64,000 bases of DNA. Origin: Pezicula radicicola (taxonomy: Eukaryota > Ascomycota > Leotiomycetes > Helotiales > Dermateaceae). The DNA lies in contig PDUO01000011.1 of the NCBI GenBank assembly GCA_003008705.1, forward strand, positions 487,956 through 551,955, read 5' to 3'. A program made the translations under genes and the position numbers. Numbering within the stretch: position 1 is the first letter of the stretch; each line of letters starts with the position of its first letter. This document shows, one piece after another, positions 1 to 64,000 of the stretch. Under the pieces are notes generated by a model that ran no database searches, was not told the DNA's origin, and worked only from the letters and a program-made list of their open reading frames with translations.

Positions 1-258
1 ATCTGCCGTATAAAAACGAAGCTGCTCTCCCATTTGTGCTCTTCCGCTACTAAATTGAGCGAACTAAATAAGTGAGTTACTCAGATTAAGCAGGCTACCT
101 AGATTAGATAAGTTACTCAGATGAGTGGGTTCAAGTTATTCTTTGAACGTAGAGTATAAGCTACAGTCTCATAGTCTCCTTGTAAACGTGACTGAGTGGC
201 TGTATTGTACGAAGCATTTCACAGTTTCTGTAAGACTATAGGATGAGTAAGCCAACTC
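1..258. repeat. Non-coding edge with decayed MITE-like sequence
   Basis: No coding sequence is visible here. Positions 94-121 match, with a few differences, the reverse complement of the interior of the MITE at 19569-19741 (its bases about 19634-19662), and an AGTTACTCAGAT motif occurs twice (about 76-87 and 111-122). No clear terminal inverted repeats were found, so this is at most a decayed or partial copy of that family. The 3' end of the sugar transporter gene lies immediately to the right. Confidence 0.35.
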
Positions 259-2126
259 CTAAACCTCAGCAGCCTTCTCATCAACCCTCATAGCCACCTT
301 ATTACCCTCTCCATTAACAGGAGACACCCCCTCAATAACATGAACCCTCTTCCCATCAAAATCCCCATCATCAATAGCCCTAATCTCAGCCCCAATCCCC
401 TCAGTAATATATTTCCCAAACCGCCAAACACCAACCTTCTTCTGAAACAACTCGTCAAGTTCCTCTAAACTCCTCCCTTTCAATTCCGGCAAGTAGAAAA
501 TTACAAATAGTAAAGATAAGAATGAGAATCCGCCGTATACGAATCCTACTTTTCCTTGTAGATTTCCGTAACCTAAGTTTTGCATGTAGGGATTTATATA
601 GGTTACTGCTAGTCCGAATCCGAATCCGAAAAATGTTGCTAATGTTAGGGTTTTTTCTCGGAGTTGGAGTGTTCCTACTTCTGCTGAGGTGATCCATACA
701 CTATGCAGATATCCAAGTTAGTTATATCCTTCATGTTTAGTGAGAAAAAATACGAGTTTTCTTACCAAGAACCCCAAGCAAAAGCCTGAACTGCTAACCA
801 TATAAAAAGAGCAGCTAAAGCACCATTCTGCTGAGCTGAAGTCTTTGCTCCGTCAACGCCTGCTAATCCACCAACAGCTAACATCATAGCCGTTTGTATC
901 AAAGCTCCGAAACCCATTAGAGATCTTCGACCGAATTTGTCGGCGATGTAGAAAGCTGCGCCTGCGGATGCTAGGTTTACGAGGTAGAGATACATTCCAA
1001 TTGCGTAGGTGTTCTGGACTCCGATTGATTCGAGGAATACGTAGATATAGTTTAGAATGAAGGAGGCTCCTTGAAGTTGTTGGAATGATTGGACGCCTAT
1101 TGCTATGAATGTTCTGCGGCGGTTTGTACCCCTGAATATAATTGTTAGTACAGGAGAAAGGATGGAAATGGTATAGTCACATACCGGAAACAGTCAAGAT
1201 ACGAAGCAGCGAAATGATCTTGCTCTTGTTCTTGAATAGCAACTTGCATAAGTCTTACCTCCTCCAATACCAATTCACGAGGTGTGTTGCTTCTAAGCCA
1301 GACAAGGACTTCAGTAGCCTCATCCACACGTCCGTTCTTGAGTAACCATCTAGGTGAGTCTGGTAAGAAAAATGCGCCAACGAATAGGACTGCAGGTATT
1401 GCGAATTGAATGACGATGATGGTTCTGTAAGACCATTGATCCGTTCGGTGTTGACAGGCGTAATTGACGATGGTAGAGAGAAGAGCACCGAAAAGTTGCC
1501 AGAATTGATAGAAGTTGATTGCTGCTCCTCGGATTGCCGGTGGTGCACATTCTGTCTGATATAATGGAACAACACTATTAAGTTGAAAGTGGTAAGTTAC
1601 TGAGATCTGAGGGTTAGTTTGGGAGTAGGTAACTCACTTGCAAATAATACCCATAGAGAGAGAATTGATGATTCTTCCAACTAAGATTTGCCAATAAGAA
1701 TGCTGTGCCGTAGCTTGGATAAAAATTCCCACAACTCCAATGACTGCAAGAACAATGAATGAGTTTTTGCGTCCGAGACGCTTACCCATGGGAGCTGCGA
1801 TTATACATCCAATTGCAACACCAGCTGTTGGTGTACCAGAGCCAACAGATTGCCATGTCGTTGGTATAGCCCACGAATTCGTAAGAGGATCAAGTCGACC
1901 AAAGGCTTTTTGAAATTGGGTCATTCCCAAAAGACCGCCCCAATAAGCATTATCAATACCAAAGCTCATACCACCAAGCTTAATTCAACCAACACCCTTA
2001 GCGAACCATCTTTTGACAATCATTGGCAGGGAAATTACTTACCGAAGAAAATATGCTGACAAGTAGCAAATGAAATGTCATTTCCTTGACTAAGGGAGTA
2101 TTCCTGAAGGACTTCATGATTCCCAT
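259..2126 (-). CDS. MFS sugar transporter (sugar porter family)
   Basis: A proton-coupled hexose or disaccharide transporter of the plasma membrane is the likely product. I read five exons: 2126-2043, 1978-1638, 1574-1185, 1131-766 and 700-259, giving 540 residues, the usual size for fungal sugar porters. Family motifs appear in order: FGIDNAYWGGLLG in TM1, GKRLGRKNS in the loop 2-3 region, a C-A-P-P-A-I-R-G segment, DSPRWLLKNGR before the central loop, the QQLQG sugar-binding motif in TM7, and PELKGRSLEELDELF after TM12. The start at 2126 was chosen because this short exon joins in frame, phase 0, to the TM1 exon; an in-frame ATG nine bases on (2117) is possible. The substrate cannot be told from the sequence. 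Family assignment is firm; the first exon is slightly less certain. Confidence 0.92.
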
Positions 2127-3638
2127 CTTGGTCGCTTACTACTAAACCAAAGTTCCTAAACCATTTGTGTGTAGATTTACTAAGAAAGAAAAAAAAGTGA
2201 CCTGATCCCATCCGGAGACCTTCTAGATGTACCTTACCTATGTACACCCCGTTTTAGTTATCACTGATAGATAGTTGATAGATAGTCAAATGAATGGCTT
2301 GTCGAAAGATAAAGAGACGGACTTCCGAAGAGATAATGAAATGCAGAAATGGGGCTGCGAATGATATTCATCTTATGGCCAGAATAACTGGCATAAAAAC
2401 CTCTTATGGCCTATCTCCATACTATCGACTTCGCGTCTTCTATTTATTTGAGCGCGGCGGCATTAGGATGCCTTGCGCCGCGATCTGTTAGGTGTAAATA
2501 ACGGTGAAATACACGTTTGCTCTCTTGAGCGTGGCGTTAGCGAGGTTCATCCCATTCCATTCTACTCGGATTTGGGAAGTGAAGAACGAGTCAGCTTGAA
2601 TAAACCGCTTTCGTTTGGTCAAACTCCGCAACTAAATTATTGTTGTTGAAGGTGGCCTGTGAGAAGAGGCAAAGCTACAATGCCTAATCAAGTCTAGCAC
2701 GGATAGCTAGCGTGTGTCGTCCCCCCTTTTCAGGATGGTAATAAGCGAGGTGCGTCTTCTCGCCTCGAGCTAACTTTGAGCCAACTCATGACACAAGTTT
2801 GGAGCTCCCATATACTTCCTAGGAATTGTATAGAGTACGATGTTGTGTGAAAGCGTGCTAATGGACAGCCTGTTGGGACTTCCGTCTTCAAGTTCCTGCC
2901 TGTAGGCTTCCTTATGGTCCAGGACGCCTCAGAGAGTTACCAATGTTCCTGACGTCCTGAATTATTTTTGGTTCTTTGCGAAGCACTCAGCTTAGGGCTA
3001 AGAACCCTGGACCGGAGAGTGTGACTAAACCTCCTGTTAAAGGATGCAATAGCTTATCGATGTCACCACGTGATATATGGCAAGACTTGTTGACATCCTG
3101 TTTGATTAAAACCCAAGAAATCGTCGTCATAATTTCTCTTTATGTTCCAAATCATATGCCAAACATAGTAATAATGCATACGGAGTGACGCTTCAATAAT
3201 GTTGATCACGTGTATCAATCCACACAACGGACTTTCTTCATTTCCATGGTTCTTCTGCAGAGGAGCATCCTCCAAGACGGATCAGACGGCTGCAAGAGTC
3301 TCGGCGATTTTGCAGATATGCAACAAAATATTCAGGATCAATTGCAAGGGGGGAAAGAAGCAGAAATCCGGTACTAAATAATGTTGCATTGGTGCTCTCA
3401 AGTTGAGGAACCTAATGACATCACGAAAATCGGCTCTTGGCTATGATCTGGACCAAAAGAGGCCGATTCCAGATCCAATCCCAAACCATCTTTCCTTTTG
3501 TGGCAGATTAGCACATGATTGAGGTGTCAGAACCATTGGTTAATAGTCTGGTATATGTCCCTTAATATATGAACCTCTCCTCTCTCATGATTCCGAAATT
3601 GTAATCAAGACATCCCATTCAGCACTCTTGAACTTGGT
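2127..3638. other. Intergenic, no gene seen
   Basis: About 1.5 kb between the transporter start and the MAPEG gene stop. Only short open frames without family motifs or a convincing exon structure are present. It should contain the transporter's promoter, but I recognise no specific site. Confidence 0.6.
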
Positions 3639-4113
3639 TTAGAGTCTTGAGCCAGCCATCTTGATAAGTGCTAAACAGGAGATATTTCCACACCACCAAA
3701 GAACGGATCTACTCCACGAATAAATCTGTTTCTCAATCGAGATATAAGCAACAACATATGCCATTCTCGAGAGTGTGTATGAAGCAGCAAGGCCATTGAT
3801 TGTCCCATATGGCACACCAGAATGGAGAGCGAAAAGCTATATCAAGTCAGCCATCTTCCTGTCCAGAACCACAGTAGAATAGAACACTTACCACAGCTCC
3901 AAAGAATAGCGGGAAATTCTCAACGGCGTTTGCATGTGCTGCTTCCCACCTCTTAATCATATTCAATGTTGAACGGCTAATTTCACCCTTCTCTACAAGC
4001 CTATCCCCATATTTAACCACATCTTCACGGGGACAGACATTGTGGTCGAATCCAAGCATTACTTTGATAACACGGGTACTGAGTAGCGCATAAGAGACGA
4101 GGAAATTGGCCAT
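3639..4113 (-). CDS. MAPEG-family membrane protein
   Basis: A small integral membrane protein of the MAPEG family (membrane-associated proteins in eicosanoid and glutathione metabolism), whose members include microsomal glutathione transferases. Exon 1 is 4113-3892 and exon 2 is 3836-3639, split by a 55-nt intron with a GTAAGTG donor; the product is 139 residues, close to the usual ~150. The diagnostic stretch is RWEAAHANAVENFPLFFGAV at the end of exon 1, which carries the E-x-x-x-N-x-x-E-x-x-P core of the family. Exon 2 supplies two further hydrophobic helices. Glutathione-transferase activity is not proven; many fungal MAPEG proteins have unknown substrates. Confidence 0.85.
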
Positions 4114-5734
4114 TATAAAATCTGCGGCATAGCTTGGGGGTGGTGTTGGAGAGGAGGAGAGGCCAAAGATCTGGAGAATGGAGTGTGAAGACCTGACAAG
4201 GGTGTTAAAGTGGTTCTTCTAAAGGAATATAAGGGGCTTACATTTTTGAGGATCTACTGTTACAGTGTAAACCCTTTTCATAGAAGTATCTAAGGTATTT
4301 CGGTACTGAACACCTTCAGCAATGGCAGGCTTCTATTGTGATTTTAATAAGGCCCGGGCCTTTGTTGCCTAGTTTAAACTCTGATACAACCTCGGTACGA
4401 CGTCGGGGAGGCCTGTACTGTATGGAATTTGGGGTCTCAATCGCAAGTATATCAGCTTTGCGAATAAGTAGGGATGTCTTGTAATGTGCCCTACGAAGCC
4501 AACTACTTAGTTTTTATTGAAGTTGTGTGAAAAAGTGATTACTTACCTATCTCAGGTACCAAGTACTATATAAGCGGAAAACGACTCAAAATACTTTACA
4601 TGTTGATTTACGGCTACAAAGCTGTAGTTTGATGAAATATCCGCAGTCAAACTGCCCGAAATTGCCTTTGTACTGAGAGCAACGAGCTATCTGGGCATCA
4701 GCTCTTGAACTCTTCACTTTATCTTCGCATAGATGCAGTTTAGTTCAGCTCATGCTTACCTTACCTTACCCCCCACCTTCTCTCGCTTGTAGCTAAAAGC
4801 CGTTCGTTTAATAAGCTCTGAAGCAAGCCACAACCGCTCACAAAAGACAAGTTGCCAAAAAAGACCAAAAAGCCAGAGAGATCTCGAGACAATACCGAGA
4901 ACAATCTTGCTAGAGAAAAAAGGCAAAAAAGTATGAAGTCCCTCAGGGGAGAGTCGAACCCTATAGAAAATTTGTTAGAACAAATTCCTGAGATTATGAC
5001 TTCAATTGAACGTACCCCGACATTCCGGTTAACTGAATCATTTACAGCCGGACGCCATAAACCAACTAGACGACCGAGGGGTGGATGTTTTGTTACAGAA
5101 GGCCATATTTAGATTCATATATGCCCACATGTGAGATCCCTAGCCCTAGGTGTCGCTTGAGCTCAGCGTTGGAGTGCATCGGACTGCAAACCTTCTGAGT
5201 AATTCCTTAGATATACAATTCTGAAAATATATAAGAAGCAATAAATTGTACCCTATTTCGAAGAGAAACCCTATCTATTCCTTTTTAATGTTAGAGAAAA
5301 ATCAATATTAAAAGCTGGTGCTGCTTCCCAGAATCCCAAGCTCCTAGTGTTCATGTCTCCATTTCACCAGTCACTAGTTGAGAACATCCATTCTCAATGC
5401 TGTGTAAACAGTTATAACGAGGGACCAAGTACTAAATTCGGAGATAACTGAATTATTTTTGAATTATATTGAAAGTATCAAAAAAGCCATCCTCCGTACC
5501 GCTTAGACAGGGAGATTCGTCGCTTGGGGCTGTGGTGCGGTGCTTTCTGGGATCATCGCAAGGCTGCCGCCTATCGATAAAGAGCTTGGTGGCTGGCTGC
5601 CCGGGAAACCAGATACGACGACAACTGTCAAGCGCTTGACTTCTTCACTCTGTGTGGTGGTACAGCGTTGAAGCAATGAACTGATAAAGACCCAGCCAAC
5701 ATCTAGCTAATGCTAGAACTTCAACTTCCGCATC
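4114..5734. other. Intergenic, no supported gene
   Basis: A 1.6-kb gap between the MAPEG start and the GRF protein start; the two genes diverge. One 86-codon stretch at 4852-5112 is open, but it begins at TTG and is lysine/arginine-rich without a recognisable domain. I do not call it a gene. Confidence 0.5.
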
Positions 5735-6786
5735 ATGTTTACTACACCCCGCAAAGATGGAGCTTCTAGCACCGTCGAGAGTCCGCATAAAGTGATCCCC
5801 TTGAGAGGCTATTTCGTGGACGGAATATGGCACTGTTAGTCGCGCACTATGCGTCATAAGCCTTTAGCTAACTTGGAACAATAGGCAATTGTAGTCCACG
5901 ACTGCCCGCGGTATTCTTTAAAGTCAAAAAGGAGGGAAAGAACAAAGGACGAGGATTCTGGACCTGCCAGCAACCGAAGGATTCCGACTATGGCTGCGAT
6001 TTCTTCTTGTGGGAAGAGGACGCAATTAAGAGGGAGATGAGGACGGTCATGAGCAACTCTCGGTCGGAACCAGCATCTGCGACGAAGAATAATAACCCGC
6101 GACCGAAGGCCAACAATGGTCAGCCTATGGCTAGAACGAATTCTGGAGATGATGAGTTTGGAGCTTGGCCTCTTCCTCAACAGGATGAGGATGAGGTTAT
6201 CTTCGTCGCAGAGAAAAAGACGACTCCGTATCCAGAAACCCCTCGGAAATCAATAAAGACCTCTGCATTTGCGACACCAGGAACGAAGAGAAAACGCGAC
6301 GAAGAAGACAGTTTACCAACGCCTGCGACCAATAACCATATGGGAAAATCTGGCGGCGATATATTCACTACGCCTGCGACGAATAGGAAGGGCGGGCTGT
6401 TCAGTGGGATTGAACGACGTAGCTTTGCAAGCCCTTCTATCACTCCAACGCCAGGCCGTTTCCGAGATACATCAAAGGAATCTAGCACTCCAGCAGCAGA
6501 TGAGTTCGAGATCACGGAAGAAGTCATGGACCTATTGAGAGATGAGTTCATCAGCGAGGAGACAAGTTCTGCCGTGCGCCTCGTCCTCAACAGATTCTCT
6601 ATGAAAGCCTCTGGGATTGCGAAAGGTCGTGAGATCACTCGGGTCGCTTTGAAACAAAAGGATACGAAGATTGCCGAACTTCAGCAACGTATCAGTGCCT
6701 TGGAAAACGAGCGGGAGATGAACAAAGCTCTTATTAAACGTTCCAAGAATGACATCCGCCTATATACGGTCACGGCTGACTCTTGA
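5735..6786 (+). CDS. GRF-type zinc finger protein
   Basis: Exon 1 is 5735-5834 and exon 2 is 5885-6786, giving 333 residues. The intron (donor GTTAGT, acceptor AATAG) splits the first zinc-finger cysteine codon. The spliced N-terminus reads IWHCNCSPRLPAVFFKVKKE, then GRGFWTC and GCDFFLW. These are the cysteine, aromatic and G-R-[FW] positions of a GRF zinc finger (about residues 31-82), which in APE2, TOP3A and NEIL3 binds single-stranded nucleic acid. The middle is a low-complexity Ser/Thr/Pro region with repeated TPATN motifs. The C-terminus (about residues 285-315) is a predicted coiled coil. A role in DNA repair or chromatin is inferred from the family only. Without the first exon the zinc finger would be lost, which supports this model. 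Confidence 0.88.
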
Positions 6787-7945
6787 CGGTAGAATTGAGA
6801 GGGACTCTGTCTGAATTCTACTTCCGGGACTTTTCTATCTTTCCTATGGGAGGATCCATATCCACTGATTACTGACCAGATCACGTTTCCTTCTATCTTC
6901 TCCTCTGGATGGACTGGATTAATATTGTAGGAAAGCATTCTTATCTACGCGGACCTCATGTTTGGGTTGAATACCGGAAGTATACAGGCCATTCGTGTTT
7001 GTCGGTGGGCTCTTTTGAGCAGCTGATGACGGAAGCAAGGCTTCACATAGCCGCTAGAACCCAAATGAGTGCGAGGGATGAAGAAGGATGTGGTGGGTAG
7101 AAATTGCGCACGTCGAGGTGTAGCAAGTAAGCACAGCGACCAGAGGTAGTAGCCGTGCCACTTCCAGAGAGGATACCCATCGTATTTTTTGGGACATGAT
7201 CGCAGGAAGATACCGTCGTAGGAATGACGGCACGAATTATGAAGAAATGAAAACAACTTACATCACCCTTTCTCCCATGTCCTTGAATTCGAGCGCTTTT
7301 TCTTTCGGGATGTCGTCAATTTTCTCCATCAAGTTGAGGGGGGTGCAATTTGAAGCTTAAAAATGCCAAGTGTGAAGACTGCCAAGATACTCATTATCAA
7401 ACAACGATATATTGGCTCCTTTGAGAAACTGCTTAGTATCCAGTCGATACAGTATACCGATATTAGCCCTCAGCGCTTGTACCCACATATTTTTACTACT
7501 AAATAATCTGCTAAGCAACCTCTTTCGCCGCTTCTTCTTACAATATACGAAGTATGCTCTACTTCAAACAATCATAAGGATCTTAAATCAAACAAGCTAG
7601 ATCTGAATGGCGTGTTTCTTAAACCCGTATTACGTTCCGAGTCTTCGAACTTCTATTTGACCCGAGAGAGACTGCTGGAGAGTAGAGCCAAGAGCAAAAC
7701 CAAGTGTTCTAGAAAGTGATGAGGATTCCGGCGTTACGCCATCATGATATTTCTTTGGAATAATTCTTCCGTGAATTTACTTCGAACGAGTATAAAATCT
7801 AGCAAAAATCAAGTTTGGAAGTGCTATTCCTTGATACTCACTTTCATTCATTCACTCACTCATTCTTCATTATATTCTCTAAAAGACGTGCATGCATATC
7901 TTATTCATTCATTTATAAGAGAACGCTTCTTCTTTTCATCACAAG
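6787..7945. other. Intergenic, no confident gene
   Basis: About 1.16 kb between the GRF gene and the metalloprotease gene. On the minus strand a 22-codon ATG frame at 7329-7262 ends at a good GTAAGTT donor, but I could not find a downstream exon giving a recognisable protein. The rest looks non-coding and should include the metalloprotease promoter near 7700-7945. Confidence 0.45.
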
Positions 7946-9094
7946 ATGAAGTTGCTTTCACCTCTCCTTCTCGCTACCCTCAGCACTTCTGTTTCAGCAA
8001 CTATCAAGGAACGACAAACGACATGGAATCCACCTTCTGACCTCGTCAAGCCTCTTGAGGATGTATGGACTCATACATTGTCTACTTTTAGCGGCGGGGA
8101 TTACTTGTCATTCAAGAATTCAGGATATGATCAGATTATTGCTGGGAATGGGTATGTAACATAATAAATACTCTTACTCGAGGAGTGGTTGCGGAGTTTA
8201 GCCAAACTAGGTACATCAACAAGGGCAAAGACATGTGCCTATGAAGGTTTTCAAGAATGGAAATTACTTGTGCTGCTTATACTCTTCATATCGAGAAACT
8301 TATCATAGTAACATTCATAAGCTGATATCCTGATAGAAACCTCAACTACTGTATCCGCTGGGATGACGACACAACAGTAACAGAAGCCCAAAGAACCGCA
8401 ATCGCAAAATCACTCCAAACAAACGTCAAACTCTGGACCGATCAACTAACCGGATTCATGGGCTGGCCATACGAAAACGTAACAGTAAACGTAGTAGGAT
8501 GGGCCACGAAATCCAGTTCCACACTCTTGGGTTCAACAACAGGACTCGATGTCTACACTTCAACGTCAGATGGTAATGGAATTCCAGAATGTGATCCTCG
8601 ATGTGGACGTTTCTATCATCAAGATGGAGATTATAGTTCTTGTCCTGGAGGAGTCGAAAGACATTATGATGTAAGCCTTTGGCTTACGAAGGGTTGGATG
8701 GAAGGTGGTGCTGGCGGTGATTGGGGACAGAGGATGGCTACTAGTGAGTATATGGATAATATGGATGATCAACCTGAGTATTTTTTACATGAGTTTGTAA
8801 GTCTTCTCATCACCCATCGTCAAATAGACTTACGTCAAATGATCTTTATCTTGAAATACTGATGACTTATAGGGTCATACAATGGCGCTTCTTGATTTCT
8901 ACGATTGGATGCCAACGGGTCAGAATGTTGGAGAGAATTTCATCATGAATGGATATGCTCCAACAGGAACCAAGATTACTGATTTCGACATTTGGATGAT
9001 GCGGGATTGGTGGAGACATTTGAGTACTACCCGTTATGGACTCAGTTCTTCTACTAAGAAGTTGAAGTCGCGCGGATTGGGTGAGTTTGAGTGA
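7946..9094 (+). CDS. Secreted HEFGH metalloprotease-like protein
   Basis: Three exons, 7946-8151, 8337-8796 and 8873-9094, give 295 residues. The first ~18 residues (MKLLSPLLLATLSTSVSA) form a signal peptide, so the product should be secreted. Residues 220-224 read HEFGH followed by TMALLDFYDW. This is an HExxH zinc-protease signature, and the second intron falls between its F and G codons. Several cysteines and potential N-glycosylation sites fit an extracellular protein. I do not recognise the exact peptidase family, and the third zinc ligand cannot be assigned by eye. Extracellular proteolysis is therefore an inference from the HExxH motif plus secretion. The 185-nt first intron is long for this window. 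Confidence 0.82.
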
Positions 9095-9931
9095 GGTTAG
9101 GTAGGAAGCTCTAATTTGTACATACTTACGATTCTTGACGAGACAGCGTCTCTGTATTATTAAAAAGAGAAACTTCTACAGGGGTCTAGCATAACTCAGA
9201 GAGCTTAGATGTATACGATTCTGTATTTAGTTGAGTACCGAAATAAATCGGACTAGGAGCCTTGTTTAGATCAAAATTCCTGATAATCAGGCTCAATTGG
9301 TAGTGTAGAACACTGCTTCGAGCTATCACGGCATAATTCCATGAATCTTGCGCCCTTTCAAACAAATGTTAGTGGCTACACATATACTTACATACACAGA
9401 CACAATGTCTATCATCGTCTAATATTATGTTGCGCACCTATAAGCGCGGAGGCAATGCAACCGAATATGAGCAAGGCTGGATAACCTCTGTGGAAAGTAG
9501 GGAGAAACTATGCATTATATGATACATTTTGAATTTGGAGAGAGAAACGTGACAATAAACAAAATGAGGGGGCGATATCCTCAACCTTTCTACCCATTTT
9601 TGTAATTCAACCGAATACTCCGCCCGTCCTGAATTCTTCGAACAATACTCGAAGAAGAGCCCAGCCGCCGGAAAGAACCACGCCATCCAAAACGAGAAAC
9701 AAGAGAGAAGTGTACAAGTTGATAAAATATTTCAGAAGGCCGTCGCCACCACCACCCATATAAACAAACATACACCGATGTATTTCTACAAACAAGGGAA
9801 TTGGAGAATAATTATAAGATATGATGGGCTAGCCATCAAATCATGACTAGAAGCGAACAGCTTCGATCTTTTAAAAAAAGGTTAATACATAAAAAGAAAG
9901 CCTTCCAGAGGAACTGCTGTTTTCCATTCCT
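9095..9931. other. Intergenic between convergent genes
   Basis: 837 bp between the convergent stops of the metalloprotease gene and the F-box gene. It probably holds both 3' UTRs; no reading frame with recognisable features is present. Confidence 0.6.
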
Positions 9932-12900
9932 CTACTCATACCTCACTTGACGTGTCGGTGGAGGGGGGGCTGGGTGTCGCGGATCATACTCCTCGTAATA
10001 TGCGGGATCTGATCGCGACATTGGAGCAGCCCTACGCGATTCGTAGACTGGCTGTCGGCCATAAACCTCGTCCTCATACGTTGCCCTATCTATGTAGATG
10101 GGTTCAGGTTCTCGTCGAACTGGCCTCCGTATCATGTAGTCACCATCTGGGTCAGAAACCTGCACGTACTCAAATGCTTCTGCATATTGGGGTGCAGGTT
10201 GACGCTGTCGAGGCTCATCAGCATACACGCGATAGTATTCCTGACGAGGAGCTCTCTCATAAGCGATCTCTTCTGGTGGACCTGGAGGGGATCTGCGGTA
10301 GACTGGCTCTTGTTGCAAAGAATGAGGAACTGGACTGCGGTCTCGGTATTGCCCAGGTGGTGCACCCATCTTAACGTATACTGGCGACCTCGAACGCGCG
10401 CGATCGTTCTCCAGTCGAACACTCTCATACCGAGCATATCTGCTTGGTGTACGGTGCATGCCTTGGCTACTCTGCCTATCTTCGCGATATACCACATTGT
10501 TCAATTTGAATCGGCGATCAACCAACTCAGGAGAGCGCTCCCGAGGAAGTGCTTGAGTCGGAAGAGCTTCCCCGTAAGGATCTTCGTAAGATCGAATTTG
10601 TCTTGCCTGTGGAGGAGCAGGTCGTTCATGCAAAACATACCCATCATTGACTTGGCTCACAGGACGTCCAGCCATGAACCTTCCGTCGTCTTCAAAGCCT
10701 TCGCGCAAACGCCGCTGTGAATCTGGCGTTTGCTGGTAGACTCGTCGGACCCCATGCTCAGCCTCCCACTGGCTTCTCCGTTCGTCCTCACGGCGACGAT
10801 CAATCTCCTGAGGTCTCTTTTGATCATCTTGAAGATTATTGGGAAGAAAATCGTTGAGAAAACGTTCTGCGGCTCTGTCTGCTTCATCGCCAAGTTGCAC
10901 ATCATCAGCTGCTGGTCGGGACCCAGGCTCAGCAGGCAATTCTCCATCTTCGGAGCCGGCATCTGGAGGTTCCTTTTTAATCTTTGTCGCACGCGCCAGT
11001 TCAGTGATGACCTCAGTGATGGGCTTGTGTCGAGGCGCGGATGGTTCCACGTTCTGTAGCTGGACATCTCTAGACGCAAAAGAAAGTTTTTGTTGCTCGG
11101 CAATACGAGCCATAGCTGTCGGTAGATCTTCAGCATTGGGCCTATACGGCTGGGCGTTTGTCTGCCTGTAGTCTACATTGGAGAGGGCAGGCTCAGCAGG
11201 ATCATAACTTGTACGGCCACGATGTTCCACGGGGTCCACAGCTCGATAGCGGGCAGCTCTGTCGGTGTACAGAGGAGCCTCCTCTCGAACAACGTAACGT
11301 TCACGGTCGTCGACCGTCCTCACTTGGACAGGAACGGCGCCTTGCTCGACGTAATGACGACTCAGTGGATCTTCGTATATGGGTTGGCGGTTTTCTAGGC
11401 TCCTCCGCGCTACGGTGCCTCGAGCCGATCGTTCTTCATGGTAACCCTGTTTATCGGGGGAATTTTGGTAGCTGTTGCTCTCGATATCCGACGGCCTAGT
11501 ATTACCGGTGCTCTTGTAGTACTTGTCATGGTTGTCTTGAGATGGGGGCGGATCATATGTACCACGCATGGTGTTTGGTTCGTAAGCTGGTACAGGCTCT
11601 GGGTACTCTTCTTCATTTACATTGGGTTCCGGCTTCGCAACGATCTGTGGCAATGCTTCCGCAAAAAGGCTCAGCTTTGAGTCGTCCATTCCAGGAGCGC
11701 GAGCTACTGCAGACAACTTTGCTGTGTCGGGTAGCTCTACCATGTCCTGAGTCCAATCAGGAATATGGCCAAGGCCGTTTTCGGCTACGGCGACTTCATG
11801 GACAGAATGAAAGTGGTTGACGAGTTGGGGGAGAGAAAAATGCTTCTTTTGCTGCCCTGCAGAACCAGCCATACCAAGAACGCATGCTCTGCACAGCAAG
11901 CCGTTGACATTCCTAACCTGGCGCATGTCTTTGTTGTTATTAAGGCCGTCGCTGATCATTGAAAGAGGAGGATCATTCTGATACTTTGCCCTTGATTTTT
12001 TCAAAATATGGTAAATGATGGTATATACTTTCACACTTCCTGGGACTTCCTTTACTCCATTGAGGGCTTTCCAAACGTCACGGGCAGCAGCTGCAACATC
12101 GAGAAGTTGAGACTTATACTCCGCGGTTTGCGGAGGTCGCGTGGAGTTTGATGCTTGTTGAGGTTTAGCATTTTGGAAGACTGGGGGCTGATGGTAACCA
12201 GGGCCATATCCGTTCCCTTGTGGATAATATGCAGGTTGCTGTCCAACAGTATCCGGGACTGAGGCAGGATAAGCCTGACCAGGGTGTGGTGATTCATAAT
12301 TTCCTTGTGGTGGCACAGGGTAATGTGCTGCATAGGCCTGTTGAGAATAATCCTGTGGACCTTGGCTATACCCATGGACATTGTTATGCGGTGGTGGAGC
12401 GGAGTACTGCATCTCTGGATAACTTTGGGAGGGATCTATGTAAGACTGCTGTGGTGGGGGCGGCGCAAAAGGCCCATTCTGATGACCTGTGTATTGATCC
12501 CCATATTGCGGATGACCATAGTACGGAGCTGGGCTTTCCTGATATGCATGTGGATTTTGAGGCTGCATAGGCGCAGAGACAGGACCTGGCTGATGATACC
12601 CGTTATACCCATAAGTCTGCTGCATTGTTTGGCCATATGGGTCGCTGGCACTTGGAGCAGCATTGTAATAAGAGTGACTAGCAGCATTGGGATCCGGTTT
12701 GAAAGGAGGGTATTCTGGCCACTCGGATTTCCAATGGACAACAACGCTACCAAGACTGAGGGCAGTGGTATGTTTGGCTGCAAAATGCTGGATAACACCT
12801 TCAAAGCCATAATACTTGAAATTACCATCGCAATCATTGCAAAGAAAAAGTTCCTTACGATATTGTTCCGTGATAGGCTTGATCTTGGTATCGAAAACCC

Positions 12901-15042
12901 ATTTCATATTCTCCAAAATTAGTTTCCGAGTGTAGGGGCCATTAGGAGGATCCACTGCCGGTGTCTGGCCAGCTGCTCGGCTTGCTGCTTCATCTTTGGC
13001 AATCTCTGCATAGAACCGTTTGCGGACATAGACTAGAACTTCTGCTGCGAAGGAAGTGCAATTTTCTCTAGTCACCTTGGCGCCACCGTTCCAACCATCG
13101 CGGATAATCTCGTCGGCATACCCACCAATCCTGGTCCTGAGGGGTGCCTGGACATCTTCCCATTCTCTTTCGATCACCTCCTTGGAATCCTCGATCTTGG
13201 CGCCCTGCCAGCGGCTAGCATCGAATCGCTCCTGAACCACTCGGGTCTGAGCAATTCGATCCTTTTCCCGTTGTTCGGCTTCCCCACGTTGCGAGAGCAG
13301 TCTGGGCTTCAAGACTTCCCAAGCTTGATCAGTTAGAGGCTGGATGATTTGGATCGCTGCCTGATATGAACTCATGTGTGCTAGAACACCTGGAGTTAGT
13401 GGGGGGTCGAGTAACATGCATCGACGCTCAATCTCAGTTCTTCGTGCTGCTTTCATTTCCGCAACCTCTTCTTTTGTCCTCTCATGCCTCGTCTGAGGCT
13501 GTGAGCGAGATGGGTGTGGACTGAAACCATTCTGGGATGGAGAATCGTAGCGTGCGGGCGGATTGGCTGAGTTCTCAAGTATTAGCGGAATCTTATTTGA
13601 GAGGAAAAGATGATGAATAACGCGTGAAACTTACGAAAGGTTGTGTGAATAGGCTGCGGAAGTTGGTAGTATTGGCCAGCATGCGATAAATTTGGCATGT
13701 TGCTTTTGGCAGATGGAGGTGGAGCCGGTAGGCTTGGAATACTCGCAAGCGGGGGAATTGCACTTTCGAGCTTGAATTTTTGAGCTTCATGAGGCTCATT
13801 CCTTCGCATTCGTGATACTCCACCACTAGCTTCCCAACGTTCCCACCGCGTGGCATCATTTCTCCGCTCTCCCCCCCTCTCATCAAGCCCTTTCAACCAC
13901 TCCTGGGCCGTAGCTGCTCCCATCTTTGCGCTCACATCAATATATTCCTGGTTGATAGCTTCTGTCATTGTCCGCAAGAATTGCTTGTTTATTTGAATCG
14001 TGGACGGTGGGGAGCCTGCTTTCTGTAGAGTGGTAGGAGGAATGATGTGAAGTTCATTTGTGAGAAATACAAATGGTAAAGCTCCCATCAGCTTTTCCTC
14101 GAATGTGGGTGAAGTGAGGAGATCAATATGCTGCCAAGACATTAGCTACTGTCTGTTTGACAATATATCAGAAAAACAGCCTACCTTGATTGTTCGCTGT
14201 TCAAGGCAAGGACCGCATGTTCGTATAGCAAAAGACCAAATAGGAATGACACCAGTTTGCCCTGGACCAGGATGCCACTGATCCATTTGGGGCATATGAC
14301 TAGGCTGTCTTTTCTTGCCACAAAATTGGCAAGATACACAGCATGCAAGTCTCCACATTTCGAGTTCTGACATTCCATTCAGAGGTACTGGCTGGTTAGG
14401 CCGGAAGAGCCTCCTCGAGGATTGCCAAATGGCATCTGGCTTCAGTAACTGAATGCAGGATCTTGGGAGGGGAATAACATGATTCGTGGATAAAGAGGAG
14501 TCAAGATAGGCATGGAATTTTTTGTTGACTTGCAACAACTGGCCTAAAACTCTTGGAGGGGTAAAAGTGAAGATATGCTGCCATATTTCTGCAGGCAACA
14601 GAGACCTATCCTGACACAAATGGCCATTCGGAGTCCGAAATTGTTGGTACGCATCATCAGGCTTGAGACGTTTGGTACTCTCACGGGATATCCCATTTTC
14701 ACCGTGGCCATCGGACACACATTCTATGGAGTCGGAGAGCTTCCGTTTTTTGGATACTTCTGGGTCCGGGTTTGAAGAAGCCAAAGGGTGCTGTTCCTTA
14801 GGAGAAAGTTCGTGGTGCATCTGAATTATTGGAGTGCTGATATTTTCTTCTTCGTCATCCGTCTCGGCAGACATGGAAACATCCGAATCGGAGGAGTCGT
14901 CGTCCACAGCAGACATCGTCGCGGACTCGTGAGGGGTGCTGTTATTGCTGGAAGCATTTTGCGCAGGAGATTGCGTCGAGGAGTTCGCGCCCATTATATA
15001 TGTTTCGGTAGTACTCGAGGCTGTCTTGCTGCCTGGATCCAT
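9932..15042 (-). CDS. Large F-box-like protein with Cys cluster
   Basis: Three exons, 15042-14185, 14145-13635 and 13566-9932, give a 1,667-residue protein. An F-box-like helix (LLPAEIWQHIFTFTPPRVLG) lies near residue 148, after an acidic, serine-rich N-terminus with a basic KKRK patch. About 90 residues on comes a cysteine cluster (CCVSCQFCGKK, later RTCGPCLEQR) that could bind zinc. The central part is charged and helical, followed by a Pro/Gln/Tyr-rich low-complexity stretch, another cysteine-containing segment (LCRACVLG, near residue 950), and a long Arg/Glu/Tyr-rich disordered tail. F-box proteins usually recruit substrates to SCF ubiquitin ligases; that role is inferred. The first intron is only 39 nt. 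Splitting the locus into two genes is the main alternative, but the frame closes exactly over all three exons. Confidence 0.78.
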
Positions 15043-15690
15043 GGCTTTTCTCCACGCATAGGGCTGTTCGATGAATGGAATGCGCCCGAGAAAAGTTTAG
15101 GCGCAGCTTCTCAAACCTTGAACATGAAAGGAGAGCAGGGAACGCGAGTAACACTTGTCATATGTACATAGACCTGCGCTCAGAATACATTTATGGTCAG
15201 AGGAGGTGGTGTGCGAGGATCAGAAAACGAGCAGATCTGGTAAATCTGATAGGAAAAGGGACACCAAAACGATGCGATAAGGGAGGATCGCGAACGAAAG
15301 TAAAGCAGAGACTAGAGTCGCTGCTGGGCGCGAGATGACGGAGGAGTAGAGGAGGTGATGCGACGACGCGAAAGAGAAGATCTCGAAATAAGAGATCCTC
15401 GAAACTGGGGCGTTGTGCTGTTTATGTAGCTGGACCCTTCAATATGTCGTGGAGAAAAAGGTGAAGCAGAAGCTGAGGCGTGCGAGGCTTGCTAACGATT
15501 GGTGACCGCCGCCTTGTCTTGTCGCGCTAACGTACCTGCCTTTCACAGAAGGGTACAGAAGTGTGCTAGTCTGAATTGGGGGGCCTCGCTCTCCGTATGA
15601 CGATTACAGCGCGAGCTCGAACAGAGTTGGCCTGGAGAACCCGCAACCTATTTTCAGACTTCCACTTCTTCTCAAACCTCGTGCTTCAAT
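15043..15690. promoter_or_regulatory. Divergent promoter region, F-box gene / ABP1
   Basis: This 648-bp spacer separates the divergent start codons of the F-box gene (-) and ABP1 (+), so it must hold both promoters and 5' UTRs. A pyrimidine-rich tract lies just upstream of the ABP1 ATG (about 15655-15690), typical of fungal core promoters. No specific factor site could be assigned. Confidence 0.5.
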
Positions 15691-18324
15691 ATGGCCTCGT
15701 TGAACACTTCTACCAATGGCCCATCGATCAAATCCTCTTATTCAGGAGTCATCAATTCTGCCCCTCCTTCCGGTCAAGCCGCCAACAGTCAAACTTATGG
15801 CCAGTGGGCTCTGTTCTCCGTGTCAGCACCTCTAGTGAATGCCTTCCAACAAGACAGTGGTGGAAAGGAAAGTGTGCTTAAGGTCCAAAGCACCGGAGGT
15901 ACGCTGTCCAATATATTTTGTCCTATGTCTGGGCTAACATGGCCGCTCTAGAGGGGGAGCTTGTCGACTTGATTGAGGACTTCTCAGAAGGCCGTGTTCA
16001 ATTTGCGTTTGTCAAAGTCAAGGATCCGAATACAACCCTTCCCAAATATGTTCTCATCGGTTGGGTTAGTTGCACTGAAGATTATAGAGCTGGATTTGAA
16101 GCTGAAACATTATACAGTGCGGAGAGGGCGTTCCTGAGAGAACCAAAGGCTACTTCACAAGTCACCTTGCAGCAGTCTCCAAGATCTTGCATGTTGGTGC
16201 CACGATACCCTATATCCAAATTTGGTAGCTAACAGCTTCAGGGATATCATGTACAAATCACAGCTCGTTCCGACCGCGACCTCACACCCGAAGGTATAGT
16301 CCAGAAGGTCGAGGCTGCTTCTGGTGCCAAATATTCTGCTGGGTCTGCCCCACCACCATCGGCCAATCGTCCACCACCTGTCGCTTCGAAGCCAGCATTT
16401 AATCCCACAAGATCCAGTGCAACGAGTGGTTTCAACCCCTTAGCAAGCTCAAGAACAAGAGCTGGTCCTGGAGACGGTCAGGTCGACGAAGATGGTTGGG
16501 GTGCTGATGCGCCTCAAATAACTAGATCGCAACTTGAGAAGGTCCAGCCAGCCTACAAGCCTACAAAGGTCAATATGGCGGAGTTGACGAAGCAGAAGCA
16601 GGAACCTTCTAGATTCAATGGCAGCAGTCGTACTGATAATGATAGTGGTGATGTGGTTAGAGGAGGATATCAGCCAATTGGGAAGGTTGATATTGCAGCG
16701 ATCCGTGCCCAGGCTCAAAAGAAAGAGGATGACCGTCCAACGATAGTAAAGGGCGCATATGAACCAGTCGGAAAAGTGGACATTGCTGCTATTAGAGCGA
16801 AGGCCCAAAGACCATCGGATGAAGGCCACCTTTCATCTGCTGCGACAGGTCCATCGGCAGCCAGCAATACTAGTGATGAGCCCAAGTCGTTGACAGAGCG
16901 CTCTTCAGCATTTTCCCAGTCAGAACGGCTCACTTCTCTACCCAAACCAAAAATTGCGAACAAATTTGGATCTAATACAAGCAGCTTCGCAGGCACCAAA
17001 GCACCAACACCAGGCGCATTCGGACTACAATCTGCCCCAGCTCCAGCAGGTTCTGCTCCAGTTGGTGCAGCAAGCCGTACTTTTGCGGATGAAAATGGAA
17101 TGACGCCAGCTCAGCAATGGGCAGCTAAGAAGGCAAGAGAGAGAGGTCTCAGCGGCGCTACTTCGCCAAATGTTGTTTCGCCAGGCCCGACATCACCAAT
17201 GCAAAGTCAGACAAGCGGAGGTGGAGAATGGAAGAGTGGTTACTCTGGCAAATCTTGGGCTCCCGTGGCTATCCATGCAACTGGTCGATCTGGTGCAGGG
17301 AGCATCGGCCAACAGAGGACTGGAGATGAGGAGCGAGAAGAAGCTCCATCATCACCCGCTGGTGGAATCGGTGCCTTGAAAGATCGCTTCAAGGGCGGGC
17401 CACCTATGGGCGCACCTAGCATACCTAGAACCACGACTGGCGACCAAGCGCCTCCAATCAATGCCTCAAGTCGACCTGGCGGTGTACCTATGCCTGGTCT
17501 ACCCACCAGAGGACGCCCCTCAGACGACGACGAACAGGACGGCCCAAACATTCCACCACCACCCCGTGTGCAACGAAGCCCTACTCCTCCAACCCCAGAA
17601 GCCCGTGATGAATCACCAGTTCGAATTGCTATGCCCGTTGCTCGCAGCAAGGAGCCCGAGATTGAAGCTCCACAGGAGCGATTCTCGCCTCCCGCACCGC
17701 CTACAAACATTGGGCAGAATATTCCCCATGAAGATGATCTTACTGAGAAACCAGCGGGCCATGATCCAGCTCGTGGTACAGGCGCAGCAGTCGCAGCAGC
17801 ATCGTTTGGAGCGGCAGCAGCATCAGAGGCTCAAGGATCAAACGGTGGCGGTAAGCGAGCATTGGTACAATACGACTATGAGAAAGCAGAAGACAACGAG
17901 TTGGAGCTTATTGAGGGTGACTACGTTACTAACATTGAAATGGTTGACGAGGATTGGTGGATGGGCACTAATTCAAAGGGCGAGAGTGGTCTATTCCCCA
18001 GCAACTATGTCGAACTCGTTGAAGATGAAGAGGAGGCTCCAGCTGAGGTGCATGCCCCAGCCCCCGTGGCCGCTCCAACACCTGCTGCGGAACCCTCTGG
18101 GCCGACAGCTACGAGTATCTATGATTATGAGGCCGCAGAAGACAACGAGTTGAGCTTTGCTGAAGGAACAAAGATAACTGGATTGGTAAGTCATCGCTTC
18201 AGTCGACAAGTTGATCAAAGCTAATATTTTATAATAGGAATTCCCCGATGAAGATTGGTGGTTTGGCCATCAAAATGGAAAGTCGGGTCTTTTCCCAGCA
18301 AATTACGTGCAACTCGATGAGTGA
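15691..18324 (+). CDS. ABP1: Actin-binding protein Abp1 (ADF-H, two SH3)
   Basis: Abp1 is a cortical actin-patch protein that binds F-actin and recruits endocytic regulators. Five exons (15691-15898, 15952-16064, 16118-16192, 16242-18185, 18238-18324) give 808 residues. An ADF/cofilin-homology domain spans about residues 10-140, with GEGVPERTKGYFTSHLAAVS as a clear family stretch. The middle has two repeats of the form GKVDIAAIRA and proline-rich segments. Two SH3 domains close the protein, at about 672-727 (ALVQYDYE .. DWWMG .. GLFPSNYVEL) and 755-808 (SIYDYEAAEDNELSF .. DWWFG .. GLFPANYVQL). Yeast Abp1 has one SH3 domain; two is common in filamentous fungi. The last exon is needed to complete the second SH3. 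Sla1 and Vps1, which also act in membrane traffic, are in the same window. Confidence 0.95.
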
Positions 18325-20839
18325 GCAAATTGTAGAATTTCGCTGTGTGGAGTAGGATTGTCAAATAAAAGCAAAATATTCCACGTACGTTAGCTTCCAG
18401 AAGAGCTTCCCCGGTACACATTCAATTATCAGTCCGGAGGTTAAGACAGTTGTGGTTTCCACCACTAACAAAAGCTGCAATTGTGAATAAACTGTTGGGT
18501 CGACAACAAGGAAAAGAGACTTGGTAGGTATTAAAGTGATTTCATTTGCTCAGCATTCTACCAAGTTTGTCTGTACTATCGTCGATGTTAGTGGGAAAGT
18601 TAGTTGGAACAACATACCTTAAGAAGGGTGCTACGATGAACAACGTGGTGTGGCCTTATTTGGTTATAGTTTCCATCTGCTATAGGGTGCCTCTGTAACG
18701 GAAACAACTGATTATATTCAACAATTCTAAGTGTGAACTAAATGCGTATTTCTTTAAGAAGACCCTTTTCAAACCTTTCAAAGTTTTATGGAACAGTTAG
18801 TTCAGCTTTGTTAAGATTCTAAGTTAGTTTGATTACTTTGGGAGTTGTGCTATGATTCTTCTAAAGCTTTAGAAATATATCCAGTCTTATATGTGTTAGA
18901 AGAGGTTATCCGTTGAAGGTGCTTACAGTATGTGAGTTGTAAAGACTTCACAAAAATATAGACTAGGTAGACTCTGATTTGTTCTAAGAGTTATGATTGA
19001 TATCCCAGAAGCATTAGGTTTTGTCATTTGCTCTGCTATAATAACCTCGCCCAATTACAGTCTTGTTGACCATTCACTTCTTCAAAATTTAATATCTATA
19101 TGATCTCCCAACCTTCCTGTACTTTATCCAATTGGTCACCTGGTTTAAAATATCTTCGGGTTACAAGAAATAGATAGTCTTAATCTCGATTATGTACTTA
19201 CCAAAGGATATTATACGCAAAAGCTAACATAATCTCTAAATTAATTTTTTTTAAGTGTTAACGTGTATAAAGGTTCCCTCTACTATAGTATATCTGTTCA
19301 CTTACCCAAATATGTCTCTTAAGATTGCTAACTTCTTGAACAAAATGACGAAGTGGATGTATATAGGTTTTCGTTGTTAGGATTGTTGCTGGGAAGGGAA
19401 CACTGTAGATGTATCTAATAAATAAATACACAGATTACGTGGTTAAGGAACAAATAGCGCTTTGGAAAGGTCTATTGCTTTTAGATTCGTACTGGCGATT
19501 GGTTTAAGCATGGCGTCTGTGTTAGAAGGGCTGCTTGAATGCTGGAAGAGTTTTTTTGAGGTAACGTACTGTACGAACTGGTTTATAAGAGATCATTTTT
19601 GAAAAGCTATCTATTTAGACATTAGAGACAGAGTCGAGTAACTTGCTTGATCTAGGTAAGTTATTTAATTTGAGTAGCTTACTTGACTTGGGTAACTCAG
19701 TTGCCCTAATAAAATGATCTCTTATAAACCAATTGGTACGGTATTCATAGGTCATGACCTTGATCGTTGGAAGACTGCTTGAAGGTATTATTAGGCTCCA
19801 GCTAGTCGACTAGATGGAAATCCGACAGAATGCCGTCTATATGTCCTTCGTTTCTAGTATTAAAATAGACTCTGGTAAGTTTGAGGCCGTGCTGCTAAAA
19901 TAGGATTTCGGTGACTGAAGTTATAAATAATGGGGTCCTCGTGGTCATTGTGTTTCAACTGATTCTTCACAAGAGGGATCCTGTCCCTGTACTTCTGCGT
20001 TATATTCTACTGCACGAATAGGAACCTGAGGCGCAGGGTTAGCCTGTGTACATTAATACAGCAGTAGTATAAATGGCAATTTTTTGCCGACTTGAAAGCA
20101 ATGTCTTTTGCTAGATACTTTGCGTATATTTTTAATGGCGAGTTTCAAGCCTAAATCCGACTTGATGATAGCTTAAGGAAGTGCTGTCTTGCCGTCAATT
20201 GAGGCGTAGGTGCGATGTTTAAAGTTAGTGTCGAAAGCATTTACCTGTTAGTATTTACAGAGCTAGAAGTTCAACCCAGAAGAGGCCATACTCTTACTTG
20301 GCGCGGGGCTTAACATGTATAGCAATCGAGCGATGCTTGTAGCAGAAAATGATCTGACTCTTTTCGAGGAATACTACCAGGAACAGACACTCCAAAAGTT
20401 CCCCGGCACTTGCACTTAGCAATAGATAATGCATACAGTACACACAACACTCGCAAAAAGGCAGTCTCTAGTTTAAGTTAAGAAAACCGTCGAATTAGTC
20501 TACCTTAGGTAGGTAGGTACTTAGCATTCGCAAGCAAGCATTTCGTATCTAGAAAAAAACAGACTAAGGAAAAGGCTAAGGGAAGGAAAAACCAAGTAGC
20601 AAGAGCATGCCTAGTTACAATTTAGAGCCCATCCATCCCGAGCCCCTATGATATTGAATTCGCATCGCTACCCCCATCAAATCAATTGAGTTCATTTCCA
20701 TTCCAACGGTCTCCAACTCCATCCACAGACTTGCAGATCTCGTCTGTAGAACCATCGGGATTTTTCATTGCCTTATTTCCCCCTAACGATCATAAGGTAC
20801 TTTTATATTTGGTGGTTGTTGTGTTAGGGGTTTGTGCAT
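18325..20839. other. Long AT-rich intergenic region with a MITE
   Basis: About 2.5 kb without a supported gene between the ends of ABP1 and the CYSTM-like gene. Sequence from about 18450 to 20100 is AT-rich with dense stops in all frames. It contains the MITE described separately at 19569-19741. Nothing else with structure was recognised. Confidence 0.55.
19569..19741. mobile_element. 173-bp MITE with TA target duplication
   Basis: The two ends are inverted copies over about 31 bp with three mismatches. The left end begins CTGTACGAACTGGTTTATAA, and the right end read in reverse begins CCGTACCAATTGGTTTATAA. The element is bounded by TA on both sides (19567-19568 and 19742-19743), the duplication expected of Tc1/mariner-type transposition. 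It has no coding capacity. Decayed relatives lie at 47850-47990 and 59561-59680, so it belongs to a genomic family. Confidence 0.8.
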
Positions 20840-21341
20840 CTAGCAACAGCCTTCGCAGCACTCCGCACACTCTGCACATGCCTCACATCTGTAGCATAAG
20901 GATTAGTAGCGTTCTTTAGTTGGAGGCGATGGAATCTGTGAACTTACCCTTCCTCTGCAACGCAGCAACAGCATAGGGCTGCCAAACAAGCTGCCAAGCA
21001 TCCGCCACCGCCGCTCTTTTGTGCCTGCTGTGGTGGGCCTTGCTGGTATTGCATCTATAGAAAAGAACACCATCAGTTTTCATCTCTCATATCCTCATGC
21101 CATAGGGTTTGGGTCTAGGGGTCCTTACGCCTTGTGGTGGGCCGCCCTGTGGTGGATAGTAACCTTGCTGGGGAGCGTAGGCCTGTGTAATTATTGCGGT
21201 CAGTGATTGCCGATGATAAATGCGATGATGACGATGATGCGCAATGAGTTATCGTACCTGTTGAGGGTAGCCGGGCGCGCCTTGAGGAGGGCCGTAGCCT
21301 TGTTGTGGTGGTCCACCTCCGTAGTATCCTTGGTTGGACAT
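20840..21341 (-). CDS. CYSTM-like Pro/Gln/Gly- and Cys-rich small protein
   Basis: Four short exons, 21341-21258, 21182-21129, 21054-20948 and 20888-20840, encode 97 residues. The N-terminal two thirds are Gly/Pro/Gln/Tyr repeats of the type QQGYGPPQG and QGYYPPQGGPPQG. The C-terminus is a short hydrophobic, cysteine-dense segment, CLAACLAALCCCCVAEEGC, ending ECCEGCC. This is the architecture of fungal CYSTM proteins (cysteine-rich transmembrane module), small tail-anchored proteins linked in plants and yeast to stress tolerance. The last intron splits a Gly codon, and splicing is required to reach the terminal Cys cluster. Function here is inferred only from composition. Confidence 0.82.
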
Positions 21342-23565
21342 ATTTGCGATTTGACGGATGGAATCTGTTGATGGCGATGATGATGATGATTAGAGTTGCT
21401 TCCTTTGCTTATCCTGCGCAGCAATGAACAAGACGTACATACGTGGATTTTGTAGAGACGGTGTTTATGGGGTTGAATTGATGAACGGGGAGTTCGTTGC
21501 TTGTCTGTTGTTGAGGAGGATTTGAAGGAAGGAGTTGCAACTTGCAAGAGGAGAGGAGATGAAGCGCTTGCTGTCTGACACTGCGAGCTTCGCCAAGCGA
21601 AAAATAATGGAGAGGGGGTTGGTCGCCTGGCTTTTTAAAAGTCCCTCGTAACGAACCGGTTATGTTATTCCCAGACGATCAGTCTAGCAACGTACTCCTT
21701 CCTGTACATTCACTTTCTAGCTCAGCCACACTGTCTCTAACACTAACATCGACATTTCTACACGCGGTTGCACTGAGACTTCATGGTCATTTGTCACTCA
21801 GATCGATGGTTGCGCGCAAGGCAAAGGGCCACCAGGGCCACACTACTGCAGCGGAAACGCTTTGTGGCGAGGTAGTCAACTGCACAGCCTTTACGCTTCA
21901 GCTCGAATGACCAACTCCTTTCTCAGACCTTTGACGCCTCCAAAGTTCCATGATTCCCTGCTGCCACAACCACGGCGGATGCTCCCATGAGGTGTGTACA
22001 GGACATGCTTTCTACTCGGCTACGGGGGCTGCCTATTATTATTATTATTTTTGCAGCAGAGACTGATATGTATTCGTAGTATTGCATTTGATGGCTCTAA
22101 CAAAAGCTTATTTCACGCGTGTAAGCCGTCTTCCCGGCTTGGCTCGAATGCCGAGTCCACGAACGCAATTCTAGTGTTGACCATGGAAGCTTCGATCTAG
22201 AAGCTTACGGCTCTTGCACGACCACCAACAACTGTAGACGCCATCATAGCAGGAGTCGCATATGACAGAGGGGCAATGATGCAGCATCAAACATACTGTA
22301 TAATCTATTATTATCATTATGTCACCCAGCTCGGACGAACCTGCGTCCATTTGACGATCCACACTTCGAGTGGAGTACGAACCTGGAAGTACGAAATACA
22401 AGTACCGGTACCACGTGACAAGCACCAAATGTGTTCAACGTTCCATTTTCGACCTCTTCAACAACGATTTTCAGTAGTGCTCTTCGCTTCTTCGCATAGT
22501 ATGTTGTGCTATTATTCGACGAGTCATTGGCAAGTGCCACTCTCTCCTCTTCAGTCTTTCCATGTCAAGCGCCTCACAATGTTCACTTTCGTAATGCTCC
22601 TACTTCGAGTCACAGCCTACCCCTAGAGCGATTCATGTGCCCTCAAAAGCGACATCTAACGCTGAATGCCATCAGTCAGCCAACGGAGTAGGTGGCGAGA
22701 ATATGTGTTGTCTTTGGCAATTTTCTCAGCTCGGGCTGGGCTTTACCAGGTCTTATACCTCTGAATTGTCCACAGCTCCCCGAATCCCATTTATCGATGA
22801 CTTCAGGCCGCTGCAGGTTCACAAGGGTTCCCGCCCTAGCTTGGAGCGAAAGAGACGACGGGAGAATCTTGCATGTGGTGCAGGTCTCCACTACTGCAGC
22901 TCGCTGCAGAGGTGCAGTAAGGTGCAGCCGCTGAGCTCAGCCTTGCACTGGAGAGAGCGCTAGATATTCTGCAAATGGATCATAAGTAGAACAGTAATAG
23001 GGTTCAACCTACATAAATGCCAGGCCTGTCTTCCATATCCTCCTACTACATTATGGAATCTCTCGCCGCTGATTTACTGGTAATTTGCAAAGTGGGAGGG
23101 GGGAAGGACCTGAGGGTTATGGGCAAATGATCAAGGCATCCCAAGTATTCAAGTGTGCTAGTCGAAACAGCCAATAGTATGGCCTTCATTTGTTGTCTCA
23201 AAAGCGTCAATGTATGGAAGTCGATGCCACTCTTGCCAATGCCATTGCTCAAAGAGAAGTAAGGTGGAGCTCCACCACACCAACGGAATCCAAAGCCGAC
23301 ATATGACCGCAAATCATCTCCTCCGTAGTCGGCCGCCTATCTACACTGCTGTGCTAACAGTATCGAGTAAAGAAACGCCCGTCACAATTCCCCGGGTTTT
23401 AGGACTGTTTTGCCTATCTCAGACCGGGTACGCAAAGTTGCAAGACAGTATATAGTCTGTAGGTTATCTCAGCCTCGCTCTTTTGTTCAGTGTATTCTAC
23501 ATTGTACTCTTCTTCTCTTCTTCAGTTCTTCTTTTCACCTATATCTCTTCAAGCAACATATCAAG
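21342..23565. other. Long intergenic region, no gene seen
   Basis: About 2.2 kb between two divergent genes. Several open frames of 60-116 codons overlap on both strands between 21.6 and 23.4 kb, but none shows a motif, signal peptide or plausible exon chain. A TTATTA microsatellite lies at about 22035-22050. Pyrimidine-rich sequence just before 23566 is consistent with a core promoter for the downstream dehydrogenase. Confidence 0.5.
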
Positions 23566-24624
23566 ATGGCTGCAACTCAAGTTGGATGGATTGGGCTTGG
23601 CTCTATGGGTATTGGCATGGCCAAAAATCTCCAGAAATACCTTACATCCACCTCAGCACCAGCTTTAATATATACCAACAGAACGCTATCTCGTGGCGAG
23701 CCTTTGGATGCACTTGGCGCAGTTCCAGTGAAGACTGTTACTGAAGTTGCCCAAAAATCCGAAATCATATTCTCCTGTGTAAGGTTATAAGCCTACAACG
23801 TGAGGAAAGTCATCCTAACACAGGGTTATACAGGTCAGCAACGATGCAGTACTAGAAGCTACAGCAGATGAGATTATTGCATCAGGCAGCATTTCAGGGA
23901 AGATCTACGTCGACTGTTCTACGGTTCACCCAGATACATCTGTCAAGATCGCAGAGAAGATCTCCGCTGCAGGTGGACAGTTCGTTGCTGGTAAGTGCCC
24001 ATCCAGATAGCTATTTACTACCCACCTAACAACCTCAAAGGGCCAGTTTTTGGTGCCTCTCCCATGGCTGAGGCCGGAAAGCTCATCTTCGTAACCGCCG
24101 GTCCTGTCACAGCTACAGACAAGATCGCTCCTTATCTAAAGGACGTCATGGGCCGTTCCGTAATTTCTATGGGTACCGATGTCTCTAGATCCAGTCTGCT
24201 CAAGATTGCAGGAAACATCTGTGTCGTTTCCTTTATGGAAGTCATCTCAGAAGCTCATGTCTTTGCCGAGAAGACCGGCCTCGGTTCGCAAATTCTCGAG
24301 ACCATGATTGGTGATATGTTCGGACCTGTGTTGGAGAGCTACAGCAAGCGCTTGACGACGGGCGCTTATGCTCCAGCGCCAGATGGAAAGGCTGGCTTCG
24401 ATGTGCAGTTGGCAATGAAAGATGCTAGACATGCTCTGAACTGTGCGAAGGCTGCTGGTACGAGGTTGCGGGTCAGTGAGGTGGCTCTAGCAAATATGGA
24501 GAAGGCGGCTGAGCTGCAGAAGGGAAAGCCATTGGATAGCAGTAGTATGTATGGCACTATTAGAACTGAGGCTGGTTTGGACTTCTACACGGATTTGTGC
24601 AAGGAGAGAGATAGCAAGAAGTAG
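23566..24624 (+). CDS. 3-hydroxyisobutyrate dehydrogenase-like oxidoreductase
   Basis: Member of the NAD(P)-dependent beta-hydroxyacid dehydrogenase family (3-hydroxyisobutyrate, tartronate semialdehyde and related substrates). Exons 23566-23778, 23834-23990 and 24041-24624 give 317 residues. The dinucleotide-binding motif GLGSMGIGMAKNL is at residues 8-20, the substrate-binding loop GPVFGASPMAEAGKL follows the second intron, and the catalytic lysine motif reads LLKIAGNICV. The last ~150 residues form the all-helical C-terminal domain. No mitochondrial targeting sequence is evident, which argues against the mitochondrial valine-catabolism enzyme itself and for a cytosolic paralogue. The exact substrate is unknown. 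Confidence 0.9.
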
Positions 24625-25130
24625 TGAGGAATATATTAGAAATAGAAATAAAAATAGAAATCAAGAAGAAATTCACAAGCAAAGGACAGGCCTGGTGGTC
24701 CTCAAAATGTCCTTGGATTAGCAAGCCTTCACATCAGCAAAAGTAATCAGCATCGTTGATTGGAGACAAGAGTTAGTTCATATACCATTCCACGTGATCA
24801 ATGACGCGATTAGCGGGTGCTCGAGATTGTCCGAGATAGGCGGAGGGGAGAGGATCTGATCTGATTACTTTTTGTCAGACCTGAATTTACGCCTACTGTA
24901 AACCACCATACTACCTATACTTGAATCCCATTTTCATCCTCTTGCTAGCCTTTAATAGCCCAACCCGAATCTCAGCATTGCATCTGCCACCAAGAACATA
25001 CGGAAAGCACGCTATTCTGTCCTTTCGACTCATCCTACGCCATACGACGACCGCGGGGCAGCGAGACCACTCAACGACAAACTCAACTCCCGACTCCCGA
25101 CTTCCACAAGCACATCGCAACGCACCCATC
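24625..25130. other. Short intergenic region
   Basis: 506 bp between the dehydrogenase stop and the glutaredoxin ATG. It probably contains the 3' UTR of the first gene and the promoter and 5' UTR of the second. The reading frame of the glutaredoxin is open upstream to 24921 but contains no ATG before 25131. Confidence 0.6.
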
Positions 25131-26195
25131 ATGTCCACGCTCATTGATATAACCTCAGAAGAGGAGTGGAACAAACACGTCGCCTCCCTCCCCTCCACCA
25201 CCCTCCAAATAATCAACTTCCACGCACCATGGGCAGCACCCTGCGCGCAAATGACCACAGTCCTCCAAACTCTCGCCTCTCAGTATCCTGTCACTTCGCC
25301 CCTCAGCACATCATGGGTGTCAATGAACGCAGAGGACGTAATGGATGTTAGCGAAGCCTTCAACGTTACAGCGGTTCCATTTCTCGTTCTGACACGAAAT
25401 GGCCAAGTACTTGAGGAGGTTAGTGGTAGCGATGCGAGCAAAGTGCGGGCGGCAATTGAGAAGCATGTCAATAGTCCTGCCACAGGAGGTGCTGCCGGTG
25501 TGACGGTCAATGGAGAAGAGAAGAAGACCGATTTGGCTAAATATGCGCCGGAGAAGGGAGACGCCGCCACAGCACCCATATACTCAGGCCAGGAATCTAC
25601 GCAGAGTAAGGAGGATCTGCACGAGCGGTTGACAAAATTGGTGAAAGCTGCACCGGTTATGCTGTTCATGAAAGGTACGCCTCACTTGCAAGATTTGGGA
25701 GCAATACTACTACCCCATCCCCCTCTGAATGCAGGTTGTTTTTTTACAGTGTGGAAAAAGCAAAAAAAAAAAACCTTCATTCAGAGGGGTGGGGGTGGAG
25801 GGGGGAGATAGTAGCTTAGAACTTTCGTCTTTTATGAAGCAACAACTAATTTGGATCGTAAACAGGCACACCTTCAGCTCCACAATGCGGTTTTTCGAGA
25901 CAACTGGTCGCCCTGCTTCGAGAAAATAGCGTCAAGTATGGCTTCTTCAACATCCTAGCAGACGATGAGGTACGACAGGGTTTGAAGGAGTTTGCAGACT
26001 GGCCCACGTTCCCGCAATTATGGGTCGATGGAGAGTTAGTTGGTGGCCTCGATATCGTGAGTAGTTGCCATTCCATGATTGGGGTATGAGATGAATAAAA
26101 CGTAAATGACTAACTTTGGGTTTTCTTAATAGGTCAAGGAGGAGGTTGCAAACGATCCTGAGTTCCTGAAGCCATACAGCGTTGCGAAGGCTTGA
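25131..26195 (+). CDS. Monothiol glutaredoxin Grx3/Grx4 type
   Basis: Exons 25131-25674, 25866-26056 and 26133-26195 give 265 residues. The N-terminal thioredoxin-like domain (about 1-110) has WAAPC where thioredoxin has WCxxC, so it lacks the first cysteine, as is usual in this family. The C-terminal glutaredoxin domain carries the CGFS active site (in [13 protein letters not shown]) and the family's [16 protein letters not shown] segment. Grx3/4 proteins are cytosolic or nuclear, bind a [2Fe-2S] cluster with glutathione, and serve iron sensing and Fe-S delivery. The first intron is 191 nt with a large foldback (separate entry) and splits the Gly codon just before the active site. The start at 25131 is the first in-frame ATG. 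Confidence 0.95.
25705..25814 (+). repeat. Foldback inside the glutaredoxin intron
   Basis: An imperfect inverted repeat fills most of intron 1 of the glutaredoxin gene. The core CCCCTCTGAATG (about 25720-25731) is matched by CATTCAGAGGGG (25778-25789). The match extends inward through AGG and a T-run against an A-run plus CCT, and outward through a pyrimidine-rich ACTACTACC arm against a purine-rich arm ending GATAGTAG. The transcript could form a stable hairpin between donor and branch site. It may be a MITE or introner that became, or inserted into, an intron. Confidence 0.65.
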
Positions 26196-27667
26196 AAAAT
26201 GATTATGACAAACAAGAAAAGGGGAAAAAGAAACACAAATTCGAGAGGATATGAGTAACTATCATACCCTGCAATAGAGCGTCTCTGCTAGCTTCTTTGG
26301 AACATCTGGTGGGAAAAAAATAAATACAGAAGACAATTCAACAGCAGCTTCAAGGGTATTTATTGCTTTAGTTCTAGATAAAGCTTTAACTGTTTTGTAC
26401 TTTTGTACTCTACATGTTGCTATATGACTAGGTGGCTCCGATGTTGCATGATACCAGCTGAAGTAAAAGCTACGAATTATTCAAAAACTCACTCTTTTCC
26501 AGTTTGTGTCGCTAAATGGTGTTCGGATCTTTCAGATCAACTATGATTTTGCTGCCTAGAACATGACTAAGTTAGCTATAAACTTTAACCTCGACTCTTT
26601 AAAATCTAGTTTATCTTAAACCAAATTAAATTGTGGGTGACTAACTAACAATACACCAAAGTAAGCTAGCAATAAGTGAATTGCGGACTGTAGCTAGTAA
26701 TTCACAATTCCCTTACACTCCTAATAAGCGATATATGTCTACGTTCAGTTAATTTTACTACACTTAGTTTGTCCACTAAGCCTATCTATAAAGCAATGGT
26801 CTTAAGATTACTTATCTTAAGTAGGCGAGACGAAGATTATAGGTATCTTACTAGTAAGATACGATATATATTCCGTACAAAAGTACATAGTAAACCACTT
26901 ACTTCCTCGCTTATTTCTATATAAATAAATACCTAGCCTAACCTAACTCACTTCTACATATAATCTATACCTTAGGAACTAGAAAACTTTCTGTGGAAAA
27001 TAGGCACTACTATATGACTATAATGTACTTATTCATTTTGTATCTAGTAGTACGTATCACTTATTTGAATTCAGTAAACTCACTTTTGACATGAGTAATT
27101 TAACCCACTCTATCTCAGTATCTAATTTTAAGCTTGTACTTCTATACAAGTCTTTTCTTTATACACTAAACTATAACTATACCTAGGGCTTTAGTACCTT
27201 TACCTAATCACTTCTTATAATTCACTTCATATATGTACTATAGTATAAGCAAGAGGCGAATAAGTCTTTAAATGGAAAAGGGTTTATAAGCACTAAAATA
27301 TAAAACATCATTCATTATTTTAAGTCATTGTAGATATCAGTTTATGTACCTAGTAAGAAGCCATTTACTAGAAACCGTACAATATAGGTTTATCACGGAC
27401 TACCTAGTCACCTACAACTCATTTTCAGATTCCCTAGTCACGCATCTATACAATCACATTGATGTCATTATATTCATACTAAGAGCTCTATTTTAGACAC
27501 TGCTCATTACAAATCTTTACTAAAACCGTTCTTGTGAAGCCCATTGCGATTGCCATTTCTATTTTGAATTTATTCTTTTTTTGCCATCAATATCCCTTCA
27601 ATCCCATCTACATACCACCACATTCGCCTTAGTAAAACCAATGCAATTCAAGAAACCAAAGGGTATA
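26196..27667. other. AT-rich gene-free block, possible RIP relic
   Basis: About 1.5 kb between convergent stops. From about 26340 to 27550 the sequence is strongly AT-rich with many TA steps and no open frames of note. Such blocks in ascomycetes are often remnants of transposons mutated by repeat-induced point mutation (RIP), but I recognise no transposon residue, so this is only a suggestion. Confidence 0.45.
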
Positions 27668-30600
27668 TCACTCATCATCCTCATCTCTCCCGCCTGCTTC
27701 TTCCATAGACCCATCGCTCAGCTCAGGAACTCCATCATCCCTACCCGCCGCTGTCGTAGTCTTTCGTTCAACTCGCCAGTCACGCTCGGAGCCGCTCTCC
27801 TTTCTCTGCGTCCGGCTTACGATACCAGGAAATATTCTCGGCTCACTGCCACTCAGGTGTAGGTCACCGAAACCCTCAACCGGCCAAGAGGTCTCACGGG
27901 AGACATTTGGACTGTTCAGGTGAGGTGATGCCACGGTGTGCTGGCCGGAGGCGTCGCGTGAGTGTGAAATTGCTATGGAAGAGTTTGAGGCTTGGTAGGT
28001 GTCAAGATGCGGTTGGGAGTGGGAGATTGGAATGCGTGCTGCTTGGGCCGGGAATGGCGAGTAGGATTGGGCTGTTGTGGCGGGTTCAATTGCTTGAGCG
28101 CTGGAGGAAAGGTTGGTTTTCATCGAGGAGCTGGGAGATGGTGATGGTTGCTGGGGTGGATACTGGCTTTCAATTTTGTTGCCTGAAGTTGCGGTAGGTG
28201 CGGGTGCTGCCATGGCTGTGTAGCGCTCAATCCTATTCATGTTAGATTTTGCCTATGTGCGAATGACAAGGAGACTTACATAGCAAGTTCTTGTAAGAGG
28301 GTCTCGTGCCTGAAACCTTCTCTGATATTCGGTACGTTACTCTTTGCCATCGTGTTGCCTTTAACACCGGGAAAATTGTAATCTGGGCCCAGCCATCGCT
28401 GCTTTACAGCGTGCTCGAACCCACTTTGCTTGACTGAGTTCTTCGCCAGTTCACACATATCTACAGCGCTCAACTTATAGATCTGTGCAGCGACCGAGTA
28501 TTCCTCAATCAAAGGCTCTTTGGTAAAGGCGAACTGGAGGGGATCATCAGTCGAGAGGGACACGTTAAGACCTCTCTTGAAATACTGAAGAAATGGGTTC
28601 CTCTCGTATGCTAAGAAGAGAGCATTGTTGCTAAGGGGAGACATTGCTACTCCAATTTGTTCCAAGTAGAAGATATATTGCAAAAGTGGCACCTTGCGCA
28701 GCAACAAGCCGTGACTGATGCTATGACAGCAAAGCACAGCCGCTGCCAAATGGTCGGTGTCGCCAGCTTCACCACAATGAGGCCGCAATAGGAAGGTATT
28801 GAAGCCACGCTGTTTTCGCCAGACATTTAACGAAGCAATATTGGCAAACAAATAGTAAATCCAGTAGCTGTAAGGAGGGTTTTGCTTCGAGTCCCACACC
28901 TTTGGCACGGGGAACTTCCTATAAAGCCTGCGCTCGGCTTTGCTCTCATCATCAACGCTGTCGAAACCAATGACACGTTGGAGGAAGATGTGTAGCTTAG
29001 CATGGCTCGATGGATCCTTTGTGACTTCGAACAAAGGCTGGAAAAGATTTATAATGACTTCCTCAAAGTTCTGCATTAAGCCGCTTGACTTATAGACGTC
29101 AAACAGACGAGGAACTTGGATTAGCCATCGCACGTTATGAGAAAAGAGTTTGTTGTCGACAACCCATGCGGCTAGCTTGTCCCATTCATCGATAGTCCTG
29201 CCGTAGACGGATATGCGCCATTCCACCATCTGGTACTTGCTTGATTCGAGATCAGAGATGACTTCTTTGGTGATTTCTGCAAGATAGCGACCATTGATGA
29301 AATTATCTGTCTTCAAGAAAATTGTTCTCAGCCTCGATTCCCCAATTGGGTTGTACTTCAGGTTGAATTTATCGAAGCGATGGAAGGAGTCTGTGTGAGC
29401 CTGTCGAAAATCAGCTACGGTTAAAGATATTCTCTGAACAATACCTACATGCATATCAAGCGTGTCAATACTAAGATCATATGCAGTCAAATTGATACTC
29501 TGGAAAACTTCCTCTAGTGTAAGATGTTTTCCATCTCGAAACATAACAACTTCATCAGGACACTTCTTCATCTTGCTCTTGATGAATCGTAATAAGTGCT
29601 TCTGATTCATACAAGCCGAGTGATGAACGTGAGTGTCAACCTTTCTGACATTGTAGAAATCTCTGTGGGGGACTCGTTTACTGTCTGCCATTTCTTGGTA
29701 CTCATTGAGAAGCACGTAAAGGTTGAATTTGCCTTCCAGATACTGCAGTCGACGAAAAGCAAAGCTCTTGCTAGGCCCATCGGATGAAACATTCAAGACT
29801 GTTTCGAGATCCATGTAGAACTCACGAATTGTTGGTATGTTGAGGACTGGCGTACCAATATCTTCTGTGCCTGACTGTTCATACACCTGATAGACACTAT
29901 TCTCATCAAGCCGAAATGTCAAATCGAGCTCAGCAGGGCCAGGCACGGGCAGCAAATCCTCAAGTTCAAAATCAGCTCCGATATCTTGGCCTGGCTTTCG
30001 TTGTGGACGAGGAGGTTGGGGAACTTTTGGACTCTGTGGTGTTGCTGAGCTCATCGATGGTCTATGGTCACTACCTCTAGTGCTTGGTCTCTCTTGAGGA
30101 AGTACCATGCTGTTAGCCATGCTATTACCGATGCTGTTCATACCATTCGTACCCGCTCTCTCTCGTCCCTCATACCAAGCAGGCTGGGGTGGCGGTGGAT
30201 AAATATTCCAGTTAGGCTCATCCTTTGGGTTATCACCATCCTCTTGCAAAGAAAGCCGCATGTACTTATGACGTATATCGAGGATCTTTTGGATGTTGGT
30301 GTAAATAGTGCTCAGCTCAGAAGTGATGCGAGCATCATTGTCTGCAAACCCGCCAACTCCACTACCTAAGCCTACGCCAGCACCAGCACCGTGCAAACCC
30401 TCAGCCTGCAGAAATGGTTTTGGCTCATGTGGAAGATGCGGGTGTTCAGAGTGATCCCTCGCAGCATGATCAGCACGAAGAAGGGAATCTGTCCGATGGA
30501 GTCCTATGGATGATCCCCAGACCCCATATCCATCATCTTCCGCACTGCTATCAAGATTTCTCCTGCCATCAGTAATTCCCGTAGCAGTTCTTGGTATTCC

Positions 30601-31187
30601 GTGTCCGCTCTTCGCGGAAGTTATGCTCCCAGATCTTCGCAAGTCTGCTTGCTCCATATCGATAACAGTGGAGAAACTCCGAGGCATGAGAACCGGACTT
30701 CCGTGTTCATCAACTTGTGAATTTCCCCAATTGTTACTCCCGCCTGTCTTCTGGGCCTCCAATTGGCTCTGTTGGTAGAACAGCTTTGCGTCTGCCTGGC
30801 TCAATTGCTTCTCGGCCGCGTAGTCATAGTATGCCGTTTTGCGCTGAATGTCTCTTGGTAGCATGCCATCTTGCGTCTCTGAAGGTGTACTTTCTCCGGG
30901 TGTTTCGTCTTGAGTTCTCAAAGCAGCTTCTGGAAGCATTGAAGCCTGAATGTCATGCCGTTCGTCCCATGATTCTTCCGAACCTGGACTGCGCCCTCTG
31001 TTCTCGTCCTCGTCTTCAGATTGCGGTTCGAATCGTGCTGGCTTGGAAGCCTCCGCCGACTGGGAGGCCTGAACTTGCGGATGCGATCCTAGGTAGGATT
31101 GTAAGTTACAGAGAGATCCCCTCGCTTTACCATTCACTGGAGGCAGTCCTAGCTAGGAGTTGCTGGAATTTCTGACATACCAGTCAT
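27668..31187 (-). CDS. AMD1: AMP deaminase
   Basis: AMP deaminase converts AMP to IMP plus ammonia and sets the adenylate balance. I read a 7-nt first coding exon (31187-31181), a long exon (31148-28280) and a last exon (28232-27668), totalling 1,146 residues. The N-terminal ~400 residues are variable and Ser/Pro-rich. The catalytic barrel contains KVDTHVHHSACMNQKHL near residue 505 (zinc-binding HxH), HCGEAGD, and the family signature SLSTDDPLQF near 864. A disordered Ser/Pro/Gln tail of about 190 residues lies in the last exon. Without the mini-exon the frame opens only at a GTG codon, so the 7-nt exon (M-T-G) is the best start, though it is the weakest part of the model. Confidence 0.94.
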
Positions 31188-31638
31188 CGTTTAATCATGC
31201 ATTCGATGGAAAAAGAATAGATCAAGTGATTTTGGCTACACAGATTACGAGAAAATGGGGAAACAGAGTCAGATTGCGTTGAATCCTCGTCGTTGCTACG
31301 CTGTTGAGGTGACTTCCTTTGTAGCACCGAATAAGAAAGTTTCTGGCGAGGCTGTACGTGTTTCGAGCGCGCGCGCAAGGCTTCACCAGGCTAGGTGCCA
31401 GGGAACGACAGAGGATAGTTCAAAGCGGCATTCCAAATACTACAGATAGGGAAAAGGTTAGAATTTGCACGACAATAAACCTCAAAGTAATTATTGGTCA
31501 AGCGTTAACCACTCACGGTTCATCGCTTCTTTTTACATTATGCTGGTTCGTCCATCAACTGCGTAGGAATCGGCCAAGAGACTTTTCATGAACATCTTTT
31601 CTATTCTTAAATATGACAGCCTTCCTTTTGAACAGCTT
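31188..31638. other. Short intergenic region
   Basis: 451 bp between the AMP deaminase start and the stop of the upstream Yea4-like gene, both on the minus strand. It holds the AMP deaminase promoter and the transporter's 3' UTR; no further feature was recognised. Confidence 0.6.
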
Positions 31639-33195
31639 TTATCCCACCTTGCCATTACTGGTAGATCCACTTTTCAAACTGATCGATCCAACACTTTGCC
31701 TGTGTCTTGGCCTGCCAGAATGTTTTGATCCATCTAAGCTGTACATACCTCCTGCAAAGAAGACGATGCAAGCTCCCAATAATGTTCCCGGAGAAAGCCG
31801 ATTTCCAAACAACCATATGCTCAATAATAAGCTAACCAGCTTTCGAACGTTCAGAACAATCGTTACTGTGAGTGCAGAGACTGCAGATGCAAGGAGGTTA
31901 ACGCCTCGGATACAGGCATATTGGGTTAGTACGTTCATAACGAGGTATGCAAGTTGACTTGGAACATGAATCGTGCTTAATAACTGCTGGTAATCCATGG
32001 GAAGATTAAGCATAGCTTCAGAATTTGGAAAAGACAAGGGTGGTGAAGCTGCCAGTCTCAGAAACTGATTCCAAATCGAAGGCAAAAATGGAATAAAAAG
32101 CGGCAAAGAGAGCAGATGCGAGTAGAACAGGTTCTCTTTCCAATGTGGCCCATACTCTCTATACGTCTCTTCTGTGTATAGACCCATGATAGCAGACAGT
32201 ATCTGGGCAATGAATAGTACAAGGAGGCCAGTACTGAAGGCGGGTACCCCTTGGTCAGCCTCTACAGATCTCTGGAAGGGAGTTTAGCATAGCTCATTAC
32301 TATTTAATAATTGATGGTTACCTTTGACTGCGCATCAGAATATGCGGCAACTATTACGCCAATCGTCAGAAGCGTGACGGAGAAGACTTGAATTCGCGAG
32401 AATCGCTTGCCCCAGATAAAGCCTGCTGCCAATGTTGTGATGCTTCCTCCCGATCTCAAAATAATATGGACTGGAACTGAGATATTGTAGCTGAAAGCAT
32501 GATTATTCAACACATTGATGGTGAAGAATAGAACAATATTAATGAGCCATCGGCGGATGGGTACTCGATTCTGCCTGAGGAAAAATTTGCTAGGCCTGTT
32601 GCTGTCGAATTGCGAAATATAACCAAGAACCGAGACGAAGATGAATTGGACAAAGGTCATAAGGGTTCCTTGTAAATGTTAGAACGTGTGAGGGTCTAGC
32701 GAACATATAGAAAACGTACCACTATCTGGTTCAACTCTATGAAGATGATCAGCATCAACTCAGAAAAGAGGAAATGGACTCCGGCAGCTCCGTCAGACTT
32801 ACTTTACAATGGCCTCTAATGCGAAAACCTGGTACATTGTATGAGTATTTATGTACAGCCAGCTCCATCTTCTAGGGAAGACTCACATTCGAGCAGCACC
32901 CACCGAATATGAGAGCTAGCATACCACCAACAGCAAGCCACTGTGGAATCGTCTCTATAAAAATGCGTCCAGCCAGTGCCATCATCCGCGAGGATGTTGG
33001 GCGCTCATCATCTATGCCATACATCTCGGCCTTCTCCAGCGAGGGCGCAGCGTTTATGACCTTTGGGACTATGACATCGCCATCAGAAGCAGGTGATTGG
33101 ATCTTTTGAAGGGTCGAGCGACGTCGTGCCGTGGATTGAACGGTCATGGGGCTCGACTGATTGCTATTGGAGTCAGCTCTGCGTTTTCTCGCCAT
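31639..33195 (-). CDS. UDP-GlcNAc transporter, Yea4/UAA family
   Basis: A nucleotide-sugar transporter of the UAA family, closest in layout to yeast Yea4, which carries UDP-N-acetylglucosamine across the ER or Golgi membrane for chitin and glycan synthesis. Five exons (33195-32887, 32828-32803, 32736-32720, 32668-32322, 32271-31639) give 443 residues. Two are micro-exons of 26 and 17 nt, yet together they rebuild VFALEAIVKVEPDSGTLMTF, a continuous loop/TM segment. Family features are NNHAFSYNISVPVHIILRSG, a G-x-x-x-G-K-R-F loop and GLYTEETYREYGPHWKENLF, followed by several hydrophobic helices. A ~75-residue basic, Ser-rich cytosolic N-terminus precedes TM1, and a Ser/Gly-rich tail ends the protein. 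Specificity for UDP-GlcNAc is inferred from family resemblance. Confidence 0.9.
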
Positions 33196-34286
33196 AGCAG
33201 TATGGCGGCACTGTGTTGAAGATAGGCTGCATGTGCTTGTTTCGTAGTCCTCTTCGTGGAGATTGGAGCAAAAGGCAGTTGATGCAGCGGCGTGTAGTGC
33301 ATGCAAATCATGTAAGGCAGCGTGCAATGTTGTGCGATTTGACACGTATATGTCTAGACTGCGGGACTCGGTTTTATTCAATAAGCCACGAGGACGTACC
33401 TAGGAAGAAGGATCACACTTCAGGCACCAATGCCGAGATTGGCAGCGGATTTTTGCAAATGCCTGGTATGGGGTATGCGTATGGATGAATAGCGATATGG
33501 GTACGCTGCGCGGTGTGTGGTAATTAGTCTTTGGGCATGCTGTCAGCCGCCTGTACCGTAGTTGTTTGGGCCTGTAGGCCTGTACCAACCCCGGTCCGAT
33601 GCCTGGATGCGTTGACTTTATCCACGATTGCCGACCGGCGCGGATGTGGCTTGAAGAGCGAGACATACGGCAACAAATCCCCGTCTATTCTTGGGAAACA
33701 GGTTTTATGCTTAAATTTGCAGGGCTGGTTAGTCTGTGTGTCATGCATAGATACCTACCTACATAGGAAGGTCCTTCACCAGACCAGTGGAGATCGGAGC
33801 GCTTGCGTGAGGTTCTAAACGTACCTAGTATTTTATATAGTATTATTACGTGCACATAACAAGTCATTTTACAGGCGCTTTTCTTTATTCATCTGCATTT
33901 GACTACCTAGTTTACTGGATTCGCAGAAGAAGACACCCGCCCAAATGTACATGTAGAGGAATACCCTCTACACATAGCCAAATACGGGAAAGGTGCCCTC
34001 TAAAAACGCTGAGCAAGCAGAGCACAGAACTATCCTCCGCATACCCTTATTTAGACTGCCAATCACCAGTCATCCATGTAAATCAACTCACGCCCGCCCG
34101 CTTTGGTTTATGGCAACCGCTCTATCATCGATGATATTGTGTTCGTTTCTCGTGACCTAAAAAGCCCAAGTATGAACGGAATTGGGAATCCGGGAACAAG
34201 AGAAGTCTGGGAACGCTATAGCCAACCTCGCACTGAAACGCCGATGGGATATGACCATGAGACCTCTTCCAAGTGCTAATCAAATT
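33196..34286. other. Intergenic, no gene seen
   Basis: 1.1 kb between the Yea4-like start and the CDC55 stop (both minus strand). Overlapping open frames of 60-95 codons at 33.4-33.9 kb show no motif. It should contain the transporter promoter and the CDC55 3' UTR. Confidence 0.55.
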
Positions 34287-36171
34287 CTACAATGCAGAGA
34301 AAACGAAGAGCTGAGAATACATGTTAGTCACGCACTTCAAAGCGCAAAAAGACTTTCTTACATTATTGGTTGCTGCAATAGCAATGCTGTCTTCGAATGG
34401 ATGCCAGCTCATATGCAAGATCTTCTTGTTGAAATCAATCTGATCGGCATCGGTCTCCTTTCTCATTCGACCACCTTGACCAGATGCTCCTGCCGCAGGA
34501 CTACCAGCTCGAGAACCGCCCTTCTTCCCGTTTGTCGTGGTTGGGCTGGTAGATGAGTTGATAGGGGTTGGCACACCAACCTTCTTCGCCTTGAAAGCAG
34601 ACTTATCAGCTTGCAAGACAACCTCTACTTCCTTGTCCGGATCTGAAGGATAGATCATGAAGTTGTTGTTGTAGCTACCAGTCATAACATTCTTAGCATC
34701 TCCAGAAAAGACAACTTCAAACTTGTCAAAAATGCTGTCGTTCTCGTAAGTATCACATAGACGAGGTCGAAGATGCTCATGGATTGGAATCGTCTTGACT
34801 GGCTGACGCTCCATATTTACGTCCCAAATCTTAACAGTGAGATAATCACGTGAAAGAATGTAACGGCCATCGTGGGAGAACCGGACATCTGAGATGGATG
34901 ATATGATCTCAGAGAAGAATGAGCGTGCAGAAGGGTCTTCTTCCTGTTCAAATTCTGTATGGCTTGTTAGTAGAGCCAGACAGTAAGCTTGTAAATTGAA
35001 CTTACGCTTAGCGTGCTGATCGCAAAGAGCACTCTCTCTCATATCCGCAAGTTTGATTGTGCCCTTGGAACTCGCATACATGAACCAGTTACAGCTCTGT
35101 GGGTGAAACTCTGCTGCTGTGATAACCTCGGTCAATTCCTCCATATTGGCAGGCTTGATATCTACAATATTGAAACTCTGGTCCTGAATGTTCAAGTTCC
35201 ATAAGTTTATGCGTAGATCATCACTGCTAATAAAAGTTTCTCCGTCGCTGTTGACAGAAATACTGTTGATATGATAAGCATGGGCATTTGCGTATGTTCG
35301 TCGAGGTACGGCGGCAACGACTGTGTCATGATGTGTGAGGCGGGGTAACTTGAGGTCGTGGGAACTGTTGAAGTGAACATTTGAGATTGGCCTGACCCCG
35401 CCACCTCCAGATACACCTCCTGCTGGCGTAAGATCGTGTGAAAGGTTGTTCTCTGCAACCACCTTCAGTGACTTCTCAAAGACTTTCCACAATTTGATGG
35501 TTTTGTCATTTGTTGATAATAAATAGTGCGAGGCGTTTTGTCTCCGGCACCACTTGATCTTATTGATTTTCTCTTCAATCTCAAGGGATTTAAGATAATC
35601 GAATTCTGGTTCGTGTGATTGGAATTCAGTGTGGAATTTGTACTCGCATGTTTTTTTCTGCAGATGTCAGCCTGCTGTATCGAACTTGTAGCAAAACTAG
35701 AGTTTATAGCCATACCGTCTCGTTCCTCTCAAAAAGAACCACACGCCCGCCTTTGTCTCCAGTAGCAAGATAGTTCCCAGTGTGATCAAATTCGACCGTC
35801 GATATGATATCCGCTACATAAGCAATATGTTAGCGTTGTGTTAACAAGTACCTAGACAGAGAGAGCGGCAGGTTGTCCAAAATGGAAAGCTTCCTCAAAG
35901 ATAGGTTGCATGATGACTTCTAAAATAATGCCACACACCTTCTGTGATATCCTCTACGTCGCCTTTATCACCGAAACATCTGCACACACATTAGCGCTAT
36001 CTGACCGTTGTTGATTGCGCCAGAGCATGAAAGTTATCTGATCTCAAGCCCCGCATAAGCTGTGCAGCTTTTGAATAGCAGAGCAGCCTTGCCAGGCATC
36101 AAGGGAAGGTATCAAGTATATACTGACTGTGTGAACTTCCATGTAGGAGAGTTCGGTTCTCCTTCTACCAT
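34287..36171 (-). CDS. CDC55: PP2A regulatory subunit B (B55/Cdc55)
   Basis: The WD-repeat B55 subunit targets protein phosphatase 2A to substrates in mitosis, morphogenesis and stress signalling. Six exons (36171-36128, 35979-35939, 35813-35716, 35657-35006, 34954-34362, 34310-34287) give 483 residues. The spliced N-terminus is classic for the family: [20 protein letters not shown], then [16 protein letters not shown], then [20 protein letters not shown]. Later PR55 segments include [17 protein letters not shown] and [14 protein letters not shown]. The last exon adds only LFVFSAL. Introns 4 and 5 are both 51 nt and stop-free in frame, so simple ORF calling merges the last three exons. An acidic/Ser-Gly insert near residues 405-445 is a variable loop. 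Confidence 0.96.
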
Positions 36172-36869
36172 CTTTTCCTGCCCGTGTTGAGGATTACGGT
36201 TCCTCGCCGAGTAGCTGGCTAGGGGAGAAGAAGAGTACGCCGAGTAGACACTTGCTCAGAAGCTCGATCGCGTCGAGATCGTTTATGGGGGGGCAGTCGC
36301 GAGAGGCTGAGGACGGGATGGGCAAGGGCTGGAAAGAAGGCGACACCGACAGGCAAGCGGCACGGACTGCTATCAGATATTTAAGAGCGTTGGCGGATTG
36401 CTATGGGGTTTGCGCGTGAATATTGATCGCAGTGTCAATGCAGGAATAAATTGATGATGGGTACTGGCGTGGCGTGTCGAAGTTCCTATAGAAGTGTCGT
36501 GGGGTTTGACTGCCTCTTGGCGAGAAGCAAGAGCAGTGATGAGCGAACGCCTTAACCAGGCAAGGCCAACAAAATAATGCCAACTGGAAGATATTGATGA
36601 CAAACGTCACCCTCAACGTTATTTGTTGCTTGATTTTTATGACTTATGGTTCTTAGTCGCCTTTCATATCACAACCTCTTGTGTGAATTTTTACACCGCA
36701 AACAATCTGTATCTAAAGGCCTTTCCTAAGGCGTCCAGACTCGAGCTCTTGGCAGGCACGTGCAGCTCGGTTGAAACACCACTTCTATCACCGAGAGCGA
36801 AAGGAAGTTCACCAACCTTCTACAACTTCTTAAAGGAATTCCACTATCTGGTTGAATGCGAGACGGGAG
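36172..36869. promoter_or_regulatory. Divergent promoter region, CDC55 / unknown gene
   Basis: A 698-bp spacer between the divergent starts of CDC55 (-) and the uncharacterised gene at 36870 (+). It contains both promoters; I cannot assign individual sites. Confidence 0.5.
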
Positions 36870-37874
36870 ATGGGCGATGATAAAGGCAAAGGACGCGCCA
36901 GGTATGAGGAAGAACCTAAAGCATCACAGCAAGATGGATCTTCACAAGACTCTATGGTTTTGCGAATTGCAGCCTCGGCATGTGGGTTGGCAAGAAGTTC
37001 TTTGGCAACGTCTGCCATCGATAAGCTCAATGAACGAGCTTCTGCTGCTCTTGCAAGTGCTGGCAAAGGTCAGTCGTCAAGCCAGGGGGCGAGTTCAGCT
37101 TGGGCAGAAACAAGTATAAGACCTGAACAATGTGCTCAAAATGTCAGCCACCAAGGAAATGGGTTCAGACTTGGGCATGAGGAGGAACACGTGAGAACAG
37201 CAGAGAATGAGTTTCGATCATTCTTGGATGCCACGGAGTCCTTTACTCCATCTCAGAGCGTTGCAGAACCTTCGCTTGAGAACCCCAGTATGGGGAATTC
37301 GTGGGGAGAAGCATGGGCACGGTCACAGCATTTTGACGAATCCTTAGAATCGGAGCCGCAACAAATCTCGAACGGCAGGACTATTACCGAACAGGAGAGT
37401 CGTGATGGTGATGAAGTTCTTGCTCTACTTTCTGGGCCTTTAGAAAATGAGAATTTGGAGGATCCAGTCGCTGAATCGGAAGAAGTCGATTGGAATCTCA
37501 CGGCCGAACAAATGGCTCAACTCAGAGCCATGACCAAGGATTTGTTTCCCCCACCTGACCCACACAAGCCCATCCCTTCTGACCATCCTCTCAATTTGAT
37601 ACCCGAATTTGGAGCTTCAAACATTATGAGGCTACCTCAGACAGAGGCAAATGGAGAAGAGTCGTATATGTATACTGGACTCAACAGAGAAACTTTCAGG
37701 GAGCAATGGGAAGGCGTTTTAACTCGTTATGCTGATGAGGTCTGGGGAGGTCTTTTGCCCCTGATCAAAGAAGCTCGTCACGAAGTTGAGGAGATGAGCA
37801 ACGCTGAACCAAGTACGGAAGAACCGCAAGCTCTCCGGAGACTGAGGGCGATATTGGCGCATGTCAAGCAATAA
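36870..37874 (+). CDS. Uncharacterised acidic protein
   Basis: A single-exon gene of 334 residues. The frame is open upstream to 36852, but that codon is TTG; the first ATG is 36870. I do not recognise the family. The N-terminus is charged (MGDDKGKGRARYEEE) and followed by an Ala/Ser-rich helix-prone part. The middle is acidic and Ser-rich with GNSWGEAW, and the C-terminal 120 residues look folded (WNLTAEQMAQLRAMTKDLF, HPLNLIPEFG, a tryptophan- and Leu-rich helical end). No signal peptide or membrane segment is seen. It is convergent with the SMP-30-like gene, with only 93 bp between the two stop codons. The length, codon pattern and distinct C-terminus support a real gene. Confidence 0.75.
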   Translation: MGDDKGKGRARYEEEPKASQQDGSSQDSMVLRIAASACGLARSSLATSAIDKLNERASAALASAGKGQSSSQGASSAWAETSIRPEQCAQNVSHQGNGFRLGHEEEHVRTAENEFRSFLDATESFTPSQSVAEPSLENPSMGNSWGEAWARSQHFDESLESEPQQISNGRTITEQESRDGDEVLALLSGPLENENLEDPVAESEEVDWNLTAEQMAQLRAMTKDLFPPPDPHKPIPSDHPLNLIPEFGASNIMRLPQTEANGEESYMYTGLNRETFREQWEGVLTRYADEVWGGLLPLIKEARHEVEEMSNAEPSTEEPQALRRLRAILAHVKQ

Positions 37875-37967
37875 GTCAGAGCGGGGGTTATTTTTCAACT
37901 TGGCTTCATGGACTGTGATGGATTTTTAAGGAATTAGACTCTATATAAGCGCCTCGTAGATGCCCTT

Positions 37968-39619
37968 CTATTTGAGCTCCTGTCCTGCCAAGTCCCATCG
38001 CACTAAACGGGGAGTTAGCAATTACTTCTTCTATAGGGAATTTGGAGTTATTGCTCCCGAGACATGTCTCGAGAGAAAACGTCTTAAAAGGGGATGTCTC
38101 AAGAGGAACTCCTCTTAAAATACTCCGAATAGGAATGAAAGTGCTCCCTCATACGTACCTCTCGCAACCCCAGAACTTCCCACGATCCAGAATTCCTTGT
38201 AGTCTGCTCCTGTCCAGGCGAAATTCTGCACAGTAAAGTTGGTCTGTACTCTGACCAACAAAGTTCCTTCTGGATCCAATACGTCGACTCCTTTGCCAGC
38301 ACCGGTCACTGGAACACATATCAGCTTTCAAATTGTGCAGGGATTTGATGAAATGGGCAACTCACAAACATAACCATTCCCGGCAACCTTCAACCCGTCA
38401 GGAATCCAATCTTGGGCCAGATAAATGGGCCTCTTGTTAATAATATGATTCCCATCCTCGGTTAAATCATAAGCGTAAACCGTCCTCTTCCCAGTCGTAT
38501 TAAACCTAGTGCCCTGGCTACCAATAGACTGCAGAATTGGGCCTTGGATTGCCCCAGAATCCGTAAGGTACACTGTTCGAGACGAGGAGTTGGGCAAGAG
38601 AGGAGAAATTGCTATTCCGTTTGGTTGGATGATGGAGTCGTCGATTATGTTGACTGCGCCAGTTGAAGGACGGAAACGATAAGATGCTGTTTCTAGTTGT
38701 GGAGCAGTATCCGTCAATGCGTTAAACCATGAGTATTCTGTTCTTGTATTAGCTCCACAATATCTCAGTCTTGTCATCGGGGCATTTACGAGGATCCGTG
38801 AACCTATGTTGTGGCCATTAATATAAGCGCTTTTGAACTAAGCGCGAGATATAGAGAACACTCACCAGACATCGCCCTTATCATCGACGAAGAGATCATC
38901 AACAGTATTGAAATAATACCCAAAATAGTTGTTCAACAACGTAACCGTCTTATTCGTCGTAGGATCTAAAGTCGCTATACCAGGTCTCTCTTCAATACCA
39001 CCGACGCTATTGTTCCCACCTGACACAGCCCAATAGATCCTGGGGGTAACATTAGCGAGCAAGACCCAATCCAAAGACACAAAGAAACCTACAATCCATC
39101 ATGTATTGTTCCTCCATTGGGGGCATATATTGGAGGATCAGAAATCAACTCCCCAAGATATGGAGGATCATAATTCAAATTGACAACCAACTGGGGCAGA
39201 AAACCCGGCGGGCTCGTCGCTCCAGCCAGTTGCGAAAAGTACAACTTATTTGTAACAGGCGACCATACAGGAGCTTCATGAACGGCATCAGACACCTGAA
39301 ACATAAAATCATAAGTTGGAACTGCACCAAGAAGTTCCAGACCTCGTTGTTGGTCGAAGACGAGGAAATCTGCTGTGCTGACTAGACCGAAGGAGGTATC
39401 ATTTGGTACGGATGTTGAAGCGAATGTGTCTTCATAGGTTCCATTGTCGTCTGCTTGACGATAGAAGTGATAGGGCATTACCGATGCATATTTATTAATG
39501 CATAGAATGTTTGAAGAGGGTCCGCAGGCTTGAGCAAGTGGACTTATTGTTCCTAGTGGTTGGGCGAGGGATTTCGAGAAGAATATTAGTATTACTGAGA
39601 CGAATAATTGGACTCGCAT
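37968..39619 (-). CDS. Secreted SMP-30/gluconolactonase-like protein
   Basis: Six exons (39619-39093, 39039-38866, 38803-38790, 38737-38366, 38308-38159, 38002-37968) give 423 residues. MRVQLFVSVILIFFSKSLA is a signal peptide, so the product is likely extracellular. The beta-propeller fold of the SMP-30/gluconolactonase/LRE family is indicated by APNGGTIHDGLIYWAVSGG, DDLFVDDKGDVWFTDP, ASYRFRPSTGAV, IQPNGIAISP and the end segment FWIVGSSGVARV. Family enzymes hydrolyse lactones, often with calcium; the actual substrate is unknown. Exon 3 is only 14 nt. The last intron (38158-38003) is a near-copy of an intron in the transporter gene at 45.9 kb (see findings). Only by removing it is the normal C-terminus RWDLAGQELK reached; unspliced, the frame stops after 12 residues. 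Confidence 0.9.
38003..38158 (-). mobile_element. Introner-like intron, copy A (156 nt)
   Basis: This is the last intron of the SMP-30-like gene, with donor GTACGTATG, branch-site block GCTAACTCCC and acceptor GTTTAG. It splits a Val codon in phase 1 (G|TG). From the donor through the branch-site block it aligns with the intron at 46570-46733, with about ten differences over roughly 146 nt by hand alignment. Inside are a palindrome, CGAGACATGTCTCG, and a stem AAGAGGA/TCCTCTT. The two host genes are unrelated, so shared ancestry of the genes cannot explain the match. Confidence 0.88.
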
Positions 39620-40924
39620 GTTGACGTTCTTGTAAAACAAAGACAATTAGATTTCTCTACACTTGAACTGAGTTTACAACTTTGAATTGAGTTTACAACT
39701 CAAGCAATGGCAGAAAGGGACCTCATCGCTTATTTATACCGGTGAAAGGGGAGGAGAAAACACCTTGAAATGGAAAACCTCCTTCAACCCACTATGCGCG
39801 GGGTAAATAAACCCGAAATTTAAGATGAACATCATGACTAAAATGTTCATCCCGTCACGCTCGTATCTAGCAATCCGAGAAGGAACCCCTTTCATACTAC
39901 CTGCCTTACAATGAGGGGTTGTGACGATATCATCCCAGGCCTGCAGTTGCCAAGCATGGATTTTTATGCGGGGTGAGGCAAAGAAGTACCGAACGTGGGG
40001 AGTTGAATTTCTGGTGGGAGAATTATTTGTTGTTGTTCGCTCTTCAGATTAAATGCCGAATTCTAGGTCCTCTGTCAATTATTCTGAGGCGGGAATGTTT
40101 GCAGGCAGGGAATAAAAGGTTGGGTTGTTGGTTATGAGTACTCTCGGACGTGTGATTGTGTTTTAGGCGCACCAAAGAGCTCCATGGATTAGGTTATGAG
40201 CATGCAAAGTTTAATACTAGCAGTACAGTTTCCACCCCTGGATAAATGTAAATTCTATATTTAATACTTGGCGAAACTAGCCACTTATAGAGGAATTAAA
40301 CTGTAGTGGTATTTTATCTCCTGTGATTTTGTATATAAATATCTCTAATCTCCTAATGCTCTTAAGGTTAAGATAGATCTACAGAAAACACGTTTTTTTA
40401 AAGCTTCCTTTATCTATTGCGCAATTTATACAGAACATACTTTTCAGACAATAATAGAGTTAAGTGAAGAGTTACTACCTTCTAAATAGAGGCATAATAG
40501 CAACCAAAAACATTCGGATCATTTAAAGGTTATCTGAGGTTTATACAACAACAATCTTTACTAGTATGTCAGCATGGCCAAGTCCGCCAAGGCGCTATAT
40601 AGAATTTACATTTATGCCGGGGGGGATACTGTAGTAGAACAATGTACTCATCAAATTCCGAGCTGGAGTAGCACTCTTCATAGTGCTTGTATTGGCGGCA
40701 AGCTTGCTTGCTCTGAAAAGTACGAGTTTCCGAGTTGGTTCGAATACCTCAGATTAATATTAGAATTGTATCTATCCACCATCACTTCTACAGATAAAAT
40801 ACTCTCCATGCTCTCAAAACCTTCGCTTTTGCGTATACTCCGAGAAAATTGGTAATTTCATTCCCCTTGCTTGGGGCTTCTGAGCGGCTTAGCACCACAT
40901 CATCCTCGAGATCGTACTGGCAAG
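39620..40924. other. Intergenic, partly AT-rich
   Basis: 1.3 kb between the SMP-30-like start and the PEBP stop, both on the minus strand. Positions about 40200-40560 are AT-rich with no coding signal. A short plus-strand frame at 40574-40855 shows no motif. Confidence 0.55.
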
Positions 40925-41706
40925 TCACTGTTTCTTGTTCTTCTCAATGAAGAAATTGGCGCCAAGAACCTTCAAGCCTTCCTTTTTAGCCGAATCTCTG
41001 GCACCATGTCTCTCCTTTCCCGTTCCCCAATGCCGCCTATCTTCAGGTTCCGTGAGATTGGTGTTATCCCCTTCAAGAAGCAAAAAGACGTATCGGTGGT
41101 AGCCTGTCTTTGGCGGGGGTCCTGGGGGGTTATCTGATAATGCATCTTGAATACAGACACACTAGAATTAGGGATGAGATGGTACTTACACTCCACAACC
41201 TCCTTGAGCTCGGTACCAGGCAGGCTCGGATCATGATTCTGCGTGTCACTGGTAGGAATAATGCCAATGAAGTGACACATCTCTGACCACTTCGGATTAT
41301 CTCGTGAGGGTGCATCTGGATCAGTGAGGGCAAGCGTAAGATTGGGTGTTTCCTTGTGATAAGGATAGGCAATTTTGACGGAGGGAACCTTCTTCGTCTG
41401 GGATGTCTTGAATATGTTGCCAATGGTTACAGGATGTTGTTTCTTGCCACAGAAGGGAGCGACGAAACAACTAGGCTTGAAATCATCAATGACTTCCGGA
41501 ATGATTTTTGCAGCTTTCAACCATGGATTACATTCTCAGTTGCTCTGTTGACTGAAATGGATGGATGTAACTTGCTCAGCTCGGATAGAGTTGAAGACGT
41601 CCTTGTCGTTCTCAATGACATGTTAACCTGGGACGATTAAGTTACTGAAGCAGAGCTTTGATAGGCTCACCAGAAGAAGCAGAACAGAACAAAAGTGCAG
41701 TTGCAT
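40925..41706 (-). CDS. Phosphatidylethanolamine-binding protein (PEBP)
   Basis: PEBP family protein, the group that includes the carboxypeptidase Y inhibitor Tfs1 and other small ligand-binding regulators. Two clear exons, about 41520-41190 and 41133-40925, join in phase 1 and encode ~180 residues. Signature segments are LTDPDAPSRDNPKWSEMCHF and, across the splice, EYNPPGPPPKTGYHRYVFLL. The 5' end is unresolved: the main exon has no in-frame ATG upstream of its core and begins near an in-frame stop. A likely first exon at 41706-41671 encodes MQLHFCSVLLLL, a signal-peptide start, followed by a GTGAGC donor. A middle exon around 41620-41560 (NDKDVFNSIRAE) probably links them, but I could not close the phases. 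The product is probably secreted. Family call firm, N-terminus tentative. Confidence 0.85.
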
Positions 41707-42697
41707 GATGGAAGCGTGAATGAAAATTACTTAGATTAAGGTGGAAGAGGACGACTTGTGCAACTTCTGAAGTTACAAATTGCACTATTTGTACAGTATT
41801 TCTCCGCATCAAAACCCCCCTCGACGTCTAATTTTTTATGAGGTTAGGTACTGATGCATCAATACTCTTGAGGTAAGCGAGTACGTGCTGAACACGAAAT
41901 AGGGGGAAGGAAGTAGATATCGCAGTATTAGGTAGGTAGGTACCCGGGTACCTATTCAAAAAAAGAACTTTCTCTGGTTTTCTTGAGCTCATTCAAACAG
42001 GCCTCTGTAACGCAGGACACGTGCTCAAGATAAGAAACCAGTCCACTATCCATACATTGTGACTGCAACCTGTGACCAGTCAGGAACTCGGGCAGTGTGT
42101 CAGCTGGAGACTCTCTTATGTGGCAAGTGTGTGTATGCTGGAAGGGAAGTAATCGAAAGTGTTCGCAAGATCTAGAGCTCTGGTCTCTTGAGTATCCAAA
42201 GCGAAGTAGTCAAAGCGCTGGTGGGCATGATTAAAATACAGAACGGTTTTTAGATGGTTCTACACGGAGTACCGGGGAAAGGAAGATAGGAGTGGCTAGA
42301 GTGTGGCTGAATTATGCCTGGAGTGTGGCTGAAATGTGGTTAGTGGCGCTGTGGCTCAGTCGTTTATGCCTGTGTTCTTAGGATAAGATTCTCTCGCGAA
42401 TTGCCCTGAACCATGCTGGACCTTGGAAAGAGCATGAACTTCGAATCTCGAGTGCCCAAAATAAAGTAACCTTTTCCTTTCCCGCCCTGAGCACTCCCCT
42501 ATCTTGGGTTTTGTAGACGTCCGTCTGCCCCTGAGATATCCTCTACCATTTCAGCAAGGGCCAGGGTTCTGCTATCGCTTCAGCACTTTTAATTCACTTG
42601 TTAGGTTACGCCAGACGCGACCTCCTCGAACTACCTCCCCGTCTCCCTCCGACTTTCTTTCCTCACCAACTCTTCCTCACAACATCTCCTCAGCACA
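41707..42697. other. Intergenic, divergent promoter side of VPS1
   Basis: About 1 kb between the PEBP gene and VPS1, which diverge. A GAGTGTGGCTGAA-like motif repeats near 42299-42345. A tRNA-like relic may lie at about 42350-42455 (see findings). No gene is supported. Confidence 0.5.
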
Positions 42698-45251
42698 ATG
42701 GCAGCTCTCGGTGAGGATCTGCTCGGGATAGTCAACAAGCTCCAGGATCTTGTTTTCAATACCATCGGCAATGACAGCTTGGACCTGCCCCAGATTGTAT
42801 GACGCCCCTCGACACATAATATAGGATGAACTATGTACTGACTTTTCCCAAGGTTGTCGTTGGCTCCCAGTCTTCTGGAAAGTCTTCGGTTCTTGAGAAC
42901 ATCGTCGGCCGAGACTTTCTTCCTCGCGGTAGCGGTATTGTTACGCGGAGACCTCTCATCCTTCAACTTATCAATGTCCCCTCCGACGAAGACGATGCAG
43001 CGGAACCGCATACAGCGCACAGTGTAGCAACGCAACCGGAATGGGCAGAGTTTCATCATATTCCAAACCGGAGGTTTACTGAGTTCCAGGACGTAAAGCG
43101 GGAAATCGAGAACGAGACGGCAAGAATAGCAGGCAATAACAAGGGTATCAACAGGTCACCGATCAACCTCAAAATCTACTCGCCGCACGTGTTGAGTTTG
43201 ACGTTGGTGGATCTGCCTGGTTTAACAAAAGTAGGTTGATCTGGGAATTCTATGGTAAGAGATTTTTTGGCTGATTTTTGTGTAGGTTCCCATTGGCGAT
43301 CAACCGACGGACATCGAAAAGCAGACTCGAAATCTTATCTCAGAATACATTGCGAAGCCTAATAGCATAATATTGGCCGTTTCCCCTGCCAACGTGGACA
43401 TTGTAAATTCTGAGGCTCTAAAGCTTGCACGACATGTGGACCCTCTTGGACGTAGGACAATCGGTGTCCTTACCAAAATTGATCTTATGGACCATGGCAC
43501 GAACGCATTGGATATTCTTTCAGGGAGGGTGTATCCGTTGAAGCTCGGATTTATTGGTGTTGTGAACCGGTCGCAGCAAGATATTCAGGGCAACAAATCA
43601 CTCTCGGAAGCACTAAAGTCTGAATCAGACTTCTTCAAACACCATCCAGCATACCGTAATATGGCCAACAAATGCGGCACCCAGTTCTTGGCAAAGAGCC
43701 TAAATACCACTTTAATGGCGCATATCCGTGAAAGATTACCGGATATCAAGGCCAGGCTCAATACTTTGATGGGGCAATGCCAGCAAGAGCTTGCCAGTTA
43801 TGGTGACCAGCACTTTAGCGGCAAGGAGCACCGTGGTTCTTTAGTTCTCCAACTGATGACTCGTTTTGCTACGTCCTTTATCTCATCCATCGATGGTACA
43901 TCCACAGAGATATCAACGAAAGAACTTTGTGGAGGTGCCCGGATTTATTATATCTTCAACTCGGTGTTTGGCAACTCGTTGGAAACAATCGACCCAACAA
44001 CCAACCTCTCCGCTCTTGACATCAGAACTGCAATCCGAAACTCTACTGGACCAAGGCCGAGCTTGTTTGTTCCAGAGCTTGCTTTCGACCTACTTGTTAA
44101 GCCACAGATCAAGTTATTGGAAATCCCTAGTCAGAGATGCGTGGAGCTCGTATATGAGGAGCTCATCAAAATCTGTCATACTTGCGGCTCCACAGAGCTG
44201 ACCCGATTTCCCCGCCTACAAGGAAAGCTAATCGAAGTTGTTTCTGACCTTCTTCGAGAGCGACTGGGCCCCGCATCGTCATATGTGGAATCTCTCATCT
44301 CTATACAACGGGCTTATATCAACACAAATCATCCAAATTTCTTGGGTGCAGCAGCGGCAATGAGCAACGTTGTGAGCAGTAGGCAAGAGAAGGAAAGAAA
44401 AAGACTTTTGCAGGAAGAGCGAGAGAGAAGAGACCGCCGACGTCAAAAGGAGCTCGGTGGGATAAATGGCACTGAGACCCCTGAAGATGAGGAGGAGAAT
44501 GGGGTTGAGAAGGCTGAGAATGTCGCTCTTCCTATTCGGAAACACAAGACCGCACGAGAGTTGTCACCCCATGTCCGAGAGAATGGCATAAGTGGAATTG
44601 CAGCAACCATGAATGGTGTAAATGGCCAAGGAGTAGGTGGTGCTAAAGATTCGTTTTTGAATTATTTCTTTGGTAAGGATGGTATGCCAGGTGGCACTGC
44701 GCAAAATGCTTCAGCAAACCCTAATCTAGGCCGCCATGTGAGCCAGAGCGCGGAGCCAAGTTTCAGTCAGAGTATTCGAAGACAGGAGGAACGACCGGTA
44801 CACAGAACACCAGCACAACAGACCCGGGAAGATGATTACGAGCTTGGAAGAGCACAAAGAGACTACGACTACAACTCTCCTTTCGTGCGTTTCCTTCCCT
44901 GCTTTCAACGATAAATTCCTACTAACAAAAATATAGGGCAACAACAGCGAGCCAGCACTCACAGATCGTGAAGCCATGGAGACAGAATTAATTCGAGCAC
45001 TCATTTCGTCATACTTCAATATTGTCCGCGAGTCAATAGCTGATCAAGTCCCGAAAGCTGTCATGCACTTGTTAGTGAATCACTCCAAGGATGTAGTACA
45101 GAATAGACTAGTTAGCGAGCTCTACCGAGAAGATCTCTTCGAGGAGCTCCTGTACGAAGATGATGCTGTTAAGAAGGAACGAGAGAAGTGCGAAAAGCTA
45201 CTGAAGACCTACAAGGAGGCTGCGAAAATTGTAGGTGAAGTAGGTATATAA
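42698..45251 (+). CDS. VPS1: Dynamin-like GTPase Vps1
   Basis: Vps1 is a dynamin-related GTPase that drives membrane scission in vacuolar protein sorting, endocytosis and peroxisome division. Exons 42698-42796, 42853-43230, 43286-44884 and 44937-45251 give 796 residues. GTPase motifs are clear: G1 GSQSSGKSS (37-45), G2 in [12 protein letters not shown]3 DLPGLTK near 153-159, and G4 TKIDLMDHG near 222. The stalk region follows, then a variable, charged insert ([20 protein letters not shown] and an Asn/Gly-rich part), in place of a PH domain. The C-terminal GTPase effector domain (residues ~692-796) is encoded by the last exon. Length compares with about 700 residues in yeast; the insert explains the difference. 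Confidence 0.96.
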
Positions 45252-45946
45252 GAATAGAGGGAAAACAGGCGCATATGTATGACTGCAGGGATGGGGATGA
45301 CGGAAGGACGCATGAACCTTTTGTAGAATACTGTATTGTTGATCCGGGGAGGTTGGTTTGTATCTTACTTCCCGATATCTCTACTTAGTGGGGTCCTGGA
45401 GTCCAAGACCATTGTGTATAGGCATGATTTTCCTCTTTTACTTTCCGTCGGGTGCGTGTCTCGGAGACGCTGCTATTCAACAATTCATCACCTCGGCCAC
45501 ATGTAGGGAGTAGTTGCTTTGTATAACATCGACAGATCCCGATCCCGCTTGTCAAAAGATCGGGACCAGCCTTTCTTTGTACAGTGCAAGATTCCCATCC
45601 ATACAAATGACAACAAACTGACGCCTTTCGGCAATCAAGATCCGATGCGGCTGCCGACCTTCGTTCTACCCTGCAGTATGCCAGTATCATGCAGTGGCGA
45701 TCTTAATGGTTCTCGCCCACCTTCTTCAATTGAATAGAGAAAGTCACAAATCCCGAAGATTTTCCATCTGCTTCCATTTGAAAGATACCTGACTATCAGC
45801 TATGTCAGCACTTCAAATCCATTCACTCCGCTCCGTACTCTAATCAATCCACAACGGCTTTCCCATAATACTCCTTAATTCTCGTTCGGTGCCGTGGGAA
45901 TGAAAATATTTTAATTACATTTCTTTGGAATTGTGCGATTTGCAAA
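45252..45946. other. Intergenic, VPS1 to transporter
   Basis: 695 bp between two plus-strand genes, holding the VPS1 3' UTR and the permease promoter. No other feature was recognised. Confidence 0.6.
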
Positions 45947-47797
45947 ATGAGTTCCGCCAAGAGCGATGCCCCTGCCAAAGTTGGGGTTGTGAACGAGGTG
46001 ACTGGCAATGACGATGATTTGATTGAGGGAGGTTATTTGACGACTGCAGAAATGAGAGGATTGGAGCGAAAACTTGTGCTCAAGATCGATTGGCGACTTT
46101 GTACCATTGCTGGCATCCTGTGCTCGTTGAATCTGCTGGATTCTGGAATTATCTCTTCGGCTAGTGTCACGAGTATTTTTGCTGACTTGGGGCTGGGAGT
46201 TGGGAATCGTTATGTGAGTCTGTTTTGGATCTAATAAGGATTGACTTTTTTATTATTACTTAGGTGGCTAACACTTTGGTTGTAGTCGGTTTCTATCTTG
46301 GTGTATACTGTTGCTAGTGTGGCATTTCAGTTACCAGCCACTGTTGCGGTGAGAATTGTCGGACCCAGGGTTATGTTCAGTTGTATTACTGTTGCTTTTG
46401 GACTTATTACTATGGTGAGCTTTGAGTTCTTATCGACATCGATTTGAGGGTTAACATGCTCAGTGTACTGCTTTTATCACCAATTGGAAACAGATGGTGG
46501 TTTTGAGGTTGCTGCTTGGAATGAGTCAGGCTTGTGTTTTCCCGGGTCTATCTTACTTGATCAGTACTTGTACGTATGGGGGGAGCACTTTTATTCCTAT
46601 TCGGGAGTATTTTAAGAGGGCTTCCTCTTAAGACATCCCCTTTTAAGACGTTTTCTCTCGAGACATGTCTCGAGAGCAACAACTCCAAATCCCCTACAGA
46701 AGAAGTAATTGCTAACTCCCAATTTACGGACAGGGTATACAAGAAAAGAGCAACAACTCCGCTTTGCTTTCTTGCTTACAGGAGAGGTAACTGTGATCGG
46801 ATTGGGAGCCTTTTCGAATTATGGCCTTAATCACTTGGACGGTAAAGGTGGGCTTGCTGGTTGGAGGTAAGTACAAACCTATTCTCCCAAACCTCTGCTT
46901 ACGCCTTTTAGGTGGATGTTTTTGATACAAGGCCTGATTGCCATTTGTAAGTCCAACACTCTATTGTTGTATCTCCTAGTACTGGGACTGACCGGCCAAT
47001 TAGTAATTGGATTTACCGTATGCTGGTGGATCGTTGATTTCCCCGAGAACAGCCACAACAGCTTCCATTTCCTCACACCACAAGAACAAGCTTTAGCAGA
47101 ACGGCGAGTTAGTAGAGATCGGGGAGACGTTAAAGCCGAAGAGTTCTCATGGAGCAAGTGTCTAATGCACTTTGCCGACCCCAAGCTCTACGGCTTCTGT
47201 GCCTTAATGTTTCTCCTAAACCTGGTTTCGACATCACTATCGTACTTCCTCCCGATCATCTTACAGAGTGGAATGGGGTTTTCAACAGACCAAGCAATTC
47301 TGCTCTCTGCGCCGCCATACTTTTATGCTGTCATTCCTGTAATCCTCTCTTCCATCGTCGGTGATTATTATCAAATGCGTGGCCTCGTCATCACATTCAA
47401 TTGTGTCTGCACTATTGTCGGTTTTTGCATGCTAGGCTTTGCTTCGCAGGTAACTGTCCGCTATGTTGGCACATATCTCGCTACTGGAGCATATGTTAGT
47501 AACTGGGCAGCGATGAATGCGTACCAAGCAAACAATATCGTGGGACAGTGGAAGAGAGCAACTTTCGCAGCTGCCGTCACTGCTTGCAATGGGCTCGGTG
47601 GTATCGCCGGCGCTTTTATCGTGAGGGCTGTTGAAGCACCAAGGTACAAAACTGCGGTGTACGTTTCAATATTTTCGCATGTTCTTATTATCGTTATTGT
47701 GGCTATGTTTACGGCGTACTTTTGGTATGCGAATGGGAAGCAGAAGAAGGGACAGGCTTTAGTGGAGAGGACTTTGGGGTTTAGATATACTTATTGA
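45947..47797 (+). CDS. MFS permease, Dal5/Tna1 (ACS) type
   Basis: A major-facilitator permease of the anion:cation symporter branch, whose fungal members carry allantoate, nicotinate, pantothenate or similar organic anions. Six exons (45947-46213, 46286-46414, 46464-46569, 46734-46866, 46912-46946, 47004-47797) give 487 residues. Typical segments are KLVLKIDWRLCTIAGILCSL at TM1, SQACVFPGLSYLISTWYTRK, GLAGWRWMFLIQG and WWIVDFPENSH. The third intron (46570-46733) falls inside the conserved ISTWYTR motif and is a near-copy of the intron in the SMP-30-like gene. Its removal rebuilds the Trp codon T|GG exactly. The fifth intron is 57 nt and stop-free in frame, so ORF finders read through it. Substrate unknown. 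Confidence 0.92.
46570..46733 (+). mobile_element. Introner-like intron, copy B (164 nt)
   Basis: This is intron 3 of the Dal5-type permease gene: donor GTACGTATG, branch block GCTAACTCCC, acceptor GGACAG, phase 1. It matches copy A at 38003-38158 over nearly its whole length; similarity ends just after the branch block. Here the central palindrome is longer (22 nt, centred on ACATGT at about 46663), and the second stem is TTAAGAGG/CCTCTTAA around a 4-nt loop. The transcript strand is the same as in copy A, as required for both to splice. Confidence 0.9.
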
Positions 47798-49019
47798 TGG
47801 GAGAGGGTAGAGGGCAGGGGGCAAAGACTAGAGGGCATTATGGGATGTTCCGAACGAACTAGTTCGCAAGAGGTTATTCTGATTAGGGCTATATTGGCAT
47901 ATAAGTGAGTTGGGGCAAACGAGATAGGTCCATCTCTTATACCTCAATATATAGCTATTCATTCTGATCTCTACAAAGCAATCAACACGGTAGGTAGTTT
48001 CTTTTTTATAGCGACGTCTCTCTCATCACATCCAAATATTGTTTGATGCCACTTGAATTCTTCAAATGATCCATATCACCAACCATGCAAAACGAAGCTT
48101 TAGATAATGAGCATCACAAGGAGGGCTATAAGATGAAGGATACGCTAGTATGCAACTTGGGAATCGCATCGCAGGAGTACATGCTACCTACCAAAAAATA
48201 CTATTTATTAGGTTGGCTGTTTTTGAGAGAATATGAACACTGTACTTTCTTCCTGTGAAAAATTAATCTCCTACCTACGACGACAGAAAGGGATAGTAAA
48301 CTTAAAGAGGGGATGGCAACTAGCTCGTCTGCACCTGCATCTAGCTAGCGTTGGGCAGCACGAGAACAAAATACCTACCTACTCATTTCCAGCTGAGACA
48401 AGCGTTGCTTGATCGCCCTGAACGCACACTTTGGCGCTAAAGTTGTTGGTGAATGTTACGTGAAATTGCACAGAGCAAATACAGGTGCTGTCTTTTCACA
48501 ACTCTTCAGAGATACTCGACGATATAATTTGGCGTGCTATGGTAGACGCACTAATTCAATATCCGACTCTGGGATCTCGAATTTGGAAAAGCGGAAAGCG
48601 GAGGAGAGTGACGTTGTGTCGAGGAAACCGAGGAAACCTTAGCCAAGCCTTTTTATGCCTAAGCCTTGAGGCCACCTTCCCTGTCGACTTTGGGAACTCT
48701 ACGACCTGAATTTGGACAGTGCAAACCATAATCTCGCGGACTATCACCCCTCTACCTCTATTCTTGGCTTCACGCGCTCGATGTCCGACGAAGCAACCCA
48801 AATTGTCATCTTCGTGGTAACAACATTGCTCCTTGGCTATTTCATCGAGAAGCTATTGTAAACAGCAGCACTCCGGAATCGCGGCTTTGAAGCTTGGAAC
48901 GAAGGCATATCCCTAATATTGTATGGGGCCATCCTAACTAAGGTTCGCAGGACGACAATCACCTGGAATCAACAACTGTGAGGGGGAGGGTCTGTTATTA
49001 GCCAGTGCATCTCTCGAAG
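47798..49019. other. Intergenic between permease and SLA1
   Basis: 1.2 kb holding the permease 3' end, a decayed MITE (47850-47990), a 26-codon open frame with a hydrophobic helix (48781-48861, see findings) and the SLA1 promoter and leader. No larger gene is seen. Confidence 0.55.
47850..47990. mobile_element. Decayed MITE, same family as 19569-19741
   Basis: The left end (CCGAACGAACTAGTTCGC, then GATTAGGGC) matches one end of the 173-bp MITE. The right end in reverse (CCGTGTTGATTGCTTTGTAG, then AGCTATATATT) matches the other. The right side is followed by TA at 47991-47992; the left flank is TT. Length is 141 bp. Confidence 0.6.
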
Positions 49020-52000
49020 ATGGGGTTTCTCGGTGTTTACAAGGCCATCTACGACTATGTGCCTCAAGGCGAGTCGGAGCTCGCCATCAGCGAGGGAGAT
49101 ACTTTATTTGTTTTAGAGAAGAGCGGAGAAGATGACTGGTGGAGGGCAAAGAAGGCTGCTTCTGGTGAGGATGATGATGAGCCCGTTGGGCTGATCCCAA
49201 ATAACTATATCGAAGAGGTGCGTATCTGCTAGGTTATTGCTGTTGCTTTGGCTTTTGTGCCGGTCTGTGTATGGGAAGGACTCTCATCTGCCATGCGAGT
49301 ACTTGCACGCACGGGTTGTTTTGATATGGGTGAATTTGCTGACCATAATGGAATTGTAGGCACAACCTACCCACCAAGCTCGTGCGCTTTACGATTATAC
49401 TAGACAGACCGACGAGGAGCTCTCCTTCACTGAGGATGCGAAATTAGAAGTATTTGACATGTCCGACCCTGATTGGATACTGGTTGGGCTTGAAGGAGAA
49501 TATGGATTTGCGCCAGCGAACTACATCGAAATTCTAGATGAGGTATCTAGAGCCGCAGCACCCGCTCCTACTCCGGCTCTTCCCAAGCGGCCAACTATTG
49601 TTGAGGAGGAGGACGAAGAGCCGCAGCATGAGCCAGAGCCTTCCCGCAGTCCTGCACCGAGTCCCGCAGCGGCTTTAGCTAGTATTATGGGCGGAAGGCA
49701 ATCTTCAGCCTCGACCACTGTATACAAACCTCAATACACGCCAGAAGAGTCCGATGAAGAGGAGCCGCCAACGCCAACACTACCAGCCCGCCCAGTCTCG
49801 CAACCTCACACGGCGGATACATACTCTCCAAGATCGCCTATTTCTCCTGGTGTTGTAGCATCACCACCATACAATAGAGTCTCACATCGAGGCAGCGATG
49901 AGCATGCCTCGCGCGCTCCGGCCGGCTTCCACCTGTACAATGTCAATGAGATGGTAGAGATTATGGGGAAGAAAAAGAAGATACCTACAATACTTGGAAT
50001 AAACAATGCCACGGGTGTGATTATGATCGCTCCTGACAAGGCTGAAAATGGAGCCGAGCAACGATGGACGGCTGAGAAGATGCAGCATTATTCGATCGAG
50101 GGCAAGCACATATTCATAGAACTAGTTAGACCCAGCAAAAGCATCGACTTCCACGCAGGAGCCAAAGATACTGCCCATGAAATCATAAGTGCTCTTGGGG
50201 AATTAGCAGGTGCTGTAAGGGCTGGTGGGGCGCTGCATGAAGTTTGGGATGCTGCATCTGGTAAAAGCCAAAAGAGGGGCCAAGTTCTTTACGATTTCGA
50301 GGCACAAGGCGAGGATGAGGTTACTGTTGCAGTCGGTGATGAAGTTATTATAATTGATGATACGAAGAGCGAAGAGTGGTGGCAGGTTCGACGGCTGAGA
50401 AATGGCAAAGAGGGCGTAGTACCTAGCAGCTACATCGAAACCACAGGCACTATCCAACCGACTTCAAGCACTAGTGGAATAAACGCAGGGAGATCTACGG
50501 TTGAGCAGAACAGACTTGAGGAGGAACGATTGGCAAAGGAATCTTTGAAAGCAGCAAGGAGGGAGGAGGAACGAGGGTCAGAGGTAGGCCCTGGAATGAA
50601 ACTGCCCGAAAGGGGAAGCAGTTTGTCGGCTCGTGGCAATAGTAACAGTACTGTTCAGCAGCATAGCAAACGCGAGAACGGCAGAAGTGATGCATCACGA
50701 TCTAAGTCAAGTAAGTCAAGCTTTTCAACAGCCTGTTTCTGTGCTAACTTCTGTAGAACCCGATCCATCTAAGGTTCGAACATGGACCGATCGTTCGGAT
50801 ACCTTCAGTGTCGAAGCCCAATTTTTGGCGTTAAAAGACGGCAAATTTAATCTTCACAAGATGAATGGCGTAAAAATCGCCGTACCTATCGTTAAGATGT
50901 CACTCGCTGATTTAGAATACGTGGAGCGCCTGACTGGAGTATCCTTGGATGAGGATAAGCCTTTGTCGGCTGTCAAGAAACAACGAACACAAGCTTCTAA
51001 CGGCAGGTCCAGCGGTTCTAGTCCTGGAGTTGGCGCTTCTATTGAACGCCAGCAGAAGCCTGAATATGACTGGTTTCAGTTCTTCCTATCTTGTGAAGTT
51101 GCAGTTGGACTTTGCGAACGATACGCACAGACTTTCCAGAAGGACTCAATGGATGAGAGTGTCTTACCTGATGTTGATGCTAGCGTACTTAGGACGCTCG
51201 GCCTGAGGGAGGGAGATATTATCAAGGTTATGAGATTCTTAGACAAGAAATTCGGTCGACAAAGCGCAAAGCGAAATGTGAGTTTCGGAGGTGAAGAAGT
51301 AATTGATGGCGAAGGCTCCGGGGGTCTTTTCTCTGGTCCAGGAGGTACTCTGAGAAACAACACTCGAAAAGGCCGGCCTGCACCAGCAGTACAAACCAAT
51401 GATGTTGTGGATCCGAAAGCTTTCTCTCAGGACTCGCCTGCGACTTCTAAGTCTGACGCTGTTGCAACTCCGCTGGCTTCGGCTCCTATTCCGGCGCAAA
51501 AAGATGTGCAGAGAAGCGGGTTTGATGATGATGCTTGGGATGTGAAGCCATCAAAACAACCACAGCAACCTCAAGAAGCTCCTAAGTCGGCTGCTCAGCA
51601 AGCACCAGCACCAGCACCAGCTCCAGTACCAGCTCCAGCTCCGCAGCAACCATCTATCACAGGGTCAATGCAAGAATTGTCATTACTTTCGCAGCCGTTA
51701 GAGCCAGTTAAGGCTCAGCCTACAGCTGCTCCTCAGCCCCAGATTCCTCAACAGCAACAAGCACCCCAACAGGTGCCTCAGCCTACTGGGGCAACTCCAT
51801 CCTTTTTTAGCGGAATTGGCAACCAACAGACTGGTCTTCCACAGTTCCAACCCCAGAACTTCGCGCAACAGCAGCAGCAAGCAAACATTGCTCGCCAACG
51901 TCCTACACCTCCTCAATTTAATCAATCTCAGAGCGGACTAATGCCTCCTCTTCCTCCCTCCCGGCCTTTGTCAGCCCCCCAAAATCAAAGTTCATTTGCT

Positions 52001-52735
52001 CCGCCGCCATTACAACCTCAGATGACCGGTATCCAAAACTCAAGTGGCTACCAACCTCAGATCGCACCTCCAGGACAAAGCTTGAACGAGCTAAATCAGC
52101 AAAAGTTGCAGCAGCAGTACACTGCTCAACAGCAGCAAATGCAACCGCAGATGACAGGTTATGGCGGCCCACAGATGATGCCACAGCCAACTGGATTCGG
52201 TCAATTCAACAACGGCCAACAACAACCCAATGGTTTCCCGCCGCAACAATTCCAACCGCAGCAAACTGGTTTCCAACCGCAGAATTTTATGAATAGTCAA
52301 GCTCCAGCAACCTCCCCCTTCGCCGATCCTCGGTCTCAGCAATTTTCACCGATCCAGCAGCAGCCCACAGGGTTCCAGACCTCATTCCCCACACAACAGT
52401 ATCCACAACAGACGGGCGTGAACTCCTTCCTTCCTCCTGCCTTGCAACCCCAACAGACAGGCATGAATGGGTTCGGTGGACAAGGATTTGGCCAACCCCC
52501 TCCACCAGTGCCGCCTATGCCACAACAGGCAGCAGCTCCTCTTATGCCACAGAAGACGGGCCCTCCTCCCCCCGTACGTTTTGGAATGACTGGCGACACC
52601 AAGAAATTGATGCCGCAGGCTACAGGACGAAGAGCAAATTTGTCTCAAGCCAGTAAGCTTTTCCCGTATCTAAATGACCTAGATCAGGTACTAACACATT
52701 ACTTCGCAGCCCCACAAAACCCTTTCGGTTTTTAA
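49020..52735 (+). CDS. SLA1: Endocytic adaptor Sla1
   Basis: Sla1 links cargo, clathrin and the actin machinery at endocytic sites. Exons 49020-49217, 49360-50710, 50757-52652 and 52710-52735 give 1,156 residues. Three SH3 domains lie at about 4-66 (AIYDYVPQGESELAI), 70-130 (ALYDYTRQTDEELSF) and 371-430 (VLYDFEAQGEDEVTV). SHD1, the NPFxD cargo-binding domain, is at about 517-575 (DTFSVEAQFLALKDGKFNLH), and SHD2, SAM-like, at about 618-685. The C-terminal half is Gln/Pro-rich with about eleven QxTG motifs, which in yeast are Ark1/Prk1 phosphorylation sites. The protein ends PQNPFGF. The last intron (57 nt) is stop-free in frame, but splicing yields the family-typical end. The start at 49020 puts the first SH3 at the very N-terminus. 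Confidence 0.96.
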
Positions 52736-54472
52736 ATCACTGGATGATAATAGTGTGATGTATATTTCCCCGACTACTTCAACTTGACCGTTTGTTTTGT
52801 AGAATAAGCATAGCTGGGCATTTCAGGCAAGCAAGCGGTCCCTTTTTACATAATTCTTTTGAGTGAGAGAGACACTGTTTCTTAGAACTGTAGCCCTTTT
52901 TTGGCTTTAGGGGGAACCAGGACGTAGATAACACGGTTACTAAGGTATGCATAGATGAATTTATTGATGAAGCAAGACTTTGGATGAATCATTTCTTATC
53001 ATACCTTCGTGAGGTAGTCCTTGCTCGCTTAGTAACTTTAATGTCCAAATAAAGACTGGGAATCTGTAATTTTACTGTGGAATAATAAGTACTGTATCAT
53101 AAATACTGAATGTGTGTAAGGTAGGCAGATATTGTAATGCTCCACAAGCAGCTCATAATGCGAGAGGTTTAGAGCACCAGGAGAAGAAGCCAAGTACTTA
53201 GTCTGATTATGTAAGCCGCCCCTTTCCTCTCACCGACCTCTCGCATGATGAATGCATCCTCCTTCTTTCTCTTCCCCTACAGTAGTCCTCCCCACCAAAC
53301 ATAAACGTATACGATTTCAAACCACCATTACGACTTGATCAGCGCATGGAGCTTTCCACTGCCGACGAGAAGATATTGGGATTGTTTGGACAGCCATTGT
53401 TTGGAGGTCAAATGTCAAACAGCCTCCCACCGATCTCGTCACAGATCTCTCCGCACGGAACCCTTAAGTGCAAAATCTTGGCCCAATGATTGGATCATCA
53501 CGATCATCATGATCATCAGGAGGTTAATCTTGAGAGCTTGTTCCTCCTGCGCCTTCTCTTAAACCATGTAATATTATTCTAGCCATGGTTGTTTTACCCT
53601 CAGCACACCAGCTTCTAGCAGTACCTCCGGGGGTGCTCCGTACTGAGCACACTGCATGCCTAACCGAGCTGTCTATGGTCATACAACCTCCGAGCACAGC
53701 CTCCTCAAGACAATCTGAAGCTATTGCATGACTTCCAGAGTAGCACAGTCTGACTGACAGGCCTTGACAGCTCATCCGGTACAGAGGTCGGCGCACGCTA
53801 TGGCTGACTGCGCTGATTCTATTTCAGCACTTGATACAATTGCTGGTAAAGAGCTTTTGTGCATCTGAATTCTACATTGGACACGAAGCCAGCTTGATGC
53901 AGAACCAGTCTCTCTTCGAGAAATCACGGAAGTTCATGACGTTTTCCATTTCCCGTACTGAGTAGGACCTTTTGCTCGCATCTCATCTCTTGCCAGAATA
54001 AGACACTTCACCACAACAGGGCAATTTCATGGCGGGAAAGTCGCCTTTGCAATTACTGTACAGCAAGGACTTGTATCGTATCTCCCCCGCCATCATTGGT
54101 GCCAAGGATATCAAATTCGGTTCTCCGTGATCGACATCGGACTTTGTTTTAAGTCTAAACGTTTTTGACCGAATACGGCTATGTGCTGCCATGAAAATCA
54201 TTGATCTTTGGTCCTCCATGTTTGAACCCCCCAAGGGATGCCCAGTCAATCATGAATAGTCTGATGTTTCTACGCCCAGAGCGCATGTCAACTACGCCAA
54301 GTGTAGTGAGTATAAGTGACCTGCTCGTCCCCGTGCACAGGTCCTCTCAGTACGCGCTCTTCACTTTACAGTTCTTTCCATATCATATTTCTTTCTACGC
54401 AGGCTTGACGCCCGTTACATTCAATTACAACACTTTTTAAATTCTTCTATTATACCAATTTCTAAATTCAAT
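52736..54472. other. Intergenic, no gene seen
   Basis: 1.7 kb between two plus-strand genes. Short frames at 53.3-54.4 kb have no motif. A GATCATCACGATCATCATGA repeat lies near 53494-53513. Sequence just upstream of 54473 is pyrimidine- and AT-rich, fitting a promoter. Confidence 0.55.
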
Positions 54473-55294
54473 ATGCGTGGACAAACTATCTACTTTGCGC
54501 TGGTCGCCATTGCTTGCTCAACACAAGCTGCACCACTCACTGATATCCAGAAGCGCGCGGGACTTGATGCTCTCGCTGGTCTCCTAGGCGGCGGCGGCGG
54601 TGCAGGAGCCGCAGCAGCAGGTAAGAGAATCAAATCTTTTTGGACTTACGACGGCATGTCTGTACTCAGGGTGTATCCTTCTTCGTTTTGTGGAGAATGG
54701 TTGGTGTTCGATTACTGAACCTAGCATGATACTGCCCTGAATTAGCCTGCTCACCTATTGTTTACGTTGTTCACCTGATCGAGCATTCGCTGACTTCTCA
54801 CAGGCGGAGATGATGCCGCTGGAGGTGCTGGCGGATTAGCTGCTCTCCTAGGCGGCGCCGGCGGTGCAGGAGCCGCAGCAACAGGTAAATAATTCCCAGT
54901 TCTTGTCGAAGTTGAAGCATGTCTTGATCGGAAGTATCATTGCTTGGTCTATGAGAAATGTTAGCCGGTTTCCGTTAGTACGGTCCGACCAAATTCATTC
55001 TCAGACCCTACTTGGTTCTCCTGGATTCGTGCACTCCAACTTCCAACCGTTTCTAAGCTGAACACTTACTAAATGCCCACAGGTGGAGCTGATGCAGCTG
55101 ATGGTGCTGCTGGCGCTGGTGGATTAGCAAGTCTTCTTGGAGGACTTGCAGGAGGAGCAGGCGGAGCTGGTGGTGCTGCTGGAGCCGGCGGGCTAGCTAG
55201 TCTTCTTGGAGGACTCGCAGGAGCTGCAGGAGGAGCTGGAGCGGCGGACGGTGCTGCTACTGGTGCTGCAAGCAACACTACCGCTGCAGCATAG
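54473..55294 (+). CDS. Small secreted Gly/Ala-rich repeat protein
   Basis: Three exons (54473-54620, 54804-54884, 55083-55294) give 146 residues. MRGQTIYFALVAIACSTQAA is a signal peptide, and a KR dipeptide after DIQ is a likely Kex2 site. The mature part is almost pure Gly, Ala and Leu, built from units such as GGLASLLGGLAG (twice in exon 3) and GLLGG/LLGGAGGAGAAA. Every internal splice is phase 1 inside a Gly codon, and exons 1 and 2 end in nearly identical DNA. This suggests growth by exon duplication. Secretion is well supported; function is unknown. A cell-wall or surface role is a guess. The stop is immediately followed by GTAAGG, so a longer alternative 3' end cannot be excluded. Confidence 0.8.
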
Positions 55295-56416
55295 GTAAGG
55301 AAATTTCCAATGAACTCTCACTTCAACATCCAGTGGGCTAACCTTATATCCTAGAATCCTTAACATGCTCGAATGATTAGGATATACGTTGCTTCGGAAA
55401 GCTAAAGACAGAGCAATGTCTAGCTAGCAACAAGAGGGGAGGAGGGAATTCGCGAGATTTCATTGGAACCGCTTAATGTGAAGTGGTTTGTGGGAATGAG
55501 GAAGGGAAAGGGATGGGCTGGATGCCTGCGTGATGGCCTGGGCCTAGGTGTTTAAACTTCTATACCCTATAATACAGGTCTGTGATCTGATTAGTTTATG
55601 AATATATGAATAAATATTTTAAGTTATGGTTAGGTGTGAAGTGCTGTTATATATGAAAATAGGTCAAGTTTCTTAAGGTAGAGAAGAAAAACGCGAATTG
55701 TGCCTGTTATAAAGGAGATGTGATACCGTCCCGACAGAAGTAAAATAGTGATGCAAGGGATTGAACTCGTGCGTATTGTGATTCCTTTCAGGAAATTCGG
55801 GTTCTTAGGTAGGTGTAGGTATGCTTCGGCTTGATCTACAGTCGTACCGGTATAGGTATCCCTTAGAGTCTCTGCTTCCTGGACAAGAGCAAGAGCAATC
55901 ATACCCCCCGAGATCCAATGGATGAAAATGGTGATGAATATCTAGAGAACTGGTTATAAGGTACTGTACGTGGCATGGCAGCTGATGATGTTGATGGACT
56001 AAAGACCTGTGTAATAACTAGTAGGGAATTAAGATTTTGCACTTAGTAGGTATCTATTATAACATTCTGGGGTGATGGAATATAGGTAACTGATATATAT
56101 ATGTACTCCTATATTCATCTCTTGTTAAATTTACTACAAACTGTTTGAATCCCTGCTGCTTAAACTTGAAGCCCGCTTTCTTGGCCCCTTTCCATGGCTT
56201 CTCCGCGGTCTGGTTCCACTATCTTGAAGCTTACTTGCCATTTTCAGCTATAGCTGTAACCACCATGTTTGACCCGATCGTATAATCGATCTTCTTAACC
56301 TCTTCCTTTTCATTTCTTGGCTTACGCCGGTGACTGAGTCTTGTAAGTCACAGCCAGATACTTAGTTTCTTTCTCTTTCTCTTTTAGTTTTCATATCATC
56401 TCTTCTTTCTGCCCTT
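55295..56416. other. Intergenic between convergent genes
   Basis: 1.1 kb between the convergent stops of the Gly/Ala protein and the multicopper oxidase; AT-rich in parts (55560-56110). A minus-strand 90-codon frame at 55630-55902 shows no motif. Confidence 0.55.
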
Positions 56417-58537
56417 TCAACCACCAACCCCAAATCCAAACCAAGTTTCATCCTTAGGGGGTGCACCCTTTTCCAAGTCCACTGCCTCAGCATCACATAG
56501 TTCACGATTCGCCACAGGAACTTCCCAGTTAGCAACTTCATCCACGCGACTCAGAAATTGCATCACCATGCCTGCTTCAGAATGCCATGCCATATGACAA
56601 TGGAAAGCCCAGACGCCCGGGTTATCAGCCACAAAGCGGAGAGCAATCCAACCAAATCCTTCAGCAGTCGCGACATCACGGCTAATTATATTTCGAAATT
56701 TTTCCTTTCCTCCTACGGGAGCCAGAAGGCCTTTCCCTTGGTCTTGGAGGCCGAGGGTAGCGTATCCTGGAAACATTCCGTGACCTTGTCCCATGACCCA
56801 GAATTTATGGCCATGGAGATGCATTGGATGATTTCCTTCATCGAAGTTTTGGATTATGAGGTCCACTGTTTTTACACCGGAATGTTGGATTAGGAAGTCG
56901 TTCTTTTGATCGTAAGATACTGCATTTACACCATCTGTGCTTGCCATACGTGTGAAGGTTTCGTTTTGCGTACTAAGTCCGTCAATTGTGCGGTGTAGGG
57001 TTGGCTGTTTGAGATTTGGGCGGAAGGTGCTTGTGTTGAAGAAACCACGCTCGAGACGCCAGTTGCCGATTTCGAGGTTTGAGCGAATGTAGTAGCTGTG
57101 GTCTGCTACTTCTGGTGGCTCGGATTCGAGAGGAAGGGGAATGTAGGAAGTTGTGTTCATGTCTTTGCATTGTACTTCCATTCCCTTGGGCCATCCTCGT
57201 GTTGTTGGTTGTGTGAGTAGTGCCTTTGGCGCCCGATTTGGTGTGGTGTATTGGATTATGGCCTTGACCTCGTCGGCACCTGGGCCTGGAAGTTGTGGGT
57301 CTTTCCAACAGTGTGTTACCATCCGCGCACGTAGCCAGAAAGAATCTGCCGTTGTGAGATTCGTGTTCACGATCATGCTATAGCGTTGTGCCGGACTGAT
57401 CATTAGTCTGGTATCCTTGGAAGGAACTATGTCTGTTCCATCAACTTCAGTGATATCAAACTCATGCTCGTCCACCTCGACCTGGAACCAGGCGAATGCT
57501 CCTACATTGATGAATCGCAGACGGTGATTTGCATTTGCTTCTAGATCAAAGGAGGGCATTATGGTAGTGGAATTATCGCACAATTTGTTTGGAATTCTAG
57601 AGCAGTCTCGACGATTCAACCCGTTAATTAGTGCACCATTGGGTATTGGAGATGCTTCGCTGCCTGGCTCGAGAGAAGCTTTCAGGAGGCCGCTGCTGAG
57701 TTCGTGATAGTAATCTTGAAGCATGACTACACGGTCTGACGCGTAAGGGATCTGCTGCAACTTTTTCTCGTCTTTCGAATGAATTACGAGGGGGCCGTAA
57801 AGTCCATCAGAGAGTTGGACTGCTTGATGGCCGTGGTAATAATATGTTCCAGACTGACCAGTAACTGTAAATTCGTAACGGAATTTTCGTTTTGGTGCAA
57901 TTGGGCACTGAGTGACACCAGTAGTTCCGTCCATCCAGTTCGTGCCATTTTGGAATAATCCATGGAAGTGTAGAGATGTTGCATTCTCGCTCTGGTTATC
58001 TACCTCGATTACCAAAGTGTCTCCCTCGTTGCACTCGATCATGGGTCCAGGAAATCGTCCGTCAATTGTAAGCATCGGCCTGAAGACGCCATCTGGATTT
58101 GCGACAATATCTGTGATTTTCCACTGATACTCCCTAACCTTTGAAGCAGCATTCACATTCCAGTTCGGGTCAAGTATATAATCGCTCGCGGATCTCCGAA
58201 AGCTCCCAATTCCACTCTGCACAGCTTCTGCGACCTCAATCTTCCTGTCCGAGACTATTACATATTTCGTGAAGAGGACCATGCCCAAAAAGACGAGACC
58301 AGCAAGGACCACTGAGAGAGCTATGGCCCATCCTGTCCGCAGGTGCCATTCAACCTTGTACTTGACATCTACGGCATCCATGAGTTGTCCATCTGAGAGC
58401 AGGCGATCTTGCTCTTCCTCATCGTCGTACGAGTCGTCTCGCTCCTGCATCTCGACGTCGTGCACGACATCGTCTTCGTTGCTACTCCCGCTCTCTCGAG
58501 GCGAGGGCTCGTCCTTGTACGTAGGCCTTTTCGACAT
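56417..58537 (-). CDS. Membrane-anchored multicopper oxidase
   Basis: An intronless gene encoding 706 residues from the ATG at 58537; the frame is open to 58639, but that codon is TTG. A Ser/Asp/Glu-rich tail of about 65 residues precedes a single hydrophobic segment (about 70-94), so the catalytic part should face outward or into the lumen as a type II membrane protein. All copper-binding motifs are present: HFHGLFQNGT, YYHGHQA, HPMHLHGHKFWV and HCHMAWHSEAGMVMQ, the last with Met as the axial ligand position. Multicopper oxidases oxidise phenols, ascorbate or Fe(II). The N-terminal anchor differs from Fet3, which is anchored at the C-terminus. There is no adjacent FTR1 iron permease, so a ferroxidase role has no support from context. 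Confidence 0.92.
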   Translation of the reverse strand: MSKRPTYKDEPSPRESGSSNEDDVVHDVEMQERDDSYDDEEEQDRLLSDGQLMDAVDVKYKVEWHLRTGWAIALSVVLAGLVFLGMVLFTKYVIVSDRKIEVAEAVQSGIGSFRRSASDYILDPNWNVNAASKVREYQWKITDIVANPDGVFRPMLTIDGRFPGPMIECNEGDTLVIEVDNQSENATSLHFHGLFQNGTNWMDGTTGVTQCPIAPKRKFRYEFTVTGQSGTYYYHGHQAVQLSDGLYGPLVIHSKDEKKLQQIPYASDRVVMLQDYYHELSSGLLKASLEPGSEASPIPNGALINGLNRRDCSRIPNKLCDNSTTIMPSFDLEANANHRLRFINVGAFAWFQVEVDEHEFDITEVDGTDIVPSKDTRLMISPAQRYSMIVNTNLTTADSFWLRARMVTHCWKDPQLPGPGADEVKAIIQYTTPNRAPKALLTQPTTRGWPKGMEVQCKDMNTTSYIPLPLESEPPEVADHSYYIRSNLEIGNWRLERGFFNTSTFRPNLKQPTLHRTIDGLSTQNETFTRMASTDGVNAVSYDQKNDFLIQHSGVKTVDLIIQNFDEGNHPMHLHGHKFWVMGQGHGMFPGYATLGLQDQGKGLLAPVGGKEKFRNIISRDVATAEGFGWIALRFVADNPGVWAFHCHMAWHSEAGMVMQFLSRVDEVANWEVPVANRELCDAEAVDLEKGAPPKDETWFGFGVGG

Positions 58538-58926
58538 TTCTCCAATGCCAATCGTTTGTTGATGTGCAATTGAAGGTAGAAAGGACAGAAATTGGCAGGT
58601 CGTTCGATTTGTGAGATTGGCCCCAGCTGGTTGTTTCAATGGTTCATCGCTGAAACAATTTCACTCGCAGCCTCGGCAGCCTTGCTCCCCCTCGAATTGA
58701 AGAAGGCTGTGCACGGCAGGATTCTTCAGCCTTTCGGACAGGAGATGCCAACCAAGAATATTGGAGGGCTATTGGGAAGAGAACGAGCGACTGCGAATGT
58801 ACAAAACTAAAAGAGAAAAGAAGAATTGCAGATAAGGGAACTCAAAAGTGAAGGCTGAGTGGGATAGGATAGGCAACACAAGGCCATCTTTCAGTGGTCA
58901 GATGCCGGCCGGTCGTGCACGCAAGT

Positions 58927-58929
<3 letters not shown>

Positions 58930-58970
<41 letters not shown>
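58930..58970. repeat. (AATC)n microsatellite
   Basis: About ten uninterrupted copies of the tetranucleotide AATC, 41 nt in all, lie upstream of the multicopper oxidase gene. Likely length-variable between strains. Confidence 0.95.
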
Positions 58971-58972
<2 letters not shown>

Positions 58973-59560
58973 ATTGCCACTTACCCTGCTCAATACTTAG
59001 CGTTCTTTACCCTGTCTGGCACGAGCGTGGAGCTCTGGATATCTGAAGAAAATGCAAAGGACTAGGAAGCCTGGTAAAGATGGCAAAAATTCGAAAAGTT
59101 CTCGAAAAGTTAAGGAAATTTGTCGTATGCACCAGTATGCAGGCTCTCATCGAATAGAAATGCTTGCACACTGGCGCGTGCTCTTCAGCTCTTCGTGCAT
59201 CGACCAGCGAGGCTCTATCCATCTTAAGGTGTCGTCGAACATGGCCAATCAAAAGTAGCTTTTCAGGCACGCTTCACTGCTCGCCTAAGCGATTGTCCAG
59301 GGACGGGGGCTTCTTCTGTTTCTCCGACTTCTCTCACCTTCCTGTTTCTGGTTAGACTCCCCGCATATCTCACTGGAGCTTCACCGTAGCTCAGCGGAGA
59401 TTCGACGCTAGTATGCACCTTCCCAAAGCTTCAACGGCTCTTCTCTCCACTGCAACTTACTGTACTTTCCCGTACTTACTACTTACTACCCGACTAGTCT
59501 ACCACGCAGTGCTTAGGACGGTGAACTCCCACTACTCTCACCCACTCCTTCTTTTTCTCA

Positions 59561-59680
59561 CCCTACGAATTAGCTTTTAAGAGAATGTTTTGATTACGGT
59601 AAAATGGATTGCTTAAATCCATCTCTTATATCTGAATAGATAGCTATGCAAAATGACCTCTGATAAACCAAATCGTACGG
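59561..59680. mobile_element. Decayed MITE, same family as 19569-19741
   Basis: The right end in reverse (CCGTACGATTTGGTTTATCA, then GTCATTTTGCATAGCTATCT) is close to the 173-bp MITE terminus. The left end (CCCTACGAATTAGCTTTTAA) is more diverged. The interior shares CCATCTCTTATA and ATAGATAGCTAT-like sequence with the copy at 47850-47990. The flanks no longer show a clean TA pair. Confidence 0.6.
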
Positions 59681-60545
59681 CAACACGGCTGCTCCATGCA
59701 CCATGCACCATGCATGCATGCAATATCCAGCATCTGCCAGCCTCTCCCCAGCCTCCCTGGCATTCCATGTATACCAAGACAGCTAGTTGCCAATCAAGGC
59801 GTCCACGATGCTTAACATGCTAACCTTTAGCTGTCATTCAAGCTTCCTATCAATAATACCCACAGCAGATGGTGCCTCCACAATGGAGGGTCGTACCTGG
59901 TGAGCCCCGCGCTAGAAGAATCGCGAATATTGGAACTTATCGCTTCTCGGATTCTAGCGTGCTTGCGTCGTTGCTATTCGTGAAGAGTGGAGGGGCTTTC
60001 ATAGCATTCATCCTGGGAGGAGCTGCTCCTCGTGCATGTATCCTGTGGCCAGGAGCCAAAAGGCATGGATAACCGGATGAGTTGCGGCGTATCCGTACCC
60101 TTCCTTCGCCCTTCTTCTTTAATCTCTTTGTTTTCACTTAGTCAACACCCCACTCGGTTTGTTGAGCTGGTGGCTACTCGTAGTACACTAACTGCATGGT
60201 ACGGTAGGATTACCATCACGGACATTGTTACTCGCCGTGCTTGACCACAAGCTTCCTTGGCATGGCCCGGCAGGATCTTGAGTAGTGCTTTGCAAGTGGT
60301 CCATGATTGTGGCGACCCGGAAATCAGTGACATCTCATCTGACGACTACGGGAACAACTCTCCTCGTTCTAGCATGGTCCCAGTACCAAAGTTCAGGTAC
60401 GCAGCTCTGGGGCACCACCAAGCAACCAAGCAACCAAGTGCATGAAGTACAAGTACCCTGCCGATCCCAAGCTTCATCATCTTCTTGTCTTCCGTCTCCA
60501 GTCAGCCTCGCCAATCCCAGACTTGACCTCACTTTGACAAGCAAA

Positions 60546-61965
60546 ATGCGTTTCTCTACCATTGCTGTCCTGGCCGCCTCGGCTTCAGTGACCGTTGCTG
60601 CCCCAGCAGTTTCTTCGACCTCGACTTCATTATCGTCGAGCGTATCTGCATCTACTACAGCTCTTGCTACTTCGGCCAGTGCAACTTCGTCGGACTCGAG
60701 CGATGACATCGTGACTGCAACCGATACTGCTGATGTCTATGCTGCTCAAGCTACCGCCAAGACCGACAGCCCAACGAGCCACGTCAAGGGCAAGGTTTTT
60801 GACCGTTATGTCTCTATTTGGTTCGAAAACACCGATTATGACATGGCTGCCGCTGACCGTATGTATTTGCTTCTAGCAGGGCGATGATTATATTAAGTAC
60901 TAACTCTTCCTAGCCAACTTTGCTTTCTTTGCCGAGAAGGGTATTACCTTGTACAACAACTTTGCCCTTACTCACCCTTCTGAGCCCAACTACATGGCAG
61001 CTGTTGGAGGCGATTACTTCGGCCTTGATGGTGATGCATTCACCCAAGTACCTGAGAACGTCTCGTCTGTTGTTGATTTACTTGAAGACAAGGGAATCAG
61101 CTGGGGTCTCTACCAGGAGGATATGCCATACACTGGTTTCCAAGGATTTGCTTGGGTAAACCAACAGAATGGTGCCAATGACTACGTTCGCAAGCACAAG
61201 TAGGCATCTCCATTAAATGAACGCAGAAATCTTTTAATTAACTAATTTTAAAGCCCCGAGATTCTGTACAACTCTGTTGTCAATAAAGAAGAGCGTCTTG
61301 CCAATATCAAGAACACCACTCTGTTCTTTGAGGACCTTAAGAATGATAAGCTCCCTCAATGGATGTTTATCACCCCCAATATGACCTCTGACGGTCACGA
61401 CACTTCTGTCACCACTGCTGGTGTTTGGCTCAGAACCTTCCTTGAGCCTCTCTTGAACAACACAAACTTCATGAAAAACACGTTGGTTCTTATCACCTTT
61501 GATGAGAACGAGACCTACACCATCCAGAACCGTGTCTTCAGCGTTCTCCTGGGTGATGTTGTCCCATCGGAGCTTGTTGGCACTACCGACACCAACTTCT
61601 ACGACCACTACTCCGAGATCGCTACCGTCGAGGCCAACTGGGACCTACACACTCTGGGACGATGGGATGTAGGAGCGAACGTTTTCGCTAATGTTGCCTC
61701 AAAGACTGGAGATGTTGACCGCACTTGGTCTGGATCCCCAGCACTTGAAGACCGGTTCTTCAACTACTCGTACCCAGGAATCTTCAACTCAGCCGGTAAA
61801 TGGGCTCCTCAGCCAGTACCAAATACCAACTCCAGCCGCAACGGACGTACCACCCTGCCTTGTATCCAACAGCAGTGGGGGAGTGAACAGGCCAAGAACT
61901 ACTACTACGGACAGCTTGAAATCCCCGATGGATACAACCCACCTGTTTACCCTTACTCTTACTAA
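60546..61965 (+). CDS. Secreted acid phosphatase (phosphoesterase family)
   Basis: Exons 60546-60858, 60914-61199 and 61254-61965 give 436 residues. MRFSTIAVLAASASVTVAA is a signal peptide, followed by a Ser/Thr-rich stretch (about 20-60) likely to be O-glycosylated. The enzyme belongs to the fungal PhoA-like phosphoesterase group: FDRYVSIWFENTDYD, THPSEPNYMAAVGG, TPNMTSDGHDTSV and LITFDENETY are the conserved metal/phosphate-site segments in order. Several N-x-S/T sequons fit a secreted glycoprotein. These enzymes release phosphate from organic esters outside the cell and are often induced by phosphate starvation; no regulatory site was identified here. Confidence 0.93.
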
Positions 61966-63292
61966 ATGGAAAGTTTTGGGTATGAGTTCATGATATATGA
62001 AAGTGGATGATAAAATGGATATATATCAATCCTTTAAAAAGTATAATTCTAGTATATAATTAATGGACATTTTAAACTCCTCTTCAGCTGTCAATAGAAT
62101 AAAGTTCCTGTGATCTAAGTGAAATTAAAATCAAATTCCTATGTAACTACCTACACTACAGTACCTTAAGCTCCCCCAAAAGTCATGTTCATTTTTATAC
62201 ATTGAATGGTTACAGGTACCGACACATAGCAAAGATACTATACTCTATATATAAGCAGAGTAGAGAGTTCCGAAATGAGATTTCCGTAGTCCTCAAACTA
62301 GCAAAACCGTTATAGTCAATAAATCATGCCCTGCACACCTCACCATTATTCATTCTATACAAAACCGTCCAAAAAAGAACAGAAACAAGAAAAAGACTCT
62401 CCACGGAGGTATCTATCCACGACAGACAACTACCCTCACCCCCTACTCCTACCATTCCATACAATTCTATAGCATTCTGTAGTTAAATTTTAAACAATGA
62501 TATCCTCTAAGAATTATATAATATGTGTTTTTATTAAGATTTGGTTATTGTGTGGGTTTGGAGTTGAGTAGGGTAGTTTAAGTTGAAGAGGGTGGGGATG
62601 GTGGGGGAGAAGTTGTGAAGAGGTGTTTGTGAGTTGAAGGTTTGTGAGTGAAGAGTGGGAGCTTACTTGGGTTATGGATGGGTTGGTAGGGGTATGATGT
62701 TAGGACTTTGATGGCTATTGTTGTGGGTTGTGGGTCTTATGGGAGGGTGGTGTTGGTTTTAGTCTTGGTTATTGACTAGGGACTAAGGAGATGAAGGTGG
62801 AGGTTAGTATTTAGATAGGTTCTTAGATTGTGAAGTTATAGGTTTACTTAGGAAGATGAACATGGGAAGGGGAGTTTACTTTGAGAGAGGATAAATATTT
62901 ATGGAGATGAGAGGTTTTTTTGTAAAAAAAAAAACAGAAATCTAGATAGGATGGGATTGTATGAAGGTTAATTTTTCTTTTTACAGCTAAAGATACAGTA
63001 AGTAAGTACTGTTGAAACCCCTGTAGGGAGTTATATATATATATATATATATACTAAGTCTGATGTGATATGTACGTTGATAATAATATTTACAAGAAGA
63101 GGAAAGGAAAGAAGAGGAAAGGAAAGAAAAGGAAAGGAAAGGAAAGAAAGAAAAAAGCCTCTAGGACTACAGTATCCCATATATACTCTGTTCATCAATC
63201 AGTAAAAACAAGAAGAGAAAAGAAAAGAAAAAAGAAGAAAAAGATCCTCAAAAAGAAAACCAAACCAATGTTAACCTGTACCACAACCCGTA
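61966..63292. other. Intergenic with strong strand bias and simple repeats
   Basis: 1.3 kb between the convergent stops of the phosphatase and amylase genes. No gene is seen. Bases 62321-62475 are C-rich and G-poor on the plus strand; 62521-62880 are the reverse, with only about a dozen C in 360 bases (see findings). Simple repeats follow at 63032-63157 and again, as a purine run, around 63211-63245. Confidence 0.6.
63032..63157. repeat. (AT)n tract and long purine (GGAAA) run
   Basis: A TA dinucleotide run at about 63032-63053 is followed, 40 bp on, by a purine-only run of about 64 nt (63094-63157) built from GGAAA/GAAGA units. Both are simple-sequence repeats in the amylase 3' flank. Confidence 0.9.
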
Positions 63293-64000
63293 TCAACTCT
63301 GCCAACTATTACTAACACTCGTACTCGCCGTACAACCACTCGGAACAGTAAAACTATGATTAGGATCCGCCTCCCAAGTAACACTCCCATCACTCCCCAC
63401 GTTAATATACTTATAAGCAATAACCTCCCCCGGTGTAAACCCACTAACAGTAACAGTCCAAAGTGGATTACTAGCCGTATAACTTGATGCGGACAGAGAA
63501 ATCGCGCTTGAAGTTGACCAATCTCCTAATGTTGAGACGTTTCCTGTGAGTTTTATTGTTTGCCCGTAGGTTGTTGTTGCTAGTTCGTTGAAGGTTATTG
63601 ATACTGAGGTGGGGGTTGTTGTGCAGGTTGATGTTGTTGTTGTTGTTGTGGTTTTGGATGTACTAGTTGTACTGGTTGTAGTTTTTGTAGATGTAGATGT
63701 TGTAGATGTCGAGCCTGATAGTTGATGAATATCAGTTTTTGGCGTTCATAACACCATACCACACCAAAACCATACTTCCCTCCATACAAGCCAAAAAAAA
63801 GATTAAAGGGATCTCTAACCTGTAATCCCACTACAAACACCAGTACCAACCAACTGGGCCTCCGGATAAAATACCCTCGGCAACCCACCAGCCATAGCAA
63901 CGGCAAGATTCCCACTTGAATCAGTAGTATAAGCCGTACAACCCATAACCTCAACCAAGGCCTGACTAGCTGTAAATCCCGTCTCACTACTCGTCAAAGT
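63293..64000 (-). CDS. Alpha-amylase C-terminus with CBM20 (partial)
   Basis: This is the 3' part of a secreted starch-degrading enzyme; the gene continues beyond the right edge. The visible exons are 64000-63820 and 63714-63293, joined in phase 1. The first ends the amylase C-terminal domain (VFYPEAQLVGTGVCSG, like the end of GH13 fungal alpha-amylases). The second encodes a Thr/Ser-rich linker, then a starch-binding CBM20 module starting VSITFNELATTTYGQTIKLT, with GDWS, PLWTVTV, YKYI and WEADPNHSF as module landmarks. The protein ends in SVSNSWQS. GH13 alpha-amylase is preferred over glucoamylase because of the C-terminal beta-domain, but the catalytic domain is not in view. Confidence 0.85.

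What the first reader, a model, noticed from the sequence alone, without database searches (positions are those of the whole stretch)
46570..46733. Near-identical introns in two unrelated genes: introner-like elements
Seen: intron 3 of the Dal5-type permease (46570-46733, +) and the last intron of the SMP-30-like gene (38158-38003, -) align from the donor GTACGTATG through the branch block GCTAACTCCC with only about ten differences over ~146 nt. Splicing each one restores a conserved protein segment (ISTWYTRK; VARVRWDLAG), so both are real introns. The hosts share no homology and lie on opposite strands, but each intron is sense to its gene. Known: introner-like elements, introns that spread as copies, have been described in some fungi. 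Inference: this genome has an active or recently active introner family, caught in two insertions 8.4 kb apart.
Basis: partly seen in the sequence, partly recalled or inferred. Interest (0 to 1): 0.92.

Follow-up and report, generated by a model that had tools for sequence, protein, structure and literature searches.

The report
Copy-and-paste introns in a fungus
The two look-alike introns are copies of a short intron that has spread into dozens of unrelated genes of this fungus without breaking their proteins, and the same genome holds a larger family of such introns with the same folded-ends design.

Summary
The two introns differ by 9 substitutions and 2 gap columns over 151 columns. They are 2 of at least 44 copies in a 61-Mb Helotiales (Leotiomycetes) genome. 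Copies align edge to edge, GTACGTAT to TTACGGACAG. For 30 of 44, protein homology shows a sense position in a coding gene; in nine the same Pfam domain resumes after the intron, among them aconitase and ATP synthase alpha. Paralogues lack the intron at both window sites. No copy has a target-site duplication of 2 nt or more (0 of 42). This is an introner family with recent copies (best pair 99% identical).

Beyond the finding: (1) a second, larger family B (162 core matches) and a small third (5 copies). (2) A and B, unrelated in sequence, both fold with paired ends, like the near-terminal stems reported for Xylariales stwintrons. (3) One copy lies 3 nt from another intron, leaving a one-codon exon.

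Most likely mechanism (inferred): excised, end-paired intron RNA inserted directly into transcribed DNA. New member of a known kind. RNA-seq and sister genomes were not available.

The parts
46570..46733 (+). Introner family A copy W1, intron of the Dal5-type permease (phase 1)
   Evidence: One of 44 genome copies; splicing restores STWYTRK, continuous in paralogues; MFS_1 profile reaches residue 37 of 38 of the upstream exon (E 0.0012)
38003..38158 (-). Introner family A copy W2, last intron of the SMP-30-like gene (phase 2); 3' end shortened to TTTAG
   Evidence: splicing restores GVARVRW, continuous in three paralogues
46570..46587 (+). 5' arm of the near-terminal stem of W1, overlapping the donor
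   Evidence: Predicted fold; layout of the family
46711..46716 (+). Branch-site block GCTAAC of W1
   Evidence: Sequence; conserved in the family alignment
46716..46731 (+). 3' arm of the near-terminal stem of W1, between branch site and acceptor; the last AG is unpaired
   Evidence: Predicted fold
46610..46633 (+). Internal hairpin 1 of W1 (TTTTAAGAGG...CCTCTTAAGA)
   Evidence: Sequence; predicted fold; helix 4
46655..46676 (+). Internal hairpin 2 of W1 (CTCTCGAGACATGTCTCGAGAG)
   Evidence: Sequence; predicted fold
46494..46569 (+). Permease exon upstream of W1, 76 nt after the previous intron
   Evidence: Sequence reading; paralogue alignments
46734..46866 (+). Permease exon downstream of W1
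   Evidence: Sequence reading; paralogue alignments
38159..38308 (-). SMP-30-like exon upstream of W2
   Evidence: Sequence reading; paralogue alignments
37968..38002 (-). SMP-30-like last exon downstream of W2, to the stop
   Evidence: Sequence reading; paralogue alignments

Best explanation
46570-46733 and 38158-38003 are two copies of a spliceosomal introner (family A, at least 44 copies, mostly about 164 nt), one of at least two and probably three introner families in this Helotiales genome. Shown by computation: copies end at the splice sites, where tested lie in sense in coding genes, have no target-site duplication of 2 nt or more, and at the three sites examined interrupt positions that paralogues lack. 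Inferred: the mobile form is the excised intron RNA, whose two ends pair into a stem that holds donor and acceptor together. It is inserted directly into transcribed genomic DNA, by reverse splicing into an R-loop or by RNA-patched break repair, and copied into DNA; it is not carried by a spliced cDNA and not by a cut-and-paste transposase.
For: 44 copies with exact ends. Same Pfam domain before and after the intron in nine copies. Same reading frame scored on both sides in 33 of 43 and sense preferred in 37 of 43. Empty sites in paralogues at W1, W2 and L018. 0 of 42 A and 0 of 20 B copies with a flanking repeat of 2 nt or more. Recent copies. A second family B of the same habit. End pairing of 10 or more expected pairs in 39 of 41 A and 13 of 20 B copies against 2 of 17 other introns of like length. 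Neighbouring introns retained 3 nt (L039), 55 nt (L023) and 76 nt (W1) away.
Against: No RNA-seq: splicing is inferred from reading frames and homology. 14 of 44 copies have no homology support; the score prefers antisense in 6 of 43 (L005, L007, L012, L023, L027, L040), three of which (L005, L007, L012) do have a sense Pfam match. L040 is a relic outside any clear gene. Covariation within A is weak. Part of the B copies lack strong end pairing (7 of 20 below 10 pairs). The inverted ends could also be read as transposon ends. The neighbouring introns might be younger than the introner.
Confidence: 0.85

Rival explanations
1. A non-autonomous DNA transposon (MITE) whose ends happen to work as splice sites; the inverted ends are its terminal repeats.
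For: Imperfect inverted ends in A and B. Such introners are described in algae (PMC9860276 section 8).
Against: No target-site duplication of 2 nt or more in 42 A and 20 B copies; both splice sites lie inside the element; copies with homology support are in sense in coding genes, where a MITE would also be expected in antisense and between genes.
Confidence: 0.08
2. Classical route: the intron reverse-splices into a mature mRNA, which is reverse-transcribed and replaces the gene by recombination.
For: Explains exact ends, sense orientation and lack of TSDs equally well.
Against: Other introns survive 3 nt (L039), 55 nt (L023) and 76 nt (W1) from a copy; a spliced cDNA tract should have removed them, unless they are younger or the tract was very short.
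Confidence: 0.1
3. Ancient introns kept alike by gene conversion between genes.
For: None found beyond the similarity itself.
Against: Host genes are unrelated, the similarity stops at the splice sites, and paralogues lack the introns.
Confidence: 0.02

Closest known systems
Introner-like elements (ILEs) of Dothideomycetes (PMC4457414, parts 1 and 3 of 4 read; van der Burgt 2012 not seen, known through citing papers)
   Same: Near-identical introns in unrelated genes at new positions, several families per genome, more than one element in the same gene, insertion next to existing introns
Sister stwintrons and cropped sister introns of Xylariales (PMC8469720 abstract and discussion; PMC12403724 abstract and sections 14 and 16)
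   Same: Seamless insertion without TSDs; a near-terminal stem whose 3' arm lies between branch site and acceptor, about 2 nt from the end
   Different: Families A and B behave as single canonical introns, not donor-split twin introns; the stem sequences are unrelated; the class is Leotiomycetes
Introners of the eukaryote-wide survey (PMC9860276, sections 6 and 8 and passages)
   Same: Introns alike over their full width in unrelated genes; ascomycete families there also lack TSDs
   Different: The survey says ascomycete families have no TIRs; A and B have imperfect near-terminal inverted repeats. Its species tables were not seen.

Membership tests
Introner / introner-like element | Many sequence-similar introns in unrelated genes | tested here: met
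   44 A copies; 162 B core matches; varied Pfam hosts
Introner / introner-like element | Similarity spans the whole intron and stops at the splice sites | tested here: met
   Alignments (A; B)
Introner / introner-like element | Copies lie in sense inside genes | tested here: met
   30 of 44 by homology, 37 of 43 by codon score; L040 and a few others are exceptions or unresolved
Introner / introner-like element | New position: homologous genes lack the intron | tested here: met
   In-genome paralogues at W1, W2 and L018; sister species not available
Introner / introner-like element | Spliced out of the mRNA | not testable with these tools
   No RNA-seq; inferred from reading frames and domain continuity
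DNA-transposon introner (MITE type) | Target-site duplication with a co-opted splice site | tested here: not met
   0 of 42 A and 0 of 20 B with repeats of 2 nt or more
DNA-transposon introner (MITE type) | Terminal inverted repeats | tested here: inconclusive
   Imperfect near-terminal inverted repeats in A and B, equally explained as an RNA stem
[D1,2] sister stwintron (Xylariales) | Donor split by an internal intron | tested here: not met
   Copies behave as one GT...AG intron whose single excision keeps the domain in register
[D1,2] sister stwintron (Xylariales) | Near-terminal complementary elements between branch site and acceptor | tested here: met
   Same layout with unrelated sequence in A and B, compared with PMC12403724 sections 14 and 16

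The most novel reading that the evidence does not exclude
End pairing is a common requirement for intron mobility in filamentous ascomycetes. Sequence-unrelated introner families in a Leotiomycete (A and B) have arrived at the same rod-like fold, with the 3' arm between branch point and acceptor and a free AG, as Xylariales twin introns have. The mobile agent would be the linear, end-paired intron RNA, inserted directly into genomic DNA of transcribed genes.
Probability: 0.35. Interest if true: 0.75.

Novelty: new member of a known kind. Interest (0 to 1): 0.58.

Why it matters
How new spliceosomal introns arise is a long-standing question. This genome offers young introns in core genes such as aconitase and ATP synthase alpha, with empty sites in paralogues at the three sites examined. 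Two unrelated families share one structural design, so the idea that paired ends drive intron mobility can be tested.

Tried and rejected
Ordinary MITE: disfavoured by the lack of TSDs and the sense-genic placement. Repeat-induced point mutation as the source of the differences: transitions dominate (C>T 108, G>A 90 of 392), but C>T before A (41 at 10 sites) is not clearly above C>T before C (33 at 9 sites). Viral origin: five viral contigs share an 18-mer with the element and otherwise only matches of 14-36 nt at E 3. Prokaryote genomes: no exact 21-mer. Rfam: nothing in the window at gathering scores. Site preference of A: T at -2 in 20 of 39 and purine at -1 in 33 of 39, against 23 and 51 of 80 crudely predicted other introns; Fisher p about 0.02 each, uncorrected, so weak; L008, L026, L028, L030 and L040 were dropped from this count, and B does not share the -1 purine (6 of... 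8 of 20 are A or G). One search had a wrong spacing in the pattern and found nothing. The comparison set of other introns is a crude prediction from loci picked mostly for carrying introners and gives no genome-wide proportions.

Full report
What was checked. The two introns lie at 46570-46733 (+) and 38158-38003 (-). Aligned to the branch block GCTAACTCCC they differ by 9 substitutions and 2 gap columns in 151 columns. The window lies in contig C3 of a genome of 61.04 Mb in 152 contigs. An enzyme from another copy-bearing gene, aconitase (L037), is closest in the listed hits to Phlyctema vagabunda and Coleophoma crateriformis, both 90% identical. Both are Dermateaceae, Helotiales, Leotiomycetes. 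The species itself is not identified.

Family A. Blastn with the first intron gives 40 places in the genome, itself and the second intron included. A 21-mer of the branch region at up to 3 mismatches gives 43 places and the reversed control 0; four of these are new, and one blastn place (L026) is not among them. A 39-mer of the 5' part gives 31 places, control 0, none new. Together that is 44 copies, a lower bound. They align from GTACGTAT to TTACGGACAG, and the similarity stops at the splice sites (the last four copies were added). Against the majority consensus 43 copies differ by 0.8 to 12.5% and one relic (L040) by 22%. The median pairwise identity is 90%; the best pair (L003/L035) is 99% identical over the shorter, 134-nt form. 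So the family includes recent copies.

Genes and orientation. Flanks were scanned against Pfam in the sense frames only; five copies (L008, L023, L027, L028, L040) were not scanned. In nine copies the same domain ends before and resumes after the intron in register (profile positions): L002 OPT 400|403, L010 ATP-synt_ab 93|94, L016 MFS_1 102|106, L017 FAD_binding_4 85|99, L018 GH92 279|281, L034 OPT 469|473, L037 aconitase 224|225, L039 HisKA 16|18, L042 NmrA 78|90. That L010 is the alpha subunit of ATP synthase is my reading of the sequence. In four more the two sides carry domains in a plausible order (L003, L011, L025, L032). Sixteen have a match on one side only, some weak, with E-values up to 0.017 (L001, L013, L015 and the window permease; L007, L012, L019, L022, L024, L026; L005, L029, L033, L036; L014, L020). 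With the SMP-30-like gene, supported by paralogues, that makes 30 of 44. Nine scanned copies had no usable match (L004, L006, L009, L021, L030, L031, L035, L038, L041; L004 has one weak match to an animal receptor domain that I take for chance).

A codon-usage score, which uses no homology, gives the same frame on both sides in 33 of 43 copies (about 14 expected by chance) and prefers sense in 37 of 43 (L028 left out because its 5' flank is masked). The six that prefer antisense are L005, L007, L012, L023, L027 and L040; the first three have a sense Pfam match. By eye, L005, L007, L012, L014, L020, L023, L024 and L030 read through motifs that I recognise from memory. L040 has lost both splice sites and lies in no clear gene; L027 is unresolved.

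Empty sites. Of 114 matches to the window permease segment, 2 are the gene itself. By my hand count of the table, 99 of the other 112 run across the insertion point without a stop codon. The five fetched alignments have no gap at the site. For the SMP-30-like gene, three paralogue matches cross the site without a gap; one of them has a stop codon five codons before it. For the GH92 gene with copy L018, three fetched paralogues (74, 51 and 49% identical) cross the insertion point; the closest has an ordinary intron a few codons downstream.

No target-site duplication. None of 42 A copies (L028, L040 left out) and none of 20 B copies has a repeat of 2 or more nt on both sides; 1-nt matches occur in 17 and 6.

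A second and a third family. Comparing the fetched loci with each other showed other repeated introns. Family B starts GTAAGTCTCAAGTTCTCGGAGTAAAT, carries GTAAACTAACTCCGAGTTTCTGA near its end and closes with an AG such as ATAG (about 125-131 nt). A blastn search gave 118 first-look candidates, of which 40 were scored and matched. A 25-mer of its 3' part at up to 3 mismatches gave 162 places against 0 in the reversed control. Twenty were fetched and align edge to edge; their median pairwise identity is 85%, but they come from the top of the list. In L071 the Pyr_redox_2 domain continues 195|197 across a B copy; L082 has ADH_N before and ADH_zinc_N after; the other three copies scanned gave no such pair. 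Frame agreement is 12 of 19 and sense preference 14 of 19 (L076 was missed by the boundary pattern). A third family, seen at L018 and L025, has 5 copies, the other four 74-79% identical to the query. The GH92 gene L018 carries a member of all three, its B member being diverged. A and B copies lie within 1 kb of each other three times, with 0.14 expected for random placement over the genome; this used 44 A places and the 100 of 162 B places that were listed, and part of the excess is expected because both lie in genes.

Architecture. Typical A and B copies fold into one rod. In A, GTACGTATGGGGGGAG pairs with CTCCCCNTTTACGGAC. In B, the donor region and CTCGGAGT pair with ACTCCGAG and the bases before the acceptor. 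In both, the 3' arm begins at the branch site and the final AG is free. Expected pairs between the first and last 30 nt have a median of 14 in A and 14 in B. At least 10 are found in 39 of 41 A (L028, L039, L040 left out), 13 of 20 B and 2 of 17 other introns of 100-200 nt, whose median is 2.8. About 3.5% of dinucleotide shuffles reach the family medians. The consensus-like copy L003 folds at z = -3.45. The second window copy, with its shortened 3' end, keeps only the inner part of the stem. Compensatory changes within A are few: 7 cells against 2.4 in shuffles, with 5 of 500 shuffles as high (31 of 44 copies). They support the fold weakly. PMC12403724 describes 10-nt near-terminal stems in Xylariales twin introns, with the 3' arm between branch point and acceptor, 2 nt from the acceptor. 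The layout here is alike; the sequences are not.

Mechanism. Exact ends, sense placement in coding genes and no TSD fit insertion of an excised intron RNA, as argued for other fungal introners (PMC8469720 discussion). Retained neighbours add a constraint. In L039, a histidine kinase, HisKA position 17 is coded by a 3-nt exon (ATG) between another intron and the introner. In L023 a B introner ends 55 nt upstream, and in the window permease the previous intron ends 76 nt upstream. Replacement by a spliced cDNA should have erased these, unless they came later or the tract was tiny. I therefore favour direct insertion into genomic DNA, by reverse splicing into an R-loop or RNA-patched break repair. 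This step is inferred.

Known or new. The kind is known: introner-like elements of Dothideomycetes (PMC4457414, parts 1 and 3 of 4) and the wider introner survey (PMC9860276, passages and sections 6 and 8). In the open-licence paper library, 'introner' with 'Leotiomycetes' and with 'Helotiales' finds one paper each, both on Dothideomycetes by title, and 'Leotiomycetes' with 'intron gain' finds fifteen. Going by titles and abstract openings only, none of these reports introners in Leotiomycetes; one concerns stwintrons (PMC5639578). The survey's species tables were not available, so a listing there cannot be excluded.

Noticed in passing
window 19567-19747; also L007:1626-1776, L024:3835-4057, L004:1015-1149, L026:1407-1530, parts of L027 and L023: A dispersed repeat with inverted ends (GGTTTATAAGAGATCATTTT / AAAATGATCTCTTATAAACC) and variable inner units of about 18 nt like TTGATTTGGGTAACTCAC; looks MITE-like, not intron-like.
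   Followed up: partly
L018 (G000 C14:148020-152183): One GH92 gene carries introns of three repeated-intron families: a diverged B member, an A copy and a third-family copy.
   Followed up: partly
L035, L037, L041, L042: Four A copies share a 133-134-nt form lacking the same inner hairpin stretch; the deletion ends lie in alike CTCTYGAGACAT repeats, so it may have arisen more than once.
   Followed up: no
L048 (GH92 paralogue of L018): The paralogue has an ordinary intron a few codons downstream of the place where L018 has the introner, reminiscent of parallel intron gain.
   Followed up: no
window 55096-55239: 69-bp tandem repeat, about two copies, with a Gly/Ala-type coding look.
   Followed up: no
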